DNA of 64,000 nucleotides, from contig JAUYQZ010000046.1 in the NCBI GenBank assembly GCA_030695415.1, positions 62,001-126,000 of the forward strand. Direction: 5' to 3'. The stretch is from Hylemonella sp. Lineage in GTDB: Bacteria > Pseudomonadota > Gammaproteobacteria > Burkholderiales > Burkholderiaceae_C. A model generated the notes under the pieces. That model was not told the DNA's origin and made no database searches. It was given only the letters and a program-made list of their open reading frames with translations. Positions within the stretch are counted from its first letter, which is position 1; every line of letters starts with the position of its first letter. Shown here in pieces: positions 1-64,000 of this stretch. The translations under genes were made by a program, and so were the position numbers.

Positions 1-2438
1 ACCTCCATCATGAACTCCTCGTCGTTGAGCGAGGCACCACTGAGGTTGATGCAGACGAACTGGGTACGCAGCAGCTTGGAGCGGTGCTGGTCCAGCCAGG
101 CCAGGGTGGTGGTCAGGACCCAGTGGTCGATCTTGCTCATGCGCCCGCTGTCCTCGGCCGCTGCAATCACACGGCTGACCGGCACCAGCTCTCCGGCGGC
201 GTCGCGCATGCGCAGCAGCACTTCGAAGTTGAGCGCATCGTTCGGTCGGGTCAGCGACATGATGGGCTGCATCTCGAGGAAAAGACCGGCGATGGTGTCG
301 CTGGCCGAGAGCTCGCCGATGAGGCGGATTTCGGCCTGGTGCTCCCGGAAGGCCGGGGAGTCCTGTTCGTACACGACGAGCCCGCGATACTGGCCGGACT
401 TGGCTGCGCGGCAGGCGCGATCGGAGGTGGAGAGCACTTCCTTGAACGTGGTGCCGGGGCTGACCTCGATCAGGCCGATGGAGCCGCGCACGTAGAAGGC
501 CTTTTCACCGACACGGAAGGCCTTCTCGTCAATGCTGTCGATGATGCCGCGGCAGATCACCGTGGCCAGCGGCATGCGCGTGTCCGGCAACAGGATGACG
601 AACTCGTCGCCGCCGACACGCCCCAGGCGCATGTGACCAGCCAGCAGGCTGTTGACGCGCTGGCAGACCTGCCGCAGCACCTCGTCACCGGCATTGTGCC
701 CATACAAGTCGTTGATGAGTTTGAACCGGTCCAGGTCAAGATAGGCCAGGGCCAGCGGGCTCGCATTGTCGGCGGCAGCGACCGCCTCATTGAAGGCCTT
801 CTCGACCCCACGGCGGTTCAGCACCTTGGTCAGCGCATCGTTGTCAGCCAGGAAGTTCAGCTCCTCGGCGGCGATCGACTTGTCGGTCACGTCCTGCAGG
901 GAGCCTTCGATCTTGTCGCTGGACAGGGCTGCCTTGACCAGGTAGCGGCGCGGCGCCTCGAAACCGGTCACGTCCATCTGGCTGCTGATCTCGATATCCT
1001 CGTCGGGCCGATGCTGCGCCAGATCCAGCAGCGCGTGCCAGATGTCCGAACCGAAATACTGCTGCCAGGTGTTGTGCGTTGTCTTGAAGGCGCGTGGCCC
1101 CAGCATCTTGCGCAGGGCGGGGTTGATGCTCGTGAAACGGCCGTACAGGTCCAGCGTGAACATGCCGATCGGTATGGAGTCGTAGGCGTGTTGCAGCTGA
1201 GACTGTGCGAACAGCCGCTGCAGGTGTTCCTGGCGCATCTGGGCTGCGATGGCCACCGAAGCCAACAGGCTGGACGCCAGCGCCGCGGTCACGCTGTTGG
1301 CCAGGCCAATGGTGAACGTGACGCCAAAGGCCGCGGCGATGATTTCAGACAAACCGGAGAAAGCCGTGATGCCCAGTGAGGCGATGTACCACATGGCGAC
1401 CGTCGAGCGGGTGGTACGGATGATGTCAATCAAAAGTACAACGAGCAGCACCAGTGCGACAGAGCCCAGAGACCACATGACCGGCAGGAACTGCGTGCGT
1501 GGCAGCACGAGGGCCGCCAGCACGATGCCCATGCTCAGCCAGGTCAGAAGCTTGCTGGGCAGCTGATGGCTGAGCTTCTTGAGTTCGTCCACGAACAAGG
1601 ACTTGAACAGTGCGACCGTCAGCACCGCATAGGCGCCACGGGTCAAAGAGCGCATGGGCAGGACCCAACCCTCGGGGACGGTCTGACCCAGCCAGTGACT
1701 ATCCCAGCCGGCAGAAATCGCCGCAGTTCGGAAGGTCAGGATCAGCCAGGCCGCGAAAACGACATAGGTCAGGCTGCGATTGAGCAGGGCAGCAAACAGC
1801 GTGAAGACAACCAGGGCGATCATGCCGCCTTCGAGCAGGCCGGAATCACGCTGGAAGTTCTGATCGGAAAGGAGCATGTCCTTCGCCGTCCCGACATTCG
1901 CTGTCAGACGGGCCGGACCGATAAACTTGCCCCTGCAGAGGACGGCCTGGGAGGGCTTGTCGACTTGCAGTGAAAAACCCGCCTTCAGCGGTTTGATCTG
2001 TCCCCGATATTCCTGGCGGTTGGCCTGTCCCAGCAACTCCAGCCCGCTTCCCGACCAGCAGGCGATCTCCACCGTGTGCCTGGAGGGGAACTCGACCAGC
2101 AGGCCCGGCAGGGCAGATGCCGGGGGCTGGAAACTGAACCAGACGGGCTGTCGGGAGAGGTTGGTTTCGAAATGCCCGATCTTCGGCACGCTGCTGAGCC
2201 GGTCGAGCACCAACTCCGGGGGGATGGGCGTGCCACTCTCGATCAGCGCTTGGAACTCAAGTTGCACCGGCGGGGCCACGTTATAGCGGTCATCCCAGGT
2301 CAGCAGCGCAATCACCGAAACCAGGGTGATCGCTATCGGGATGATGAAAGCCGATAAATGCCTGAGCGCACGGTCCAGTCCAGTCTGGACACGGTGGGCG
2401 AAGCCCTGGTTACGAGGTTCTGCTTGGTCGGCTTTCAT
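1..2438 (-). CDS. Membrane-bound PAS-GGDEF-EAL cyclic-di-GMP protein (3' end outside window)
   Basis: Predicted cyclic-di-GMP turnover enzyme at the inner membrane; 812 residues are visible and the C-terminus runs off the left edge. A membrane segment at about residues 28-46 precedes a periplasmic region, then several hydrophobic segments between about 200 and 400 resemble a 7TM sensor module. A PAS-like stretch (about 420-520) and a GGDEF domain follow; the GGDEF signature is intact at residue 609 (RVGGDEFVILLP), so diguanylate cyclase activity is plausible. The EAL domain begins near residue 715 with FEVLLRM in the EAL position and an INLSG motif; its later catalytic residues are not visible. 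ATG at 2438 was chosen because it opens the frame before the first membrane segment. It lies downstream of the FeeM-like gene on the same strand, 129 bases away. Whether it makes or degrades c-di-GMP cannot be decided here. Confidence 0.9.
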   Translation of the reverse strand, partial: MKADQAEPRNQGFAHRVQTGLDRALRHLSAFIIPIAITLVSVIALLTWDDRYNVAPPVQLEFQALIESGTPIPPELVLDRLSSVPKIGHFETNLSRQPVWFSFQPPASALPGLLVEFPSRHTVEIACWSGSGLELLGQANRQEYRGQIKPLKAGFSLQVDKPSQAVLCRGKFIGPARLTANVGTAKDMLLSDQNFQRDSGLLEGGMIALVVFTLFAALLNRSLTYVVFAAWLILTFRTAAISAGWDSHWLGQTVPEGWVLPMRSLTRGAYAVLTVALFKSLFVDELKKLSHQLPSKLLTWLSMGIVLAALVLPRTQFLPVMWSLGSVALVLLVVLLIDIIRTTRSTVAMWYIASLGITAFSGLSEIIAAAFGVTFTIGLANSVTAALASSLLASVAIAAQMRQEHLQRLFAQSQLQHAYDSIPIGMFTLDLYGRFTSINPALRKMLGPRAFKTTHNTWQQYFGSDIWHALLDLAQHRPDEDIEISSQMDVTGFEAPRRYLVKAALSSDKIEGSLQDVTDKSIAAEELNFLADNDALTKVLNRRGVEKAFNEAVAAADNASPLALAYLDLDRFKLINDLYGHNAGDEVLRQVCQRVNSLLAGHMRLGRVGGDEFVILLPDTRMPLATVICRGIIDSIDEKAFRVGEKAFYVRGSIGLIEVSPGTTFKEVLSTSDRACRAAKSGQYRGLVVYEQDSPAFREHQAEIRLIGELSASDTIAGLFLEMQPIMSLTRPNDALNFEVLLRMRDAAGELVPVSRVIAAAEDSGRMSKIDHWVLTTTLAWLDQHRSKLLRTQFVCINLSGASLNDEEFMME

Positions 2439-2539
2439 TCAATGCGCATGGTTCTGACAAGCCCCGCTGTTTCATGACTGACGTTCTCGACGTCGGCCAG
2501 TACCGCGCGGATTGTCGGGTTTGCGCATAGGATACCAGC

Positions 2540-2560
2540 GGATGTCCCTTCGCGACATCC
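2540..2560. other. Hairpin between the FeeM-like gene and the GGDEF/EAL gene
   Basis: Seven-base arms GGATGTC and GACATCC enclose a seven-base loop. On the plus strand the stem is followed by TTTT, but both flanking genes read on the minus strand, where no T-run follows. It is therefore not a convincing terminator for the upstream gene and may be an mRNA-stabilising structure. Confidence 0.35.
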
Positions 2561-2567
2561 TTTTCCA

Positions 2568-3356
2568 TCAGGTAAACGCCTGCTCTGCCCGCTGTTGCCG
2601 ACGGTCATACTCCCGCGGAAAGTTGAATGACGAGGCTGCATTGACATCAATGTCTGGATGATGCGTGCCACAGAAAAAGCCATGCAACTGATGCTTGGCC
2701 TCGATCAGACGACCTTCGTACCCGTCGATCTGGAACGCCATGACCCGATGCGGCACGTTGTTGGCCGTGGGCAGGGGGGTGAATGTCTTGCCGGGCATGA
2801 CATCGATGAACATCAGCTTTTCGTAGGACTGATCCAGCGGCGGGCGAGCAGCCACCATGGCCCACTGGATGTTGTTTTTTTCGCAATAAAGCAGGCATGC
2901 CTTGATCAAGACCATCTTGACCAGCCGACCGGAGGCCCCCTTGGCCACCCCCAAGCGCCTGACTTCGACCATGGACTGCCCTTTGTAGACATCAGGCAGC
3001 GAGATGGAATGCTCCATGCTCAGCGGGCGGTAGGAGTTGTTCTGGATCCGCATGGTCCCGATCACGCTGCCATCGATCCTGGACTCCGCCAGGAGAATGA
3101 TGGAGTCGGCTTCGAAGTCATCCGGTTCCGCTTGCCTGAGCTTCTGCGCGAACTCGGGCATGTGCCTGGCGTAGGCCTCGTACCTCAGGGCGATCGCGCG
3201 CTCCAGATCCTCGCCCGAGCGGACAATTCGCACGGAGAAGGGCAGGCGCTCGGTCGTTTTCAGCCTTTCCTCTTCAACAAAGGCGGCGAGTGAGGATAAG
3301 GCAGGGATCCGTCCCTGCAAGACGGAAGCAGCTGTACTCGGGCTGGCAGTGTGCAT
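2568..3356 (-). CDS. FeeM-like N-acyl amino acid synthase (GNAT fold)
   Basis: 262 residues. The region VRIVRSGEDLERAIALRYEAY (about 42-62) followed by EADSIILLAE, GTMRIQ and VEVRRLGV matches the FeeM/autoinducer-synthase-like branch of the GNAT fold, whose members join an acyl chain from acyl carrier protein to an amino acid. The substrate cannot be read from the sequence. ATG at 3356 has AAGG about eight bases upstream. The neighbouring same-strand gene is a GGDEF/EAL protein, so a role in signalling or envelope lipid chemistry is possible, but this is inference. Alternative: a GNAT enzyme with another acyl acceptor. Confidence 0.75.
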   Translation of the reverse strand: MHTASPSTAASVLQGRIPALSSLAAFVEEERLKTTERLPFSVRIVRSGEDLERAIALRYEAYARHMPEFAQKLRQAEPDDFEADSIILLAESRIDGSVIGTMRIQNNSYRPLSMEHSISLPDVYKGQSMVEVRRLGVAKGASGRLVKMVLIKACLLYCEKNNIQWAMVAARPPLDQSYEKLMFIDVMPGKTFTPLPTANNVPHRVMAFQIDGYEGRLIEAKHQLHGFFCGTHHPDIDVNAASSFNFPREYDRRQQRAEQAFT

Positions 3357-3576
3357 GGTGAAGCCTTTGACGTTGGTTGAGGAAAGTGGATGTGGGGATA
3401 GTCAGTCGTTCTCGCGCCTTCCATCCTATCGTCTGACAAAGCGTTAAATAGTTGAGTCGGGATTCGCCTGGGTCTCGTGTAGGAATCTGTCTGACAGGGC
3501 CCCTCGGGAGCTGTGGCACACTCGCTGCCTTTGTTTCCAGGGTCCCCCTGCGGGCCCGGCCATTCGTCAGAGAGTC

Positions 3577-5928
3577 ATGCAGAAAATTATCGCGCAGATC
3601 GCGCAGGAAATCCGGGTTCGTGTACAGCAGATCGAGGCCGCCGTGTCCCTGCTGGACGGGGGGGCCACGGTGCCCTTCATCGCCCGCTACCGCAAGGAAG
3701 TTACCGGCGGGTTGGACGACATCCAACTGCGGGAGCTGGAAGCCCGGCTGGCCTACCTGCGGGAGCTGGAAGAGCGTCGCGCCGCTGTGCTCAAGAGCAT
3801 CGAAGAGCAGGGCAAGCTCACGCCCCCACTCAAGGCCGCGATCGAGGCGGCCCCGACCAAGCAGGAGCTGGAAGACCTTTACCTGCCCTACAAGCCCAAA
3901 CGCCGCACCAAAGGCCAGATTGCCCGGGAAGCGGGGCTGGAACCGCTGGCCGACAGGCTGTTTGCCGATCCGGGCCTGAACCCGGCCACCGAGGCCGAAG
4001 CCTTTGTGCTGAAAGAAAAAACCGAGGCCGGTGACGATTTCACCACCGTGGCCGCTGTGCTGGACGGTGTGCGCGACCTGCTGTCGGAGCGCTGGGCCGA
4101 GGATGCGATCCTGGTGCAGTCGCTGCGGCAGTGGTTGTGGCAGGAGGGCCTGTTCCAGAGCAAGCTGGCCCCGGGCAAGGACGAGAACCACCCCGACGTG
4201 GCCAAGTTCCGCGACTATTTCGATTACGACGAACCCATCGGCCGCGTGCCCTCGCACCGTGCCCTGGCCGTGTTCCGGGGCCGCACGCTGGAAATCCTGG
4301 ACGCCAAGCTGGTGTTGCCCGAGCCGGAGGCGAGCTCCTCGTCCAAGCCGGGGTCGGCCCAGCCCTCGATCGCCGAGGGCAGGATCGCCCTGCACCTGGG
4401 CTGGAGCCACCAGGCTCGCCCGGGCGACGACCTGATCCGCAAGTGCGTGGCCTGGACCTGGCGCGTCAAGCTCAGCCTCTCGACCGAGCGCGACCTGTTT
4501 GCCCGCCTGCGCGAAGAGGCCGAGAAGGTGGCCATCAAGGTCTTTGCCGACAACCTGCGCGACCTGCTGCTGGCCGCCCCGGCCGGCCCGCGTGTGGTCA
4601 TGGGCCTGGACCCGGGCATCCGCACCGGCGTGAAGGTCGCGGTGGTGGATGCCACTGGCAAGCTGGTTGACACGGCCACGGTCTACCCGCACGAACCGCG
4701 CAACGACTGGGACGGCTCACTGCACACCCTGGCCCGGCTGGTCGAGAAACATGGTGTGAACCTGATCGCCATCGGCAACGGCACCGCCAGCCGCGAAACC
4801 GACAAACTGGCGGCGGACCTGATCAAGCTGGCGGCCAAGGTGGACAAACAGATCGAGAAAGTCGTGGTCAGCGAGGCCGGTGCTTCGGTTTATTCAGCCA
4901 GCGAATTCGCCTCCCAGGAGATGCCCGATGTGGACGTCAGCCTGCGCGGTGCGGCCAGCATCGCGCGCCGCCTCCAGGACCCGCTGGCCGAGCTCGTCAA
5001 GATCGACCCCAAGTCCATCGGCGTGGGCCAGTACCAGCACGATGTGAACCAGAGCGAACTGGCCCGCAGCCTGGAGACCGTGGTGGAAGACTGTGTGAAC
5101 TCGGTGGGCGTGGACCTGAACACCGCCAGCGTGCCGCTGCTATCGCGCGTCTCCGGCTTGTCGGGCAGTGTTGCCAAGGCGGTGGTGCGCTGGCGTGAGG
5201 CCAACGGCGCCTTCGGCAGCCGTCAGGACCTGCTCAAGGTCACCGGCCTGGGCGCCAAGACCTTTGAGCAGAGCGCCGGTTTCCTGCGCATCCGCGGCGG
5301 CGACAACCCGCTGGACATGACAGGGGTGCACCCCGAGACCTACCCCGTGGTGGAAAAGATCATGGCGCAGACCGGCAAGCCGGTGGCCGAGCTCATGGGC
5401 CGGGCCGAGATGCTCAAGACGCTCAAGCCCGAGCTCTTCGCCAATGAGCGTTTCGGTGTCATCACCGTCAAGGACATCCTGAGCGAGCTGGAGAAGCCGG
5501 GGCGCGACCCGCGGCCGGACTTCAAGGTCGCGCGCTTCAACGAGGGCGTGGACGACATCAAGGACCTGAGCGAGGGCATGGTGCTCGAAGGCACGGTCAG
5601 CAACGTGGCCCAGTTCGGTGCCTTCGTCGACCTGGGCGTGCACCAGGACGGCCTGGTGCATGTAAGCCAGCTGGCCAACAAGTTCGTCAACGATGCGCGC
5701 GAGGTGGTGAAGACCGGTGACATCGTCAAGGTCAAGGTGCTGGAGGTGGACGTGGCGCGCAAGCGCATCAGCCTGACCATGAAGCTGGACACCGCCCCGG
5801 CCCGCCAAGACGCTCCGCGCGAGAACCGCTACGAAGGGGCGGGGCGCGGGCAGCAGCAGCCGCGCCGCGATAACGGCCCCGCGCCGCAGTCGGCCATGGC
5901 TTCGGCTTTTGCGAAACTGAAACGCTGA
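3577..5928 (+). CDS. tex: RNA-binding transcription accessory protein Tex
   Basis: Full-length Tex (783 residues; family usually 770-790), a cytoplasmic nucleic-acid-binding protein linked to transcription and RNA turnover. Domains in order are an N-terminal helical Tex region (about 1-190), a YqgF/RNase H-like domain beginning near 338 (VVMGLDPGIRTGVKVAVVD), helix-hairpin-helix repeats (about 510-575, LNTASVPLLSRVSGLS) and an S1 RNA-binding domain (about 664-738, GMVLEGTVSNVAQFGAFVDLG). The tail is rich in Arg, Gln and Pro. The 220-base upstream spacer carries no promoter I can assign with confidence; GTCTGACA occurs twice in it (3431 and 3489). It stands alone on this strand, with a divergent FeeM-like gene upstream. 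Confidence 0.97.
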   Translation: MQKIIAQIAQEIRVRVQQIEAAVSLLDGGATVPFIARYRKEVTGGLDDIQLRELEARLAYLRELEERRAAVLKSIEEQGKLTPPLKAAIEAAPTKQELEDLYLPYKPKRRTKGQIAREAGLEPLADRLFADPGLNPATEAEAFVLKEKTEAGDDFTTVAAVLDGVRDLLSERWAEDAILVQSLRQWLWQEGLFQSKLAPGKDENHPDVAKFRDYFDYDEPIGRVPSHRALAVFRGRTLEILDAKLVLPEPEASSSSKPGSAQPSIAEGRIALHLGWSHQARPGDDLIRKCVAWTWRVKLSLSTERDLFARLREEAEKVAIKVFADNLRDLLLAAPAGPRVVMGLDPGIRTGVKVAVVDATGKLVDTATVYPHEPRNDWDGSLHTLARLVEKHGVNLIAIGNGTASRETDKLAADLIKLAAKVDKQIEKVVVSEAGASVYSASEFASQEMPDVDVSLRGAASIARRLQDPLAELVKIDPKSIGVGQYQHDVNQSELARSLETVVEDCVNSVGVDLNTASVPLLSRVSGLSGSVAKAVVRWREANGAFGSRQDLLKVTGLGAKTFEQSAGFLRIRGGDNPLDMTGVHPETYPVVEKIMAQTGKPVAELMGRAEMLKTLKPELFANERFGVITVKDILSELEKPGRDPRPDFKVARFNEGVDDIKDLSEGMVLEGTVSNVAQFGAFVDLGVHQDGLVHVSQLANKFVNDAREVVKTGDIVKVKVLEVDVARKRISLTMKLDTAPARQDAPRENRYEGAGRGQQQPRRDNGPAPQSAMASAFAKLKR

Positions 5929-6063
5929 GCCTCGGGGCAGAGGCTGCGGGCGGCTCAGGCGTGGGGTCGCCCCCGTCGCTTCGGGCGCTGGCCGCTCGAC
6001 GCAGCGGGGGAGTGCAGGACATAATGGCGCCATGAGCCAGAACGACGCCCGGAGACCGTAGCC

Positions 6064-6870
6064 ATGGAGTTGAATGCCCTGCTGGCGGGGTCCATCGTGC
6101 TGCCAAGCATCCCCAGGATCGTTGCGTTGCTGCTCAGCGAGCTGGACCGCGAAGTCGCCGACCTGAAGAACATCACCCAGCTGATCAGTACCGACCCGGC
6201 CCTGACGACGCGCGTGCTGCAGACGGCCAATACCCCCATGTTCCGGCTCTCGGGCAAGGTCAATAGCGCCGCCGAGGCCCTGGCCATTCTGGAGCTGTCC
6301 CACATCCGCCAGATGGCGGCCGAGGCGGCCTCGGCCGCCTCGCTCAAGGGCATCCCCGGAATCAACCTTCCGCAGTTCTGGAGCTACAGCCTCAACGTGG
6401 CCAAGCTGGCGCGTTCGCTGGCCGGCGTGACCCGGCAGAACCAGGGCGCCGCTTTCACCTGCGGCCTGATCCACGCGATCGGCGAACTGGTCATGCATGC
6501 CGGCATGCCTGCCGAGATGGCCCTGCTGAACAAGGAGCTCGGGCCGCTGGATCTCAAGCGCGCCAGAGCCGAGTTTCAGCACTTTGGCTACAACTATGCC
6601 CATGTCGGGGCGGCGTATGCGCGCCAATGGCACTTCCCGCAGCCCATCGTCGATGCCCTGGAGCACCAATACGCGCCGTTCTACAACAACGTCTATGAGC
6701 CGCTGGCCGGAGTCATCCACCTCGCCACCTGGCGAGCCCGGGCCCGGGAGGCCCAGCTCAACGAGCGTGCCCTGGCGGTGACCTTCCCCGGCGAAGTCGG
6801 TGAGGTGCTGGACCTGGACATCGACATGGTGCTGCAGCAGGACCCCTTTGACTGGTCCGCCCATACCTGA
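6064..6870 (+). CDS. HDOD domain signalling protein
   Basis: 268 residues forming essentially one HDOD domain: LPSIPRIVALLLSELDRE near the N-terminus, STDPALTTRVLQTANTPMF around residues 40-60 and a downstream AAFTCGLIHAIGELVM segment. HDOD proteins are non-catalytic relatives of HD phosphohydrolases, found in bacterial signalling and motility regulation. No catalytic HD pair is evident. GGAG lies about ten bases before ATG. It is followed 26 bases later by a patatin-like gene on the same strand, possibly co-transcribed. The partner or signal is unknown. Confidence 0.88.
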   Translation: MELNALLAGSIVLPSIPRIVALLLSELDREVADLKNITQLISTDPALTTRVLQTANTPMFRLSGKVNSAAEALAILELSHIRQMAAEAASAASLKGIPGINLPQFWSYSLNVAKLARSLAGVTRQNQGAAFTCGLIHAIGELVMHAGMPAEMALLNKELGPLDLKRARAEFQHFGYNYAHVGAAYARQWHFPQPIVDALEHQYAPFYNNVYEPLAGVIHLATWRARAREAQLNERALAVTFPGEVGEVLDLDIDMVLQQDPFDWSAHT

Positions 6871-6896
6871 GTGCCGGTTTCCCGAAATCTTCCCGC

Positions 6897-8009
6897 ATGA
6901 AAGCCTTGAGTCTGTACGCCGGGCCGGCGGCCCGCGAGCACATCCGTCAGCACGGCCTGCTGCCGGCCGACATCCATACCATCCCGGCGGCAGCCGGCGG
7001 CCCCAAGGGACTGATCCTGGGGGCACTGGACCGTTACCTGTTCGGCGAGTGGCTGCCACAGTCGGCCCAGCCGGTCGACCTGGTCGGCGCCTCGATCGGG
7101 GCCTGGCGCATGGCCACCGCCTGCCTGGACGATCCGGTGGCCGCCTTCGAACGCCTGGAGCACGACTACATCCGGCAGCACTACGAGTTCAGGCCTGGCA
7201 ACAAGCTGCCCAGCGCCCGCCACGTGAGCGAGCTGTTCGGGCAAAGCCTGCGCTCTTTTTATGGCGGTCGTGAAACGCAGGTGCTGCAGCATGCGCGTTA
7301 CCGTCTGCACGTCGTGACCTCGCGCGGCCGTCATCTGCTACGACGCGAACACCGCCTGCGCACGCCACTGGCCTACCTGGGGGCTTTCCTGACCAATGCA
7401 GTACAGCGCAAGGCCATGGGCGCCTGGCTGGAGCGCGTGGTGTTTTCCACCCGCAGCGCCCCGACGCCCGACGCACCCTGTGCTGCGCTGCCTTTTGACA
7501 GCCACGATTACCGTACCCGCCAGCTGCCGCTGCATGCGGCCAATTTCTACCCGGCCCTGCAGGCCAGTTGCTCCATTCCCTTTGCTTTGCAGGCCGTGCA
7601 CGATATTCCCGGCGCGCCGCCCGGCGCCTACTGGGACGGCGGCATCACCGACTACCACCTGCATCTCAATTACGCCGCCGCGCCCGATGTGGCGCAGCGG
7701 CCTGGCCTGGTGCTCTACCCGCATTTCCAGCGTGCCGTGGTGCCGGGCTGGCTGGACAAAGGATTGCCTTGGCGGCATCGGGCCACCCACCACCTGGACA
7801 ACATGCTCTTGCTGGCACCGAACCCGGAGTGGATCAGGACCTTGCCCCATGGCAAGCTGCCCACCCGCCAGGACTTCACCCACTACGGCAACGACCTGGC
7901 CAGCCGCGTCAAGCACTGGAGCCAGGCCGTGCAGATGAGCCGCCAGCTGGCCGACGAGTTCCAGGCCTGGCTGGACCAGCCGGACCCGGCGCAACTGCAA
8001 CCGCTTTGA
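6897..8009 (+). CDS. Patatin-like phospholipase family protein
   Basis: 370 residues. A Ser-Asp dyad hydrolase is indicated by the nucleophile motif GASIG near residue 62 and the DGG motif (YWDGGITDYH) near residue 247, in the order expected for patatin-like acyl hydrolases. An oxyanion loop (AAGGPKGL) lies at about residues 33-41. No signal peptide is evident, so a cytoplasmic or peripheral membrane location is likely. The likely reaction is hydrolysis of acyl ester bonds in phospholipids, but the substrate is not known. It is 26 bases downstream of the HDOD gene and converges with the alcohol dehydrogenase gene. Confidence 0.85.
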   Translation: MKALSLYAGPAAREHIRQHGLLPADIHTIPAAAGGPKGLILGALDRYLFGEWLPQSAQPVDLVGASIGAWRMATACLDDPVAAFERLEHDYIRQHYEFRPGNKLPSARHVSELFGQSLRSFYGGRETQVLQHARYRLHVVTSRGRHLLRREHRLRTPLAYLGAFLTNAVQRKAMGAWLERVVFSTRSAPTPDAPCAALPFDSHDYRTRQLPLHAANFYPALQASCSIPFALQAVHDIPGAPPGAYWDGGITDYHLHLNYAAAPDVAQRPGLVLYPHFQRAVVPGWLDKGLPWRHRATHHLDNMLLLAPNPEWIRTLPHGKLPTRQDFTHYGNDLASRVKHWSQAVQMSRQLADEFQAWLDQPDPAQLQPL

Positions 8010-8061
8010 GCCGCAGCACGCCACCCATTGGATGCTGAAGCAGGCCGCGTGGCCCGCAGGC

Positions 8062-9198
8062 TCACATCGCCTGCTGCAGCATCGCCCGGTAGTCGTCCGC
8101 ACTGGCCATGCGCGGGTTGGTCTTGTGGCAATGATCGGCGAGGGCGCCGGCGATCACAGTGTCGAACTGGCTCTCGCTCACCCCCATCTCACGCAAGCCG
8201 CTGGCCAGGCCCAGGCGGGCGTTCATGTCCTGGAGGGCCGAGGCGATGTCACCGGCCGAGTCCAGGTTCATGGCCTGGGCCATGCGCAGCAGGCGCGACT
8301 CCTTCTGGACCGACTCCGCACCCGCATTGAAGTTGATCACCGCCGGCAGGAACATGGCGTTGAGCGTGCCGTGATGCAGGCGCGGGTCCACGCCGCCCAG
8401 GCTGTGGCTCAGGCTATGCACGCAGCCCAAGCCTTTTTGGAAGGCCATGGCGCCCTGCATGGAGGCGCTCATCAGGTTCAAGCGCGCTTCGCGGTCGCTG
8501 CCATCCTTGGTGGCGCGCTCGATATGGGCCCAGGCGCGCTGCAGGCCGTCCAGGGCAATGCCGTCCGCCGGCGGATTGAAGGCCGGGGCCATGAAGGTTT
8601 CCATGCAATGGGCGATGGCGTCCATGCCGGTGGCGGCCGTCAGCTTCGGGGGCAGGCCCAGCGTGAGCTCGGGGTCGCAGATGGCGGTCTTGGGCACCAG
8701 ATACCAGGAATGGAAACCCAGCTTGCGGCCGTCGTCAACGATGAGGAGGGCGCCACGCGCCACCTCGCTGCCGGTACCCGCCGTGGTGGGAACGGCGATC
8801 AGCGGGGCTACGCGTTCCGTGATCCTGGCCGAGCCACCCTCGATGGTGGCGTAGGTCTTCAACGGGCCTTCGTGCGTGGCGGCAATGGCCACGCCCTTGG
8901 CGCAGTCGATGGCGCTGCCGCCACCCAGCCCGATCAGGCCGTCGCACTGCTGCGCCTGGTAGATCGCCGTGGCGGCCCGCACGGCGGCCTCCGTGGGGTT
9001 GGAAGGGGTCTGGTCGAACACGGCCGCACGCATGCCGGGCAGGGCGTCGAGCGCCTTCTGCAGCAGGCCGGCGGCCTTGACGCCAGCGTCGGTCACGACC
9101 AGTGGGCGGCTGATACCGCTGCGCTCGCACTCCTGTTTCAGCAGCTTGATGGCGCCGAAATCGAACTGGACCTGGGTGATGTAGTAGATAAGCGCCAT
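8062..9198 (-). CDS. Iron-containing alcohol dehydrogenase
   Basis: 378 residues, usual size for the group III Fe-dependent alcohol dehydrogenase family. The nucleotide-binding motif GLGGGSAIDCAKG is present, followed by the metal-binding region GMDAIAHCMETF and VDPRLHHGTLNAMFLP, which supply the His ligands. ATG at 9198 (MALIYYITQ) was chosen over an upstream in-frame start because GGAG lies about ten bases before it. It is divergent from the family IV esterase (70-base gap), a plausible shared promoter region. It would oxidise or reduce a small alcohol/aldehyde with NAD(P); the substrate cannot be told. Confidence 0.93.
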   Translation of the reverse strand: MALIYYITQVQFDFGAIKLLKQECERSGISRPLVVTDAGVKAAGLLQKALDALPGMRAAVFDQTPSNPTEAAVRAATAIYQAQQCDGLIGLGGGSAIDCAKGVAIAATHEGPLKTYATIEGGSARITERVAPLIAVPTTAGTGSEVARGALLIVDDGRKLGFHSWYLVPKTAICDPELTLGLPPKLTAATGMDAIAHCMETFMAPAFNPPADGIALDGLQRAWAHIERATKDGSDREARLNLMSASMQGAMAFQKGLGCVHSLSHSLGGVDPRLHHGTLNAMFLPAVINFNAGAESVQKESRLLRMAQAMNLDSAGDIASALQDMNARLGLASGLREMGVSESQFDTVIAGALADHCHKTNPRMASADDYRAMLQQAM

Positions 9199-9268
9199 GG
9201 TGGTTTGTCTCCGCGGTGTACGATCAAAAACTCCGAATCCAGCCACTTTAGCAAGCAAATCTCCCCCC

Positions 9269-10228
9269 ATGAGTCACCCACGCAACCCGCGATCCCTGCT
9301 GACGCCGGCCATGCACCAGGTGCTGGACCGCATGGCGCGCGTGCGCCAGTTGCCCCTGCATGCGCTGGGGCCCCAGCAGGCGCGCCAGGTCTACGAGGTG
9401 GGCTCGGGCATGCTGGAGATTCCCGGCCACAAGCTGGCGCGGGTGCAGGACCTCAGCATCCCGACCCGCGATGGTCAGGCCCTGCCGGCCCGGCTCTATG
9501 CGCCGGCGCAGGAGAATCTGCCGGTGCTGCTGTACTTCCACGGCGGCGGCTTCACCATCGGCAGCGTGGCCACGCACGATGCGCTGTGCCGCCACCTGAG
9601 CCATCTGGCGCATTGCGCCGTGCTTTCGGTGGATTACCGGCTCGCGCCCGAGCACAAGTTCCCCACGGCCGCCAACGATGCCTGGGATGCCCTGCAGTGG
9701 CTGGCCGCGCAGGCCGGGGCCCTGGGCCTGGACGGCAGCCGCCTGGCCGTGGGCGGCGACAGCGCGGGCGGTACGCTGGCGATCGTGAGTGCCATTGAGG
9801 CCCGCGACGCCGGCCTGCCGCTGGCGCTGCAGCTGCTTTTCTACCCGGGCTGTGCTGCCCACCAGGACACCCCCTCGCACAAGACCTTTGCCCACGGCTT
9901 CGTGATCGAGGAGCCGCACATCACGTATTTCTTCAACCACTACATCAACACCCCGGCCGACCGGGAGGACTGGCGCTTTGCGCCATTGCACGCGCCCGAT
10001 GTGGACGGCGTGGCGCCGGCCTGGATCGGCCTGGCCGAGTGCGACCCGCTGGTGGACGAAGGCGTGATGTACGCCGACAAGCTGCGTGGCGCCGGCGTGG
10101 CCGTGGACCTTGAGATCTACCGCGGCGTGGTCCACGAATTCATCAAGATGGGCCGCGCCATACCCGAAGCCCTGCAGGCTCACGCCGATGCCGCACGGGC
10201 GCTGAAACACGCCTTCCAGACAGTATGA
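9269..10228 (+). CDS. Alpha/beta hydrolase, HSL-type (family IV) esterase
   Basis: 319 residues. The oxyanion motif HGGG begins at residue 91 (YFHGGGFTIGS) and the nucleophile is Ser165 in GGDSAGG, both hallmarks of the hormone-sensitive-lipase family. The acid is probably the Asp of AECDPLVDEG near 256 and the His that of VVHEF near 290. No signal peptide is seen. ATG at 9269 is preferred to an earlier in-frame start that would overlap the divergent dehydrogenase gene. Its stop overlaps the next start by four bases (ATGA), so it is translationally coupled with the thioesterase-acetyltransferase fusion. It likely acts on short-chain esters. Confidence 0.93.
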   Translation: MSHPRNPRSLLTPAMHQVLDRMARVRQLPLHALGPQQARQVYEVGSGMLEIPGHKLARVQDLSIPTRDGQALPARLYAPAQENLPVLLYFHGGGFTIGSVATHDALCRHLSHLAHCAVLSVDYRLAPEHKFPTAANDAWDALQWLAAQAGALGLDGSRLAVGGDSAGGTLAIVSAIEARDAGLPLALQLLFYPGCAAHQDTPSHKTFAHGFVIEEPHITYFFNHYINTPADREDWRFAPLHAPDVDGVAPAWIGLAECDPLVDEGVMYADKLRGAGVAVDLEIYRGVVHEFIKMGRAIPEALQAHADAARALKHAFQTV

Positions 10229-11100
10229 GCAAGCACACCATCACCCGCGCCGACTTCCGTTTTTCCCACCGCCTGCGCGTGCGCTGGGCCGAGGTGGACA
10301 TGCAGAAGATCGTCTTCAACGCGCATTACCTGATGTACTTCGACACCGCCATCAGCGACTACTGGCGCGCGCTGGCCTTGCCCTATGAGGCGGCCATGGA
10401 GCACCTTGGCGGCGACCTGTATGTGAAAAAAGCGAGCCTGGAGTACCACGCCTCGGCGCGCTACGACGACCCACTGGCCATCGGCATGAAGTGCGAGCGC
10501 ATCGGCAATTCATCGATCCAGTTCCGTGGCGGTGTGTTCCGCGGCGACACGCTGCTGGTCGAAGGCGAGCTCATCTACGTTTACGCCGACCCGGCGACCC
10601 AGACGTCGAAGCCGGTGCCGCAGGCCCTGCGCGACACCCTGACGGGTTTTGAGGCTGGCGAGGCCATGGTGGAGATCCGACTGGGCACCTGGGCCCAGCT
10701 GTGCGAAGCCGCACGCCAGGTGCGCACCGAGGTCTTTGTGCAAGAGCAGCAGATTCCGCTTGAACTCGAGTGGGACGAGGACGACGCCACCGCCCTGCAC
10801 GCCGTGGCCTATAACCGACTGGGCATGCCGGTGGCCACGGGTCGTCTGCTGCAGAACGGACCGAAGGTGGCCAGGATCGGCCGCATGGCGGTCAGCCGCG
10901 TGCTGCGCGGCGGCGGACTAGGCCGCGAGATCCTGCAGGCACTGATGCGGGCGGCTGCGCAGCGAGGCGACCGCGAAGTGCTGTTGCACGCCCAGCGCAG
11001 CGCCGAGGCCTTCTACGCGGGGCAGGGGTTTGTGGCGCGCGGCCTGCCCTTCGAGGAGGCTGGCATACCGCACATCGAGATGATCCGGTCCCTGGCCTGA
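10225..11100 (+). CDS. Fusion of YbgC/FadM-type acyl-CoA thioesterase and GNAT acetyltransferase
   Basis: 291 residues with two domains. Residues 1 to about 135 are a hotdog-fold thioesterase: RVRWAEVDMQKIVFNAHYLMYF carries the catalytic Asp region of the 4-hydroxybenzoyl-CoA thioesterase group. Residues about 145-291 form a GNAT acetyltransferase of ElaA-like type, with the acetyl-CoA loop in VLRGGGLGREILQAL. The ATGA overlap with the esterase gene upstream suggests coupled translation. The two activities could act on the same acyl-CoA pool, but that is inference. The sequence reads through without a frameshift, so the fusion appears genuine. Confidence 0.88.
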   Translation: MSKHTITRADFRFSHRLRVRWAEVDMQKIVFNAHYLMYFDTAISDYWRALALPYEAAMEHLGGDLYVKKASLEYHASARYDDPLAIGMKCERIGNSSIQFRGGVFRGDTLLVEGELIYVYADPATQTSKPVPQALRDTLTGFEAGEAMVEIRLGTWAQLCEAARQVRTEVFVQEQQIPLELEWDEDDATALHAVAYNRLGMPVATGRLLQNGPKVARIGRMAVSRVLRGGGLGREILQALMRAAAQRGDREVLLHAQRSAEAFYAGQGFVARGLPFEEAGIPHIEMIRSLA

Positions 11101-11102
11101 CC

Positions 11103-12017
11103 TCAGATGTCTTCCAGCAGGGCGTAGGGCAGGGGCAGCAGTTCCAGCGCCGGCCCGCCGGCCTGGCCCACTTGCAGGCTGGCGCCAGCGGCCGATGTCT
11201 GCAGGGAGACGATGGCGTCGAAGCCACCACCGGGCGCCGCCGCAGCCTGGGCCACAAGGCCGCAAGGTTGGCTGGCATCGTCCGCGTCGAAGATTTCCTG
11301 ACCCGCCTGCAGGATGGCGGCGCTGTGTGCCAGGTAGCCGCGCCGCTTGAGCGTGCCGCGGAACTGGCTGCGCGCCACCACCTCCTGGCCAGGGTAGCAG
11401 CCCTTTTTGAAGTTGACGCCGCCCAGGGACTCGTAGTTCAGCATCTGCGGCACAAAGGCCTCGAAGATGGGCTGGGTCAGCGTGGCCACGCCGCTGCGCA
11501 CCTCGCTCCAAAGCCAGTCCTCCGGCTTGAGTTCGGGCGCCGCCGGCAGCGGCGTGCCCACCGGCGCGACCCACAGGGCGCGGGGCGTGCCATCGGCCGG
11601 GTAGAGATGCACCAGGGTGGCGGCGCCCAGATCATGGCGGCTCCAGGGCAGGTGCGCGCCGGGCGCCAGGGTCTGCACGGCCTCACCGGCCAGGCCACAT
11701 AAGGCAACCTCGGCACTGGCATCGCTGAGCTTGACCTTGGAGCGCAGCACGAACATGGACAGGCGCTTGAGCGTGGGCGCCAGCAGGTCGCGGCTACAGA
11801 CCAGCAGGATCTCGCTGTGGCTGCGTTTGAATGCGATGAAACTGGCCTGCATGCGGCCCTTGGCCGAGCAGAAGGCGGCCAGGCGGGCCTCGGACAGCCC
11901 CAGCAGGGAAAAATCCTGGGTCAGCTGGCCATGCAGGAACTTGGCGGCATCTTCGCCCTCGGCGCGGATCACTCCGAGGTGGGGCAAGAGGGCAAGGCCG
12001 TTCAGGATGGTATTCAT
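11103..12017 (-). CDS. ygfZ: Folate-binding Fe-S cluster repair protein YgfZ
   Basis: 304 residues. The family signature KGCYPGQEVVAR is present near residue 205, preceded by LGGVNFKKG; the N-terminus (HGQLTQDF) also matches. YgfZ binds tetrahydrofolate and supports repair or assembly of certain iron-sulfur proteins and tRNA modification enzymes in the cytoplasm. The fold resembles the glycine-cleavage T-protein but the enzyme is not an aminomethyltransferase. It is divergent from mltG with a 35-base gap and converges with the fusion gene two bases away. Confidence 0.94.
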   Translation of the reverse strand: MNTILNGLALLPHLGVIRAEGEDAAKFLHGQLTQDFSLLGLSEARLAAFCSAKGRMQASFIAFKRSHSEILLVCSRDLLAPTLKRLSMFVLRSKVKLSDASAEVALCGLAGEAVQTLAPGAHLPWSRHDLGAATLVHLYPADGTPRALWVAPVGTPLPAAPELKPEDWLWSEVRSGVATLTQPIFEAFVPQMLNYESLGGVNFKKGCYPGQEVVARSQFRGTLKRRGYLAHSAAILQAGQEIFDADDASQPCGLVAQAAAAPGGGFDAIVSLQTSAAGASLQVGQAGGPALELLPLPYALLEDI

Positions 12018-12052
12018 GAGGGTGAATTATCATCGCCAGCTGTACACATGGA

Positions 12053-13051
12053 ATGAGTAGGGCTGTGAAATTCATTGCGTCGCTTCTGTTTCTGGTTGCC
12101 AGCCTGCTTTTGGCTAGCCTTGCCTGGTGGCTGCAACACCCGCTGGACCTCAAGGCCGAGACCGTGGAGCTGACGGTTGAGCCAGGTGCCGGCGCGCGCA
12201 CCGTGGTGCGCGCCCTCGCGGACGGGGGTGTCCAGGTGCAGCCGCAAGTGCTTTACTGGTGGATACGCTTGTCGGGCGAGTCCCGCCAACTCAAGGCCGG
12301 CAGCTACGAGATCAGTGGCTCGCCCACGCCCCGTACTCTGGTGAACAAGCTGGTGCGCGGTGAGGTGGCTCAGCGCAACGTGACCCTGGTCGAAGGCCTG
12401 ACCTTCAGCCAGTGGCGCGAACTGCTGGCCAAGGCAGACCGGCTCAAGCCCGAGACACGGGATCTGAGTGACGCCACCATCATGGAAAAATTGGGTCGCC
12501 CGGGCGTGCACCCGGAGGGGCGTTTTTTCCCGACCACCTACACCTATGCCAAGGGATCGAGCGACCTGGCACTGCTGCGGCGCGCCATGCTGGAGATGGA
12601 CCAGCGACTGGCGGCGGCCTGGGCCCAGCGGGCCCCCGACATTCCGCTCAAGAATCCGGACGAAGCCCTGATCCTGGCCAGCATTGTGGAGAAGGAAACG
12701 GGCCGCCCCTCGGACCGCGGGGAGATCTCGGGCGTCTTCAACAATCGCCTTCGCATCGGCATGCTGCTGCAGACCGATCCCACCGTCATCTATGGCCTGG
12801 GCGCCAAGTTCGACGGCAACCTGCGCAAGCGTGATCTGCAAACCGACACTCCCTGGAATACCTACACCCGCTCCGGCTTGCCGCCCACACCGATCGCCAT
12901 GCCCGGTCAGGACGCCCTGCTCGCGGCCGTCCAGCCGGCCCAGACCCGGGCCCTGTACTTCGTTTCGCGGGGTGACGGCACCAGCGAGTTCAGCGCCACC
13001 CTGGACGCGCACAACCGCGCCGTGCGCAAGTACCAGTTGGGCCAGCGCTGA
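12053..13051 (+). CDS. mltG: Endolytic murein transglycosylase MltG (YceG)
   Basis: 332 residues. One N-terminal membrane anchor (about 8-27) precedes a periplasmic YceG domain. The catalytic motif ASIVEKETG is present near residue 210, its first Glu being the expected catalytic residue. It cleaves nascent peptidoglycan strands and so limits glycan chain length. The stop codon directly abuts the tmk start (TGA then ATG), giving the conserved order mltG-tmk-holB-pilZ-tatD. The start codon overlaps the promoter region shared with divergent ygfZ. Confidence 0.95.
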   Translation: MSRAVKFIASLLFLVASLLLASLAWWLQHPLDLKAETVELTVEPGAGARTVVRALADGGVQVQPQVLYWWIRLSGESRQLKAGSYEISGSPTPRTLVNKLVRGEVAQRNVTLVEGLTFSQWRELLAKADRLKPETRDLSDATIMEKLGRPGVHPEGRFFPTTYTYAKGSSDLALLRRAMLEMDQRLAAAWAQRAPDIPLKNPDEALILASIVEKETGRPSDRGEISGVFNNRLRIGMLLQTDPTVIYGLGAKFDGNLRKRDLQTDTPWNTYTRSGLPPTPIAMPGQDALLAAVQPAQTRALYFVSRGDGTSEFSATLDAHNRAVRKYQLGQR

Positions 13052-13687
13052 ATGCCGGGCGTCTTCATCAGCTTCGAGGGGATCGACGGCGCCGGCAAGT
13101 CGACCCACATTGAGGCCCTGGCCCAGGCCTTGCGCGGGCAGGGCCGTAGCGTCACGCTCACGCGTGAGCCCGGCGGAACGCCGCTGGCCGAAAAGCTCCG
13201 CACCCTGGTCCTCAATGAGCCCATGGATGCGATGACCGAGGCCTTGCTGGTTTTCGCCGCACGGCGTGACCATCTGCAGCAGCTCATCGAGCCGGCGCTC
13301 GCCCGCGGTGACGTGGTCCTGTGCGACCGGTTTACGGATGCGACCTACGCCTACCAGGGCGGCGGGCGTGGTTTTGATGAACAGGTGCTGCACGTGCTCG
13401 AGGGCTGGGTGCAGGCCTTGCCCGACAGCCCGACCCTGCGCCAGCCCGATCTGACCGTCTGGTTCGACCTGGATCCGGCGATCGCCGCACAGCGCCTGGC
13501 TGGCGCGCGCGTGCCCGACAAGTTCGAGGCTCAGCCAGTCGACTTCTTCCGGCGTGTGGCGGCGGGCTATGCGCAACGCCGGACGCAGGACCCGCAACGC
13601 TTCGCCCGCATCGACGCGGCACAAAGCCGCGAAGCCGTCTGGCAGGACGTGCTGGTCGCCGTGCGTCAACGGGGATGGCTCGCATGA
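13052..13687 (+). CDS. tmk: Thymidylate kinase
   Basis: 211 residues. P-loop [12 protein letters not shown] at the N-terminus, the [14 protein letters not shown] segment and the [16 protein letters not shown] motif are all characteristic of bacterial dTMP kinase. It phosphorylates dTMP to dTDP with ATP in the dTTP pathway. The start immediately follows the mltG stop and the end overlaps holB by four bases, so translation is coupled. All key motifs are intact. Confidence 0.97.
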
Positions 13688-14679
13688 TGCCAGCCACAGC
13701 GCTGGCGCCCTGGCTTGCGCAGCAAAGCCGCCAGTTGCTGGCCCAGCGCGGCCACGCCTGGCTGCTGCAGGGACCATCGGGCCTGGGCCAGTACAGCCTG
13801 GGCCTGGCCCTGGTGCGGACCTGGCTGTGTGAGCACCCGACGGAGCAGGGCGCCTGCGGCAGCTGCCCGTCCTGTCATGCCATCGAGGTGCGCACCCATG
13901 CCGATCTGTGCGTGCTGATGCCCGAGACCGTCATGCTGGAGCTGGGCTGGCCCCTGGACGAGAAATCCCAGAGCGATATTGACGACAAGAAGCGCAAGCC
14001 CAGCAAGGAAATCCGCATTGAGGCCATGCGCGACGCCATCGAGTTTGCCCAGCGCACCAGTGCGCGGGGTCGCGGCAAGGCTGTGCTGGTCTATCCGGCC
14101 GAGCGCATGAACCACGTCACGGCCAACGCCCTGCTCAAGACGCTGGAAGAACCGCCGGGCGACGTGCGTTTCGTCCTGGCCAGCGAGGCCGCCCATCAGC
14201 TGCTGCCCACCATCCGCAGCCGCTGTCTGGCCCATGTGATGACCTGGCCGCAGGAAACCGAGGCCCTTCACTGGCTGCAGGGGCAGGGCGTGGCCGCGGC
14301 CGACGCGCCTACGCTGCTGCGTGCCGCCGGCGGCCGACCCGAGGATGCCCTGCTGTTTGCCGCTTCCGGTCGCGACCCCAAAAGCTGGCGGGGCCTGCCT
14401 CGTGCGCTAAAGCGCGGCGAGCTCGCTGTCGTGGCCGACTGGAGTCCGGTTCAGCTGATCGATGCCCTGCACAAGCTCTGCCACGATCTCATGGCCCTGG
14501 GCATGGGCGCCGCGCCGCGCTATTTCGATGTCGCCGATCTACCTCCGCCGCCGCCCATCGGCACCCTCAGCGCCTGGCAGCGGGACTTGGGGCAGGAACG
14601 CCGCAGTGCCGAGCATCCCTACAACACCGGCTTGATGATCGAAGCCCTTGTGAGTCGCACCCAAACGGCTCTAAACTAG
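13684..14679 (+). CDS. holB: DNA polymerase III delta-prime subunit
   Basis: 331 residues from ATG at 13684, which overlaps the tmk stop (ATGA) and has GGGGATGG just upstream. An ATG nine bases earlier (13675) is possible but has poor ribosome-binding spacing. The clamp-loader AAA+ fold is shown by [14 protein letters not shown] in the P-loop position, a four-cysteine zinc site ([16 protein letters not shown]), the segment [12 protein letters not shown] and sensor-like TIRSRC. As in other delta-prime subunits the P-loop is degenerate. It acts in loading the beta clamp. Confidence 0.92.
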
Positions 14680-14701
14680 CCCTCTACCGTTTACGCCCAT
14701 C

Positions 14702-15064
14702 ATGTCCACCCCTCCCAACAGCACGCCCCGGCCCAGTGTCATCCAGCTGGCCATCAAGGAAAAGGCCGCGCTCTATGCCGCCTACATCCCCTTGTTTGCA
14801 GAAGGCGGCGTGTTCATCCCGACCACGCGCGAGTACCGCCTGGGCGACGATGTCTATGTGCTGATGTCGCTGCCCGACGACAGCCAGCGCTACCCCCTCG
14901 CCGGCAAGGTGGCCTGGGTCACACCTGCGAAGGCGGCTGGCACGCGGACCCAGGGCGTGGGCGTGCGTTTTCCCGCCGACGAGAAGTCGCGCTTGCTGAA
15001 GAACAAGATCGAAGAGATCCTGGGCTCGCACCTGGCGTCGGACCGCGCCACGCAGACCGTCTGA
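14702..15064 (+). CDS. pilZ: PilZ domain protein, type IV pilus assembly
   Basis: 120 residues, size of the single-domain PilZ protein needed for type IV pilus biogenesis. The sequence has YIPLFAEGGVFIPTTREYRLGDDVYVLMSL and GVGVRFP. The N-terminal RxxxR c-di-GMP binding motif of canonical PilZ domains is not evident, as in the Pseudomonas PilZ pilus protein, which does not bind c-di-GMP. It sits 22 bases after holB in the conserved tmk-holB-pilZ-tatD cluster. The pilus link fits the Pil-type chemosensory operon starting 1.1 kb downstream. Confidence 0.9.
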   Translation: MSTPPNSTPRPSVIQLAIKEKAALYAAYIPLFAEGGVFIPTTREYRLGDDVYVLMSLPDDSQRYPLAGKVAWVTPAKAAGTRTQGVGVRFPADEKSRLLKNKIEEILGSHLASDRATQTV

Positions 15065-15120
15065 GGCCAGCACGCCTGAGGTGTGCGGCGTTGCCGGACA
15101 GTCTCAGGGTCCCCTTTGCC

Positions 15121-15930
15121 ATGTACACCGACTCTCATTGCCATCTGAGCTTTCCGGAACTCCGGGAGGATCTGCCGCGCATACGGCAAGCCATGTCCGC
15201 CGCGCAGGTGTCGCGGGCCCTGTGCATCTGCACCACCCTGGAGGAATTCGAAGAGGTTCATGGCCTGGCCCTGCAGTACGACAACTTCTGGGCCACCGTC
15301 GGCGTGCATCCGGACAACGAGGGGGTGACCGAGCCCACCTTGGACGATCTGCTCTCACGCGGCCGTCTGCCCCGAGTCATCGGGATCGGCGAGACCGGGC
15401 TGGACTACTACCGCCTGGGCGAGCGCAGCGTGGCTGACATGGAATGGCAGCGCCAGCGTTTTCGCATCCATATCCGCGCCGCGCGCGAGCTGAACAAGCC
15501 CCTGGTCATCCACACGCGCAGCGCTTCCGACGACACCCTGCGCATCCTGCGGGAGGAGGGTGAGGATGGCTCTGCGGGATCGGCCGGCGGCGTCTTTCAC
15601 TGCTTCACGGAAACCGCCGAAGTCGCCCGGGCAGCCCTGGACCTCGGCTTCTACATTTCCTTTTCCGGCATCCTGACCTTCAAGAACGCAGGAGATCTGC
15701 GTGATGTCGCGGGTTTCGTCCCCATGGACCGCCTGCTCATCGAGACCGACAGCCCCTACTTGGCACCGGTACCGTATCGGGGCAAGACCAACAATCCCTC
15801 GTACGTGCCCCACGTTGCGCAGCAGATTGCACAACTGCGGGCGCTCCCGGTACAGACCGTGGCCGAGCTCACCAGCCGCAATTTCGAGCACCTGTTTTCC
15901 GGCTGCGTGAGTCACGCTGCACAGAGCTGA
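15121..15930 (+). CDS. TatD family metal-dependent deoxyribonuclease
   Basis: 269 residues. The opening MYTDSHCHL holds the first metal-binding HxH, and later motifs are GETGLDYYR, LVIHTRSA, GVFHCFTE and ETDSPYLAPVPYRGK, the full TatD metal ligand set. TatD proteins are Mg-dependent nucleases acting in DNA quality control or 3'-end trimming. ATG at 15121 was chosen because the protein family begins with this His-containing strand; an in-frame upstream ATG adds ten non-conserved residues. It is last in the mltG-tmk-holB-pilZ-tatD run. Confidence 0.93.
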   Translation: MYTDSHCHLSFPELREDLPRIRQAMSAAQVSRALCICTTLEEFEEVHGLALQYDNFWATVGVHPDNEGVTEPTLDDLLSRGRLPRVIGIGETGLDYYRLGERSVADMEWQRQRFRIHIRAARELNKPLVIHTRSASDDTLRILREEGEDGSAGSAGGVFHCFTETAEVARAALDLGFYISFSGILTFKNAGDLRDVAGFVPMDRLLIETDSPYLAPVPYRGKTNNPSYVPHVAQQIAQLRALPVQTVAELTSRNFEHLFSGCVSHAAQS

Positions 15931-16169
15931 GCGCTCTGGGCAGGCGCCTCAAGGGGTCGTTTCCGACCGTCGGCAGTCGACTTGTAACGGCGTCCCGCCT
16001 CTGCTTACAACATCTGTTTCATAGCTGGTCCAAATGTAAAAGACTGTAGTGTTTCTTTGCCAGCCCATTTCAAAGGCGCAACATTTTTCCATGTTGTTGC
16101 ATTGATGGGCCAGCGGCAACAGAAAAGCAAGGCTCATCACGTCGAAGCCCTCAACTCAAGGAGTTGGCT
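15931..16169 (+). promoter_or_regulatory. Leader region of the chemosensory operon
   Basis: This 239-base gap is clearly less GC-rich than the coding regions around it. It contains TTGTAA and TTACAA separated by 17 bases (within 15980-16010), which can be read as weak -35/-10 elements or as a six-base inverted repeat. A second weak inverted repeat, GCAACA...TGTTGC, lies near 16077-16099. AAGGAG at 16158-16163 serves the GTG start at 16170. I see no clear sigma-54 or sigma-28 promoter. Confidence 0.35.
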
Positions 16170-17033
16170 GTGAAAAGTGAAATGCCCGCCGGGGATACCG
16201 AGCGAACCTACCCGCGCCCCGCCCGCCCCGTGACCGAGAGCAAGGCGCCGGACCGTAAGCAGATCGACGCGGATCGGACGCTCAAACTGCTGGTGCGCGG
16301 GCTCGAGCGTGACGAGCGCCAGCTGCTCGACGGCCTGGTCCGGGTGTCCTTGCGGCGTTCGCCGCGGCTGGAAATCCTCGAGGAGGAAGACGCCGTCCGG
16401 GCCGATGTGGTCCTGATCGGCGCCACCGACGGCGCGGCCGTGAGCTGGGCCAGGAAGCAGCCCTGGATTGAAGACAAGGCTGTGATCTGGATCGGAGGCG
16501 GCGGACACATCCCACAAGGCCACACGGTCATCCGCCGCCCTGTGCAGTGGTCCATCCTCCCCATCCTGCTGGCGCGTGCGCTTGAAAACGGACCGAACGC
16601 GCCATCGGTCTCACAACACGGCACGCTGGACAAGCTGCACGCTCCACTTCGTGCACGCGCATCCGACCACCCCATCCTGGTGGTCGACGACAGCCTGGCC
16701 GTACGTAACCATCTGCGCGCCTTGCTGGAGTCGGGCGGCTTTGCCGTGAGCGAGGCTGACAGCGTGGCATCCGCCTTGAAGATCCTCTCGCACGAACAGG
16801 TCGACTGCGTGCTGATGGACGTCCTGATGCCCGGCCTCGACGGTTACGAAGGCTGCCGCCAGATCAAGTCCCTGCTGCGTGGCAGCAGTGCCGTTCCAGT
16901 GGTGATGCTGACCAGCAAATCCTCTCCCTTCGACCGAATTCGCGGAAAGATGGCTGGCTGCGACGCCTATCTGACCAAGCCGATCGACCCCCAGCAGCTC
17001 GGCGATGTACTTGCCGTGCACCTGCAAAGCTGA
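16170..17033 (+). CDS. PilG-like response regulator with N-terminal pseudo-receiver
   Basis: 287 residues. The C-terminal half (about 165-287) is a canonical CheY-like receiver: ILVVDDS, phospho-acceptor Asp in CVLMDVLMPGLDG, then MLTSKSS and LTKPID. The N-terminal half (about 30-135) has the rhythm of a receiver (KLLVRGLERDERQ, DVVLIGATDG) but lacks the acidic triad and the phosphorylatable Asp, so it is probably a pseudo-receiver. GTG at 16170 was chosen because AAGGAG lies six bases upstream; the earlier TTG is too close to that site. First gene of the chemosensory operon, 27 bases before the next regulator. It resembles PilG in position but is about twice its length. Confidence 0.82.
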   Translation: MKSEMPAGDTERTYPRPARPVTESKAPDRKQIDADRTLKLLVRGLERDERQLLDGLVRVSLRRSPRLEILEEEDAVRADVVLIGATDGAAVSWARKQPWIEDKAVIWIGGGGHIPQGHTVIRRPVQWSILPILLARALENGPNAPSVSQHGTLDKLHAPLRARASDHPILVVDDSLAVRNHLRALLESGGFAVSEADSVASALKILSHEQVDCVLMDVLMPGLDGYEGCRQIKSLLRGSSAVPVVMLTSKSSPFDRIRGKMAGCDAYLTKPIDPQQLGDVLAVHLQS

Positions 17034-17060
17034 ATCTGGCACCCCCAAGGAGCAAGCGCC

Positions 17061-17423
17061 ATGAACGGTCACATACTCATCGTTGAAGACAACCCGGTTG
17101 ATCGACTGCGCCTGGAGAAACTGCTCGGCGAGGCTGGCTACAGCTTCGCGACTGCGGTCAACGGCACGCAGGCACTGGTCGAAGTCAGGCGCAGCCGGCC
17201 CGATGCCATCCTGATGGACGTCAATATGCCGGAGATGGACGGCTTTGCCGCGACCCGTGCTCTGCAGGCTGATGCACAGACCCGGGGCATACCCGTGATC
17301 CTGGTCACCGCAAAGAACCAGAAGGCTGACAAGGCCTGGGGACAGATGCTGGGCGCCCGCGGGCATATCACCAAGCCGTTCAGTGACGAGCAACTACTGT
17401 TACAGGTCCACGCACTGCATTGA
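17061..17423 (+). CDS. PilH-like single-domain response regulator (first copy)
   Basis: 120 residues, receiver domain only: ILIVEDNPVDR, phospho-acceptor in AILMDVNMPEMDG, conserved Lys in ITKPF. The segment KNQKADKAWGQMLGARG resembles the PilH signature (K.Q..D..WG...GA), which separates PilH from PilG in twitching chemosensory systems. AAGGAG is present upstream of ATG. It has no output domain, so it would act by protein contact at the pilus motor or as a phosphate sink, as PilH does. A closely similar second copy follows at 17476. Confidence 0.87.
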   Translation: MNGHILIVEDNPVDRLRLEKLLGEAGYSFATAVNGTQALVEVRRSRPDAILMDVNMPEMDGFAATRALQADAQTRGIPVILVTAKNQKADKAWGQMLGARGHITKPFSDEQLLLQVHALH

Positions 17424-17475
17424 CTTGTCCGCAAAGCGATCCACATTGGCAACCGTAAAAAGGGGAGAACACACC

Positions 17476-17829
17476 ATGGGAAGAAAAGTACTCATCGTCG
17501 ATGACGTCCAGGCCGATCGCAGCAATCTGGAGCGCATAGTCTCCGACGCGGGGCACCAGCCCCTGCTGGCCGAGAACGGCGCGATGGCGGTGGAGCGCGC
17601 CCGGCGCGACAAACCCGACCTCATTCTGATGGACGTCAACATGCCTGATGTGGACGGCTTCGCCGCGACGCGCATGCTCAAGGCAGACGAGGCGACCAAG
17701 GGCATCCCGGTCGTGTTCGTCACGAGCAAGAACCAGAAGGCCGACATGGCCTGGGGACAGATGCTGGGCGCCAGAGGCTTCATCACCAAGCCCTACAGCC
17801 GCGAGCAGATCCTGGCACAGCTCGCTTGA
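17476..17829 (+). CDS. PilH-like single-domain response regulator (second copy)
   Basis: 117 residues, receiver only: VLIVDDVQADR, phospho-acceptor in LILMDVNMPDVDG, and ITKPY. The stretch KNQKADMAWGQMLGARG is nearly identical to that of the preceding gene, pointing to tandem duplication, while the rest has diverged. GGGGAG lies about ten bases before ATG at 17476. Directly upstream of the first CheW-like gene. It may divide phosphoryl-flow roles with its paralogue; which one contacts the pilus machinery cannot be told. Confidence 0.88.
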   Translation: MGRKVLIVDDVQADRSNLERIVSDAGHQPLLAENGAMAVERARRDKPDLILMDVNMPDVDGFAATRMLKADEATKGIPVVFVTSKNQKADMAWGQMLGARGFITKPYSREQILAQLA

Positions 17830-17841
17830 GCGGCAAGACCC

Positions 17842-18456
17842 ATGCAGGACGCCATGAACGACACCGCTGCCCCCACCGAACGGCCCCTGCTGCCGCCCAG
17901 CGTGGCGCTGAAGCAGGGGTTCCAGTTTCAGGGAGTGAACGCAGGGGGCACCCCGCTCGCGGCGGCGTATGCAACAGCTTCCTCAAGCGCTGGTGGGGTG
18001 GCCGGTAACAACGAGATCGAGCAGCGCGAGGGCTTTTTCATCGGCCACCTGGGCTTGATGATTCGTTACGAAGACGGCAGCGAACTGTCCGACCTGCCCG
18101 CCATCTATCAGTTGCCCAATGCCCCCGACTGGTTTGCCGGCGTGGCCAACCTGCATGGCCTCCTGGTACCGGTCTTCGATCTGGCGAGCTATCTAGGCAC
18201 CGAACACCCGGCGGGTGTCAAACCGATGTTGCTGGTCCTCGGGCATGGAAACGATGCGGCGGGGGTGGTGATCGATGGCCTGCCCCTGCGCCTGCGCGTC
18301 AAGCTGGCTGATCGCGCAGACGGGGCCCCGGTACCGGCCCCTCTGGAGGGTTGCGTATCCCAGACCTACTGGGCTGCAGATCGCACCTGGATGGACCTGC
18401 AGGCACCGGCCCTGCTGAACAAGTTGAGTGAGGAACTGGCGGCCATCGGTTCATGA
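17842..18456 (+). CDS. PilI-like CheW domain adaptor protein
   Basis: 204 residues. A CheW-like fold is indicated by LMIRYEDGSELSDLPAIYQLPNAPDWFAGVANLHGLLVPVFDLASYLG, which matches the adaptor pattern of a hydrophobic strand, conserved GVANLHG and LVPVFDL. CheW adaptors couple receptors to CheA kinase. A 50-residue Ala/Ser/Gly-rich N-terminal extension precedes the domain. ATG at 17842 is used; an ATG four codons later is possible. It sits between PilH-like and PilJ-like genes, as pilI does in the Pseudomonas pil-chp operon. Confidence 0.82.
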   Translation: MQDAMNDTAAPTERPLLPPSVALKQGFQFQGVNAGGTPLAAAYATASSSAGGVAGNNEIEQREGFFIGHLGLMIRYEDGSELSDLPAIYQLPNAPDWFAGVANLHGLLVPVFDLASYLGTEHPAGVKPMLLVLGHGNDAAGVVIDGLPLRLRVKLADRADGAPVPAPLEGCVSQTYWAADRTWMDLQAPALLNKLSEELAAIGS

Positions 18457-18504
18457 CCGGGCCTTGACCGCCTTTTTAATGGTTGAAACGACTGGAGTGC
18501 AGTG

Positions 18505-20298
18505 ATGAAACTGAATCTGACAATCCGAACCAAGGTGCTGGCCGGTTTCGGCCTGCTGCTGGTCCTGTCCGCTGTGTTTGCGGTGGTGGCTACCTGGCAG
18601 GTGAACGCCCTGCAACGGCTGCATAACCTTGCCGAAGCCAAGTTTTCCATCATCGCCCAGGCAGAGAACACCATATGGGAACTGCGTTCCGGCTTCCCGC
18701 TTTACTTTGCAAGCCTGGATCCCAAGCGGCGCCAGAGCATCAAGGACAAGAACCCTGATCACATCCGGGACGTTCGCCAGCAGCTGCAGGCTTACTCGGA
18801 ACTGCCGAACCTGACGCCGGAGGAGTCGCAGAAGCTGAAGGAAACGCAGGTCATCCTCGAGAGGTATGTCTCCAAGCAACCCTTGCTGTTCACCTTGTTT
18901 GAAGAAGGCAAGGTGGATGAGGCCCAGGAGATACGAACCAATTGGACGGTCCCGGGGGCCATTGGAACGGTCAAGGGCATCACAGATCTGCGCAAGCTGG
19001 CGCAGGAGAACAACGAAACGAGCATTGCCCAGACCCATACGACGGCCAACCGCCTGATGGCACTGACCGGCATGCTGTTGGCGATCCTCGGCGTCGGCAT
19101 CGCCCTGTACGTGTACCGTGGCATCAGTCGTCCGCTGAAGGATCTGCAGGATACGGTGGAGCGCGTGCGCGCCGGCGAAGTGCTGATGGAAGCCGAGGGT
19201 GTCAAATCGCAGGACGAGCTCGGAGTCATCTGGCACACCGTGCACGGACTGCTGGTCGAGCGCCGCGACGCCCAACGCAAGGCCGAAGCTGAGAATGAAC
19301 GCCTGAACCAGTCGGTGATTTCCATTCTGGAATCGGTGCACCAGCTGGCGCAGAAGGATCTGACCGTGCGAGCGCCAGTGACCGCCGACGTGATTGGCAC
19401 CGTCTCGGACTCCATCAATGCCTTGACGGACGAGACCTCCCGGGTGCTGCAAGGCGTGAGCCAGATTGCCGGCAGCGTGGCACTGGCCTCGGATAAAGTG
19501 CGCAGCCAGGCCGAAATGGTGTCCAGGACGGCCGAAGACGAGCGTAGCAGTGTGGGCAGGATGATCGAGTCACTGACCCATGCCACGCAGACGATGAACC
19601 AGGTCGCTGCCCTGGCAGAGCAGTCGAACAACTCGGCGAACAAGGCGACGGCCGTGACCGAAACGGCTCTGGAGGCGGTGAACGGGACCGTGAAGGGCAT
19701 GGAGTCGATCCGCGAGACGATTGCCGAATCGGAGAAGCGGATCAAGCGCCTGGGCGAGCGGTCGCAGGAGATCTCCGGCATCGTGAACCTGATCAACACC
19801 ATCTCGGAGCGCACCCACGTGCTGGCCCTGAATGCATCGATGCAGGCCGCAGTGGCGGGTGAGGCAGGGCGCGGCTTCGCGGTGGTGGCGGAAGAGGTGC
19901 AGCGGCTGGCCGAAAGCTCCAGGACGGCCACCCAGCAGATCAGCACGCTGGTCAACAACATCCAGCTCGAAACCAATGAGACCATCGGCACGGTGAATCG
20001 CACCATCAGCCAGGTGGTGCAGGGCTCCGAGCAGGCGCAGAAGGCCGGGGAGCAGATGCGCATGACGCAGAAGATCACGGCCGAGCTCGTGGCGCAGGTG
20101 AAGCGGATCGCCGAGGTATCCGAGGAGCAGCGTGAGATGTCGGCCGGCCTGCTGGCATCGGTGCAATACATCGGGAAAAGCACGGAACGCACAGCGGATC
20201 AGATTTCGGCCCAGAACCGGGAAACCGAATCTCTGCTGCAGTCGGCCCGCCGTCTGGTGGAGTCGGTCAACGTGTTCAAGCTTCCGAAGTTGGCCTGA
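18505..20298 (+). CDS. PilJ-like methyl-accepting chemotaxis receptor
   Basis: 597 residues. TM1 (about 11-31), a periplasmic helical region, TM2 (about 184-204), HAMP and a signalling domain. The hairpin tip (about 430-470) reads [20 protein letters not shown]: the Q in place of the usual E of chemoreceptors (LNAAIEAA) and the SMQAAVAG pattern resemble PilJ. It lacks a C-terminal CheR-tethering pentapeptide, and no CheR or CheB gene lies nearby, so adaptation by methylation is uncertain. ATG at 18505 has GGAG seven bases upstream. The ligand is unknown; the periplasmic part does not show a PAS or Cache pattern that I recognise. Confidence 0.9.
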
Positions 20299-20337
20299 CG
20301 CTGAGCCCGCCATTCCATCTCAGAGAAGGCTACCCCC

Positions 20338-23205
20338 GTGAAGCTCAACGACCTGATCGATGCGCTGGCCGCCGAGATCGAACTCGCCCGGCCGCAACTC
20401 GACCGCGATCTGGATGAACTGGCGTCCCTGGATGTCGCTGACCATGCATTCCTGGTCGCGCTCGACGACTACAGCAGCCTGGCGCAGCGCATGGGAGAGG
20501 CCGGCGAGATGGCCGGTTTCCCCGGGCTGCAGGCGGTTTGCAACCATGTGCTTGAAAACACGCTGGCCCTGCCGGCCCTGGCAGCCGATGAGCGGGAACG
20601 CCTGTTCAAATTCCTGCGCGAGTGGCCGCCGCTGATCATCTATTACCTGCGCAATATTTCCGATCCGACCACCGCAGCGGGCCTGGTCGACCATCTGGTG
20701 CATGCGCCGTATCCCATGGACGAAGAGCAGGCACTCAAGACCATGCACATGCTGGGCGCCATGCCGCAGCAGATTCAGCAGCCGGGCAGTGGCGACCAGC
20801 CGGCACGGGCCGTGCTGGCCACACCGGAAGACGTGGCGCTGCAGATTCCAGCCGACACGGATGCCAAGCTGCTGGAGGGCTTCTTTCATGAGGCGCCCGA
20901 CCAGGCCCGTTACCTGGTGGACCTCTCCCGCAAGATGGCGCAAGGTCAGGGCGACGGCTCCGACCTCGTCGCGGCGCGGCGCATGGCGCACACGCTCAAG
21001 GGCTCCGGCGCGATCATCGGCCTGCGTGGACTGGCCTCACTAGGGCATCATTTCGAGGACATCCTCGATCATTTCGAGGGTCAGGGCGGGGTGGTCGCCA
21101 GGCCGGCCGCGGACACCCTCCTGGATGCTGCCTACTGTCTGGAACAGATGGTCGGATTTGTCACCGGCACGGACGACTACCCCGTGCAGGCGCAGGATAC
21201 ATTGCAGCGGGTGCTGGACCTGGCCAACCGGATTGACCGCGGCGAGCTGATCGACCAACCCCTGGTGCGCGCAACTTCGGTGTCCCTGGTAAGTACGCCA
21301 ACGCCGCCACAGGTCCCCGGTCGTGGTAACGCGACCGAGCTCACTTCCGCAGTTACGCCTCAGCATGCGGGCCACCTGCCGACGGAGCGCAACGCCGCGG
21401 CACTGCGGGTCAGCGTCAAGCAGGTTGATGAGCTATTCCGCGTTTCGGGGGAGGTGTCGGTCAACAGTGCCGTTCTGGAGGCGCGCCTCAAGCACCTCAT
21501 CGATCACGCGCGGGAGCTGCTGAGCCAGAACCTGCGGGTGCAGAAGCGCCTGTTCGAACTCGAAACCCTGGTCGACGTGCGCGCGCTCACCATGATGCGG
21601 GCGCGTACCAAACGCTCCGACGAAGCGGCATTCGATCCCCTGGAAATGGACCAGTACAGTGAGCTGCACAGCACCACCCACGCGTTGATGGAGGAATCAG
21701 CCGATGCCCGCACCTTGGCCTTCCGGCTGGAAGAGGAGATTTCCCGGTTGAGCGGTGTGCAGACCCTGCAGCAGCGCCTGTCAAAGGACCTGCAACATCT
21801 GGTCATTGGCACGCGAATGAACCAAGCCGGAGTGCTGGAGCCTCGCCTGCAGCGCAATGTGCGCGCAACCTGCCAGGCCACGGGCAAGCAGGCGGAGTTG
21901 ATTGTCAAGGGCGGCGAGGCCTTGATCGACGGCGACATGCTCAGCCGCCTGGCCGAGCCGCTGCTGCACCTGTTGCGCAATGCCGTCGACCATGGATTGG
22001 AGTCACCTGAGGAACGACTGGCCGCCGGCAAGGCGCCCACGGGACGCATCGAACTTGCCTATTCGCGACAAGGTCAGCAGGTCGTCCTTCAGTGCGGCGA
22101 CGATGGTCGTGGGCTGGACCTGCCGGCAATCCGCCGGCGTGGCATCGAGCGGGGACTCATCCAGCCGGACCACGTGCTGACAGACGATGAGCTGGCCCGT
22201 CTGATCCTGCTGCCCGGTTTTTCCACGCGCGATACCGTGAGCGAGGTGTCGGGCCGTGGCGTGGGTCTGGACGTGGTGCGGGACTGGATTCATTCCATGA
22301 ACGGCAGCATCAGCATCAGGTCAAAGGCAGGGCAGGGCTGCAGTTTCGAACTGCGCTTTGCCGCTTCGCTGTCGACCATGCAGTCGCTGGTGGTGGAAAC
22401 CAGTGGACAACGCTTTGCTCTGCCTTCACTGCACATCGAACAGGCGGTTCCGCGCGGGGTCGGAACACTCGATCGCATCGGCGACAAGCTGGTCTACCAC
22501 CACGGCAAGCGGGTTCTGGGTGGCAGATTGCTCTCGGAGCTGGCCGGCTTACCCGTGCAAACCGACAAGCCACTCAATGACTACGACATCGTGATCGTGC
22601 GGGTGGACAACAAGGTGCATGTGCTGGGGGTCGACCGGCTGATCGACTCGCGTGACCTGCTCGTGAAGAATCCGGGCCGTTTTGCACGCCATGTCCGGGG
22701 TGTCGCCGGCCTCTCGATCCTCGGTGACGGCAGCGTCGCCGTGAATTTGGACCTGAGCCAGTTGCTTGCCCGGGAGGGTGGCACGCGTCAGGTCAAGAGC
22801 CTGCGGGCAGCGAGCGCGACCGCCGGGGAGCAGCAGGGTACCCCGGGCGTTCTGATCGTCGACGACGCCTTGTCGGTCCGGACGTCCTTGATGCAACTGG
22901 TCCAGGATGCTGGGTTCCGGGTGAAATCTGCCAGAGACGGCATCGATGCCATCGACACGCTGGGATCCTTCAACGCCGACATCGTGCTGACCGACCTTGA
23001 GATGCCGAACATGAACGGCATCGAACTCACCACCCATATCCGCAGCCGCGACGACCTCAAGGCCATGCCGGTGATCATGATCACTTCACGCTCCCAGGAC
23101 AAACATCGCCGGCTGGCCGAACAGGCTGGCGTCAGCAACTACATCACCAAGCCCTATAACGAGGGCGAACTCCTGCAGAAGATCCGTCAGGCGCTGGCCG
23201 CCTGA
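20338..23205 (+). CDS. Hybrid CheA/ChpA-type sensor histidine kinase with receiver domain
   Basis: 955 residues. An N-terminal helical region (about 1-160) precedes an Hpt domain with phosphorylatable His218 (MAHTLKGSGAI). Dimerisation helices, an ATP-binding domain with N-box LLRNAVDHG (near 547), DDGRGLD and SGRGVGLDVV, a CheW-like regulatory domain and a receiver from about 837 (VLIVDD, TDLEMPNMNG, ITKPYN) follow. It is the kinase of the system, phosphorylating the upstream regulators. Compared with Pseudomonas ChpA (about 2,500 residues, eight Xpt domains) it is much smaller, with one recognisable Hpt. GTG starts at 20338. It is followed directly by two CheW-like genes. Confidence 0.93.
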   Translation: MKLNDLIDALAAEIELARPQLDRDLDELASLDVADHAFLVALDDYSSLAQRMGEAGEMAGFPGLQAVCNHVLENTLALPALAADERERLFKFLREWPPLIIYYLRNISDPTTAAGLVDHLVHAPYPMDEEQALKTMHMLGAMPQQIQQPGSGDQPARAVLATPEDVALQIPADTDAKLLEGFFHEAPDQARYLVDLSRKMAQGQGDGSDLVAARRMAHTLKGSGAIIGLRGLASLGHHFEDILDHFEGQGGVVARPAADTLLDAAYCLEQMVGFVTGTDDYPVQAQDTLQRVLDLANRIDRGELIDQPLVRATSVSLVSTPTPPQVPGRGNATELTSAVTPQHAGHLPTERNAAALRVSVKQVDELFRVSGEVSVNSAVLEARLKHLIDHARELLSQNLRVQKRLFELETLVDVRALTMMRARTKRSDEAAFDPLEMDQYSELHSTTHALMEESADARTLAFRLEEEISRLSGVQTLQQRLSKDLQHLVIGTRMNQAGVLEPRLQRNVRATCQATGKQAELIVKGGEALIDGDMLSRLAEPLLHLLRNAVDHGLESPEERLAAGKAPTGRIELAYSRQGQQVVLQCGDDGRGLDLPAIRRRGIERGLIQPDHVLTDDELARLILLPGFSTRDTVSEVSGRGVGLDVVRDWIHSMNGSISIRSKAGQGCSFELRFAASLSTMQSLVVETSGQRFALPSLHIEQAVPRGVGTLDRIGDKLVYHHGKRVLGGRLLSELAGLPVQTDKPLNDYDIVIVRVDNKVHVLGVDRLIDSRDLLVKNPGRFARHVRGVAGLSILGDGSVAVNLDLSQLLAREGGTRQVKSLRAASATAGEQQGTPGVLIVDDALSVRTSLMQLVQDAGFRVKSARDGIDAIDTLGSFNADIVLTDLEMPNMNGIELTTHIRSRDDLKAMPVIMITSRSQDKHRRLAEQAGVSNYITKPYNEGELLQKIRQALAA

Positions 23206-23206
23206 G

Positions 23207-23698
23207 ATGCGAATCGGAACCAGCGCCATGGAAACAATGAATCGCAGCGCCCGCGCCACGGCCATGCAGGTTCGTGGCGACTTTGTGCTGCTGCGCGCGG
23301 GCTCCCTGCATCTGCTGCTGCCGCAACATGACGTGAATGCCACGGAGTATATGGAACACGCTCCCGATCCCATTGGCATTCCCGGTATTTTCAGTCTTGG
23401 AGAAGCCGATGGTGAGGCGCACCTGGTGGCGGCCCTGTCGGAAAACATGCACATGCTGCCCGAGATTCCCGCTGACCGCTTTCTGCTCACCCGGCTCTGC
23501 GGCGAACGCCGGCATTTCTCGTTGGCCTGGAGCGAAGTGCGGGTGCTGATCGATACGGCACTGGAGCTGCACCCCCTGCCGGCCATCCTGCAAGGGAAAG
23601 CCCGCCTGATTGACGCGTATGTCGAACTGGACGGCGAACTGGCGTTCTGCACGACCGCGCAGCGCGTTCTGGCCCAAGTGCATGCAAGGCCGGAGTAA
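23207..23698 (+). CDS. Degenerate CheW-like protein in chemosensory operon
   Basis: 163 residues starting two bases after the kinase stop. The pattern FVLLRAGSLHLLLPQHDVNATEYME resembles the first strands of CheW domains, but the remainder lacks the G-x-x-N-x-R-G adaptor motif. It may be a diverged CheW-like or an unrelated partner protein. No transmembrane segment or signal peptide is seen. Position inside the operon (23205 to 23702 without gaps) makes a function in the same array likely. An in-frame ATG at 23228 is an alternative start. Confidence 0.55.
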   Translation: MRIGTSAMETMNRSARATAMQVRGDFVLLRAGSLHLLLPQHDVNATEYMEHAPDPIGIPGIFSLGEADGEAHLVAALSENMHMLPEIPADRFLLTRLCGERRHFSLAWSEVRVLIDTALELHPLPAILQGKARLIDAYVELDGELAFCTTAQRVLAQVHARPE

Positions 23699-23701
23699 AC
23701 A

Positions 23702-24220
23702 ATGGACATGCAACTGCCTGCGCTTGTCGAAGATCCGTCATCGGGTGAAATCGGTGAAGAGACCCCGGCACCCCGCGCGCTAGCCTGCCTGCTGGAATAC
23801 GCGAGGGGCACCTGTGTGGCCCTGCCGGTACATGCCGGCGTCGAACTTGTGGAGCAGCCCAGGGTCGTCGCGGTCCCCGGCATGCCGCACTTTGCCCGCG
23901 GTTTGATAGCCTGGCAGGGCCGGCAACTGCCTCTGATTGACCTGGGGCGGCATCTGGAGGAGGGCGGATCCCCCGCGCCGGTACCGTTCAGTCATGTGCT
24001 GGTGGTGGCCTTTCAGACGGCTCCTGGCCAAGCGCTGGACTACGGCGCCCTGTGCGCGCCCTTTCTGGTTCGGATGATCGAAGTCACCGACAGCCAGCAA
24101 TGCCCGCTGCCCGTCGGCAGTGAACGCTGGGCACGCATGGCCGCGTCCTGCTTCCGGTACCAGGGGCAGCCCGTGCCCGTACTGGAGACAGCCAGAGTCT
24201 TTGGCCCCTCGGTCGCCTAG
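23702..24220 (+). CDS. CheW-like (ChpC-type) adaptor protein
   Basis: 172 residues. ALPVHAGVELVEQPRVVAVPGMPHFARGLIAWQGRQLPLIDLGRHL fits the CheW adaptor domain, with the Gly-rich hydrophobic core and an RGLIAWQG replacing the GVANLRG region. A second adaptor of this type (ChpC) ends the Pseudomonas pil-chp operon and links the kinase to additional inputs. It starts four bases after the previous gene and ends 38 bases before comA, on the same strand. Confidence 0.8.
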   Translation: MDMQLPALVEDPSSGEIGEETPAPRALACLLEYARGTCVALPVHAGVELVEQPRVVAVPGMPHFARGLIAWQGRQLPLIDLGRHLEEGGSPAPVPFSHVLVVAFQTAPGQALDYGALCAPFLVRMIEVTDSQQCPLPVGSERWARMAASCFRYQGQPVPVLETARVFGPSVA

Positions 24221-24245
24221 AAGGCGGGATCCCAATTGTGCTCAT

Positions 24246-24253
24246 AAAGGAGG
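24246..24253 (+). promoter_or_regulatory. Strong ribosome-binding site for comA
   Basis: AAAGGAGG lies five bases before ATG at 24259 and eight before the second ATG at 24262. It is the closest match to the Shine-Dalgarno consensus I noticed in the chemosensory-comAB run and decides against the GTG upstream at 24238. Confidence 0.85.
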
Positions 24254-24258
24254 TTGCA

Positions 24259-25170
24259 ATGATGGCTCAGAACTTTCTCGATACGCCGAAACGAAGCGAC
24301 AAGCCGAGAGACTTCGGATTGACCTGCCTGATCGACAACGGCGTACCCACACGCCACTTCAGGGATGTGGTCCAGAGTAACGCGCATCTGATCGATGTGG
24401 TCAAGTTCGGGTGGTGCACGGCGCTGGTCACTGTGGACCTGGAGCAGAAGATCCAATGCCTGGTCGAGAACGACGTGAAGTTCTATTTCGGCGGAACGCT
24501 ATTCGAAAAAGCCCTGGCCCAGAAGAAGCTGGACGCGTTCTACCGCTTTCTCAAGCGATACGACTGCCAGATCGTCGAAGTATCCAACGGTACCCTGCCC
24601 ATCGACGTGACGGAAAAGGGCAGGCACATTGCCGACTTTGCCAAGGAGTTCTATGTCCTGAGCGAGGTCGGCAAGAAGGACATCGACGAAGCCGACGATA
24701 TGCCCATATCCCAGTGGTTGGCCGAGATCCATGCCGACTTGGCCGCTGGTGCCAAGCGGGTGATTCTGGAGGCCCGTGAGTCGGGACAAAGCGGGATCTG
24801 CAATGCCAATGGTCAGCTGCGAAAAGACTTGGTGGAAAGCATCTCCAACTCGCAGTTCCGTTCTACCGATGCCATCTGGGAGGCCCCTACCAAGTCCTTG
24901 CAGACTGCTCTCATCGCCAGCCTGGGGCCCAACGTCAACCTGGGCAATATTGCCTTTAGCGATGTGATCGGTCTGGAAACCTTGCGCCTGGGTATACGCT
25001 CGGACACCTTCACCCTCTATGACGGCCCCGATGGACATTTTGTGGAGCCCAAGTCCTCCCACATGGTCAAGGGGTCTGCTGGCGACCGTCGCCGCACCTT
25101 CGACGGATTTGCCCGAAATCAACTTCCCGAGAGCAAGGCCCTGATGCCCGGCATGATGATGCTCAAGTAG
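24259..25170 (+). CDS. comA: Phosphosulfolactate synthase, ComA/YitD family
   Basis: 303 residues. ComA adds sulfite to phosphoenolpyruvate to give (2R)-phospho-3-sulfolactate, the first step of coenzyme M synthesis in methanogens; the Bacillus subtilis homologue YitD serves sulfolactate formation in spores. All family blocks are present: VKFGW (48-52), GGTLFE (78-83), SEVGKK (135-140), EARESG (171-176), WEAPTKSLQ (207-215), GPNVNLGNIAF (223-233) and LETLRLGIRSDTF (239-251). The last 50 residues are extra. Start chosen by the strong ribosome-binding site. It lies 38 bases after a chemosensory adaptor gene and 58 bases before comB. Plant HSA32 belongs to the same family, so a non-sulfolactate role cannot be excluded. 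Confidence 0.9.
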   Translation: MMAQNFLDTPKRSDKPRDFGLTCLIDNGVPTRHFRDVVQSNAHLIDVVKFGWCTALVTVDLEQKIQCLVENDVKFYFGGTLFEKALAQKKLDAFYRFLKRYDCQIVEVSNGTLPIDVTEKGRHIADFAKEFYVLSEVGKKDIDEADDMPISQWLAEIHADLAAGAKRVILEARESGQSGICNANGQLRKDLVESISNSQFRSTDAIWEAPTKSLQTALIASLGPNVNLGNIAFSDVIGLETLRLGIRSDTFTLYDGPDGHFVEPKSSHMVKGSAGDRRRTFDGFARNQLPESKALMPGMMMLK

Positions 25171-25228
25171 CGTGCCTGCCATACGCGACATCTCCAGTGG
25201 GGCCTTGTCGGGGCCTTCAAGGGACCCT

Positions 25229-25942
25229 ATGCCCGGCGCAGAGGTCAGGGTCATCCAGGGCGTCGACCAAGGCTTGCCCCCGTCCGACATCAACATCGTC
25301 ATTGATGTCATTCGGGCCTTTACCGTGGCCCACCTCGCCTTTGTCCGCGGTACCCGCGAGATTCTGCTGGTGAATTCGGTAGAAGAGGCCATGGCGCTGA
25401 AGGCGCAGCAGCCGGGCTATCTTCTGGCCGGAGAGATCCGGGGCTTGCCGATTCCCGGATTTGATCTGGACAACTCACCTTATCGGGTTTCTCTGGCTGA
25501 GCTGCAGGGGCGCACGCTGGTGCAGAAAACGACCCATGGGGTCACAGCCACGCTGGCCGCACTGGACGCACGGTACGTCCTGGTCACCGGGTTCTCCAAT
25601 GCCTCCAGCACGGCCCGTTTCGCCCGTGGTCTGGTTGAAGGGACGGGGTTTCGGCGGATCAATGTCATTGCATCCCACGGCCAGGACGATGACGACCTTG
25701 CTTGCGCTGAACTGATCCGGGACCGGATTCTCAACATCGGAGCCGTGGACCCAGACAGCGTCATTGAACGCATCCGCGCGTCCAGACCTGCAGCCAAATT
25801 CCTCACTGGACAACCCAATGGTTTCGAGCCGCGGGATCTGGATTTTTGTGTTCGCGCCTATGATTCCGATTTTGTGATGCAGGTGGATTCCGGCTCGGCG
25901 CCACCCAGAATCGGGTGGGGCCGATTCGTCGATCATAGCTGA
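25229..25942 (+). CDS. comB: 2-phosphosulfolactate phosphatase, ComB/YitC family
   Basis: 237 residues. ComB hydrolyses phosphosulfolactate to sulfolactate. The family motifs are intact: INIVIDVIRAFT (21-32, usually DVLRATT), AGEIRGLPIPGFDLDNSP (67-84, usually GER.G....GFD.GNSP) and LVQKTTHGVTAT (97-108). ATG at 25229 (AAGGGA just upstream) is preferred over GTG at 25172 because homologues begin close to the first beta strand; the earlier start would add 19 residues and place the gene one base after comA. Directly downstream of comA, so the pair forms a two-step sulfolactate module in the chemosensory operon. Confidence 0.85.
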   Translation: MPGAEVRVIQGVDQGLPPSDINIVIDVIRAFTVAHLAFVRGTREILLVNSVEEAMALKAQQPGYLLAGEIRGLPIPGFDLDNSPYRVSLAELQGRTLVQKTTHGVTATLAALDARYVLVTGFSNASSTARFARGLVEGTGFRRINVIASHGQDDDDLACAELIRDRILNIGAVDPDSVIERIRASRPAAKFLTGQPNGFEPRDLDFCVRAYDSDFVMQVDSGSAPPRIGWGRFVDHS

Positions 25943-26108
25943 GAGGTTGCGTCATGTATCCATCTCATCTATATGATTATTAACGTTTTATTGTATTTTT
26001 TTGATTGCGTCATGGGTGTCTTGGCAGTCATCATCAACGTTATACGATGTATATTATGTTAATAATTAATCCGATTACCGAAAACTCAAAAACTAGCGAA
26101 TCCGACGG
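25943..26108. other. AT-rich spacer between convergent comB and the cyclase gene
   Basis: This 166-base spacer is strikingly AT-rich compared with the rest of the window. It contains the direct repeat TTGCGTCATG at 25947-25956 and 26005-26014, and long A/T tracts. It lies between converging genes, so a terminator would be expected, but I see no GC-rich stem with a T-run. A small inverted repeat CTAGC...GCTAG (26093-26112) spans the cyclase stop codon. Confidence 0.5.
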
Positions 26109-27023
26109 CTAGCTGACCTCGAAGTTCAGCGTTGGCGCACTGGCGTCGCTGAACGCTGCCCCCAGGGCAATCTGCCCGCGACCATGCAGCACACACTCCT
26201 CGCGGCGCAGCAGCAGCTCTGACCGGGTGCCGACAAAACGGATCCAGGTGCCGTAGCTACTCATGTCGATCAGCATGATGCGCCCGTGGCGCCACTCCAG
26301 CCGCGCATGAGTGCGCGATACGCGTGGATCCACGACGACGAACTCACAGTGGCGAATGCGGCCTATGTGCACAGGCAACTCGAAGGCGCGGTAGACGCGC
26401 ATCTCATCCCCCCACGACAGGTGGACCTCCTGCCCAAGTGCGTCGGCCGTGGCCGCCTTGCTCATGGGATCAACCTCACCCTGCATGGTGATGAAGTCCG
26501 TGGACTGGTCCTCGTGCCACTCGACCTGGTACACGTTGCACGGTTCGACCCGGCCGCGCACGCTGATCGGCCCCAAGGGGCGGTACCGAATGCCGTTGGC
26601 ACGGCTGGAGTAGTCCAGGTCAAGGCTTTCGACCCAGATTTCGTGGGGGCCGGCGAGGTCAGACAGGCGGGATGCGATATTGACGGCATCGCCGTAGCAG
26701 TCCCCGTTGACGATTTCCACCTCACCGGTGGCGATGCCGACACGGATCGGCAGATGCTCTGCCAGCGGCTGCTGGAGCAGGTTCATCTGGTGCTGGCGCT
26801 GCAGATCCACCACAGCATGGATCGCCGAGGTGGCGTCATCGAACACGGTGAGAACCCCATCACCCAGGGTCTTGATGACTTGACCACCCCGCGCCTGCAG
26901 CACCTCGCAAATCCAGCGGGTCAGTTGCGTGACGGCGCGGGTTGCCCTGATATTACCTAGTGACTCGAATACGGAGGTACTGCCGGCCAGATCAGTAAAA
27001 ACGACGGTGGTGTTGACACCCAT
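26109..27023 (-). CDS. Class III nucleotide cyclase with C-terminal FHA domain
   Basis: 304 residues from ATG at 27023 (a TTG two codons upstream is possible). The cyclase domain (about 1-170) has metal-binding Asp11 (VVFTDLAGST), Lys51 and Asp55 in IKTLGDG, and the transition-state motif DAVNIASRL, so it looks catalytically complete and would make a cyclic nucleotide, probably cAMP. Residues about 205-300 form an FHA domain with HIGR, VSRTHARL and SSYGTW (usually NGT), a phosphothreonine-binding module. No transmembrane segment is evident. Convergent with comB and divergent from the orphan gene at 27171. The kinase that would phosphorylate its partner is not in the window. Confidence 0.88.
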   Translation of the reverse strand: MGVNTTVVFTDLAGSTSVFESLGNIRATRAVTQLTRWICEVLQARGGQVIKTLGDGVLTVFDDATSAIHAVVDLQRQHQMNLLQQPLAEHLPIRVGIATGEVEIVNGDCYGDAVNIASRLSDLAGPHEIWVESLDLDYSSRANGIRYRPLGPISVRGRVEPCNVYQVEWHEDQSTDFITMQGEVDPMSKAATADALGQEVHLSWGDEMRVYRAFELPVHIGRIRHCEFVVVDPRVSRTHARLEWRHGRIMLIDMSSYGTWIRFVGTRSELLLRREECVLHGRGQIALGAAFSDASAPTLNFEVS

Positions 27024-27170
27024 GCGCAAGCTTGATTGATATTTTCTGTCGACAGTTTAGGGCATCGCCGAACGCTTGAATACCGCGTCTCTGTCCGAAT
27101 TTCGAACGGCTGGACAAGCATACAGTCCTGAGGTGTTGCTCGATGTATCTTGGGTAAAGTATTGATTTAC
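27024..27170. promoter_or_regulatory. Divergent promoter region of the cyclase and orphan genes
   Basis: About 147 bases between two divergent starts. It holds the perfect ten-base palindrome CTGTCGACAG (27046-27055) and an imperfect inverted repeat TGTCC...GGACA around 27090-27115. Either could be an operator. Neither gene has a good Shine-Dalgarno sequence. No -35/-10 pair stands out. Confidence 0.35.
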
Positions 27171-27620
27171 ATGTTGTTTTCCGATGACATCGAGAGCATA
27201 AAACAGTTGTGGGAAATCCACGCCGAAATTACCCTGCGGGAGTCGTTGAGTCTGTGGATCCATACAAAAAAAGAACATATGAATAAACTGGCAAACCAAT
27301 TCATCAGCAGCATGCAAGGACTGCTGGGACGTCCGCTCGCGGAGGATGCTCACGCAGCTGTCCGCATTGAGGATATCCGCCAAGCGATGATTGACTGCCT
27401 CGGCGACGAGGGCTGTCAAAGTTACCCGCACATTGAGAGGCGTGTGCTCTTCGCCCCGGACCTTCAGGGCCTGTGGTACTTGCGCGCCGACATCATGGTG
27501 GTCATCTCTTCCCTGCAGGGTGAAGGCGTGGCCAACCAGAAGATCCGCATCATTACCGGCATGTTCGAGGGCCTGCTCCCCAGGAGCATGATCTCGCGCC
27601 CGGGTGCTCTGAGCCGCTGA
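27171..27620 (+). CDS. Hypothetical protein beside the cyclase-FHA gene
   Basis: I do not recognise this 149-residue protein. It is mostly helical in appearance and lacks a signal peptide or membrane segment. The N-terminus is richer in Lys, Ile and Asn than its neighbours, matching the AT-rich bases around it, while the C-terminal third looks like ordinary local coding sequence. ATG at 27171 is used; a TTG at 27150 would add seven residues. It converges with the LD-carboxypeptidase gene 18 bases away. It might partner the divergent cyclase. Confidence 0.6.
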   Translation: MLFSDDIESIKQLWEIHAEITLRESLSLWIHTKKEHMNKLANQFISSMQGLLGRPLAEDAHAAVRIEDIRQAMIDCLGDEGCQSYPHIERRVLFAPDLQGLWYLRADIMVVISSLQGEGVANQKIRIITGMFEGLLPRSMISRPGALSR

Positions 27621-27637
27621 CTTTTCAGACCCCTCGC

Positions 27638-28648
27638 TCAGTGAGCGTGGGCGTGGCCCCAAAGCAACAGCGCATCACGCCCCTGCACCACCAGGTCGCA
27701 GGTCTGGCCAACAGGCAGCAGGACCTTGGTGGGAACGTGACCAAACGGCAGATTGGTCAGGACGGGCACCTTGACTTGGCTGCGCAGCCAGTTGATCACG
27801 GACTGCAGTTTGAAACCCTTGTCGTGCGGCACCAGCGTGTAGCCGGTGAACTGGCCCAGCACGATGGCCTTCTGTCCCGCCAAGACGCCGGAATGCAGGA
27901 GTTGGCTCAGCATGCGTTCAATTCGGTAGGGATGCTCGGCCACATCCTCCAGAAAAAGGATGCCGTCTTTCACCGCCGGAAAAAAGGGTGTTCCCAGCAG
28001 GGAGCACAGCACGGCCAGATTGCCGCCCCAGAGCACGCCGTCATCCACCTTGAAGTTGGCCGCTTCACCCAGACGTCGCGCGTGAAATGGGCCAGCCAGG
28101 ACGATGTCTGCCTCGCGCTCCTTGTGCTGACGCCAGCCGGCACCCTCCCCCTGCCCCCGGATCATGTCGTCGAAGCAGGCTTCCATGATGTCGTCCGGGC
28201 CGCCACGGCCCCCGGCGCCATGACCATCGGCCTTATCCGACCGGTCGCTCACCCCGAAGCCTTCGCACAGGGAAGGGCCCGCCCAGGTCACCGCTCCCGA
28301 CTGGGCCAGCACGGCCAATTGAAAGGCCGTGAAATCGCTAAGGCCCACGAACTGCGTGCCGCGCTCGATGGCCTTCGCAACACTTTTGTACTTGATGCTC
28401 GGAAGTATCCGCGTCAGGCCGTAGCCGCCCCTTGAAATCATGGCCACGTCGGCCCCACTGGCAGCGGCGCGGTGAATAGCCGCTACACGCGTGGCATCGT
28501 CGCCGGCAAAACGCTGGAAGGACGAAAGCGCCGCCTCGTCGACTTCGACCTCGTGGCCTAAGCCCTGCAGGCGTTTCAAGCCCCGTCGAAAAGCCGCCTT
28601 GTCGCGCACGGCCCCGGAGGGGGAAAAGATATAGATGTGTTTCTTCAT
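27638..28648 (-). CDS. ldcA: LD-carboxypeptidase (peptidase family S66)
   Basis: 336 residues from ATG at 28648; longer in-frame reading upstream is not protein-like for this family. LD-carboxypeptidase removes the terminal D-alanine from tetrapeptides during murein recycling in the cytoplasm. Catalytic Ser lies in FVGLSDFTAF (near residue 110), Glu in LEDVAEHPYRIERML and the final His in PFGHVPTK. The family is also related to microcin C resistance protein MccF, which is of interest because a Yej-type importer is also present in the window. The TadA fusion gene ends 11 bases before its start, so co-transcription is likely. Confidence 0.9.
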   Translation of the reverse strand: MKKHIYIFSPSGAVRDKAAFRRGLKRLQGLGHEVEVDEAALSSFQRFAGDDATRVAAIHRAAASGADVAMISRGGYGLTRILPSIKYKSVAKAIERGTQFVGLSDFTAFQLAVLAQSGAVTWAGPSLCEGFGVSDRSDKADGHGAGGRGGPDDIMEACFDDMIRGQGEGAGWRQHKEREADIVLAGPFHARRLGEAANFKVDDGVLWGGNLAVLCSLLGTPFFPAVKDGILFLEDVAEHPYRIERMLSQLLHSGVLAGQKAIVLGQFTGYTLVPHDKGFKLQSVINWLRSQVKVPVLTNLPFGHVPTKVLLPVGQTCDLVVQGRDALLLWGHAHAH

Positions 28649-28659
28649 CAAGCTGCCGA

Positions 28660-30039
28660 TTATCGCGGGGCGAAATGGCGGACTGCCGCCTGCGCGATAG
28701 CCTCGCCCTGCTCCTGGACGAAATGCCCCCCCTGCTCTACGCGCACAGGCTCGGGGCAGCCGCGGATTACCTCCCGCAACTGCTGCATGACCGGCCAGCC
28801 CAGCACCGGATCCTGCAGGCCCACGGCCATCAGGCTGCGACCTTGCCACTCGGTTTGCCAGAAGTCACGAGCCTGGCGTGAGATCGCGGCACCATCGGCC
28901 TGTGCAGTCTCCGGCACCATGGGCGGGAAGGCGCGCAGAGCCGCCCGGTGGCCACGATCCGGGAAAGGTGCGTCATAGGCGGCTGCCTCCTGCTTACTCA
29001 TCGAGGGATTAGCACGCGCCAGCAGGCCTGCGACGCTGTAATCCGGCTTCTTGGCACACATCTCGCGCCAGGCCAGGAAGCCAGAGCTCAGAGGGGCATC
29101 GCCGGTGGCCAACGTTGTGTTCATGACGAGCAGGCCGTCGTAGCGTTTTGGTGCTTCCATGGGCAGGGTCAGGCCCAGCAGCCCGCCCCAGTCCTGTACC
29201 ACCAGCACGATGTTATTCAGGTTCAGGCGTTCGACGAACTCCAGCAGCACTTGACGGTGCCAGCTGAAGCTGTGGGCGGACTCCTTCTTGGGCTTGTCGC
29301 TGCGGCCAAAGCCGATCAGGTCGGGCGCCACCACCCGGTGACCAGCGGCCAGGAAGACGGGGATCATCTTGCGGTAAAGATAGCTCCAGCCCGGATTGCC
29401 GTGCAGGCACAGCCAGGTCATCGGGGCATCGCGCGGACCTTCGTCCAGGTAATGCAGACGCAAGCGGGCCAAAGCCGGCAAGTCGCTGAGGTAGTGTGGT
29501 GCCCACGGATACGCCGGCAGATCGACAAAATACGCCTCAGGTGTACGCACCGCGTCTTCGCGGACCGGCTGGCTCAGGAGACGCTGCGTCTCCCGTTTGC
29601 GCTGGAAGAAATCCTGCAAGAGCGCGCCGCACTCCTGCGCCAGCACGCCTCCCTGCACGGCCGTCTGGTGGTTCAGCTGCGACTGGGCGAACAGATTCAG
29701 TACGGATCCGGCCGCGCCGGTCTTGGGGTCTGGCGCACCGAACACCACCCGCTTGAGTCGCGCGTGCAGCAGGGCACCGGCGCACATGGGACAGGGCTCC
29801 AGCGTGACGAAGAGCTCGCAATCCTCCAGCCGGTAGTTGCCAAGCCGGGCCGCCCCATCGCGCAAGGCGCGGATCTCGGCATGTGCCGTGGGGTCGTGGC
29901 TGCCGATGGGTGCGTTGTGACCAGTCGCGATCACGACGCCCTGGTGCACCAGCACGGCCCCCACCGGTACCTCGCCGGCCTCCGCAGCCTCGCGCGCCAG
30001 CGCCAGCGCCTGCTGCATGAAGACGGCATCAGTTGCCAT
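28660..30039 (-). CDS. tadA: Fusion of tRNA adenosine(34) deaminase TadA and haloalkane dehalogenase-like hydrolase
   Basis: 459 residues. Residues 1-150 are TadA, which converts adenosine 34 to inosine in tRNA-Arg(ACG): zinc site His53-Ala-Glu55 (AHAEIRAL) and Cys83/Cys86 in PCPMC. Residues about 165-459 are an alpha/beta hydrolase of haloalkane dehalogenase type: HGNPGW, nucleophile Asp283 in VQDWGG, acid Asp410 and base His439 in GGHFVQ. The two parts are in one frame without a stop. ATG at 30039 overlaps the upstream gene by 11 bases. The hydrolase substrate is unknown, and an epoxide or other C-X bond is possible. Since tadA is usually essential, the fused form is presumably functional. 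Confidence 0.93.
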   Translation of the reverse strand: MATDAVFMQQALALAREAAEAGEVPVGAVLVHQGVVIATGHNAPIGSHDPTAHAEIRALRDGAARLGNYRLEDCELFVTLEPCPMCAGALLHARLKRVVFGAPDPKTGAAGSVLNLFAQSQLNHQTAVQGGVLAQECGALLQDFFQRKRETQRLLSQPVREDAVRTPEAYFVDLPAYPWAPHYLSDLPALARLRLHYLDEGPRDAPMTWLCLHGNPGWSYLYRKMIPVFLAAGHRVVAPDLIGFGRSDKPKKESAHSFSWHRQVLLEFVERLNLNNIVLVVQDWGGLLGLTLPMEAPKRYDGLLVMNTTLATGDAPLSSGFLAWREMCAKKPDYSVAGLLARANPSMSKQEAAAYDAPFPDRGHRAALRAFPPMVPETAQADGAAISRQARDFWQTEWQGRSLMAVGLQDPVLGWPVMQQLREVIRGCPEPVRVEQGGHFVQEQGEAIAQAAVRHFAPR

Positions 30040-30649
30040 GCAGATCCAGGCGATCCATCCAGGCGGCAAGCGCGCGCTCGTTCTCGCTGCCTGCGGCGTA
30101 AACCGCCTTCATGGCCGCATGCGCTTCGGGGCGGTGCTGGTTCAGCTTGAGCTTGCACTGCAGCGTTGTCACACGCAGCTCGAAGGCAACGATGCCAGCA
30201 AGCATCCGGTGCGCATAGTCCTCACCCAGGCCACGCCACTGTGCTGCGTAGGCTGGCTCATGGTCACCAATCAGCTTCTTCAGCAGCGCGTCCTTGGCCG
30301 CCGCGTCCTCCACCAGCGTCGCCTGCACCGTGGCATGCACGGCGAGGTAGTTCCACGTCGGCACCCGGACGAGATCCGGGTAGACCTGGGGCGACATGTA
30401 GGCATGGGGCCCGAGGAAAGTCACCACGGCTTGCGCACGCGCCTGCAGGTAGCGCCAGTGGGGGTTCGGTTTGGCCACATGGCCCAGCAGCACGAGCCCG
30501 AGGCCCTCGTCCTGCACATGCAGCGGCAGATGTGTCACATAAGGCAGGCCCGCATCGTCCGGGCTGATCAGGCTGGCAAAAGGATGACCACGCATGAGGG
30601 CCAGGGCATGTTCGCGATCTTCCGACTTGAACTGGGGCGTAAGGTACAT
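30029..30649 (-). CDS. PaiB-like FMN-binding protein
   Basis: 206 residues. The opening MYLTPQFKSEDREHALALMRGHPFASLI and the middle segment AYMSPQVYPDLVRVPTWNYLAVHA match the PaiB/FMN-binding negative regulator family, which has a split-barrel flavin-binding fold. The family name comes from a Bacillus transcriptional regulator; enzymatic roles are also possible. It overlaps the TadA fusion gene by 11 bases, so the two are probably co-transcribed and coupled. No DNA-binding helix-turn-helix is evident. Confidence 0.85.
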   Translation of the reverse strand: MYLTPQFKSEDREHALALMRGHPFASLISPDDAGLPYVTHLPLHVQDEGLGLVLLGHVAKPNPHWRYLQARAQAVVTFLGPHAYMSPQVYPDLVRVPTWNYLAVHATVQATLVEDAAAKDALLKKLIGDHEPAYAAQWRGLGEDYAHRMLAGIVAFELRVTTLQCKLKLNQHRPEAHAAMKAVYAAGSENERALAAWMDRLDLHGN

Positions 30650-30777
30650 CGTGCATCAAGTTTAGCCGCTGCCTCCCTGAATTCACCGTGAGGCAAAGCA
30701 ACAGGCCGCCACAAGCCACAGAAATTCTGGTACCTTCATGGACAGAGAGACAGGTACAAGGAACGACAGGCGAAGGC

Positions 30778-32616
30778 ATGAGTGGCGCGTTGGTAGGATT
30801 CCGGGTCGACGGCAACAACAAGCTGATGCGTCTGCATGGCGAGCGCGGCTGCGAAGGCGTGCTGACCGAGGTGCTGGCTTATTTGCGCAGTGTCAGCCAT
30901 GCCCGCTTGCACGCCTACGCAAGCACCTTGAAGCCGGTGGCCACGACCGATGGCCCCTACGCCGAGGAGACAGCCCAAGCTGTGATGCAGGCCTTTTGCG
31001 AAGCCCATCTGGGCGAGAGCTGCTGCCTGCAGACCTGGGCCGAGGCCTTCGCGGCTTTTCCTGAACTTGAGGCCTGGCATGCGGGCTTCCCCTTCATTCC
31101 CGCCGCCCGGCTGGACAACTGCGGCGACGTGACCTGGGGCATCCTGCTGGATCTGGACGCCAGCGCCTTGCAGATTTTCGTCAACCGCAACGCGCGCTTC
31201 CAATGGCGCGAGATGGCGTCGTCGCAGCCGGCTTACTGCACCCTGCCGCTGGCCGATGCACGCGAACTGACGGCGCAGGACCTCAGTGCCTTGCACGGCG
31301 TCTTGCACCAGCACTCCTATTCCGACGGCATGGATCCTGTCTTGCCGCTGCGCGACGCGCAATCGGCCCCCTTCCCCGGTCCTGGCGACTGGCTGGCGCA
31401 GTTACGACTCCAGGGCGGGCGCGTGCGGCTGCTGCTGCAACGCGGATCGCTGCGGGCCAAAGTGCGTCAGGTCGGCGAATTCAAGCTGGACGATCCCCAC
31501 TGCGGGGCTTTGCTGCGCGAGGCGCTCGACCCGCAGGTACTGGCGCTGGCGCAGGCCATTTACGGGCCCGGCGCCAGCCTGGGACAGGTCGCCCACGTGG
31601 CAGCGCAAGCGCCGCAACTTCCCTTCGCCCCCGGCGACAGCGGCCTGCCGCTGCTGGTGCTGGGCCTGAGTCCAGCGTCCGGCTTGAGCCTGGCACCGGG
31701 ACCAGCCTTCTTCGACGCTGTGCGCATGCGTCTTCTGGCCGCGGGCATGAGCCCGCAGGGCTGGCGCTTCCTGATCAAGCAGGACAACGCGGTATTGCGC
31801 TTTTTGCTGCAGTTCTTTCCGCCATCGGCGCGCATCCTGGGCAGCTTTTCGCATTTCATCAATCTGCTGGCCAGCGCCTTGCAGAACGAGGCCCTGCGCA
31901 TCGAGCGCTGCCAGCCCGCGCTGCGCGGCGTCGAGCGCATTCTCGACCGCACGCGCGGGCGTCCGGGCTCGCTGCGCGAGGAAAACGCGCGCATTTTCCT
32001 GCGCGCCATCATGCGCGCGCAATTGTCTTCCGACGAGGAGGCCAACCTGGCCCACGAGGCGCAGGATGTGTCTGACTTCGTCTACGCCCACGCCGAGGTG
32101 CTCAAGGGCGTCACCTGGCGCTCCCTGTGCCGTCGCTCGGATGACTGGCACCGGGCCCTGTTGATCACCGTCGATCCCGACAAGGATGTACGCTGGCCCG
32201 CGCTCTTGCCGGTCTATGCCACCGGCCCTTATGTTGCCGTGGAACTCGACTCCGGCTTCCTGCTGGCCGAGGAGGGCCTGGAGCAGCGCCACTGCATCGG
32301 CACCTATGCCAACGCCTGCGCCAGCGGCGCGACCCGGGTTTTTTCCCTGCGCCACAAGGGCAGGCGCATCGCGACCATCGAACTGCAGCGTGGCCATGAT
32401 GACGCCTGGCGCCTGGTCCAGATCCGTGGCAAGGCCAATACGGTGGTGCAGGACCCTGCGCTGCTGGAAGCGGCTGGCCAGTTGGCTCTGGCCTATTCGG
32501 AGGCGGCGCGCTCGCGCGAGCGTGCGGAGTTCGCCAAGGCGCGCGCGTATGGGCATTCGAGCGGATCTCTGTCGCCAGCGCTCGCCGCTCCCATGCAGGA
32601 GTACTGGACCGGCTAG
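30778..32616 (+). CDS. PcfJ-like domain protein
   Basis: 612 residues from ATG at 30778. The C-terminal part (about 490-570) contains the PcfJ signature LAEEGLEQRHCIGTYANACASG followed by VFSLRHKGRRIATIELQ. PcfJ proteins were first seen on Enterococcus conjugative plasmid pCF10, and their biochemical role is not established. The N-terminal 450 residues have no domain I recognise, are rich in Leu and Ala and contain no membrane segment or signal peptide. It stands alone, divergent from the PaiB-like gene and convergent with guaA; no conjugation genes are nearby. Confidence 0.8.
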   Translation: MSGALVGFRVDGNNKLMRLHGERGCEGVLTEVLAYLRSVSHARLHAYASTLKPVATTDGPYAEETAQAVMQAFCEAHLGESCCLQTWAEAFAAFPELEAWHAGFPFIPAARLDNCGDVTWGILLDLDASALQIFVNRNARFQWREMASSQPAYCTLPLADARELTAQDLSALHGVLHQHSYSDGMDPVLPLRDAQSAPFPGPGDWLAQLRLQGGRVRLLLQRGSLRAKVRQVGEFKLDDPHCGALLREALDPQVLALAQAIYGPGASLGQVAHVAAQAPQLPFAPGDSGLPLLVLGLSPASGLSLAPGPAFFDAVRMRLLAAGMSPQGWRFLIKQDNAVLRFLLQFFPPSARILGSFSHFINLLASALQNEALRIERCQPALRGVERILDRTRGRPGSLREENARIFLRAIMRAQLSSDEEANLAHEAQDVSDFVYAHAEVLKGVTWRSLCRRSDDWHRALLITVDPDKDVRWPALLPVYATGPYVAVELDSGFLLAEEGLEQRHCIGTYANACASGATRVFSLRHKGRRIATIELQRGHDDAWRLVQIRGKANTVVQDPALLEAAGQLALAYSEAARSRERAEFAKARAYGHSSGSLSPALAAPMQEYWTG

Positions 32617-32621
32617 GCTGT

Positions 32622-32651
32622 CCGCCGTGCCGCCCGCAGACAGCACGGTGG
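32622..32651. terminator. Possible bidirectional hairpin between PcfJ-like gene and guaA
   Basis: Arms CCGCCGTGC (32622-32630) and GCACGGTGG (32643-32651) pair with one G-T wobble around a 12-base loop, between two converging stop codons. There is no T-run, so intrinsic termination is only a possibility. Confidence 0.3.
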
Positions 32652-32653
32652 CA

Positions 32654-34267
32654 TCATTCCCACTCGATGGTGGCCGGCGGCTTCGAACTCACGTCGTAGG
32701 TCACGCGGTTGATGCCGCGTACCTCATTGATGATGCGACTTGAGACCCTCTTGAGCAGCGCGTAGGGCAGCTCGGCCCAGTCGGCCGTCATGAAGTCGCT
32801 GGTCTGCACGGCGCGCAGGGCCACCACATAGTCGTAGGTGCGGCCATCGCCCATGACACCCACGCTCTTGACCGGCAGGAAGACCGTGAAGGCCTGGCTG
32901 GTCAGCTCGTACCAGGACTTGCCGGAAATCGGGTCGAGGGTGGAGCGCAGCTCCTCGATGAAGATGGCATCGGCCCGGCGCAGCAGATCAGCGTAATCCT
33001 TCTTCACTTCACCCAGGATGCGCACCCCCAGGCCAGGGCCCGGGAAGGGATGGCGGTAGACCATGTCGTGCGGCAGGCCCAGTGCCACACCGAGTTCACG
33101 CACCTCGTCCTTGAAGAGGTCGCGTAGCGGCTCCAGCAACTTCAGGCCCAGCTGTTCGGGCAGGCCGCCCACGTTGTGGTGGCTCTTGATGGTGACGGCC
33201 TTCTTGCTCTTGGCCCCCCCGGACTCGATCACGTCGGGGTAGATGGTGCCCTGGGCCAGCCACTTGGCACCTTTGGCTCCCTCGCCCTTGAGCTTGGCCG
33301 CCTCGGCCTTGAAGACGTCAACGAACAGTCCGCCAATGATCTTGCGCTTCTGCTCGGGTTCGCTGACGCCGGTCAGCTTGCCCAGGAAGAGCTCACTGGC
33401 ATCCACCCGGATCACCTTGGCGTGCAGCTTGCCGGCGAACATGTCCATGACCATGTCGCCCTCGTTCAGGCGCAGCAGGCCGTGGTCCACGAAGACGCAG
33501 GTCAACTGGTCACCGATGGCGCGGTGGATCAGCGCTGCGGCCACCGAGGAATCGACGCCACCGGACAGGCCCAGGATGACCTCTTCGTCCCCCACCTGTC
33601 GGCGGATGGACTCCACGGCTTCCTTGACGTGATCGCGCATGACCCAGTCGGCCCGGGTGCCGCAGATCTCCAGAACGAAACGCTCCAGCATCGCCCTGCC
33701 CTGCACGGTGTGCGTGACTTCCGGGTGGAACTGCACCGCATAGAAGCGGCGCTGCTCGTCGGCCATGCCGGCGATAGGGCAGCTGGGTGTGGACGCCATG
33801 AGCTTGAAGCCGGGCGGGAAGGCCGTGACCTTGTCGCCGTGGCTCATCCAGACCTTGAGCATGCCGTGGCCTTCGGGCGTCGTGAAGTCGGCGATGTCCT
33901 TGAGCAGGGCGGTGTGACCATGGGCCCGCACCTCGGCGTAGCCGAACTCGCGCTGCTGACCGCTTTCCACCTTGCCGCCGAGCTGTTGCGCCATGGTCTG
34001 CATGCCGTAGCAGATGCCCAGCACCGGCACACCCAGTTCGAACACGGCCTGCGGTGCCTTGTCGGTGCTTTCCTCGTAGACGCTGGCGTGGCTGCCAGAG
34101 AGGATCACGCCCTTGAGCTGGCCGTCGGCCGCGAACTGCCGCACCCAGTCGTCCGTCACATCACAGGGATGGACCTCGCAGTACACATGCGCCTCGCGCA
34201 CACGGCGGGCGATCAGCTGCGTGACCTGGGAGCCGAAATCGAGGATGAGGATTTTCTGGTGTTGCAT
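32654..34267 (-). CDS. guaA: GMP synthase (glutamine-hydrolysing)
   Basis: 537 residues (family about 525). The N-terminal glutamine amidotransferase has its catalytic Cys in LGICYGMQ and the His-Glu pair in HPEVTH. The ATP pyrophosphatase domain has the P-loop GLSGGVDSS, and the C-terminus is the dimerisation domain ending in TIEWE. It converts XMP to GMP in the last step of guanine nucleotide synthesis. It lies 179 bases downstream of guaB on the same strand, the usual guaBA order. No terminator or attenuator pattern stands out in the gap. Confidence 0.98.
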
Positions 34268-34446
34268 GGCAAGGTGCTGTTCACATAGTTCTCAATTCGG
34301 GACGCCGCCAACCGGCTTTGCCCACTGCAAGGGGCTGAGGACTGCGGCTCCGAACCTGCCTGCGCAAGCTCGGGCAGACCGAAGAGTCTCAGCCTCTGGC
34401 TGGGGTGCCTGGCGCGACACGAAGTGCTCGCAGCCTGGGGGTACGC

Positions 34447-36534
<2,088 letters not shown>

Positions 36535-36882
36535 TCAGTAGCCCGACTTGGCGCCGGCACGCTTGGTGGCAAAGAGGCCTGCCCTGCCGGCGCCCTGCTT
36601 GGCGAAGCGCTCGCGACGCGCCAGCTTGGGATCGACGCGCAGGGGTCGATAAACCTCCACCCGGTCCTGCGCACGCAGCACCTGGTCACGCGTCGCCTTG
36701 CGCCCCCAGACCCCTACCGGGGCATGCCGCAGGTCAAGCTCCGGGTATGTCCCGGCCAGACCACTGGCATGCAAGGCCTGGGCCACGGTACTGCCGGCCG
36801 GCAGGCGCAAGGTGAGCTCGAACACCTGCCGCGCGGCCGGCGCATAGCTCACCAGAATCTCGATCTCCAACTCAGTCGCCAT
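36535..36882 (-). CDS. rnfH: RnfH family ubiquitin-like protein
   Basis: 115 residues from ATG at 36882. The RnfH/RatB family shows a ubiquitin-like beta-grasp: EIEILVSYA...QVFELTLRLPAGSTVAQAL and RVEVYRPLRVDPK near the C-terminus. Its molecular role is unclear. It overlaps ratA by 11 bases and converges with the DUF4124 gene, which ends one base before. The ratA-rnfH pair is conserved in proteobacteria and is usually divergent from smpB, as here. Confidence 0.88.
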   Translation of the reverse strand: MATELEIEILVSYAPAARQVFELTLRLPAGSTVAQALHASGLAGTYPELDLRHAPVGVWGRKATRDQVLRAQDRVEVYRPLRVDPKLARRERFAKQGAGRAGLFATKRAGAKSGY

Positions 36883-37315
36883 AGACCTGCTCGGCGCGCT
36901 TGACAAAGGCATCGACCAGGCTGGTGGCGATCTTGTCGAACACCGGCCCGACCAGCTTGCCCAGCAGCGCATTGGAGAAACCGTAGTTCAGGGTCAGCTC
37001 GACTTTGCAGGCACGCTGGCCACCCTCGCCTACCGGCACGAAATGCCACTGGCCTTCCAGTTGCGAGAACGGCCCCTTGACCAGCTCCATCCTCACTTCG
37101 CTGCCGGGGACGTGGCTGTTGCGGGTGGTGAAGCTTTGATGGATGCCACCGAAAGCAATCCCGACTTCGGCCGTGGCGCCACCCTCATGGGATTCGACGA
37201 CCCGGGCGTGATCGCACCAGGGCAGGAATTCGGGATAGGCTGCCACCCCGATGACCAGCGCGTACATTTCCTGTGGGCTGTACCAGATCAGAACGGACTT
37301 GTGGACGGTTTTCAT
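36872..37315 (-). CDS. ratA: RatA-type START-domain protein (ubiquinone-binding family)
   Basis: 147 residues from ATG at 37315, MKTVHKSVLIWYSPQEMYALV. The fold is the SRPBCC/START type (hydrophobic ligand-binding cavity). E. coli RatA is reported to interfere with 70S ribosome association, while the related Coq10 family binds ubiquinone; the biochemical role here is not certain. It overlaps rnfH and is divergent from smpB across a 65-base gap. Confidence 0.9.
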   Translation of the reverse strand: MKTVHKSVLIWYSPQEMYALVIGVAAYPEFLPWCDHARVVESHEGGATAEVGIAFGGIHQSFTTRNSHVPGSEVRMELVKGPFSQLEGQWHFVPVGEGGQRACKVELTLNYGFSNALLGKLVGPVFDKIATSLVDAFVKRAEQVYGD

Positions 37316-37344
37316 AGAATGCTGGACCCGCAGGCCCAAACGGA

Positions 37345-37350
37345 ATTGTA
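37345..37350 (-). promoter_or_regulatory. Putative -10 element of ratA
   Basis: TACAAT on the minus strand in AACTTACAATTCCG, about 30 bases upstream of the ratA start. It matches the elements before guaB and rimP. The -35 is weak. Confidence 0.3.
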
Positions 37351-37380
37351 AGTTTGCTGCCCGCCCCCATTTAAGACCCC

Positions 37381-37854
37381 ATGGCCAAAAAACCCGAAAC
37401 GCCCGCCCGCATTGCCGACAACAAGAAGGCCGTCTTCAATTATTTCATCGAGGAACGCTTCGAGGCCGGCATGGTGCTGCAAGGCTGGGAGGTCAAGGCC
37501 GTGCGGGAGGGCAAGGTGCAGCTGACCGACGGCTACGTGGTGATCCGCGACGGCGAGATGTACCTCATCGGCTGCCAGATCAACGCGCTCAAGACCGCCT
37601 CCACCCACATCAACCCCGACACCGTTCGTACCAAAAAGTTGCTGCTGAAGAAGGATGAGATCCGCCGTTTGGTCGGCAAAGTCGAGCAGAAGGGCTACAC
37701 CTTAGTCCCGCTTAACCTGCACTGGAAGAGCAACAAGATCAAGTGCGAGATCGGCCTGGCCAAAGGCAAGGCCGAGCACGACAAGCGCGATACCATCAAA
37801 GACCGCGAAGGCAAGCGCGAGGTGGAGCGCGCCATGAAAAGCCGCAGCCGCTGA
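37381..37854 (+). CDS. smpB: SsrA-binding protein SmpB
   Basis: 157 residues, family-typical length. Key motifs are [30 protein letters not shown] at the N-terminus and the basic C-terminal tail [25 protein letters not shown]. SmpB binds tmRNA and is needed for trans-translation rescue of stalled ribosomes. The ssrA gene itself is not in this window. Divergent from ratA. Confidence 0.97.
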
Positions 37855-37872
37855 GGGTGCCGGCTGCAGCCG

Positions 37873-38988
37873 TCAGTCGAGATCCCGCAGGGGGTGCGCG
37901 TGTGCCGGCCAGGCCGGGGTGAAGAATCCTTCCACCATGTCGGGCGTCACCTCTTCCAGCCGCGGCGGCATCCATTTCGGCGCCCGGTCCTTGTCGATCA
38001 CCAGGGCGCGGATGCCTTCCATGGTGTCGGTTGCCGTCATGTAGCGATCCAGGTGCCGCGTGTTGAAGCATTGACGCACCATATCGCGCTCCATGCGCAA
38101 TTCGTCCGCCAGTGTCATGGTGGCGCCGCGGCGGATCTGCTCCAGCGTGACTTCCAGCATCAGCGGTGAATGCGTGCGCAAGGCCTGGGCAGTGGTTGCA
38201 GCCCACTCGCCCGGTTCTTTTTCCAGTGTCTGCAGAATGTGCAGCACGGTCGCTTGCTTGAAGCAGCGCGCGATCGTGTCCAGCGGCAGTTCCGCGGCGG
38301 GTGCGGCGGTGATGTAGTTCTGCTGCCAGCCCTGAAGGCAGGTGGCATCAAAACCCGCCAGACCGGCCAGCGCATCCCAGGCCTCACCGATGCGCGCCGC
38401 ATCGAAGCAGGCATCGGCCAGTTGCAGCGCCAGCGCATCGCCGGCGCCGATGACTTCGCTGGTCAGGGCCAGCCACTCGCCGCCATGGCGCGGGCAACGC
38501 GCCAGAAACCAGCCACCGCCAACATCGGGGAAGAGTCCGATATTCGTCTCGGGCATGGCCATCTTGGTGCGCGGCGTGACGATGCGCAGCTTCGCCCCTT
38601 GTGAGATGCCCATGCCGCCCCCCATCACCACGCCATCCATGAAGGCGATATAAGGCTTGGGATAGTGGTGGATCAGGTGGTTGAGCGCGTATTCCTCGGT
38701 GAAAAAATCTTCCAGTTCGGCGTCGCCGCGCAGCACGGCCTGGTGGAAGAAGCGAATATCCCCACCGGCGCAGAAGGCGCCAAAAGCGCCCTCCTTGCCC
38801 ATGCCGCGGATCGCCACCGCCTGCACTTGCGGGTCGTCGCGCCAGGCCAGCAGTGCGGCGGCCAGTGCGCGGATCATGGGCAGGGACAAGGCATTGAGCG
38901 CACGCGGGCGGTTCAGCGTGATGCAGCCCAGCTGGCCGCGGACTTCGGTCAGGACCTCGGGACAGGTAAAGGTGATCGTGTGATTCAT
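37873..38988 (-). CDS. 3-Hydroxyisobutyryl-CoA hydrolase-like enoyl-CoA hydratase/isomerase
   Basis: 371 residues, longer than a simple enoyl-CoA hydratase (about 260) and of the 3-hydroxyisobutyryl-CoA hydrolase subgroup size. The oxyanion segments AVAIRGMGKEGAFGAFCAGGD and VMGGGMGIS are present, with the acidic catalytic segment MAMPETNIGLFPDVGGGWFLAR and a C-terminal helical extension. It would hydrolyse 3-hydroxyisobutyryl-CoA in valine breakdown. It overlaps the EamA transporter by four bases (ATGA), so it is transcribed with that gene upstream of it. Confidence 0.88.
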   Translation of the reverse strand: MNHTITFTCPEVLTEVRGQLGCITLNRPRALNALSLPMIRALAAALLAWRDDPQVQAVAIRGMGKEGAFGAFCAGGDIRFFHQAVLRGDAELEDFFTEEYALNHLIHHYPKPYIAFMDGVVMGGGMGISQGAKLRIVTPRTKMAMPETNIGLFPDVGGGWFLARCPRHGGEWLALTSEVIGAGDALALQLADACFDAARIGEAWDALAGLAGFDATCLQGWQQNYITAAPAAELPLDTIARCFKQATVLHILQTLEKEPGEWAATTAQALRTHSPLMLEVTLEQIRRGATMTLADELRMERDMVRQCFNTRHLDRYMTATDTMEGIRALVIDKDRAPKWMPPRLEEVTPDMVEGFFTPAWPAHAHPLRDLD

Positions 38989-39863
38989 CGTTTGTACTTC
39001 CAGGCCATCAGTTCATTGCCCACCAGCGCCAGCAGCACCAGCGCCCCGCCCTGCAGCACGGCCACAGTGGGCTGCTCTCCGGCACCCACCCAGACCAGCA
39101 GGATGCCGAAGATGATTTCAAGTTGAGCCAGCAGCGAGACTTCGGGCGCCTTGAGAACGCGCGCGCAGATCACCAGCAGCGTGCAGGGAATGGCCAGCTG
39201 GACCACGCCCAGCAGGGCCAAGAGGCCGACGTCATGGGCTGTGGCCTGCAAAGGCAAGGCCAGCGGCAGCGTGGCCAAGGCGGAGATCGCACCACCGACC
39301 AGCACCGAAGGCACCAGGTCGACATCCTCCCCCTTGGCGTGGCCATGCTGCACCACGATCCAGTTGATGGCCGCCGTCAGCGGCACGAACAGTGCCACCA
39401 CGATGCCCTGCCAGCTGCCACCCTGGACCTGGCTGCCGAACATCCACAGCATTCCCAGACCGGCCAGCGCGATGGCGGCCCAGGTGAACCAAGCGATGCG
39501 CTGGCGCAGGAAGACCCAGGCCAGCAGCGCGGTGAACAGGGGATTGAGGGACGAGATCACCAGCACCCCGGCGACGCTGGTCATGGTCAGGGCCAGCATG
39601 AAAGAGGTGAACATACCGCCCCAGCACAGGCACGACCACCAGAGTGCGGGCGGCGCGGTGCGCAACTGGCGCCAGACCACGCCTGGGCCATGCCACAGCG
39701 GCAGGACCAGCAGCAGCGTCAGCGCCGTGAAGAGGCTCCGCCAGAAGGTGACTTCAAAGCTGCGCGCCGCTTCCAGCTGGCGGGTCACGACCCCGGCGAT
39801 CGACCACATCAGGGTTACCGCCACCATAAGCCAGATGGCACGCCGGTGCGTGAGCTTCATCAC
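38985..39863 (-). CDS. EamA/DMT family transporter
   Basis: 292 residues with about ten hydrophobic segments and two EamA repeats (MVAVTLMWSIAGVVTRQLEAA early, NWIVVQ and a second repeat late). Members export amino acids, metabolites or drugs across the inner membrane; the substrate here is unknown. It lies between typA and the acyl-CoA hydrolase gene on the same strand, with ATGA overlap with the latter. Confidence 0.88.
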   Translation of the reverse strand: MMKLTHRRAIWLMVAVTLMWSIAGVVTRQLEAARSFEVTFWRSLFTALTLLLVLPLWHGPGVVWRQLRTAPPALWWSCLCWGGMFTSFMLALTMTSVAGVLVISSLNPLFTALLAWVFLRQRIAWFTWAAIALAGLGMLWMFGSQVQGGSWQGIVVALFVPLTAAINWIVVQHGHAKGEDVDLVPSVLVGGAISALATLPLALPLQATAHDVGLLALLGVVQLAIPCTLLVICARVLKAPEVSLLAQLEIIFGILLVWVGAGEQPTVAVLQGGALVLLALVGNELMAWKYKR

Positions 39864-39883
39864 CCCTCAGACCGACTCGAGCC

Positions 39884-41713
39884 TCAGAGGCTCTTGCCGA
39901 AGCGCTTGCGCTCGTTCTCGGTCAGGTAACGCTTGCGCAGACGGATGGACTTGGGTGTGATCTCGACCAGTTCGTCGTCCTCGATGAACTCCACGCCGTA
40001 CTCCAGCGTGCAATCGATCGGGGGCGTGACCTTGATCGCATCTTCCTTGCCGCTGACACGGAAGTTGGTCAGCTGCTTGGTGCGCGTGGCGTTGACCACG
40101 AGGTCGTTGTCGCGGTTGTGGATGCCGACGATCATGCCTTCGTACACCGGGTCGTTCGCCTTGACGAACATGCGACCGCGGTCATCGAGCTTGCCCAGGG
40201 CGTAGGTGAAGATTTCACCGGCGTCCATGGAGATCAGCACGCCGTTCTTGCGGCCGCCGATCTCGCCCTTGTGCGGCTCGTAGCCGTCGAAGATGTTGGA
40301 GATCAGGCCGCTGCCGCGGGTCAGGTTGAGAAATTCGTTGGTGAAACCGATCAGCCCGCGCGCCGGAATGCGGTATTCCAGACGGACGCGGCCACGGCCG
40401 TCCGGCTCCATGTTCACCAGCTCGCCCTTGCGCTCGCCCAGGGCCTGCATCACGCCGCCCTGGTGCTGCTCTTCGATATCGGCGGTGACCATCTCGATCG
40501 GCTCGCACTTCTCGCCCTTGATCTCCTTGAACATCACGCGCGGCTTCGACACCGCCAGCTCGTAACCTTCGCGGCGCATGTTCTCCAGCAGGATGGTCAG
40601 GTGCAGTTCGCCACGGCCCATCACTTCAAAAATACCCTCCTCAGCTGTTTCCTTGACGCGCAGGGCCACGTTGTGCTGCAGCTCTTTCTGCAGTCGGTCC
40701 CAGATCTGGCGGCTGGTCACGAACTTGCCTTCACGGCCGGCCAGCGGGCTGGTGTTGACGCAGAAGTTCATGGTCAGGGTCGGTTCGTCGACCTTGAGCA
40801 TGGGCAGCGGGGCCGGCTTGGCCGGATCGGTGATGGTCACGCCGATGCCGATTTCATCAATTCCGTTGATCAGCACGATTTCTCCCGGACCGGCTTCCGT
40901 GGCCTGCACGCGCTCCAGGCCCTGGAAGGTCAGCACCTGGTTGATACGGCCCTTGACGGACTTGCCGTCCGGTCCTTCCATCACCAGCACGTCCATCATG
41001 GGCTTGATCGTGCCCTGGCTGATGCGGCCCACGCCGATGCGGCCGACGAAAGTCGAGAAGTCGAGCGCAGAAATCTGCAGCTGCAGCGGCGCGGCCGGAT
41101 CGCCCGTCTGGGCGGGCACATGCTTGAGCACGGTCTCGAACAGGGCCGACATGTCGGGGCCCCACTGTTCACCCGGCGCGCCCTCTTTCAACGAGGACCA
41201 GCCGTTGATACCGGAGGCGTAGACCACCGGGAAATCGAGCTGCTCGTCATTGGCGCCTAGCTTGTCGAACAGGTCGAAGGCGGCATTGACCACCTTGTCG
41301 GGGTTGGCGCCCGGCTTGTCCACCTTGTTAACCACCACGATGGGCTTGAGCCCCAGGGCCAGCGCCTTCTTGGTCACGAAACGCGTCTGCGGCATCGGGC
41401 CTTCCTGCGCGTCGATCAGCAGCACCACACCGTCCACCATGCTCAGTGCGCGCTCCACCTCACCGCCGAAGTCGGCGTGGCCGGGGGTGTCGACGATATT
41501 GATGTGCGTGCCTTGCCAGGTCACGGCGCAGTTCTTGGCCAGGATGGTGATGCCACGCTCTTTTTCGATGGCGTTGTTGTCCATCACGGTGTCGACCACC
41601 TTCTCGTGTTCGGCAAAGGTGCCGGACTGGCGCAGCAGCTGGTCCACCATGGTGGTTTTGCCATGGTCCACGTGGGCGATGATGGCGATGTTGCGAATCT
41701 GTTTATGGCTCAT
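39884..41713 (-). CDS. typA: Translational GTPase TypA/BipA
   Basis: 609 residues. G1 [16 protein letters not shown]3 [16 protein letters not shown] and G4 NKVDKPGA identify a translational GTPase; the C-terminal domains and length match TypA/BipA. It binds the ribosome near EF-G and is needed for stress adaptation and ribosome assembly. It ends the rimP-nusA-infB-rbfA-truB-typA run and overlaps truB by four bases. Confidence 0.97.
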
Positions 41714-42666
41714 GCTTGGCTTTCCAGGATTTGTTGGATTTCGATCGGGCTCAACAGACGCCCGGGTATGAGTTCACCTGCCTTGACATGGGCGGTGCCC
41801 AGCAGGGTATGGGGTTGGTCGCCGTAAACGGCCACCAGGTGGGTATCCGGCCAGCCGCCGCGTCGGCGCAGACCGCTGAGGAAACGCCCCGCATTCTCGG
41901 GGTCCAGGGTGACGGCGGTGTGACCGTCCAGCAGCGCATCAACCGGTTTGAGCTGCACGGGGCGCTGCGCCTCGTCCATGCTCTCCAGCCCTTCCAGGGT
42001 CACGCACTGGGTCTGGTCGAAGGAGCCGGTGGCAATGCGCCGCAGTGCCACCAGATGGCCCCCGCAGCCCAGGGCCTCGCCGATGTCTTCGCCCAGGGTC
42101 CGGATGTAGGTGCCCTTGCTGCACTTCACGTGCAGGCGCAGGCAGGGCGCGTCGCCCTGCAGTTGCGCTTCCAGCAACTCCAGCTCGTGGATCACCACGT
42201 CACGCGGTTCACGCTCCACCGTCTCGCCCTCGCGGGCATATTCGTACAAGGCCTTGCCGTCCTTCTTGAGTGCGCTGTACATGGGCGGCACCTGGCGGAT
42301 CGGCCCCATGAACTGGTCCAGCACCTCGACCACCTGTCCCAGCGTGCAATTCACGGGTCGGGTGGCGATGACCTCGCCCTCGGCATCGGCCGTGCTGGTC
42401 CGCACGCCCAATCGCACCGTGGTCTCGTAGGTCTTGTCGGCATCCAGGTGCAACTGGCTGAACTTGGTGGCCGCGCCAAAGCAGATCGGCAGCACGCCAG
42501 TGGCCAGCGGGTCGAGCGTACCGGTGTGGCCGGCCTTCTCGGCACGCAAGAGCCACTTGGCTTTCTGCAAGGCATTGTTGCTCGAGATTCCGAGCGGTTT
42601 GTCCAGCAAGAGCACCCCATGCACAGGGCGCCGTTGCACCCTGGTGCGTGGCGCTGGCATGGTCAA
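41710..42666 (-). CDS. truB: tRNA pseudouridine(55) synthase TruB
   Basis: 318 residues. The catalytic motif [15 protein letters not shown] carries the conserved Asp, preceded by [12 protein letters not shown]. It forms pseudouridine 55 in the T-loop of tRNAs. It overlaps both neighbours by four bases (ATGA), so rbfA, truB and typA are probably translationally coupled. The C-terminal part includes a PUA-like region. Confidence 0.97.
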
Positions 42667-43037
42667 CCCTCGTCTTTGGAACGCGATGCGACAGCCTGCG
42701 CTATCAGCGCATTCATGTCGGCGGCTCGTTCGGTCGTGCGATCGAACAGGAAGTGCAAGGTCGGCACGGTGTGGATGTGCAGGCGTTTGAACAGGCCGTT
42801 GCGAAGGAAGCCGGCTGCCTGGTTCAGTGCATCCTGCGTTTCCTGCGGGTCACCCACCAGCACGCTGAAATACACCTTGGCGTGGGCGTAGTCGGGTGTG
42901 ACCTCGACGCTTTGCAGCGTCACGATGCCCACGCGCGGGTCTTTCAACTCGCGCGCGATCAGCTCCGTCAGATCACGCTGGATCTGATCTGCGACCTTGA
43001 AGCCGCGGTTCGGAGTGGATGATTTCTTGGCCGGCAT
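42663..43037 (-). CDS. rbfA: 30S ribosome-binding factor A
   Basis: 124 residues with the KH-like core [47 protein letters not shown] and the C-terminal [13 protein letters not shown]. RbfA binds 30S and assists 16S rRNA 5' end maturation, including cold-shock growth. It starts three bases after infB and overlaps truB by four bases. Confidence 0.96.
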
Positions 43038-43040
43038 GGT

Positions 43041-45902
43041 TTACAGCGTACGGGCGATCTCTTTCACCTCGAAGAACTCCAACTGATCGTTTTCCTTGAT
43101 GTCGTTGTAGTTCTTGAGCTTGATACCGCACTCGAAGCCTTCCTTGACCTCGCGCACGTCGTCCTTCATGCGCTTGAGGGAGTCCAGCTCGCCGGTATAG
43201 ATGACCACGTTGTCGCGCAGCAGGCGGAAATGCGCGCTGCGGGTGACGTAGCCGGCGGTGACCATACAGCCCGCCACCGTGCCGATCTTGGTAGCCACGA
43301 ACACGGTCCGGATCTCGGCCATGCCGATGACCTCTTCGCGCTTCTCCGGAGCCAGCATCCCCGACATCGCGGCCTTCAACTCATCGACGGCGTCGTAAAT
43401 GATGTTGTAGTAGCGGATCTCGACGTCGTTGCCTTCGGCCAGCTTGCGCGCCCCGGCGTCAGCCCGGGTGTTGAAGCCGATGATGATGGCCTTGGAGGCG
43501 ATCGCCAGGTTGACGTCGGACTCGCTGATGCCACCGACGGCGGCATACACGAGCTGCACCTTGACCTCTTCAGTCGAGAGCTTGAGCAGCGAAGCGGCCA
43601 GCGCCTCCTGCGAACCCTGCACGTCGGCCTTGACGATGATCGGCACCATCTTGACTGCGCCGGCGGAGATGTCGGTGAACATGTTCTCCAGCTTGGCCGC
43701 CTGCTGCTTGGCCAGCTTGGTGTTGCGGAACTTGCCAGCGCGGTAGGTGGCGATCTCACGGGCACGGCGCTCATCGGACAGCACCATGAACTCGTCGCCC
43801 GCCTGCGGCACCTCGGTCAGGCCCTGGATTTCCACCGGGATGGACGGCCCGGCCGACTTGATCGGCTTGCCGTTCTCGTCCAGCATGGCGCGCACGCGGC
43901 CATAGGTCTGGCCAGCCAGCACCACGTCGCCGGCCTTGAGCGTGCCGGATTGCACCAGCACGGTGGCCACCGGGCCGCGGCCCTTGTCGAGCTTGGCCTC
44001 GATGACCAGGCCCTTGGCCATGGCGTCGATCGGGGCCTTGAGCTCCAGCACCTCGGCCTGCAGCAGCACCTGCTCCAGCAGGGCATCGATGCCCTGGCCG
44101 GTCTTGGCCGACACGGCCACGAAGGGCGACTCGCCGCCGAACTCCTCCGGCACCACCTCTTCAACCACCAGTTCCTGCTTCACGCGGTCCGGGTTGGCAT
44201 CGGGTTTGTCGATCTTGTTGATGGCCACGACGATGGGAACGCCCGCCGCCTTGGCGTGCTTGATGGCTTCCCGCGTCTGCGGCATGACGCCGTCGTCGGC
44301 GGCCACCACCAGGATCACGATGTCGGTCGCCTGGGCGCCACGGGCACGCATGGCCGTGAAGGCTTCGTGACCCGGGGTGTCAAGGAAGGACACCATGCCG
44401 CGCGGCGTTTCCACGTGGTAGGCGCCAATGTGTTGCGTGATGCCACCGGCTTCACCGGCGGCCACCTTGGCGCGGCGGATGTAATCCAGCAGCGAGGTCT
44501 TGCCGTGGTCGACGTGGCCCATCACGGTCACAACCGGGGCGCGTGGCAGCGACTCACCGTGCTGTTCCGACACCTCGTCTTCCGTGAAGGCTTCCGGGTC
44601 GTCCAGAGCGGCCACGATGGCCTTGTGGCCCATTTCCTCGACCACGATCATGGCCGTGTCCTGGTCCAGGGGCTGGTTGATGGTGACCATCTGGCCCAGC
44701 TTCATCAGGTGCTTGATCACCTCCGAGGCCTTGACGGCCATCTTGTGCGCCAGCTCGGCCACGGTGATCGTCTCGGGAACGTGCACCTCGACGATGCGGG
44801 CCTCAGCCGGTGCGGCCTGGGCATGCTGATCATCGCGGTCGTGACCCCGCTTGCCACGCGGGCCACCACGCCAGCTGCTGCGGCCGACGCCGCCACTGGT
44901 GTCGCCACGGGTGGGAATGGCCTTCTTCTTGGCCGGATCGCCCGCCCAGCTGCTGGAGAGCTTGGCCGACTTGACTTCCTTGCCGGCGCCCGCGGGCGCA
45001 GCGGCACCGGTACCTGCCGGCCTTGCCGGCTTGGCGGCCATCGTGCCGGCAGCCGGCTTGTGCAGCGTGCCCTTGATGGCAGCTTTCGGCTCTTCCTTCT
45101 TGGGCGGCGGGGGCGGCGGCGGCGCCTTCTTGGCCGGCGTCGACATCATGGACCGGATCGCAGCGGCCTCCGCCTCGGCCTTGCGGCGGCGGTCATTGAG
45201 GTCAAGCGCACGCGCGGCTTCCTCGTCGGCACGGGCCTTGGATTCAGCGGCCGCCTTTTCGCGCAATTCAGCCTGCGCTGCAGCACGCGCTGCAGCAGCA
45301 TCCGCAGCTTCGGCCGTGGCCTCCGCCTTGCTGGTCGATGCCTGGACCTTTTTCTCGTCCTCCGTCGCCGCGTAGCTAGCCGCACGTTCCTCGGCTTCAC
45401 GCTCGCGCTTTTCGCTCTCTTCGCGCTGTCGACGCTTCTCTGCCAGATCTTCTTCCTGACGGCGGATCAGTTCAGCCTGACGGCGAGCCTCTTCCTCGCG
45501 CCGCATGAGTTCGGCATTGTCAACCGCTGGGGCCGCCTGGCTGGCCACCGGCGCCTCTTCAACCGCCTCGGCGGCACCCCCCTCGACCACATCGCTGCCG
45601 TCATCGCGACGGATGAAAGTGCGCTTCTTGCGGACTTCGACCTGGATGGTGCGGGCCTTGCCGCTGGCATCGGCCTGCTTGATCTCGGTGGTCGACTTCT
45701 TGGTCAGGGTGATCTTCTTGCGCTCGGCCGTGGCCGTGCCATGGCTGGCCTGCAGGAAACCCAGCAGGCGCTGCTTGTCGGCATCGGTCAGGGTGTCGGC
45801 GGCGGAAGCCTTGGGCACGCCGGCGGACTTGAGCTGCTCAAGCAGGGTATCGGTTGACTTCTTGAGTTCGCTGGCAAACTCGGCGACGGTCGTACTGGAC
45901 AT
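43041..45902 (-). CDS. infB: Translation initiation factor IF-2
   Basis: 953 residues from ATG at 45902 ([16 protein letters not shown]). The N-terminal IF2 domain is followed by a long low-complexity region rich in Ala, Glu, Lys and Arg (about 120-290) and a Pro-rich [14 protein letters not shown] stretch. The GTPase domain has [23 protein letters not shown] and NKIDKP, and the C-terminal domains for initiator tRNA follow. It places fMet-tRNA on the 30S subunit. It is downstream of nusA and upstream of rbfA. Confidence 0.97.
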
Positions 45903-45974
45903 TTGTAATGGGGCCTTTAGCTGGGGCATGACCCGCCCGGCGGGCAAGGGTCAGCCTTAACTGAACTTATTTTT

Positions 45975-47480
45975 TCATGACGATGACTCTTGAGCAGCGG
46001 CTTCATTGGTGAACCAATGTTCGCGCGCCTTCATGATCAGGGCTTTGGCCTCGTCCTCGGACTGGCCGGTGATCTCGGTGAGCTCGTCGACCGCGAGGTC
46101 GGCCAGGTCATCCAGCGTATGCACGCCGCCATCGGCGAGCTTGGCGATCAGCTCGGGCGTGAGGCCTTCGAGGTCGCGCAGGTCCTGCGACACCTCCTCG
46201 ACGCTCTCTTCGCGCGCGATCTCCATGGTCAGCAGGGCATCCTTGGCGCGGGTACGCAGCTCGTTGACGGTGTCTTCGTCGAAGGACTCGATCTCCAGCA
46301 TCTCCTGCAGCGGCACGTAGGCCACCTCTTCCAGGCTGGTGAAGCCTTCGGCGATCAGGATGTCGGCGATCTCCTCGTCCACATCGAGCTTGGCCATGAA
46401 CAAGGAGCGCAGCGAACCGGTCTCGGTGGCCTGCTTCTCGGCCGATTCGGCCGCGTCCATGATGTTGATCTTCCAGCCGGTCAGGTCGGACGCCAGGCGC
46501 ACGTTCTGGCCGCCGCGGCCGATGGCGATGGCCAGGTTTTCCTCGTCCACCACCACGTCCATCGCGTGCTTTTCCTCGTCCACCACGATGGACTGCACAT
46601 TGGCCGGGGCCAGCGCGCCGATCACGAACTGGGCCGGATCCTCGCTCCACAGAACGATGTCCACGCGCTCGCCAGCGAGCTCGTTGGTCACGGCGTTGAC
46701 GCGGGTGCCGCGCACGCCGACGCAGGTGCCGATGGGGTCGACGCGCTTGTCGTGCGAGAGCACGGCGATCTTGGCGCGCGAGCCAGAGTCACGGGCGCAG
46801 GACTTGATCTCCAGCAGGCCCTGTTCGATCTCGGGCACTTCCTGGCGGAACAGCTCGATCATGAACTCGGGGGCCGAGCGCGACAGGATGATGGGGGCGC
46901 CGCGCAGCGTCAGGTCCACATCCATGATCATGGCGCGCACACGGTCGCCGGTGCGCAGGTTTTCCTTGGGGATCATCTCGCCGCGGCGCAGCCGGCCTTC
47001 GACCCGGCCGGACTCGACAATGATGTCGCCTTTGTCCATGCGTTTGACGGTGCCGACGAAGATCTTCTCGCCGCGCGACATGAAGTCGTTGAGCAGCATC
47101 TCGCGTTCGGCATCACGAATCTTCTGCAGGATGACCTGCTTGGCAGCCATGGCGCCGATGCGACCGATGGGCAGCGACTCGACGGCTTCCTCGATGTACT
47201 CGTCCACCTCGATGTCGGAGATCTGTTCCTTGGCTTCGAACAGCAGGATTTCCTGGTCGGGCAGCTGCAGGCCGGCCTCGTCGGGAACCACGTGCCAGCG
47301 ACGGAACGTCTCGTAGACGCCGCTATCCCGGTCGATCGCCACGCGGATGTCCACGTCGCCCTCGTAAAGCTTCTTGGTCGCTTGCGCCAGCGCAGATTCC
47401 ACCGCGCCAAACACCACGTCGCGCTCGACGTTCTTTTCGCGTGAAATGGCTTCCACCAGCATCAACAGTTCGCGATTCAT
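45975..47480 (-). CDS. nusA: Transcription termination/antitermination protein NusA
   Basis: 501 residues from ATG at 47480 ([18 protein letters not shown]). Domains in order are NusA N-terminal, S1, KH1, KH2 and C-terminal acidic repeats containing helix-hairpin-helix-like [23 protein letters not shown]. It controls RNA polymerase pausing and termination and is part of the antitermination complex. GGAGG lies about ten bases before ATG. Between rimP and infB, as in most proteobacteria. Confidence 0.98.
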
Positions 47481-47500
47481 GCCTCTAACCTCCAAAACCC

Positions 47501-48088
47501 TCAAAGACCCGTGGCCCCAGCTTGCGTGTCGCTGCGGCCCTTGAAACTCACGATCGGCGCCAGACGCGCCTCGCGCAATTCGTCGAGCGTGAAACCCAGC
47601 GCCTGCAACGGCGGGGGCTCACGCTTCTTGCTCACCTTCTGACCGGGCTTGGGTTCCGGCGCATCGCTCCAGACGATCTGCCAACCCATGCTCCCGTCGG
47701 CGGCACTCACGCGTTCGAGCGTGCCGCGAAACTTCTTGCGGTTGGCGCTGACCTGCCCTGCCGCTGCCGCACCCATCGGCGCCTTGAGCGTGATGTCGAC
47801 CACCTGGCCGACAAAGCGCTCGAAATCCTTCTCATGACGCAGCGGGCGGTCGATACCCGGCGAGGACACCTCAAGCCGCTTGTACTCGATACCATCGACT
47901 TCCAGCGCATACTGCAGCTGGCGCGTGACCTTCTCGCAGTCCTCGACGTTGACGAAACGCTCGCCGACCTGGGGGTCCCAGGGCAGGTCGATCGTCACGC
48001 GCAGCAAACCACCGGCGGAGCGGTCGATTTCCACCAGGTCGTAACCGAAACCGGTCACGGTTTGCTCCACGATCTGCTGCAGTGTCAA
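47501..48088 (-). CDS. rimP: Ribosome maturation factor RimP
   Basis: 195 residues from a TTG at 48088, which gives [27 protein letters not shown], matching the normal N-terminus of beta-proteobacterial RimP. AGGGAAG lies about ten bases upstream. RimP assists 30S assembly. It opens the rimP-nusA-infB operon. A 13-codon reading frame upstream (48126-48085) ends by overlapping this TTG, which may reduce or couple initiation; an intrinsic terminator lies just before it. Later residues include [10 protein letters not shown] typical of the family. Confidence 0.93.
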
Positions 48089-48126
48089 CGTTGTTCTTCC
48101 CTGGCCATCAAAAAGCGTTCGACCAT

Positions 48127-48153
48127 AAAAAAAGGGCGGTTGGTAATCCGCCC
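48127..48153 (-). terminator. Intrinsic terminator or attenuator in the rimP leader
   Basis: On the minus strand GGGCGG (from 48153) and CCGCCC (to 48134) pair around an eight-base loop and are followed immediately by seven T residues (48133-48127). It lies between a putative rimP promoter and the rimP start, 38 bases upstream of the start. It could end read-through from the yej operon or attenuate rimP-nusA-infB transcription. Confidence 0.75.
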
Positions 48154-48173
48154 GATTGGTCGAGAATTGCCGC

Positions 48174-48179
48174 ATTGTA
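48174..48179 (-). promoter_or_regulatory. Putative -10 element upstream of rimP
   Basis: TACAAT on the minus strand, about 20 bases before the hairpin. No good -35 is present at 17 bases. If real, transcripts would begin near 48167 and pass through the terminator before reaching rimP. Confidence 0.4.
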
Positions 48180-48240
48180 CTCGAAAAGCGGGATTAGACC
48201 CTTGATTTTCAAGGAAATTTGCCCCTGGCCGGGGCCCCGT

Positions 48241-49845
48241 TCAGGCCGCTTCCTGCACCAGGGTACGGGTGTAGGGATGGGAAGGGGCGTCCAGCAGCGT
48301 CGCCACCGGACCGGACTCGACAATGTCGCCGCCTTTCATGACCAGCACCTCGTGTGCCATGGCCCGGATCACGTCGACATCGTGGGTGATCAGCAGGTAG
48401 CTCAGCCCCCGCTCACGCTGCAGGCGCTGCAGCAACTGCAGGACCTGCTTCTGGATGGTCACGTCCAGCGCGCTGGTGGGTTCGTCCAGCACGATCAGGC
48501 GTGGCTCGACAATCAGCGCGCGGGCGATCGCCAGGCGCTGGCGCTGACCGCCGGAAAACTCGTGGGGGTAACGCTGCAGCAGGCCCGGGAACTGCTTGTC
48601 GCTCAAGCCCACCTCCTCCAGCGCCCGCTCCACCTTGACCCGTCGCTCCTCTTTTGATAGCTCCGGTACGTGGATCGTCAGGCCCTCTCCCACGATCTCC
48701 TCGACCGTCAGGCGCGGCGAAAGGGAGGAAAAGGGATCCTGGAACACCACCTGCACCACGCGGCGCAGCGCCTTGTCCAGCGCGGGCCGGCCCTGCCAGG
48801 CCTGGCCGGCCACCTGCAGTTGCCCATGGAAGGGCAGCAGGCCCAGGGCCGCCAGAGCCAGCGTGGACTTGCCCGAGCCCGATTCGCCGATCACCCCCAG
48901 GGTGTGGCCGGGCGGAATGCTGAAGCTGGCTCCCTGCACCGCCACGAACTCGCCGCGACGGAACCAGCCGCGCAGGCCCGGCAGCGGTGTGGGGTAGCTC
49001 ACCCGCAAGCCCTGCGCCTGCATCAGCGGCCCGGCACCGGGCTGTTGCGGCAGCTCCTGCACGTCGCGCACCGGGCGGCTGTCGATCAGGCTGCGCGTAT
49101 AGGGGTGCTGCGGCCGGGCAAAGACCTCGGCCACCGAGCCCTGCTCGACGATGCGGCCGTTCTCCATGACGATGACACGGCTGGCGAAGCGCCGCACCAG
49201 GTTCAGGTCGTGCGTGATCATCAGCACCCCCATGCCATGTTTTTGCTGCAGCCCATCCAGCAGATCCAGGATCTGGCCGCGCAAGGCCACGTCCAGTGCC
49301 GTGGTCGGCTCGTCGGCCAGCAACAACTTGGGCTGGCAGGCCAGGGCCATCGCGATCATGGCGCGCTGGCGCTGGCCGCCGCTCAACTGGTGCGGGAAAG
49401 CCTTGATGCGCTCCTCGGGCTGGGGGATGCCGGTGTCAGCCAATAGCTGGATGGCGCGTGCCAGAGCCGGCGCGCGGCCCAGGCCGAGCTTGAGCTGCAA
49501 CACTTCAATGATCTGGTCGCCGATGGTGAACAGCGGGTTCAGGGCCGTCATCGGCTCCTGGAAAATCATGGCGATGTCGCGGCCGCGCACGCCGCGCAAC
49601 TCGCGCTCTGACAGGGACAGAAGATCGGCCGCGCCGTCGCTGCCGTCGAATCTGGCGGTCCCGCTGACAGCAGCCTCGGGCAGCAGGCGCAGCAGGCTCA
49701 GCGCCGTGACGGTCTTGCCTGAGCCCGACTCGCCCACCAGGGCCACCTTCTCGCCCGGGGCGATCTGGAAGTCGATACCACGCACGACGTCCTTGCCGCC
49801 GAAGGCGACACGCAAGTCTTTGACATCCAGCAGAAGCTGACTCAT
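48241..49845 (-). CDS. yejF: Peptide ABC transporter ATPase, YejF type
   Basis: 534 residues with two fused ATPase domains, each with its own Walker A (GESGSGKTVTAL near 35; GESGSGKSTLAL near 330), signature LSGGQRQR/FSGGQRQR and Walker B. This double-NBD form is typical of YejF, the ATPase of the Yej importer for oligopeptides and microcin C. It overlaps yejE by four bases and is last in yejA-yejB-yejE-yejF. Confidence 0.94.
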   Translation of the reverse strand: MSQLLLDVKDLRVAFGGKDVVRGIDFQIAPGEKVALVGESGSGKTVTALSLLRLLPEAAVSGTARFDGSDGAADLLSLSERELRGVRGRDIAMIFQEPMTALNPLFTIGDQIIEVLQLKLGLGRAPALARAIQLLADTGIPQPEERIKAFPHQLSGGQRQRAMIAMALACQPKLLLADEPTTALDVALRGQILDLLDGLQQKHGMGVLMITHDLNLVRRFASRVIVMENGRIVEQGSVAEVFARPQHPYTRSLIDSRPVRDVQELPQQPGAGPLMQAQGLRVSYPTPLPGLRGWFRRGEFVAVQGASFSIPPGHTLGVIGESGSGKSTLALAALGLLPFHGQLQVAGQAWQGRPALDKALRRVVQVVFQDPFSSLSPRLTVEEIVGEGLTIHVPELSKEERRVKVERALEEVGLSDKQFPGLLQRYPHEFSGGQRQRLAIARALIVEPRLIVLDEPTSALDVTIQKQVLQLLQRLQRERGLSYLLITHDVDVIRAMAHEVLVMKGGDIVESGPVATLLDAPSHPYTRTLVQEAA

Positions 49846-50876
49846 TTTTCAGCCTTCCTGGGGTCCAGCGCGTCGCGCAAGGCATCCCCCATGAAGGTCA
49901 GCAGCAGCAGCGTGATGACCAGCACGCCGAAGGTGGACAGCGAGATCCACCAGGCATCGATGTTGTTCTTGCCCTGGGCCAGCAGTTCGCCCAGCGAAGG
50001 GGTTCCCGGCGGCACGCCCAGGCCCAGAAAGTCCAGCGAGGTCAGCGCCAGGATGGCCGCGCTCATGCGGAAGGGCAGAAAAGTCACCACGGGGGTGAGG
50101 CTGTTGGGCAGGATGTGGCGCCAGATGATCTGCCCGTTGGACAAACCCATGGCCCGGGCCGCGCGCACGTAGTCCAGCTGGCGGTTGCGCAGGAATTCGG
50201 CGCGCACGTAATCGGACAGGCCCATCCAGCCGAACAGGCTGAGCAGGATCAGCAGCAGGGCGATGCTGGGGTCGAACATGGCCGAAAAGATGATCAGCAG
50301 GTAGAGCTCGGGCATGGAGCCCCAGATCTCGATGAAGCGCTGGAAACCCAGATCGATCTTGCCGCCGAAGTAGCCCTGCAAGGCGCCGGTGAGCACCCCC
50401 AGCAGCACGCCGATGAAGGTCAGCGCCAGGGCGAACAGCACCGAGATGCGGAAGCCGTAGAGCAGGCGCGCCACCACGTCCCGCCCGCGGTCGTCGGTGC
50501 CCAGCCAGTTGTCGGCCGACGGGCCCGAGGGATTGGGCTCCTTGGCGAAGTAGTTGATCGTGCCGTGGTGATACGGGTTGGGCGGATACAGCGCGAAATT
50601 GCCTTCCTTGGCGAACTGCTGCTGGATGAAGGGGTCCAGGTAGTCGGTCGGCGTCGCGAAATCCCCACCGAACACTGTCTCCGGCACGTTGTGCAGGATG
50701 GGCACGTACCACTGGCCGTGGTGGCGCGCCAACAGCGGCTTGTCATTGGAGATCAGTTCCGCACCCAGGCTCAGCACGAACAGTGTGCAGAAGACAGCCA
50801 AGCTCCAGAAGCCCAGGCGATTACGCCGGAAGCGCTGCCAGGCGCGCTGCGAGGGCGAAAGTGAGACGGTGGCCAT
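49842..50876 (-). CDS. yejE: Peptide ABC transporter permease, YejE type
   Basis: 344 residues. A DppC/YejE-type permease with one N-terminal TM (about 24-44), a long periplasmic stretch (about 45-145) and five further TMs containing the EAA motif DYVRAARAMGLSNGQIIWRHILPN. The extended N-terminal domain is characteristic of YejE. It overlaps yejF by four bases and yejB by one base. Confidence 0.93.
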   Translation of the reverse strand: MATVSLSPSQRAWQRFRRNRLGFWSLAVFCTLFVLSLGAELISNDKPLLARHHGQWYVPILHNVPETVFGGDFATPTDYLDPFIQQQFAKEGNFALYPPNPYHHGTINYFAKEPNPSGPSADNWLGTDDRGRDVVARLLYGFRISVLFALALTFIGVLLGVLTGALQGYFGGKIDLGFQRFIEIWGSMPELYLLIIFSAMFDPSIALLLILLSLFGWMGLSDYVRAEFLRNRQLDYVRAARAMGLSNGQIIWRHILPNSLTPVVTFLPFRMSAAILALTSLDFLGLGVPPGTPSLGELLAQGKNNIDAWWISLSTFGVLVITLLLLTFMGDALRDALDPRKAEK

Positions 50877-51910
50877 CAGTCGAACTTCACCCGGGGATCG
50901 ACCCAGACGTAGCAGAGATCGGAGATCAGCTTGGTCACCAGGCCGATCAAGGTGAAGAGGTAGAGCGTGCCCAGCACGACGGGATAGTCCCGGCGCATCA
51001 CCGACTCATAGGACAGCAGACCCAGGCCGTCGAGCGAGAACAGGGTCTCGATCAGCAGGGAGCCGGCGAAGAAGGCGCCGATGAAGGCGGCCGGGAAACC
51101 GGTGACGATGGGAATCAGCGCATTGCGGAACACGTGCGTCCAAAGCACGCGCCTCTCGCCGAGGCCCTTGGCGCGGGCCGTCAGCACGTATTGCTTGCGG
51201 ATTTCCTCGAGGAAGGCGTTCTTGGTCAGCATGGTGGTGACGGCAAAAGCGCCCAGCACACTGGCCGTCACCGGCAAGGTGATGTGCCAGAGGTAGTCCA
51301 CGATCTTCGCGCCCCAGCTCAGTGTTTCCCAGTTGCTGGAGGTCAGGCCGCGCAGCGGAAACCACTGCAGCTGACCACCGAAGACCACCAGCAAGGCAAC
51401 GCCCAGCACGAAACCCGGGATCGCATAGCCGATGAGCACGATCAGGCTGGTCAGGGTGTCGAATCGGCTGCCGGCGCGCACCGCCTTGGCGATGCCGAGC
51501 GGCACCGAGATGAGATAACTCAGGAAGAAAGTCCACAAGCCCAGGCTGATCGAGACCGGCAGCTTGTCCTTGACCAGATCCCAGACGCTTTTCGGATAAA
51601 AAAAGCTCTTGCCCAGATCGAAGCTCGCGTACTGGCCCAGCATCTGCCAGAAGCGTTCGTGCGCGGGTTTGTCGAAGCCGTAGAAAGCACGGATCTCCTC
51701 GATGCGTTTGGCATCCACGCCCTGACGGCCACGGTAGCCGGCGCCGGAGGCTGCGGCGCCCTCCCCGCCCGTGTCGCGCCCTTGCAGCTGCGCCACCATC
51801 TGCTCCACGGGCCCCCCGGGCACGAACTGGATGACGACAAAGGTCAGCAGCAGGATGCCGAACAGCGTCGGGATCATGAGCAGCAGTCGCTTGAGGATGT
51901 AGGCAAGCAC
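50876..51910 (-). CDS. yejB: Peptide ABC transporter permease, YejB type
   Basis: 344 residues. DppB/YejB type permease with an N-terminal TM (about 7-29) and five downstream TMs, including the EAA-like segment TARAKGLGERRVLWTHVFRNALIP. A Gly/Ala-rich segment (about 42-58) between TM1 and TM2 is typical of YejB rather than DppB. It starts three bases after yejA and overlaps yejE by one base. Confidence 0.93.
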   Translation of the reverse strand: MLAYILKRLLLMIPTLFGILLLTFVVIQFVPGGPVEQMVAQLQGRDTGGEGAAASGAGYRGRQGVDAKRIEEIRAFYGFDKPAHERFWQMLGQYASFDLGKSFFYPKSVWDLVKDKLPVSISLGLWTFFLSYLISVPLGIAKAVRAGSRFDTLTSLIVLIGYAIPGFVLGVALLVVFGGQLQWFPLRGLTSSNWETLSWGAKIVDYLWHITLPVTASVLGAFAVTTMLTKNAFLEEIRKQYVLTARAKGLGERRVLWTHVFRNALIPIVTGFPAAFIGAFFAGSLLIETLFSLDGLGLLSYESVMRRDYPVVLGTLYLFTLIGLVTKLISDLCYVWVDPRVKFD

Positions 51911-51913
51911 GGC

Positions 51914-53779
51914 TTACTTCCCTCCCTGGCTCGCGGCCAGACTGGCCGCGAGATTGGCGGGCGTTGCCCACCAGACCGAGGTGACCCAGGCCTCGGGCTG
52001 GTAATAACGCGGCGTGAGGGCCGGCTGCTCGAAGCGCCCGGCGCGCCAGGCCACGCGATGCACGCCGCCGTACCAGTGCGGCACGGCGTAGTGACCGTGC
52101 CGCAGCACGCGGTCCAGTGCGCGCAGGCGCGCCACCAGTTCGGGCCGGGTCTGGGCGGAAATCACCTGGTCCAGCAGGGCATCGACCGCCGGGCTCTTGA
52201 GGCCGATCACATTGCTCGACCCTTCCGTATCGGCGGCTTTCGAACCGTAGCGCTCCAGCAACTCGGTGCCCGGCGCCTCGCTGCCGATGAGGCGGTTGCT
52301 GATGATCTCGAAGTCAAACACATCCATGCGCTTTTGCAGGATGGCAAAGTCGATCACCTTGTAGTTGACCTGGAAGCCCAGCTTCTCGAGATTGCGCGCA
52401 TAGGGCGTGACCACGCGTCCCATGGAGCCCGAATTGTCAAGAAACTCGATGCTGAAGGGCTCGCCCTTGGCGTTGCGCAAGGCCCCATCGCGGTAGCTCC
52501 AGCCCGCTGCAGCCAGCAGGTCGCGCGCGCGCCGCAGGTTGTCGCGCAGGGTCTGGCCCGAGGCCGGATCCAGGCTGGTCACCGGCGGCAGGGGCACTTC
52601 CTCGCTGAAGACTTCCGGCGCCAACTGGCGACGCAGCGGCTCCAGCACCGCCAGCTCGTCGGGGCCGGGCCGGCCCTTGGCCTCGAAGTCGCTGCCGACG
52701 AAATAGCCGCGCACCCGGGTGTAGGCGTTGTAGAAGAGCTGGCGGTTCATCCACTCGTAGTCCATGGCCAGGGCGATGGCTTGGCGCACCCGCACGTCCT
52801 TGAACTTGTCGCGGCGCATATTGAAGAGAAAGCCCTGGAAGTCGCCCGCATTGCCGTGCTGGAGCTCCTTCTTGATCAACTGGCCGCGCTCGAACTGCTT
52901 GCCGGTGTAGGCCCGCGCCCATTCGCGCGCGATGAAAGCCTGGATGTAGTCGAACTCGCCAGCCTTGAAGGCTTCGAGCTGGGCCGTGTTGTCCTTGTAG
53001 ATCTTGTAGGTGATGCGGTCGAAGTTGAACATGCCGCGCCGTACGTTCAGATCCCGCGCCCAGTAGCCCGGGTCGCGTTCGTAGCTGATGTCCTTGCCGA
53101 AGTTCACCTTGCCGATGCGGTAGGGGCCGCTGCCAATGGGGATGTCCGTCACGATCTGGTCCAGCGGCTTGAGGCTGCCGTTATTCAGGCCCCATTGCCG
53201 GCTGAACACGGGCAGGCTGCCGGCGATCAGCGGCAGCTCGGCATTCACGCGCTTGAAATCAAAACGCACCTGGCGCTCTGCGAGCACCGCCACCCCCTTG
53301 ATCTCGCCAAAGATGGTGCGGAACTGCGGCGCCGCCTCCCTGGAGGTCAGCCGGTCGAAGGAGTGCTTGACGTCGGCTGCCAGCACCGGGTCGCCATTGT
53401 GAAAGCGGGCCAACGGGTGGAGCGTGAAAACGGCCGAGAGCCGGTCAGGCGCCAGCGTGACGTCCTGAGCCAGCAGACCGTAGGCCGTGGTGGGCTCGTC
53501 CATGGTGCCCGTCAGGAGACTTTCGAACACCAGGCCGCTCAAGCCGGGCGGCGCGCTGCCCTTGAGGGTGAAGGGGTTGTACTTGTCGAAGTTCGACAGC
53601 CGCGTGGGTGACACCAGCGTGATCTCGCCACCCTTGGGCGCCACCGGGTTCACGTAGTCAAAATGGGCAAATCCCGGCGCATACTTGATGTCACCGAACT
53701 GGGCATAAGCATGCGCGGCCCAGCCCGGCAGGCAGAAGATCAGCGAAATCAGGGGGAGCAGAAAATGGCGCATCCGCAT
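51914..53779 (-). CDS. yejA: Peptide-binding protein, YejA type
   Basis: 621 residues from ATG at 53779 (a second ATG two codons later is possible). A signal peptide (about 1-26, ending AYA) precedes an SBP family 5 domain: [28 protein letters not shown] and IGSGPYRI. It delivers peptides to YejBE. The same frame stays open across the divergent fabI and beyond; that extension is non-coding. It shares a 51-base promoter gap with fabI. Confidence 0.94.
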
Positions 53780-53830
53780 GCGACAATTCTGCACACAAAT
53801 CTTTCCTTCCTTGGTACATCGAGAAAAAAT

Positions 53831-54628
53831 ATGGGCTTCCTGACCGGCAAGAAATTTCTGATCACTGGCGTACTGAGCAACCGCTCCATCGCCTATGGCA
53901 TCGCCAAAGCGTGCCACTCGCAGGGCGCGGAGTTGGCTTTCAGCTACGTGGGCGAGCGCTTCAAGGACCGCATCACCGAGTTCGCTGCCGACTTCGACTC
54001 CAAGCTGATCTTCGACTGCGACGTCGGTGACGACGCCCAGATCGACAATCTCTTCAAGGACCTGTCGGCCCACTGGCCCCAGTTCGACGGTTTCGTTCAC
54101 AGCATCGGCTTCGCCCCGCGCGAGGCGATCACCGGCAACTTCCTTGACGGCCTGACGCGCGAAAACTTCCGCATCGCGCACGACATCAGCGCCTACAGCT
54201 TCCCGGCCATGGCCAAGGCAGCCCTGCCCTACCTGAAGGACAAGTCGGCCCTGGTGACGCTGAGCTACCTGGGCGCCCTGCGCGCCATCCCCAACTACAA
54301 CACCATGGGCCTGGCCAAAGCCAGCCTGGAGGCCTCGGTGCGCTACCTGGCCGAGGCCGTGGGCCACCTGCCCGACGGCCGCAGCATCCGCGTCAACGGC
54401 ATCAGCGCCGGTCCCATCAAGACCCTGGCCGCCAGCGGCATCAAGGACTTCGGCAAACTGCTCGGCATTGCGGCCAATGGCTCCCCGCTGCGCCGCAACG
54501 TGACCATCGAGGACGTGGGCAATGTGGCGGCTTTCCTGCTGAGCGATCTGGCCAGCGGCATGACCTCTGAAATCAGCTACGTGGACGGCGGCTTCAGCCA
54601 GTCCGCCGTGGCCGTCGTCGACGCCTGA
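53831..54628 (+). CDS. fabI: Enoyl-[acyl-carrier-protein] reductase (NADH)
   Basis: 265 residues from ATG at 53831 ([20 protein letters not shown]), the usual start. The catalytic Tyr and Lys are in the FabI-type YNTMGLAKA motif (about 155-163), and [11 protein letters not shown] precedes it. FabI carries out the last reduction in each fatty-acid elongation cycle and is the triclosan target. The short upstream gap shared with yejA gives no clear promoter, and no strong Shine-Dalgarno is evident. A strong terminator follows at 54652. Confidence 0.97.
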
Positions 54629-54651
54629 GCCGGCTGCGGCTCTCCCCATGA

Positions 54652-54685
54652 AAACGCCCCGCGATGCGGGGCGTTTCTCTTTTTG
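54652..54685 (+). terminator. Intrinsic terminator after fabI
   Basis: Arms AAACGCCCCGC (54652-54662) and GCGGGGCGTTT (54666-54676) close on a three-base loop and are followed by CTCTTTTT. It may act in both directions, also serving the decarboxylase gene ending at 54697 on the other strand. Confidence 0.88.
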
Positions 54686-54696
54686 GGAAGAGCCGA

Positions 54697-56973
54697 TCAG
54701 GCCTTCACGCAATCTGCAAAGTAGTGCTTCTTGCCGTCTTCGGCGACCACTTCCACCAGGCCGTGGATGTCGGTCTCGAAACCCGGGCACTGGCCGTTGA
54801 ACTCGCGGGCGAACTTCAGGTAGTCGACGATCTTCTTGTTGAAGACCTCGCCCGGAATCAGCAGCGGGATGCCCGGCGGGTACGGCGTCACCAGGCCCAC
54901 GGTGATGCGGCCTTCGAGCTGGTCGATCTCCACGCGCTCGGTGGTGCGGTGCGCAATGTGGGCATAGGCCTCGCTGGGGTTCATGGCGGGCGTCAGGTCG
55001 CTCAGGTACATCTCGGTGGTCAGTCGCGCGATGTCGTACTTGGCGTACATCTCGTGGATGAACTGGCACAGGTCGCGCAGGCCCATGCGCTCGTATTTCG
55101 GCTGCTTCTTGCAGAAATCCGGCATGACGCGCCACATGGGCTGGTTCTTGTCGTAGTCGTCCTTGAACTGCTGCAGCGCAGTCAGCAAGGTGTTCCAGCG
55201 GCCCTTGGTGATGCCGATGGTGAACATGATGAAGAAGCTGTACAGGCCCGTCTTCTCCACCACCACGCCGTGCTCGGCCAGGTACTTGGTCACGATGGAG
55301 GCTGGCAGGCCGGTCTTGTCGAACTTGCCGTCCAGGTTCAGGCCGGGTGTGACGATGGTGGACTTGATCGGGTCCAGCATGTTGAAGCCGTCGGCCAGCT
55401 GGCCGAAGCCGTGCCACTTGCTGCCGTTCTTGGTGCTGCGGCCGTCGCTGCGGATGATCCAGTCCTCGGCGCTGCCGATGCCTTCTTCGGCCAGCTTCTC
55501 GGGCCCCCAGACCTTGAACCACCAGTCCTTGCCGTATTCCTCGTCCACCTTGCGCATGGCGCGGCGGAAGTTGAGCGACTCGATGATGCTCTCTTCCACC
55601 AGCGCGGTGCCGCCGGGCGGCTCCATCATGGCAGCCGCCACGTCGCAGCTGGCGATGATGCTGTACTGCGGGCTGGTGCTGGTGTGCATCAGGTAGGCCT
55701 CGTTGAAGAGGTGGTGGTCCAGCTTGGTGTTCTGCGCGTCCTGCACCAGCACATGGCTGGCCTGGCTTATGCCGGCCAGCAGCTTGTGAATGGACTGGGT
55801 GGCGTAGACCATGGAGTGCTTGGGACGCCCGCGCTTCTTGCCCATGGCGTGGTAACGGCCATAGAAGGGGTGAAAGGCCGCGTGCGGCAGCCAGGCTTCG
55901 TCGAAGTGCAGGTTGTCGACGTAGCCGTCCAGCAGGGTCTTGATGGTCTCGGTGTTGTAGAGCACGCCGTCGTAGGTGGACTGCGTGATGGTCAGGACGC
56001 GCGGCTTGACCTTCTTCGGGTCCACGCCCTTGAGCAGCGGGTTGGCCTTGATCTTGGCCTGGATGGCCGCCGGCTCGAACTCGCTCTGCGGAATCGGCCC
56101 GATGATGCCGAAGTGGTTGCGCGTTGGCTTGAGGAAGACGGGGATGGCCCCCGTCATGATGATGGCGTGCAGGATGGACTTGTGGCAGTTGCGGTCAACC
56201 ACCACCACGTCACCGGGGGCCACCGTGTGGTGCCAGACCATCTTGTTCGAGGTGCTGGTGCCATTGGTCACGAAATAGCAGTGGTCGGCGTTGAAAATGC
56301 GCGCGGCATTGCGCTCGCTCTCACCGATGGCGCCGTCATGGTCCAGCAGCTGGCCCAGCTCTTCCACCGCATTGCAGACGTCGGCGCGCAGCATGTTCTC
56401 GCCGTAGAACTGGTGGTACATCTGGCCCACCGGGCTCTTGAGGAAGGCCACGCCGCCCGAGTGCCCCGGGCAGTGCCAGGAGTAGGAGCCGTCCTCGGCA
56501 TAGTCCAGCAAGGCCTTGAAGAACGGCGGCTGGATGCCTTCCAGGTAGCTCTTGGCCTCGCGGATGATGTGGCGCGCCATGAACTCGGGGGTGTCCTCGT
56601 ACATGTGGATGAAGCCATGCAGTTCGCGCAGGATGTCGTTGGGCAGGTGGCGGCTGGTCTTGGTCTCCCCATAGACGTAGATGGGCACGTCGGCATTCTT
56701 GCGCCGCACTTCCTCGATGAAGGTGCGCAGGTTCAGCACGGCCGGGTCCAGGTCCGGGCCGGGGGTGAACTCCTCGTCGTCGATCGACAGGATGAAGGCG
56801 CTGGCGCGTGACTGCTGCTGGGCGAACTGCGAGAGGTCCCCGTAGCTGGTGACGCCCAGCACCTCGAAGCCCTCGGCCTCGATGGCCTGCGCCATGGCCC
56901 GGATGCCCAGGCCCGAGGTGTTCTCGGAGCGGAAGTCTTCGTCGATGATGACGATGGGGAAACGAAATTTCAT
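54697..56973 (-). CDS. Orn/Lys/Arg decarboxylase (AdiA/LdcC type, PLP-dependent)
   Basis: 758 residues, fold-type I decarboxylase. The N-terminal receiver-like wing (about 1-130), the PLP-binding core and the C-terminal domain are all present. The PLP Lys is in TQSIHKLLAG, and HFDEAWLPHAAFHPFYG carries the conserved Asp. The length is closer to arginine decarboxylase AdiA (about 755) than to lysine decarboxylase (about 715), but the substrate cannot be decided. It would form a polyamine or diamine and consume a proton. ATG at 56973 was chosen to begin the conserved MKFRFPIVIIDED. Confidence 0.9.
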   Translation of the reverse strand: MKFRFPIVIIDEDFRSENTSGLGIRAMAQAIEAEGFEVLGVTSYGDLSQFAQQQSRASAFILSIDDEEFTPGPDLDPAVLNLRTFIEEVRRKNADVPIYVYGETKTSRHLPNDILRELHGFIHMYEDTPEFMARHIIREAKSYLEGIQPPFFKALLDYAEDGSYSWHCPGHSGGVAFLKSPVGQMYHQFYGENMLRADVCNAVEELGQLLDHDGAIGESERNAARIFNADHCYFVTNGTSTSNKMVWHHTVAPGDVVVVDRNCHKSILHAIIMTGAIPVFLKPTRNHFGIIGPIPQSEFEPAAIQAKIKANPLLKGVDPKKVKPRVLTITQSTYDGVLYNTETIKTLLDGYVDNLHFDEAWLPHAAFHPFYGRYHAMGKKRGRPKHSMVYATQSIHKLLAGISQASHVLVQDAQNTKLDHHLFNEAYLMHTSTSPQYSIIASCDVAAAMMEPPGGTALVEESIIESLNFRRAMRKVDEEYGKDWWFKVWGPEKLAEEGIGSAEDWIIRSDGRSTKNGSKWHGFGQLADGFNMLDPIKSTIVTPGLNLDGKFDKTGLPASIVTKYLAEHGVVVEKTGLYSFFIMFTIGITKGRWNTLLTALQQFKDDYDKNQPMWRVMPDFCKKQPKYERMGLRDLCQFIHEMYAKYDIARLTTEMYLSDLTPAMNPSEAYAHIAHRTTERVEIDQLEGRITVGLVTPYPPGIPLLIPGEVFNKKIVDYLKFAREFNGQCPGFETDIHGLVEVVAEDGKKHYFADCVKA

Positions 56974-57114
56974 TGAGACGGACTCCAGCCGGGCCAAAAA
57001 AGAAAACTGAGCGCGAAGTGTACGGATTAATTGGCGGCTGCCCCGAATCTGTCACGGGTTTTGCCGCAGAATGTCGCAATTGAATCACACCCACCAATAG
57101 GAGCAAAGCAAGTC

Positions 57115-57546
57115 ATGGCGGATTCGACTCTCTGGTGGCTGGCTGCCGGCATTCTGGTGGCCGTCGAACTGACGACCGGCACCTTCTACCTGCTCATGCT
57201 GGCCGGGGGCCTGGCCGCCGGTGCCGTGGCGGCCCATGCCGGCCTGGCCACGACCTCGCAGCTCGTGGTGGCCGCCGGTGTCGGCGGTGGCGCCGCACTG
57301 GCCTGGCATTTCTGGCGCCCGCGCGCGGCGGCCAGCCATGACGCCGGCAGCAACCCGGACGTCAATCTGGACATCGGCGAGACCGTGCAGGTCGAGTCCT
57401 GGCTGCCCGACGGCAGCACCCCGATCAAGTACCGCGGCGCGCAATGGCAAGCCCTGCCACGCGAGGGCAGCCCTCGCGCCACCGGTGCGCACCGCATCGT
57501 CGAGGTACGCGGCAGCCAGCTGATTCTCGAAAAAATCGCCAACTGA
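57115..57546 (+). CDS. NfeD family membrane protein
   Basis: 143 residues with two or three N-terminal hydrophobic segments (about 4-70) and a C-terminal OB-fold-like soluble part (VESWLPDGSTPIKYRGAQWQA). Short NfeD proteins are partners of SPFH/stomatin proteins, and the next gene (16 bases downstream) is one. AGGAG lies 13 bases before ATG at 57115. Divergent from the decarboxylase. Confidence 0.92.
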   Translation: MADSTLWWLAAGILVAVELTTGTFYLLMLAGGLAAGAVAAHAGLATTSQLVVAAGVGGGAALAWHFWRPRAAASHDAGSNPDVNLDIGETVQVESWLPDGSTPIKYRGAQWQALPREGSPRATGAHRIVEVRGSQLILEKIAN

Positions 57547-57562
57547 AGCACGGAGCACCCCC

Positions 57563-58477
57563 ATGGATTTCGCCATCCCCATCCTTATCCTCGTCATCGC
57601 CGCCATCTTCGTCAGCCGCTCGGTCAAGATCGTCCCGCAGCAGAACGCCTGGGTCATTGAGCGTCTGGGCAAGTACCACGGCGCGCTCACCCCGGGTCTG
57701 AGCTTCATTTTTCCCTTCATCGACCGGGTCGCCTACAAGCACAGCCTGAAGGAAGTCCCGCTGGACGTGCCCAGCCAGGTCTGCATCACGCGCGACAACA
57801 CGCAGCTGCAGGTCGACGGCATCCTGTATTTCCAGGTGACCGACCCCATGCGCGCCAGCTACGGCTCCTCGAACTACATCATGGCCGTCACCCAGCTGGC
57901 CCAGACTTCGCTGCGTAGCGTGATCGGCAAGCTGGAGCTGGACAAGACTTTCGAGGAGCGCGACATCATCAACGCCCAGGTGGTCCAGGCCATCGACGAG
58001 GCTGCGTTGAACTGGGGCGTCAAGGTGCTGCGCTACGAGATCAAGGACCTGACGCCCCCGAAGGAGATCCTGCACGCCATGCAGGCCCAGATCACCGCCG
58101 AACGCGAGAAGCGCGCCCTGATTGCCGCTTCCGAGGGCCGCCGCCAGGAGCAGATCAACATCGCCACTGGCGAGCGCGAGGCCTTCATCGCCCGCTCCGA
58201 AGGCGAGAAGCAGGCGGTCATCAACAAGGCCCAGGGCGAGGCGGAATCCATTCGTGCCGTGGCCCTGGCCAACGCCGAGGCCATCGAACGCGTAGCCGCC
58301 GCCATCCGCCAGCCCGGCGGCGAGCAGGCCGTGCAGCTCAAGGTGGCGGAGAAGGCCGTGGAGGCCTATGGCAAGGTGGCCTCCGACGCCACCACCACCC
58401 TGATCGTGCCCGGCAACATGAGCGAAGTCTCGGCGCTCATTGCCTCGGCCATGACCCTGGTGCGTCAGCAGAAGTAG
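57563..58477 (+). CDS. SPFH/stomatin-like protein (QmcA type)
   Basis: 304 residues. One N-terminal membrane segment (about 4-19), an SPFH domain (VPQQNAWVIERLGKYHG onwards) and a coiled-coil C-terminal region rich in Ala, Glu and Arg (about 185-240). Stomatin-like proteins form membrane scaffolds and pair with NfeD, as here. The gene starts 16 bases after the NfeD gene. Role is probably membrane-domain organisation, not an enzyme. Confidence 0.92.
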   Translation: MDFAIPILILVIAAIFVSRSVKIVPQQNAWVIERLGKYHGALTPGLSFIFPFIDRVAYKHSLKEVPLDVPSQVCITRDNTQLQVDGILYFQVTDPMRASYGSSNYIMAVTQLAQTSLRSVIGKLELDKTFEERDIINAQVVQAIDEAALNWGVKVLRYEIKDLTPPKEILHAMQAQITAEREKRALIAASEGRRQEQINIATGEREAFIARSEGEKQAVINKAQGEAESIRAVALANAEAIERVAAAIRQPGGEQAVQLKVAEKAVEAYGKVASDATTTLIVPGNMSEVSALIASAMTLVRQQK

Positions 58478-58487
58478 GCTGCTCTCC

Positions 58488-59375
58488 TTGACGCCCGCGA
58501 CCCGGGGAGTGGCGCTCTCCGTACTCGCCTCGACACTGTTCGGGGTGATGTATTACTACACCTCCCTGCTCGCGCCCCTGGACGGCGAGCAGATCTTCGG
58601 CTGGCGCATGTTGCTGACCGTGCCCTTGATGACCGCCTTTCTGCTGGCCGGCGGCGACTGGCAACTCGTGCGCGCCACCGCTGCACGTCTGCGCGCCGAA
58701 CCCCGCTTGTGGCTGGTGCTGCCCCTCTCGTCGGCCCTGCTGGGCGTGCAGCTCTGGCTCTTCCTCTGGGCGCCGCCCAACGGGCGCGCGCTTGACGTGT
58801 CGCTGGGCTATTTCATGCTGCCACTGACCATGGTGCTGACCGGCCGGCTGGTCTATGGCGAGCGCCTCACACTCCTGCAGCGCCTGGCCGTACTAAGCGC
58901 TGGCGCCGGCGTGCTGCACGAACTCTGGCGCGTGGGCAGCTTCAGCTGGACCGCGGCGATCGTGGCCCTGGGCTACCCGCTGTACTTCGTGCTGCGCCGG
59001 CGCTACCGCACGGACCACCTGGGGGGCCTCTGGTTCGACATGCTGTTCATGCTTCCGCTGGCGGCCTGGTTCGCACTGGGCGTGGCGCCGGGCCTGGCTG
59101 TCTACGCGCAGCAGCCTGCCCTGTGGGGTCTGGTACCCGTCCTTGGCCTGATCAGCGCCACGGCCCTGGTGAGCTACATCCTTTCCAGCCGCCTGCTGCC
59201 CCTGGGCCTGTTCGGCCTGCTGGGGTATGTGGAGCCGGTGCTGCTGGTGGGTGTGGCCTTGCTGCTGGGCGAACGCATCGCTCCCGGGCAGTGGTGGACC
59301 TACGGGCCGGTCTGGCTCGCCGTCGGCCTGCTGGTCCTCGAAGGTCTGCTCAAGCTGCGTCGGCAAACACCCTAG
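58488..59375 (+). CDS. RarD-like EamA transporter
   Basis: 295 residues with about ten membrane segments: GVALSVLASTLFGVMYYYTSLLAPLDGEQIFGWRMLLTVP is RarD-like, and a second EamA repeat follows. The substrate is unknown. The start is a TTG at 58488 with no good ribosome-binding site; it is 10 bases downstream of the stomatin gene, and the reading starts here because no ATG is available before the first membrane segment. Hence the exact start is uncertain. Confidence 0.82.
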   Translation: MTPATRGVALSVLASTLFGVMYYYTSLLAPLDGEQIFGWRMLLTVPLMTAFLLAGGDWQLVRATAARLRAEPRLWLVLPLSSALLGVQLWLFLWAPPNGRALDVSLGYFMLPLTMVLTGRLVYGERLTLLQRLAVLSAGAGVLHELWRVGSFSWTAAIVALGYPLYFVLRRRYRTDHLGGLWFDMLFMLPLAAWFALGVAPGLAVYAQQPALWGLVPVLGLISATALVSYILSSRLLPLGLFGLLGYVEPVLLVGVALLLGERIAPGQWWTYGPVWLAVGLLVLEGLLKLRRQTP

Positions 59376-59513
59376 TGCGGACAGCAACGCATTGCCCTGA
59401 TATTTCGATACCGACATCCACCCAGCCTGTGGCGCCCCCTCCGACGCCGTCCAGCGCCTGGCGGCGCGCGTAGCTTCAGCCGGTCCTCGTAGAAATTCGG
59501 GTACAAAGCCGCT

Positions 59514-60695
59514 ATGCCGTCATTTCTTCCCATCCGCCTTTGTGTCCTGGCTTCGATGCTGGTCTTCGCCAGTCTCGTCGCGGGCTGCAGAAGTCAGCCG
59601 GCCCCGGTCGAGCAACTGAGCGCCGAAGCCACCCTGGGGGAGAAAGCTTTCAACGACCCCGCCCTCTCGGCCTCCGGGCGCATGTCATGCGCGACCTGCC
59701 ATGCCCCGGCCTTCGGCCAGGCATCCCCCAATGCGCTGGCCGTTCAGTTCGGCGGCCCGGAGCTTAACCAGCCCGGCCTGCGTACCTCCCAGCCCCTGCG
59801 CTACCTGGCCACCAACACCGCCTTCCATTTTGATTCCGAAGGCAAGGCCAGGGGTGGCTTCTTCTGGGATGGGCGTGCCGACTCCATGGCTCAGCAGGCG
59901 GGCGGCCCTTTGCTCAGCCCCTTCGAGATGGCCAATGCGGACAAGGCTGCGGTGGTGCGCAAGATCGCCAGCGCCGCCTGGGCCGCCGATTTCAAGGTGC
60001 TCTATGGAGCAGACGTCCTGAACGATACGGACAGCGCCTTCGACAAGCTGACCTTAGCGCTGCAGCGCTTCCAGATCGAGGACACCGTCAAGCGCGGCTA
60101 CACCAGCAAGTACGACGAGGTGCTGCGCCAGCGGGCCTCCCTGACGGTCCAGGAAGCCCGGGGGCTGCATTTGTTCAATGACCCGGCCAAGGGCAACTGC
60201 GCGGCCTGCCACACTTCGGAGAAGGGTGCCGACGGCAGTCCCCCGCTCTTCACCGACTTCAGCTACGACAACCTGGGATTGCCGCGCAATCCTGAGATTC
60301 CTGCCAATGCCGACCCGAAGTACTTTGACCTGGGCCTGTGCAAACGGGCCGAGCTGCGTCAGCGGGACGAACTCTGCGGTGCCTTCAAGGTGCCTTCGCT
60401 GCGCAATGTCGCGCAACGGCAGGCCTATTTCCACAACGGCAAGTTCAAGACGCTCAAGGACGCCATGACTTTCTATGTCGAGCGCGACACCCACCCTGAA
60501 AAGTGGTATCCCCGCGGGCCGGACGGCCGCGTGCAGAAATTCAACGATCTGCCCGCCCGCTACCACCGCAACGTCAATGTGAGCGAGGTGCCTTACGACC
60601 GCAAGCGCGGGGAGGCGCCGGCCTTGAACGAGGCGGAGATCGAGGATGTCATCGCTTTCCTGCAGACGCTGAACGACGGGTGGAAAGGCGATTGA
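59514..60695 (+). CDS. Di-haem cytochrome c peroxidase/MauG-family lipoprotein
   Basis: 393 residues. A lipobox LVAGC (Cys about 24) indicates a lipoprotein. Two c-type haem sites are present: CATCH near residue 58 and CAACH near 228, as in bacterial cytochrome c peroxidase and MauG. The segments FWDGRADSMAQQ, GGPLLSPFEM, SLRNVAQRQAYFHNGKF and LPARYHRNVN match the family. The acceptor could be hydrogen peroxide or a modified amino-acid radical in a protein; which of the two cannot be told. It acts at the periplasmic face. No obvious partner gene. Confidence 0.9.
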   Translation: MPSFLPIRLCVLASMLVFASLVAGCRSQPAPVEQLSAEATLGEKAFNDPALSASGRMSCATCHAPAFGQASPNALAVQFGGPELNQPGLRTSQPLRYLATNTAFHFDSEGKARGGFFWDGRADSMAQQAGGPLLSPFEMANADKAAVVRKIASAAWAADFKVLYGADVLNDTDSAFDKLTLALQRFQIEDTVKRGYTSKYDEVLRQRASLTVQEARGLHLFNDPAKGNCAACHTSEKGADGSPPLFTDFSYDNLGLPRNPEIPANADPKYFDLGLCKRAELRQRDELCGAFKVPSLRNVAQRQAYFHNGKFKTLKDAMTFYVERDTHPEKWYPRGPDGRVQKFNDLPARYHRNVNVSEVPYDRKRGEAPALNEAEIEDVIAFLQTLNDGWKGD

Positions 60696-60820
60696 GCCTC
60701 TCCGGGAAGCGGTGGGGGACCCCCGCGAAGGGTGGCGGGCGTGTCGGCCTGCAGGGCGGGATGGCTCGAAATTCGTCTTGCGCGAATTTCTCGGGGCTGC
60801 GCCCCCGCGCTACGCGCGTC

Positions 60821-60847
60821 CAGAAACAGTCCCCCGGACTGTTTCTG
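60821..60847. repeat. Perfect 12-base inverted repeat
   Basis: CAGAAACAGTCC (60821-60832) and GGACTGTTTCTG (60836-60847) pair perfectly across a CCC loop. There is no T-run, so it is not an obvious intrinsic terminator. Confidence 0.85.
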
Positions 60848-60871
60848 AGCGAACCGGGACGCGGTTTCTCA

Positions 60872-60890
60872 CCCGCCCTCTCCGCCAAAA
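60872..60890 (+). repeat. Inverted copy of the tRNA-Ser 3' end
   Basis: Nineteen bases match exactly, in inverted orientation, the 3' end of the tRNA-Ser gene at 60924-60942, including its CCA and flanking TTTT. A degenerate T-arm (GCGGTTTCTCA) precedes it. The two copies flank the tRNA terminator hairpin. Confidence 0.85.
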
Positions 60891-60892
60891 CA

Positions 60893-60919
60893 AAAGGCCC
60901 ACGCACTGCGTGGGCCTTT
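60893..60919 (-). terminator. Intrinsic terminator of tRNA-Ser
   Basis: Arms AAAGGCCCACGC (60893-60904) and GCGTGGGCCTTT (60908-60919) surround a three-base loop. Read on the minus strand, it lies just after the tRNA 3' end and is followed by TTTTGTTTT-like sequence. Confidence 0.8.
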
Positions 60920-60925
60920 GCATTT

Positions 60926-61016
<91 letters not shown>

Positions 61017-61080
61017 GAAGCCCGTGATTGTAGCCGAGCCTGAGCCCGCCCCGGGCCGGGGCCGATGAAAACGGCCAAAG

Positions 61081-61104
61081 AAAAAGCGCCTGCGGGCGCT
61101 TTTT
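61081..61104 (-). terminator. Intrinsic terminator after the amino acid-binding protein gene
   Basis: AAAAAGCGCC (61081-61090) and GGCGCTTTTT (61095-61104) form a ten-base stem with a four-base loop, symmetrical and usable in both directions. It lies 22 bases beyond the stop at 61127. Confidence 0.85.
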
Positions 61105-61126
61105 CAGGGAGCACGGCGCGACGTGA

Positions 61127-62290
61127 TCAGCGGATCACGGCCAGCTGCTCGCGCTTGTCGCCCTTGTAGGTGAACAGGGTCAGCGCGCCATTCTTGATGT
61201 CGCCCTTGGCGTCAAAGGCGATGGGGCCGGTTACGCCCTTGTAGTCGGAGGCAGCCAGCACAGGCAGGTACTTGGCGGGATCCGACGAACCAGCCTTGAC
61301 CATGGCAGCGACCATGAGCTTGGTGGCGTCGTACACGTAAGGCGAATAGAGCTGCACGTCGACGTTGAACTTGGCCTTGAAATCGGCGCGGAACTTGTCC
61401 ATGCCGGCCTTGCCTTCACCCTCGACACCGCCGGCTTCAGCGCAGAACACCTGCTCACTGCCGATGGCGTCGCCCGCGAGCTTGCTCAGCTCGGCCGTGC
61501 AGATGCCGTCGCCGCCCATGAACTTGGCGGTGATGCCCAGCGACTTCATCTGCTTGAGCATGGGGCCGCCCACGGCGTCCATGCCGCCGAAGAAGACCAC
61601 ATCCGGCTTCTTGCCCTTGATGCTGGTCAGGATGGCGTTGAAGTCGGTGGCCTTGTCGGTCGTGAACTCCTTGGCCACGACCTTGGCACCAGCCGCCTCG
61701 GCAGCCTTGGTGAATTCCTCGGCCACGCCCTGGCCGTAGGCGGTGCGGTCGTCGATCACGGCCACGTTCTTGGCCTTGAGGGTGCCCACAGCGTACTTGC
61801 CCAACGTGCTACCCAGGTGCACGTCATCGGCCACGACGCGGAAGGCCGTCTTGTAGCCCTGGCGGGTGTACTTGGGGTTGGTGGCGGAGGGGGAAATCTG
61901 GGGGATGCCGGCATCGCTGTAGATCTTGGAGGCCGGAATGGTGGTGCCCGAGTTCAGGTGGCCGATGACGCCGACAACCTTGGCATCGGCCAGCTTCTGG
62001 GCCACGGCGGTGCCCTGCTTGGGATCGGCGCCGTCGTCCTCGGCCATCAGCTCCAGCTTGACCTTCTTGCCGTCGATGGTGACGCCGGCGGCGTTGAGCT
62101 CGTCGATCGCCATGCGCGCACCGTACTCATTGTCCTTGCCCAGGTGGGCAATCGCCCCACTGATCGGGCCAACGTGGCCAATCTTCACGACCGGCACCGC
62201 AGGGGCGGCGTCCTCCTTCTTGCCGCAGGCAACCAGCAGGGCCGCAGCCGCGACGACGGCCAGAACACGATTCACTTGATTCACGGGCAT
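61127..62290 (-). CDS. Branched-chain amino acid ABC transporter substrate-binding lipoprotein
   Basis: 387 residues from ATG at 62290 (MPVNQVNRVLAVV), which has GGAG six bases upstream; an in-frame ATG four codons earlier lacks such a site. A lipobox ALLVAC (Cys about 22) is followed by KIGHVGPISGAIAHLGKDNEYGARMAIDELNAAG, typical of LivJ/LivK-type periplasmic binding proteins. The usual Ser/Thr and Tyr ligand regions are present (GTTIPASKIY, SPSATNPKYTRQG). It stands apart from permease and ATPase genes, which must lie elsewhere. Confidence 0.93.
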   Translation of the reverse strand: MPVNQVNRVLAVVAAAALLVACGKKEDAAPAVPVVKIGHVGPISGAIAHLGKDNEYGARMAIDELNAAGVTIDGKKVKLELMAEDDGADPKQGTAVAQKLADAKVVGVIGHLNSGTTIPASKIYSDAGIPQISPSATNPKYTRQGYKTAFRVVADDVHLGSTLGKYAVGTLKAKNVAVIDDRTAYGQGVAEEFTKAAEAAGAKVVAKEFTTDKATDFNAILTSIKGKKPDVVFFGGMDAVGGPMLKQMKSLGITAKFMGGDGICTAELSKLAGDAIGSEQVFCAEAGGVEGEGKAGMDKFRADFKAKFNVDVQLYSPYVYDATKLMVAAMVKAGSSDPAKYLPVLAASDYKGVTGPIAFDAKGDIKNGALTLFTYKGDKREQLAVIR

Positions 62291-62395
62291 GGCGAACTCC
62301 ATTATTTTGAAACAGGCAGGTGGAAAAACTGACGACCGCAAGCCTACCTCAAATTGCGCCAGCCGCAACCTTACCCCCATACGGACGATGGCGAA

Positions 62396-62701
62396 TCAGC
62401 CGGCCCGGCGCACCGGCAAAGCGGTCTCGGCAGTTTCCGCGGTTACCGCCTGGGTGACGGCCTTGCGCACGGCGTTGTCCACGCGCTGGCGGATGCGCGG
62501 GGCCAGCTCCTTCATCTGCTCCTGCAGGGCATCGGCCACAACCTGCTGCACCCGGGCATCCAGCGTCCGCTCCAGGTGCTGCAACACGCGCTGCACCAGC
62601 GCCTCCTCCAGCTCGCCCGGGGCGCCCGGCGCGGCAGGCACATCCACCACCTCGGTCAGGGTGGGCAGGGTACGCAAGAGCTTCTTCGAAAGAGCGGGCA
62701 T
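62396..62701 (-). CDS. DUF2486 family protein
   Basis: 101 residues, mostly a charged helical protein with ELEEALVQRVLQHLERTLDARVQQVVADALQEQ likely to form a coiled coil. The DUF2486 family occurs between holC and pepA in Burkholderiales, as here. Function is unknown. Stop overlaps no gene, but the start overlaps the holC stop by one base, so it is probably translated together with holC. Confidence 0.8.
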   Translation of the reverse strand: MPALSKKLLRTLPTLTEVVDVPAAPGAPGELEEALVQRVLQHLERTLDARVQQVVADALQEQMKELAPRIRQRVDNAVRKAVTQAVTAETAETALPVRRAG

Positions 62702-63138
62702 CAGTTGGCCCCCTTGAGGTTCAAATCATGGCGGACGATCTCGTAGCCGAGTTCGGTGTACTGCTTCCAGCGTCCGCGCGCCAATTGCCGGTCTTCGTCG
62801 TCCAGGCTGACCACCTCGATTACCCGCTCATAGTGGTCAAAGCCGGCCGGCAGCTGTGTGCCCAGATTGAGCAGCACCTGGCGGTGCGGCAGGGCCTGCG
62901 CCGGCGCCTCAGTCAGCACCACGGGTGAGGCCGCGAGCAGGCCGGGCTCGGCAGGCTGACGCACATGGGCGATGAAATCGGTCTGGGAAAAGGTCCACAA
63001 GAGCGCGTCGAGTCTGGCCAGGGCGTCGGCCGGCGCCGTGACCACCACGCGCGAACCGGTGGTCACCGCCTTGCGCAGCAGGCGGCAGGCATAGGCCAGC
63101 TTGTCCGGCGCGTTGAAATGGAAAGCGACTTCGGTCAT
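62701..63138 (-). CDS. holC: DNA polymerase III chi subunit
   Basis: 145 residues. The chi family opening VAFHFNAPDKLAYACRLLRKAVTTGSRVVV and the typical ALLWTFSQTDFIAHV segment are present. Chi joins the clamp loader to single-strand binding protein. It follows pepA by 20 bases and precedes the DUF2486 gene, a Burkholderiales order. Confidence 0.94.
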   Translation of the reverse strand: MTEVAFHFNAPDKLAYACRLLRKAVTTGSRVVVTAPADALARLDALLWTFSQTDFIAHVRQPAEPGLLAASPVVLTEAPAQALPHRQVLLNLGTQLPAGFDHYERVIEVVSLDDEDRQLARGRWKQYTELGYEIVRHDLNLKGAN

Positions 63139-63158
63139 GCTGCTGCGCGCCCTGACTC

Positions 63159-64000
<842 letters not shown>

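Follow-up and report, generated by a model that had tools for sequence, protein, structure and literature searches.

comA and comB close an apparently non-canonical chemosensory operon in Hylemonella

Organization of the locus

The window, by which we mean the whole 64,000-nucleotide stretch of Hylemonella sp. DNA that was analysed, contains a run of plus-strand genes from 16164 to 25942. This 9.8-kb block comprises receivers, couplers, a receptor, CheA, comA and comB. It opens with RR1 (16164-17033), a response regulator with a C-terminal receiver domain (Pfam Response_reg, 3.9e-27) and about 170 N-terminal residues without a Pfam match; RR1 is the first gene of the block absent from the empty sites described below. 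Two single receiver-domain proteins follow, one PilG-like (17061-17423; Response_reg, 1.9e-27) and one PilH-like (17383-17829; Response_reg, 2.7e-25), and then a PilI-like, CheW-like coupling protein (17842-18456; CheW, 1.4e-11). The chemoreceptor (18502-20298) consists of a 4-helix-bundle sensor, a HAMP domain and an MCP signalling domain (Pfam 4HB_MCP_1, HAMP and MCPsignal), and the CheA-type kinase (20338-23205) has, by Pfam, one Hpt domain, an ATPase, a CheW-like domain and a C-terminal receiver. A 163-amino-acid protein without a Pfam match, which alignment finds kept beside the block CheA (23207-23698), and a ChpC-like, CheW-like adaptor (23702-24220; CheW, 1.1e-10) complete the chemosensory part. 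The last two genes are comA (24259-25170) and comB (25229-25942), so that the operon would join this pair to three receivers, two CheW-like couplers, the 163-residue protein, the receptor and CheA.

An earlier note on this DNA had placed comA on the same strand as the ChpC-like adaptor, 38 bases past it and preceded by a Shine-Dalgarno sequence. Both details are borne out: the CheW-like gene ends at 24220, and AAAGGAGG occupies 24246-24253 of the plus strand. A promoter scan found nothing in the gap between adaptor and comA, but equally nothing ahead of the first gene of the operon, and its total of one promoter-like and seven terminator-like sites is not above that of shuffled sequences. The block is flanked by tatD (15091-15930, plus strand; TatD_DNase, 1.7e-77) and by a gene for a class III cyclase-FHA protein on the minus strand (26109-27029; Guanylate_cyc and FHA). 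We considered the latter as a cyclase branch in the style of Pil-Chp and rejected it: the gene occurs without the block in seven of 14 non-carrier stretches (G795, G793, G800, G804, G534, G790 and G616; the other seven, several of them short, gave no match). Because it is found in genomes without the block, it lies outside the module. Further along, a minus-strand frame (28660-30069) joins a deaminase domain (MafB19-deam/dCMP_cyt_deam_1) to an alpha/beta hydrolase domain, and a 642-residue protein near guaA (30688-32616, plus strand) has a PcfJ-like match (Pfam, 8.8e-12).

Identity of comA and comB

The comA frame runs from the ATG at 24259 to a stop ending at 25170 and specifies 303 amino acids, the last 52 of which form a C-terminal tail beyond the family core. 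The protein matches Pfam ComA at 2.1e-78, scoring 263.6 bits against PF02679 (cut-off 25.2) and covering the full profile, 1-243 of 243. Its top phmmer match among solved structures is a phosphosulfolactate synthase, 1u83 (2.9e-79, residues 6-253), which we take to be B. subtilis YitD; 1qwg, presumably from M. jannaschii, is matched at 3.6e-41. ComA falls below the cut-off of the NCBIfam equivalog TIGR03849 (arch_ComA), with 225 of 280 bits, which weighs against assigning it this function; as the name of that model is archaeal, the miss bars the label of archaeal equivalog. Judged by profile and alignment, comA encodes a ComA-family protein, and at the family level the assignment is clear.

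The comB open frame spans 25172-25942. We prefer the ATG at 25229 as its start because the proteins of two related loci outside the genus, L033 and L034, begin at the corresponding residue. The product matches Pfam 2-ph_phosp at 3.3e-33, with 115.2 bits against PF04029 (cut-off 26.4), over positions 13-165 of the 226-position profile only, and phmmer retrieves 2z0j (1.7e-18) and 1vr0 (5.2e-13). Eight NCBIfam equivalog models are matched and the cut-offs of all are missed, the best score being 91.2 of 332 bits, a second point against the functional assignment. An AlphaFold model built from four sequences is of moderate confidence (mean pLDDT 69.6). In a fold search it gives seven matches at E <= 0.001, all of them chains of 1vr0, 2z0j and 2yyv, and the predicted fold agrees with these family structures (1vr0, E 7.9e-10; TM 0.53-0.66, rmsd 5.2-5.8). 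Sequence comparison thus makes comB the gene of a divergent ComB-family protein. The family identity that the earlier note gave to both proteins stands; its wording that they match every family block overstates the case for ComB, because the equivalog cut-offs are missed and the profile is covered only from 13 to 165 of 226. Each of the two families has a single match in the genome.

As family members, ComA and ComB are likely to be active enzymes. Together they would convert phosphoenolpyruvate and sulfite to sulfolactate and stop there. Could they have changed substrate, so that the product is something other than sulfolactate? The scores under the NCBIfam equivalog cut-offs would favour such a change, as would the motif TTHG in the window ComB, where three aligned relatives have TTNG or TSNG. 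Against it stand the alignment of ComA to 1u83 over residues 6-253, the predicted ComB fold and the continued adjacency of comA and comB, as expected if one enzyme uses the product of the other. We regard a changed substrate as improbable.

The ComA tail is 42-49% identical to that of the window in three carriers, versus 82-84% for the core, and tails are also present in L033 (42 residues) and L034 (39 residues). A role in docking ComA to the chemosensory array was rejected on these two grounds, weak conservation and the tails at L033 and L034. The AlphaFold model of ComA, built from six sequences, has pLDDT below 50 at residues 1-21 and 234-303, a range that includes conserved core, so the model is uninformative about the tail. 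The G+C content of comA is 57.0%, versus 61.7-66.5% in the four chemosensory genes measured. We make no firm claim of foreign composition, as third-position G+C (76.0%) is similar to theirs and ordinary despite the lower overall value.

By the NG86 method, with several dS values above 1 and a G789 comB stretch that is not a whole number of codons, dN/dS is 0.035-0.18 for comA (six pairs) and 0.16-0.18 for comB (three pairs). Over six pairs each, the CheW-like gene gives 0.15-0.27, and CheA and the receptor give 0.06-0.17. On these ratios the comA/comB pair is under purifying selection, comparable to that on the remaining operon genes.

Class of the chemosensory system

The earlier note had called the operon twitching-type, and this label was not supported. 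The block shares with the Pil-Chp system of P. aeruginosa its PilG-, PilH-, PilI- and ChpC-like parts, whose receiver and CheW domains follow in that order at the level of Pfam domains, and the C-terminal receiver of CheA (compared with the partial text of PMC12632253). It differs in its kinase, its receptor and its adaptation genes. ChpA has at least nine Xpt domains (PMC12632253, partial text), whereas the block CheA is a protein of 955 amino acids with one Hpt at Pfam E <= 0.001. The receptor is of the 4HB type, and among the operon proteins scanned there is neither a PilK methyltransferase nor a ChpB methylesterase, nor any other CheR/CheB-like gene. A separate open frame of 2001 amino acids elsewhere in the same genome (G000, contig C20), 30% identical to the block CheA, is presumed to be the canonical ChpA. 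Given the one-Hpt CheA, the lack of PilK and ChpB, the 4HB sensor and this separate frame, the block looks like a second, non-canonical chemosensory system.

Distribution and history of the block

How widely is this arrangement shared? comA is present in five of 26 genomes of the genus, and the gene for the CheW-like adaptor is present in the same five, being 62-66% identical in the four carriers other than ours. A full-length CheA ortholog, 82-85% identical to that of the window, occurs in exactly these four. For 20 of the 21 remaining genomes, the best CheA match among the matches listed is partial, at 30-39% identity; for the other, G798, which falls outside that listing, the best E value is 1.1e-13. 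All four (G789, G801, G796 and G803) have the genes from RR1 to comA in the same order as the window, and in each of them 10 bases separate adaptor and comA, against 38 in the window. comB lies downstream of comA in the window, G789 and G801. The contig of G803 ends within comA. In G796 the comB frame stops after 19 codons while comA is intact, a point against the reading favoured below; the broken comB is followed there by a 997-residue open frame on the opposite strand (L073:11177-14254). The earlier note had allowed that a survey might find comAB beside this operon in one strain only, an outcome that would have told against its proposal; the link recurs in other species, so that outcome did not arise.

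Where the block is missing, its site can sometimes be read. Among 14 non-carrier stretches compared (a paralog in G801 being kept apart), both flanks are visible in three, G534, G616 and G795. In G534 (L145) and G616 (L148), tatD lies directly beside the cyclase-FHA gene, with about 156 and 297 bases between them. In G795 (L140:5619-10285) the gap holds frames of 294, 393 and 805 amino acids; their translations suggest a DNA-binding protein for the shortest and PilT- and PilB-like ATPases for the two longer ones. With these apparent PilT- and PilB-like frames in place of the block, the site may be a hotspot. Four stretches show the cyclase-FHA gene without tatD (G793, G800, G804 and G790, of which G800 and G804 end shortly after), and seven show neither flank. 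Wherever the site is readable, comAB and the chemosensory genes are present or absent together, as a single block.

Chance alone would give the five-of-five overlap with a probability of 1.5e-5, a value that ignores kinship, and the carriers are kin. In a tree built from GuaA of 21 genomes (the five of the 26 without a full-length GuaA match being left out), they fall in one unresolved fork that also holds two clades of non-carriers and the non-carrier G795. At least three changes are required on this tree, of which well-supported branches force only one, and 19 of 500 shuffles were equally clustered. Because the carriers are related, a single acquisition probably lies behind all five cases; such an acquisition with later loss is probably a fair reading. 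From the joint carriers and the empty sites together, we infer that the 9.8-kb block between tatD and the cyclase-FHA gene was acquired or lost whole, probably in a single event. A separate observation comes from Curvibacter sp. AG1, where a second, partial comB-like stretch (L032:16919-17131, plus strand; 85 bases at 94% identity) lies near the cyclase-FHA gene, beyond a 766-amino-acid frame whose match to RHS is marginal, a TPR gene and an integrase-core gene. It is probably a remnant of rearrangement.

Relatives outside the genus

An alignment search with the 163-residue protein found it in four of 399 family genomes, a set that includes five block-less members of the genus and none of the other four carriers. 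The four are our own genome and G413, G489 and G586, which belong to two other genera of the family and have the same chemosensory gene order, with CheA 64-65% identical. The 20-kb stretches of these three gave no comA or comB match, and G801 itself carries a paralogous chemosensory operon without comAB; both observations count against a necessary tie between the pair and the operon. The receptors divide likewise. Those of G413, G489 and G586 are 75-77% identical to the window receptor in the signalling half and only 23-29% in the sensor half, over 33, 53 and 153 residues, whereas the sensor halves of three carriers compared are 76-77% identical over 199 residues.

ComA-family genes are found in 36 of 399 genomes of the order (32 over the cut-off) and in 11 of 399 genomes of the family, our own being included in both. 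At 29 loci of the order, identity to the window ComA is 25.7-29.4% in 25 cases, 36% in one and 70% in one, and two give no match. A profile of window-type ComA at E <= 1e-20 retrieved our genome alone from 398 genomes of the phylum. The nearest ComA proteins outside the genus are those of L033 (66%) and L034 (70%). comB adjoins comA at both loci, and the scanned subset of their neighbours contains no chemosensory gene, a further point against a general association. Searched with a window-type ComB profile, which a distant ComB could escape, 25 ComA stretches show ComB beside ComA in L032/L072, L033, L034/L051 and L071 (paired labels denote the same place), and weakly in the L045 fusion. Taken together, chemosensory relatives free of comAB and comAB pairs elsewhere without chemosensory genes make the link lineage-specific. 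The L045 case (L045:9227-10891, minus strand; family genome G548) is an in-frame ComA-ComB fusion. Six of its neighbours were scanned, of which two are methyltransferases and two match glycosyltransferases, one just under the cut-off. We did not retain it as a possible relative, its sequence being clearly unlike the window ComA.

What, then, joins comAB to the operon? We think it reasonably probable that a working, sulfolactate-making comAB ends the chemosensory operon, is expressed with the second system and is gained or lost with it as a block. Transcribed as part of the same message, the pair would make sulfolactate whenever the second, non-canonical chemosensory system is made. The strongest competing explanation is that comAB is a self-contained pair, consuming sulfite or making a solute, that is co-expressed with the operon and has no functional tie to signalling. 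The occurrence of the pair in other contexts at L033 and L034, the related operons that lack it, the broken comB of G796 with the rest kept, and the lower overall G+C of comA at similar third-position G+C are all consistent with such a passenger. It fits less well with the presence of comA in all five genus genomes that have a block CheA ortholog, with purifying selection on comA, and with a receptor input domain that is likewise special to the carrier lineage. Since one acquisition explains joint presence without a functional tie, the case against it is weak, and we give it substantial weight while doubting it on balance.

A bolder extension of the favoured reading, in which comAB works as part of the operon, is that sulfolactate is the small molecule of the system, either released and read by its own 4HB receptor or adjusted as an output. 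The receptor input domain and comAB mark off the same lineage, which fits the predicted pairing of a receptor with a self-made chemoeffector; this is a fit and not a test, and we hold the extension unlikely. If it were true, sulfolactate would be a self-made chemoeffector or an output of a chemosensory system. The titles and opening lines of abstracts consulted, with subscription papers mostly outside their range, contain no link between sulfolactate and chemotaxis. Five natural carriers, block-less relatives and an empty site offer a clean comparison.

Known sulfolactate systems and the fate of the product

Sulfolactate synthesis is known from spores, and its first step is shared with coenzyme M synthesis in methanogens and alkene users. 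In B. subtilis, yitCD belongs to the sporulation programme and sulfolactate makes up 5% of spore dry weight (PMC517825, partial text). The window resembles yitCD in having the same two families within one operon and differs in its setting, a Burkholderiales chemosensory operon without sporulation context, in having comA first and in the 52-residue tail of ComA. The earlier note had cited methanogens and Bacillus spores for this chemistry. Its list was incomplete, as a ComA-family synthase also serves coenzyme M synthesis in bacteria that metabolise alkenes and epoxides (PMC11507031, partial text). A stable seat as the closing part of a chemosensory operon, shared by several related species, would be a new setting for sulfolactate synthesis.

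Might the pathway continue beyond sulfolactate? Xanthobacter-type coenzyme M clusters share the ComA-family synthase with the window and have argininosuccinate-lyase-like and adenylosuccinate-lyase-like genes beside it, whereas the window has ComB and no lyase. Loci of the coenzyme M type, with lyases beside ComA, also exist in Burkholderiales (L047 and L050). As the earlier note observed, no coenzyme M genes adjoin the pair, the proteins encoded around ComA being the CheW-like protein, ComB and the cyclase-FHA protein. We set aside the bacterial coenzyme M route, given the lack of lyase neighbours and the inexact way in which decarboxylase-like subunits track comAB. The methanogen pathway has ComA and ComB, for which the same reactions are predicted here; unlike it, the window has no linked ComDE, and candidate decarboxylase subunits lie elsewhere and below cut-off.

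These candidates, adjacent alpha and beta subunits resembling sulfopyruvate decarboxylase (G000, contig C34; L167:8640-9834), adjoin an aldehyde dehydrogenase and have a 2-hydroxyacid dehydrogenase nearby. Such neighbours would suit a route in which sulfolactate is an intermediate: its oxidation would give sulfopyruvate, which the split enzyme would decarboxylate towards sulfoacetaldehyde or a sulfonate product. At E <= 1e-30 the beta subunit occurs in four of five comA carriers and one of 21 non-carriers. Both subunits miss their curated cut-offs (111 of 148 and 141.7 of 221.5), however, and they sit in a cluster that resembles one for tricarballylate use (TcuA, TcuB and TctC). Because the beta subunit is absent from the carrier G801 (86% complete) and present in the non-carrier G795, shared descent can explain its overlap with comA. 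We consider onward conversion by this enzyme very unlikely and retain sulfolactate as the probable end of the pathway. The surrounding genes form an operon-like run (L167:2504-13629) of TctC, TcuA, TcuB, the split decarboxylase-like enzyme, the aldehyde dehydrogenase, an MmgE/PrpD protein and the 2-hydroxyacid dehydrogenase.
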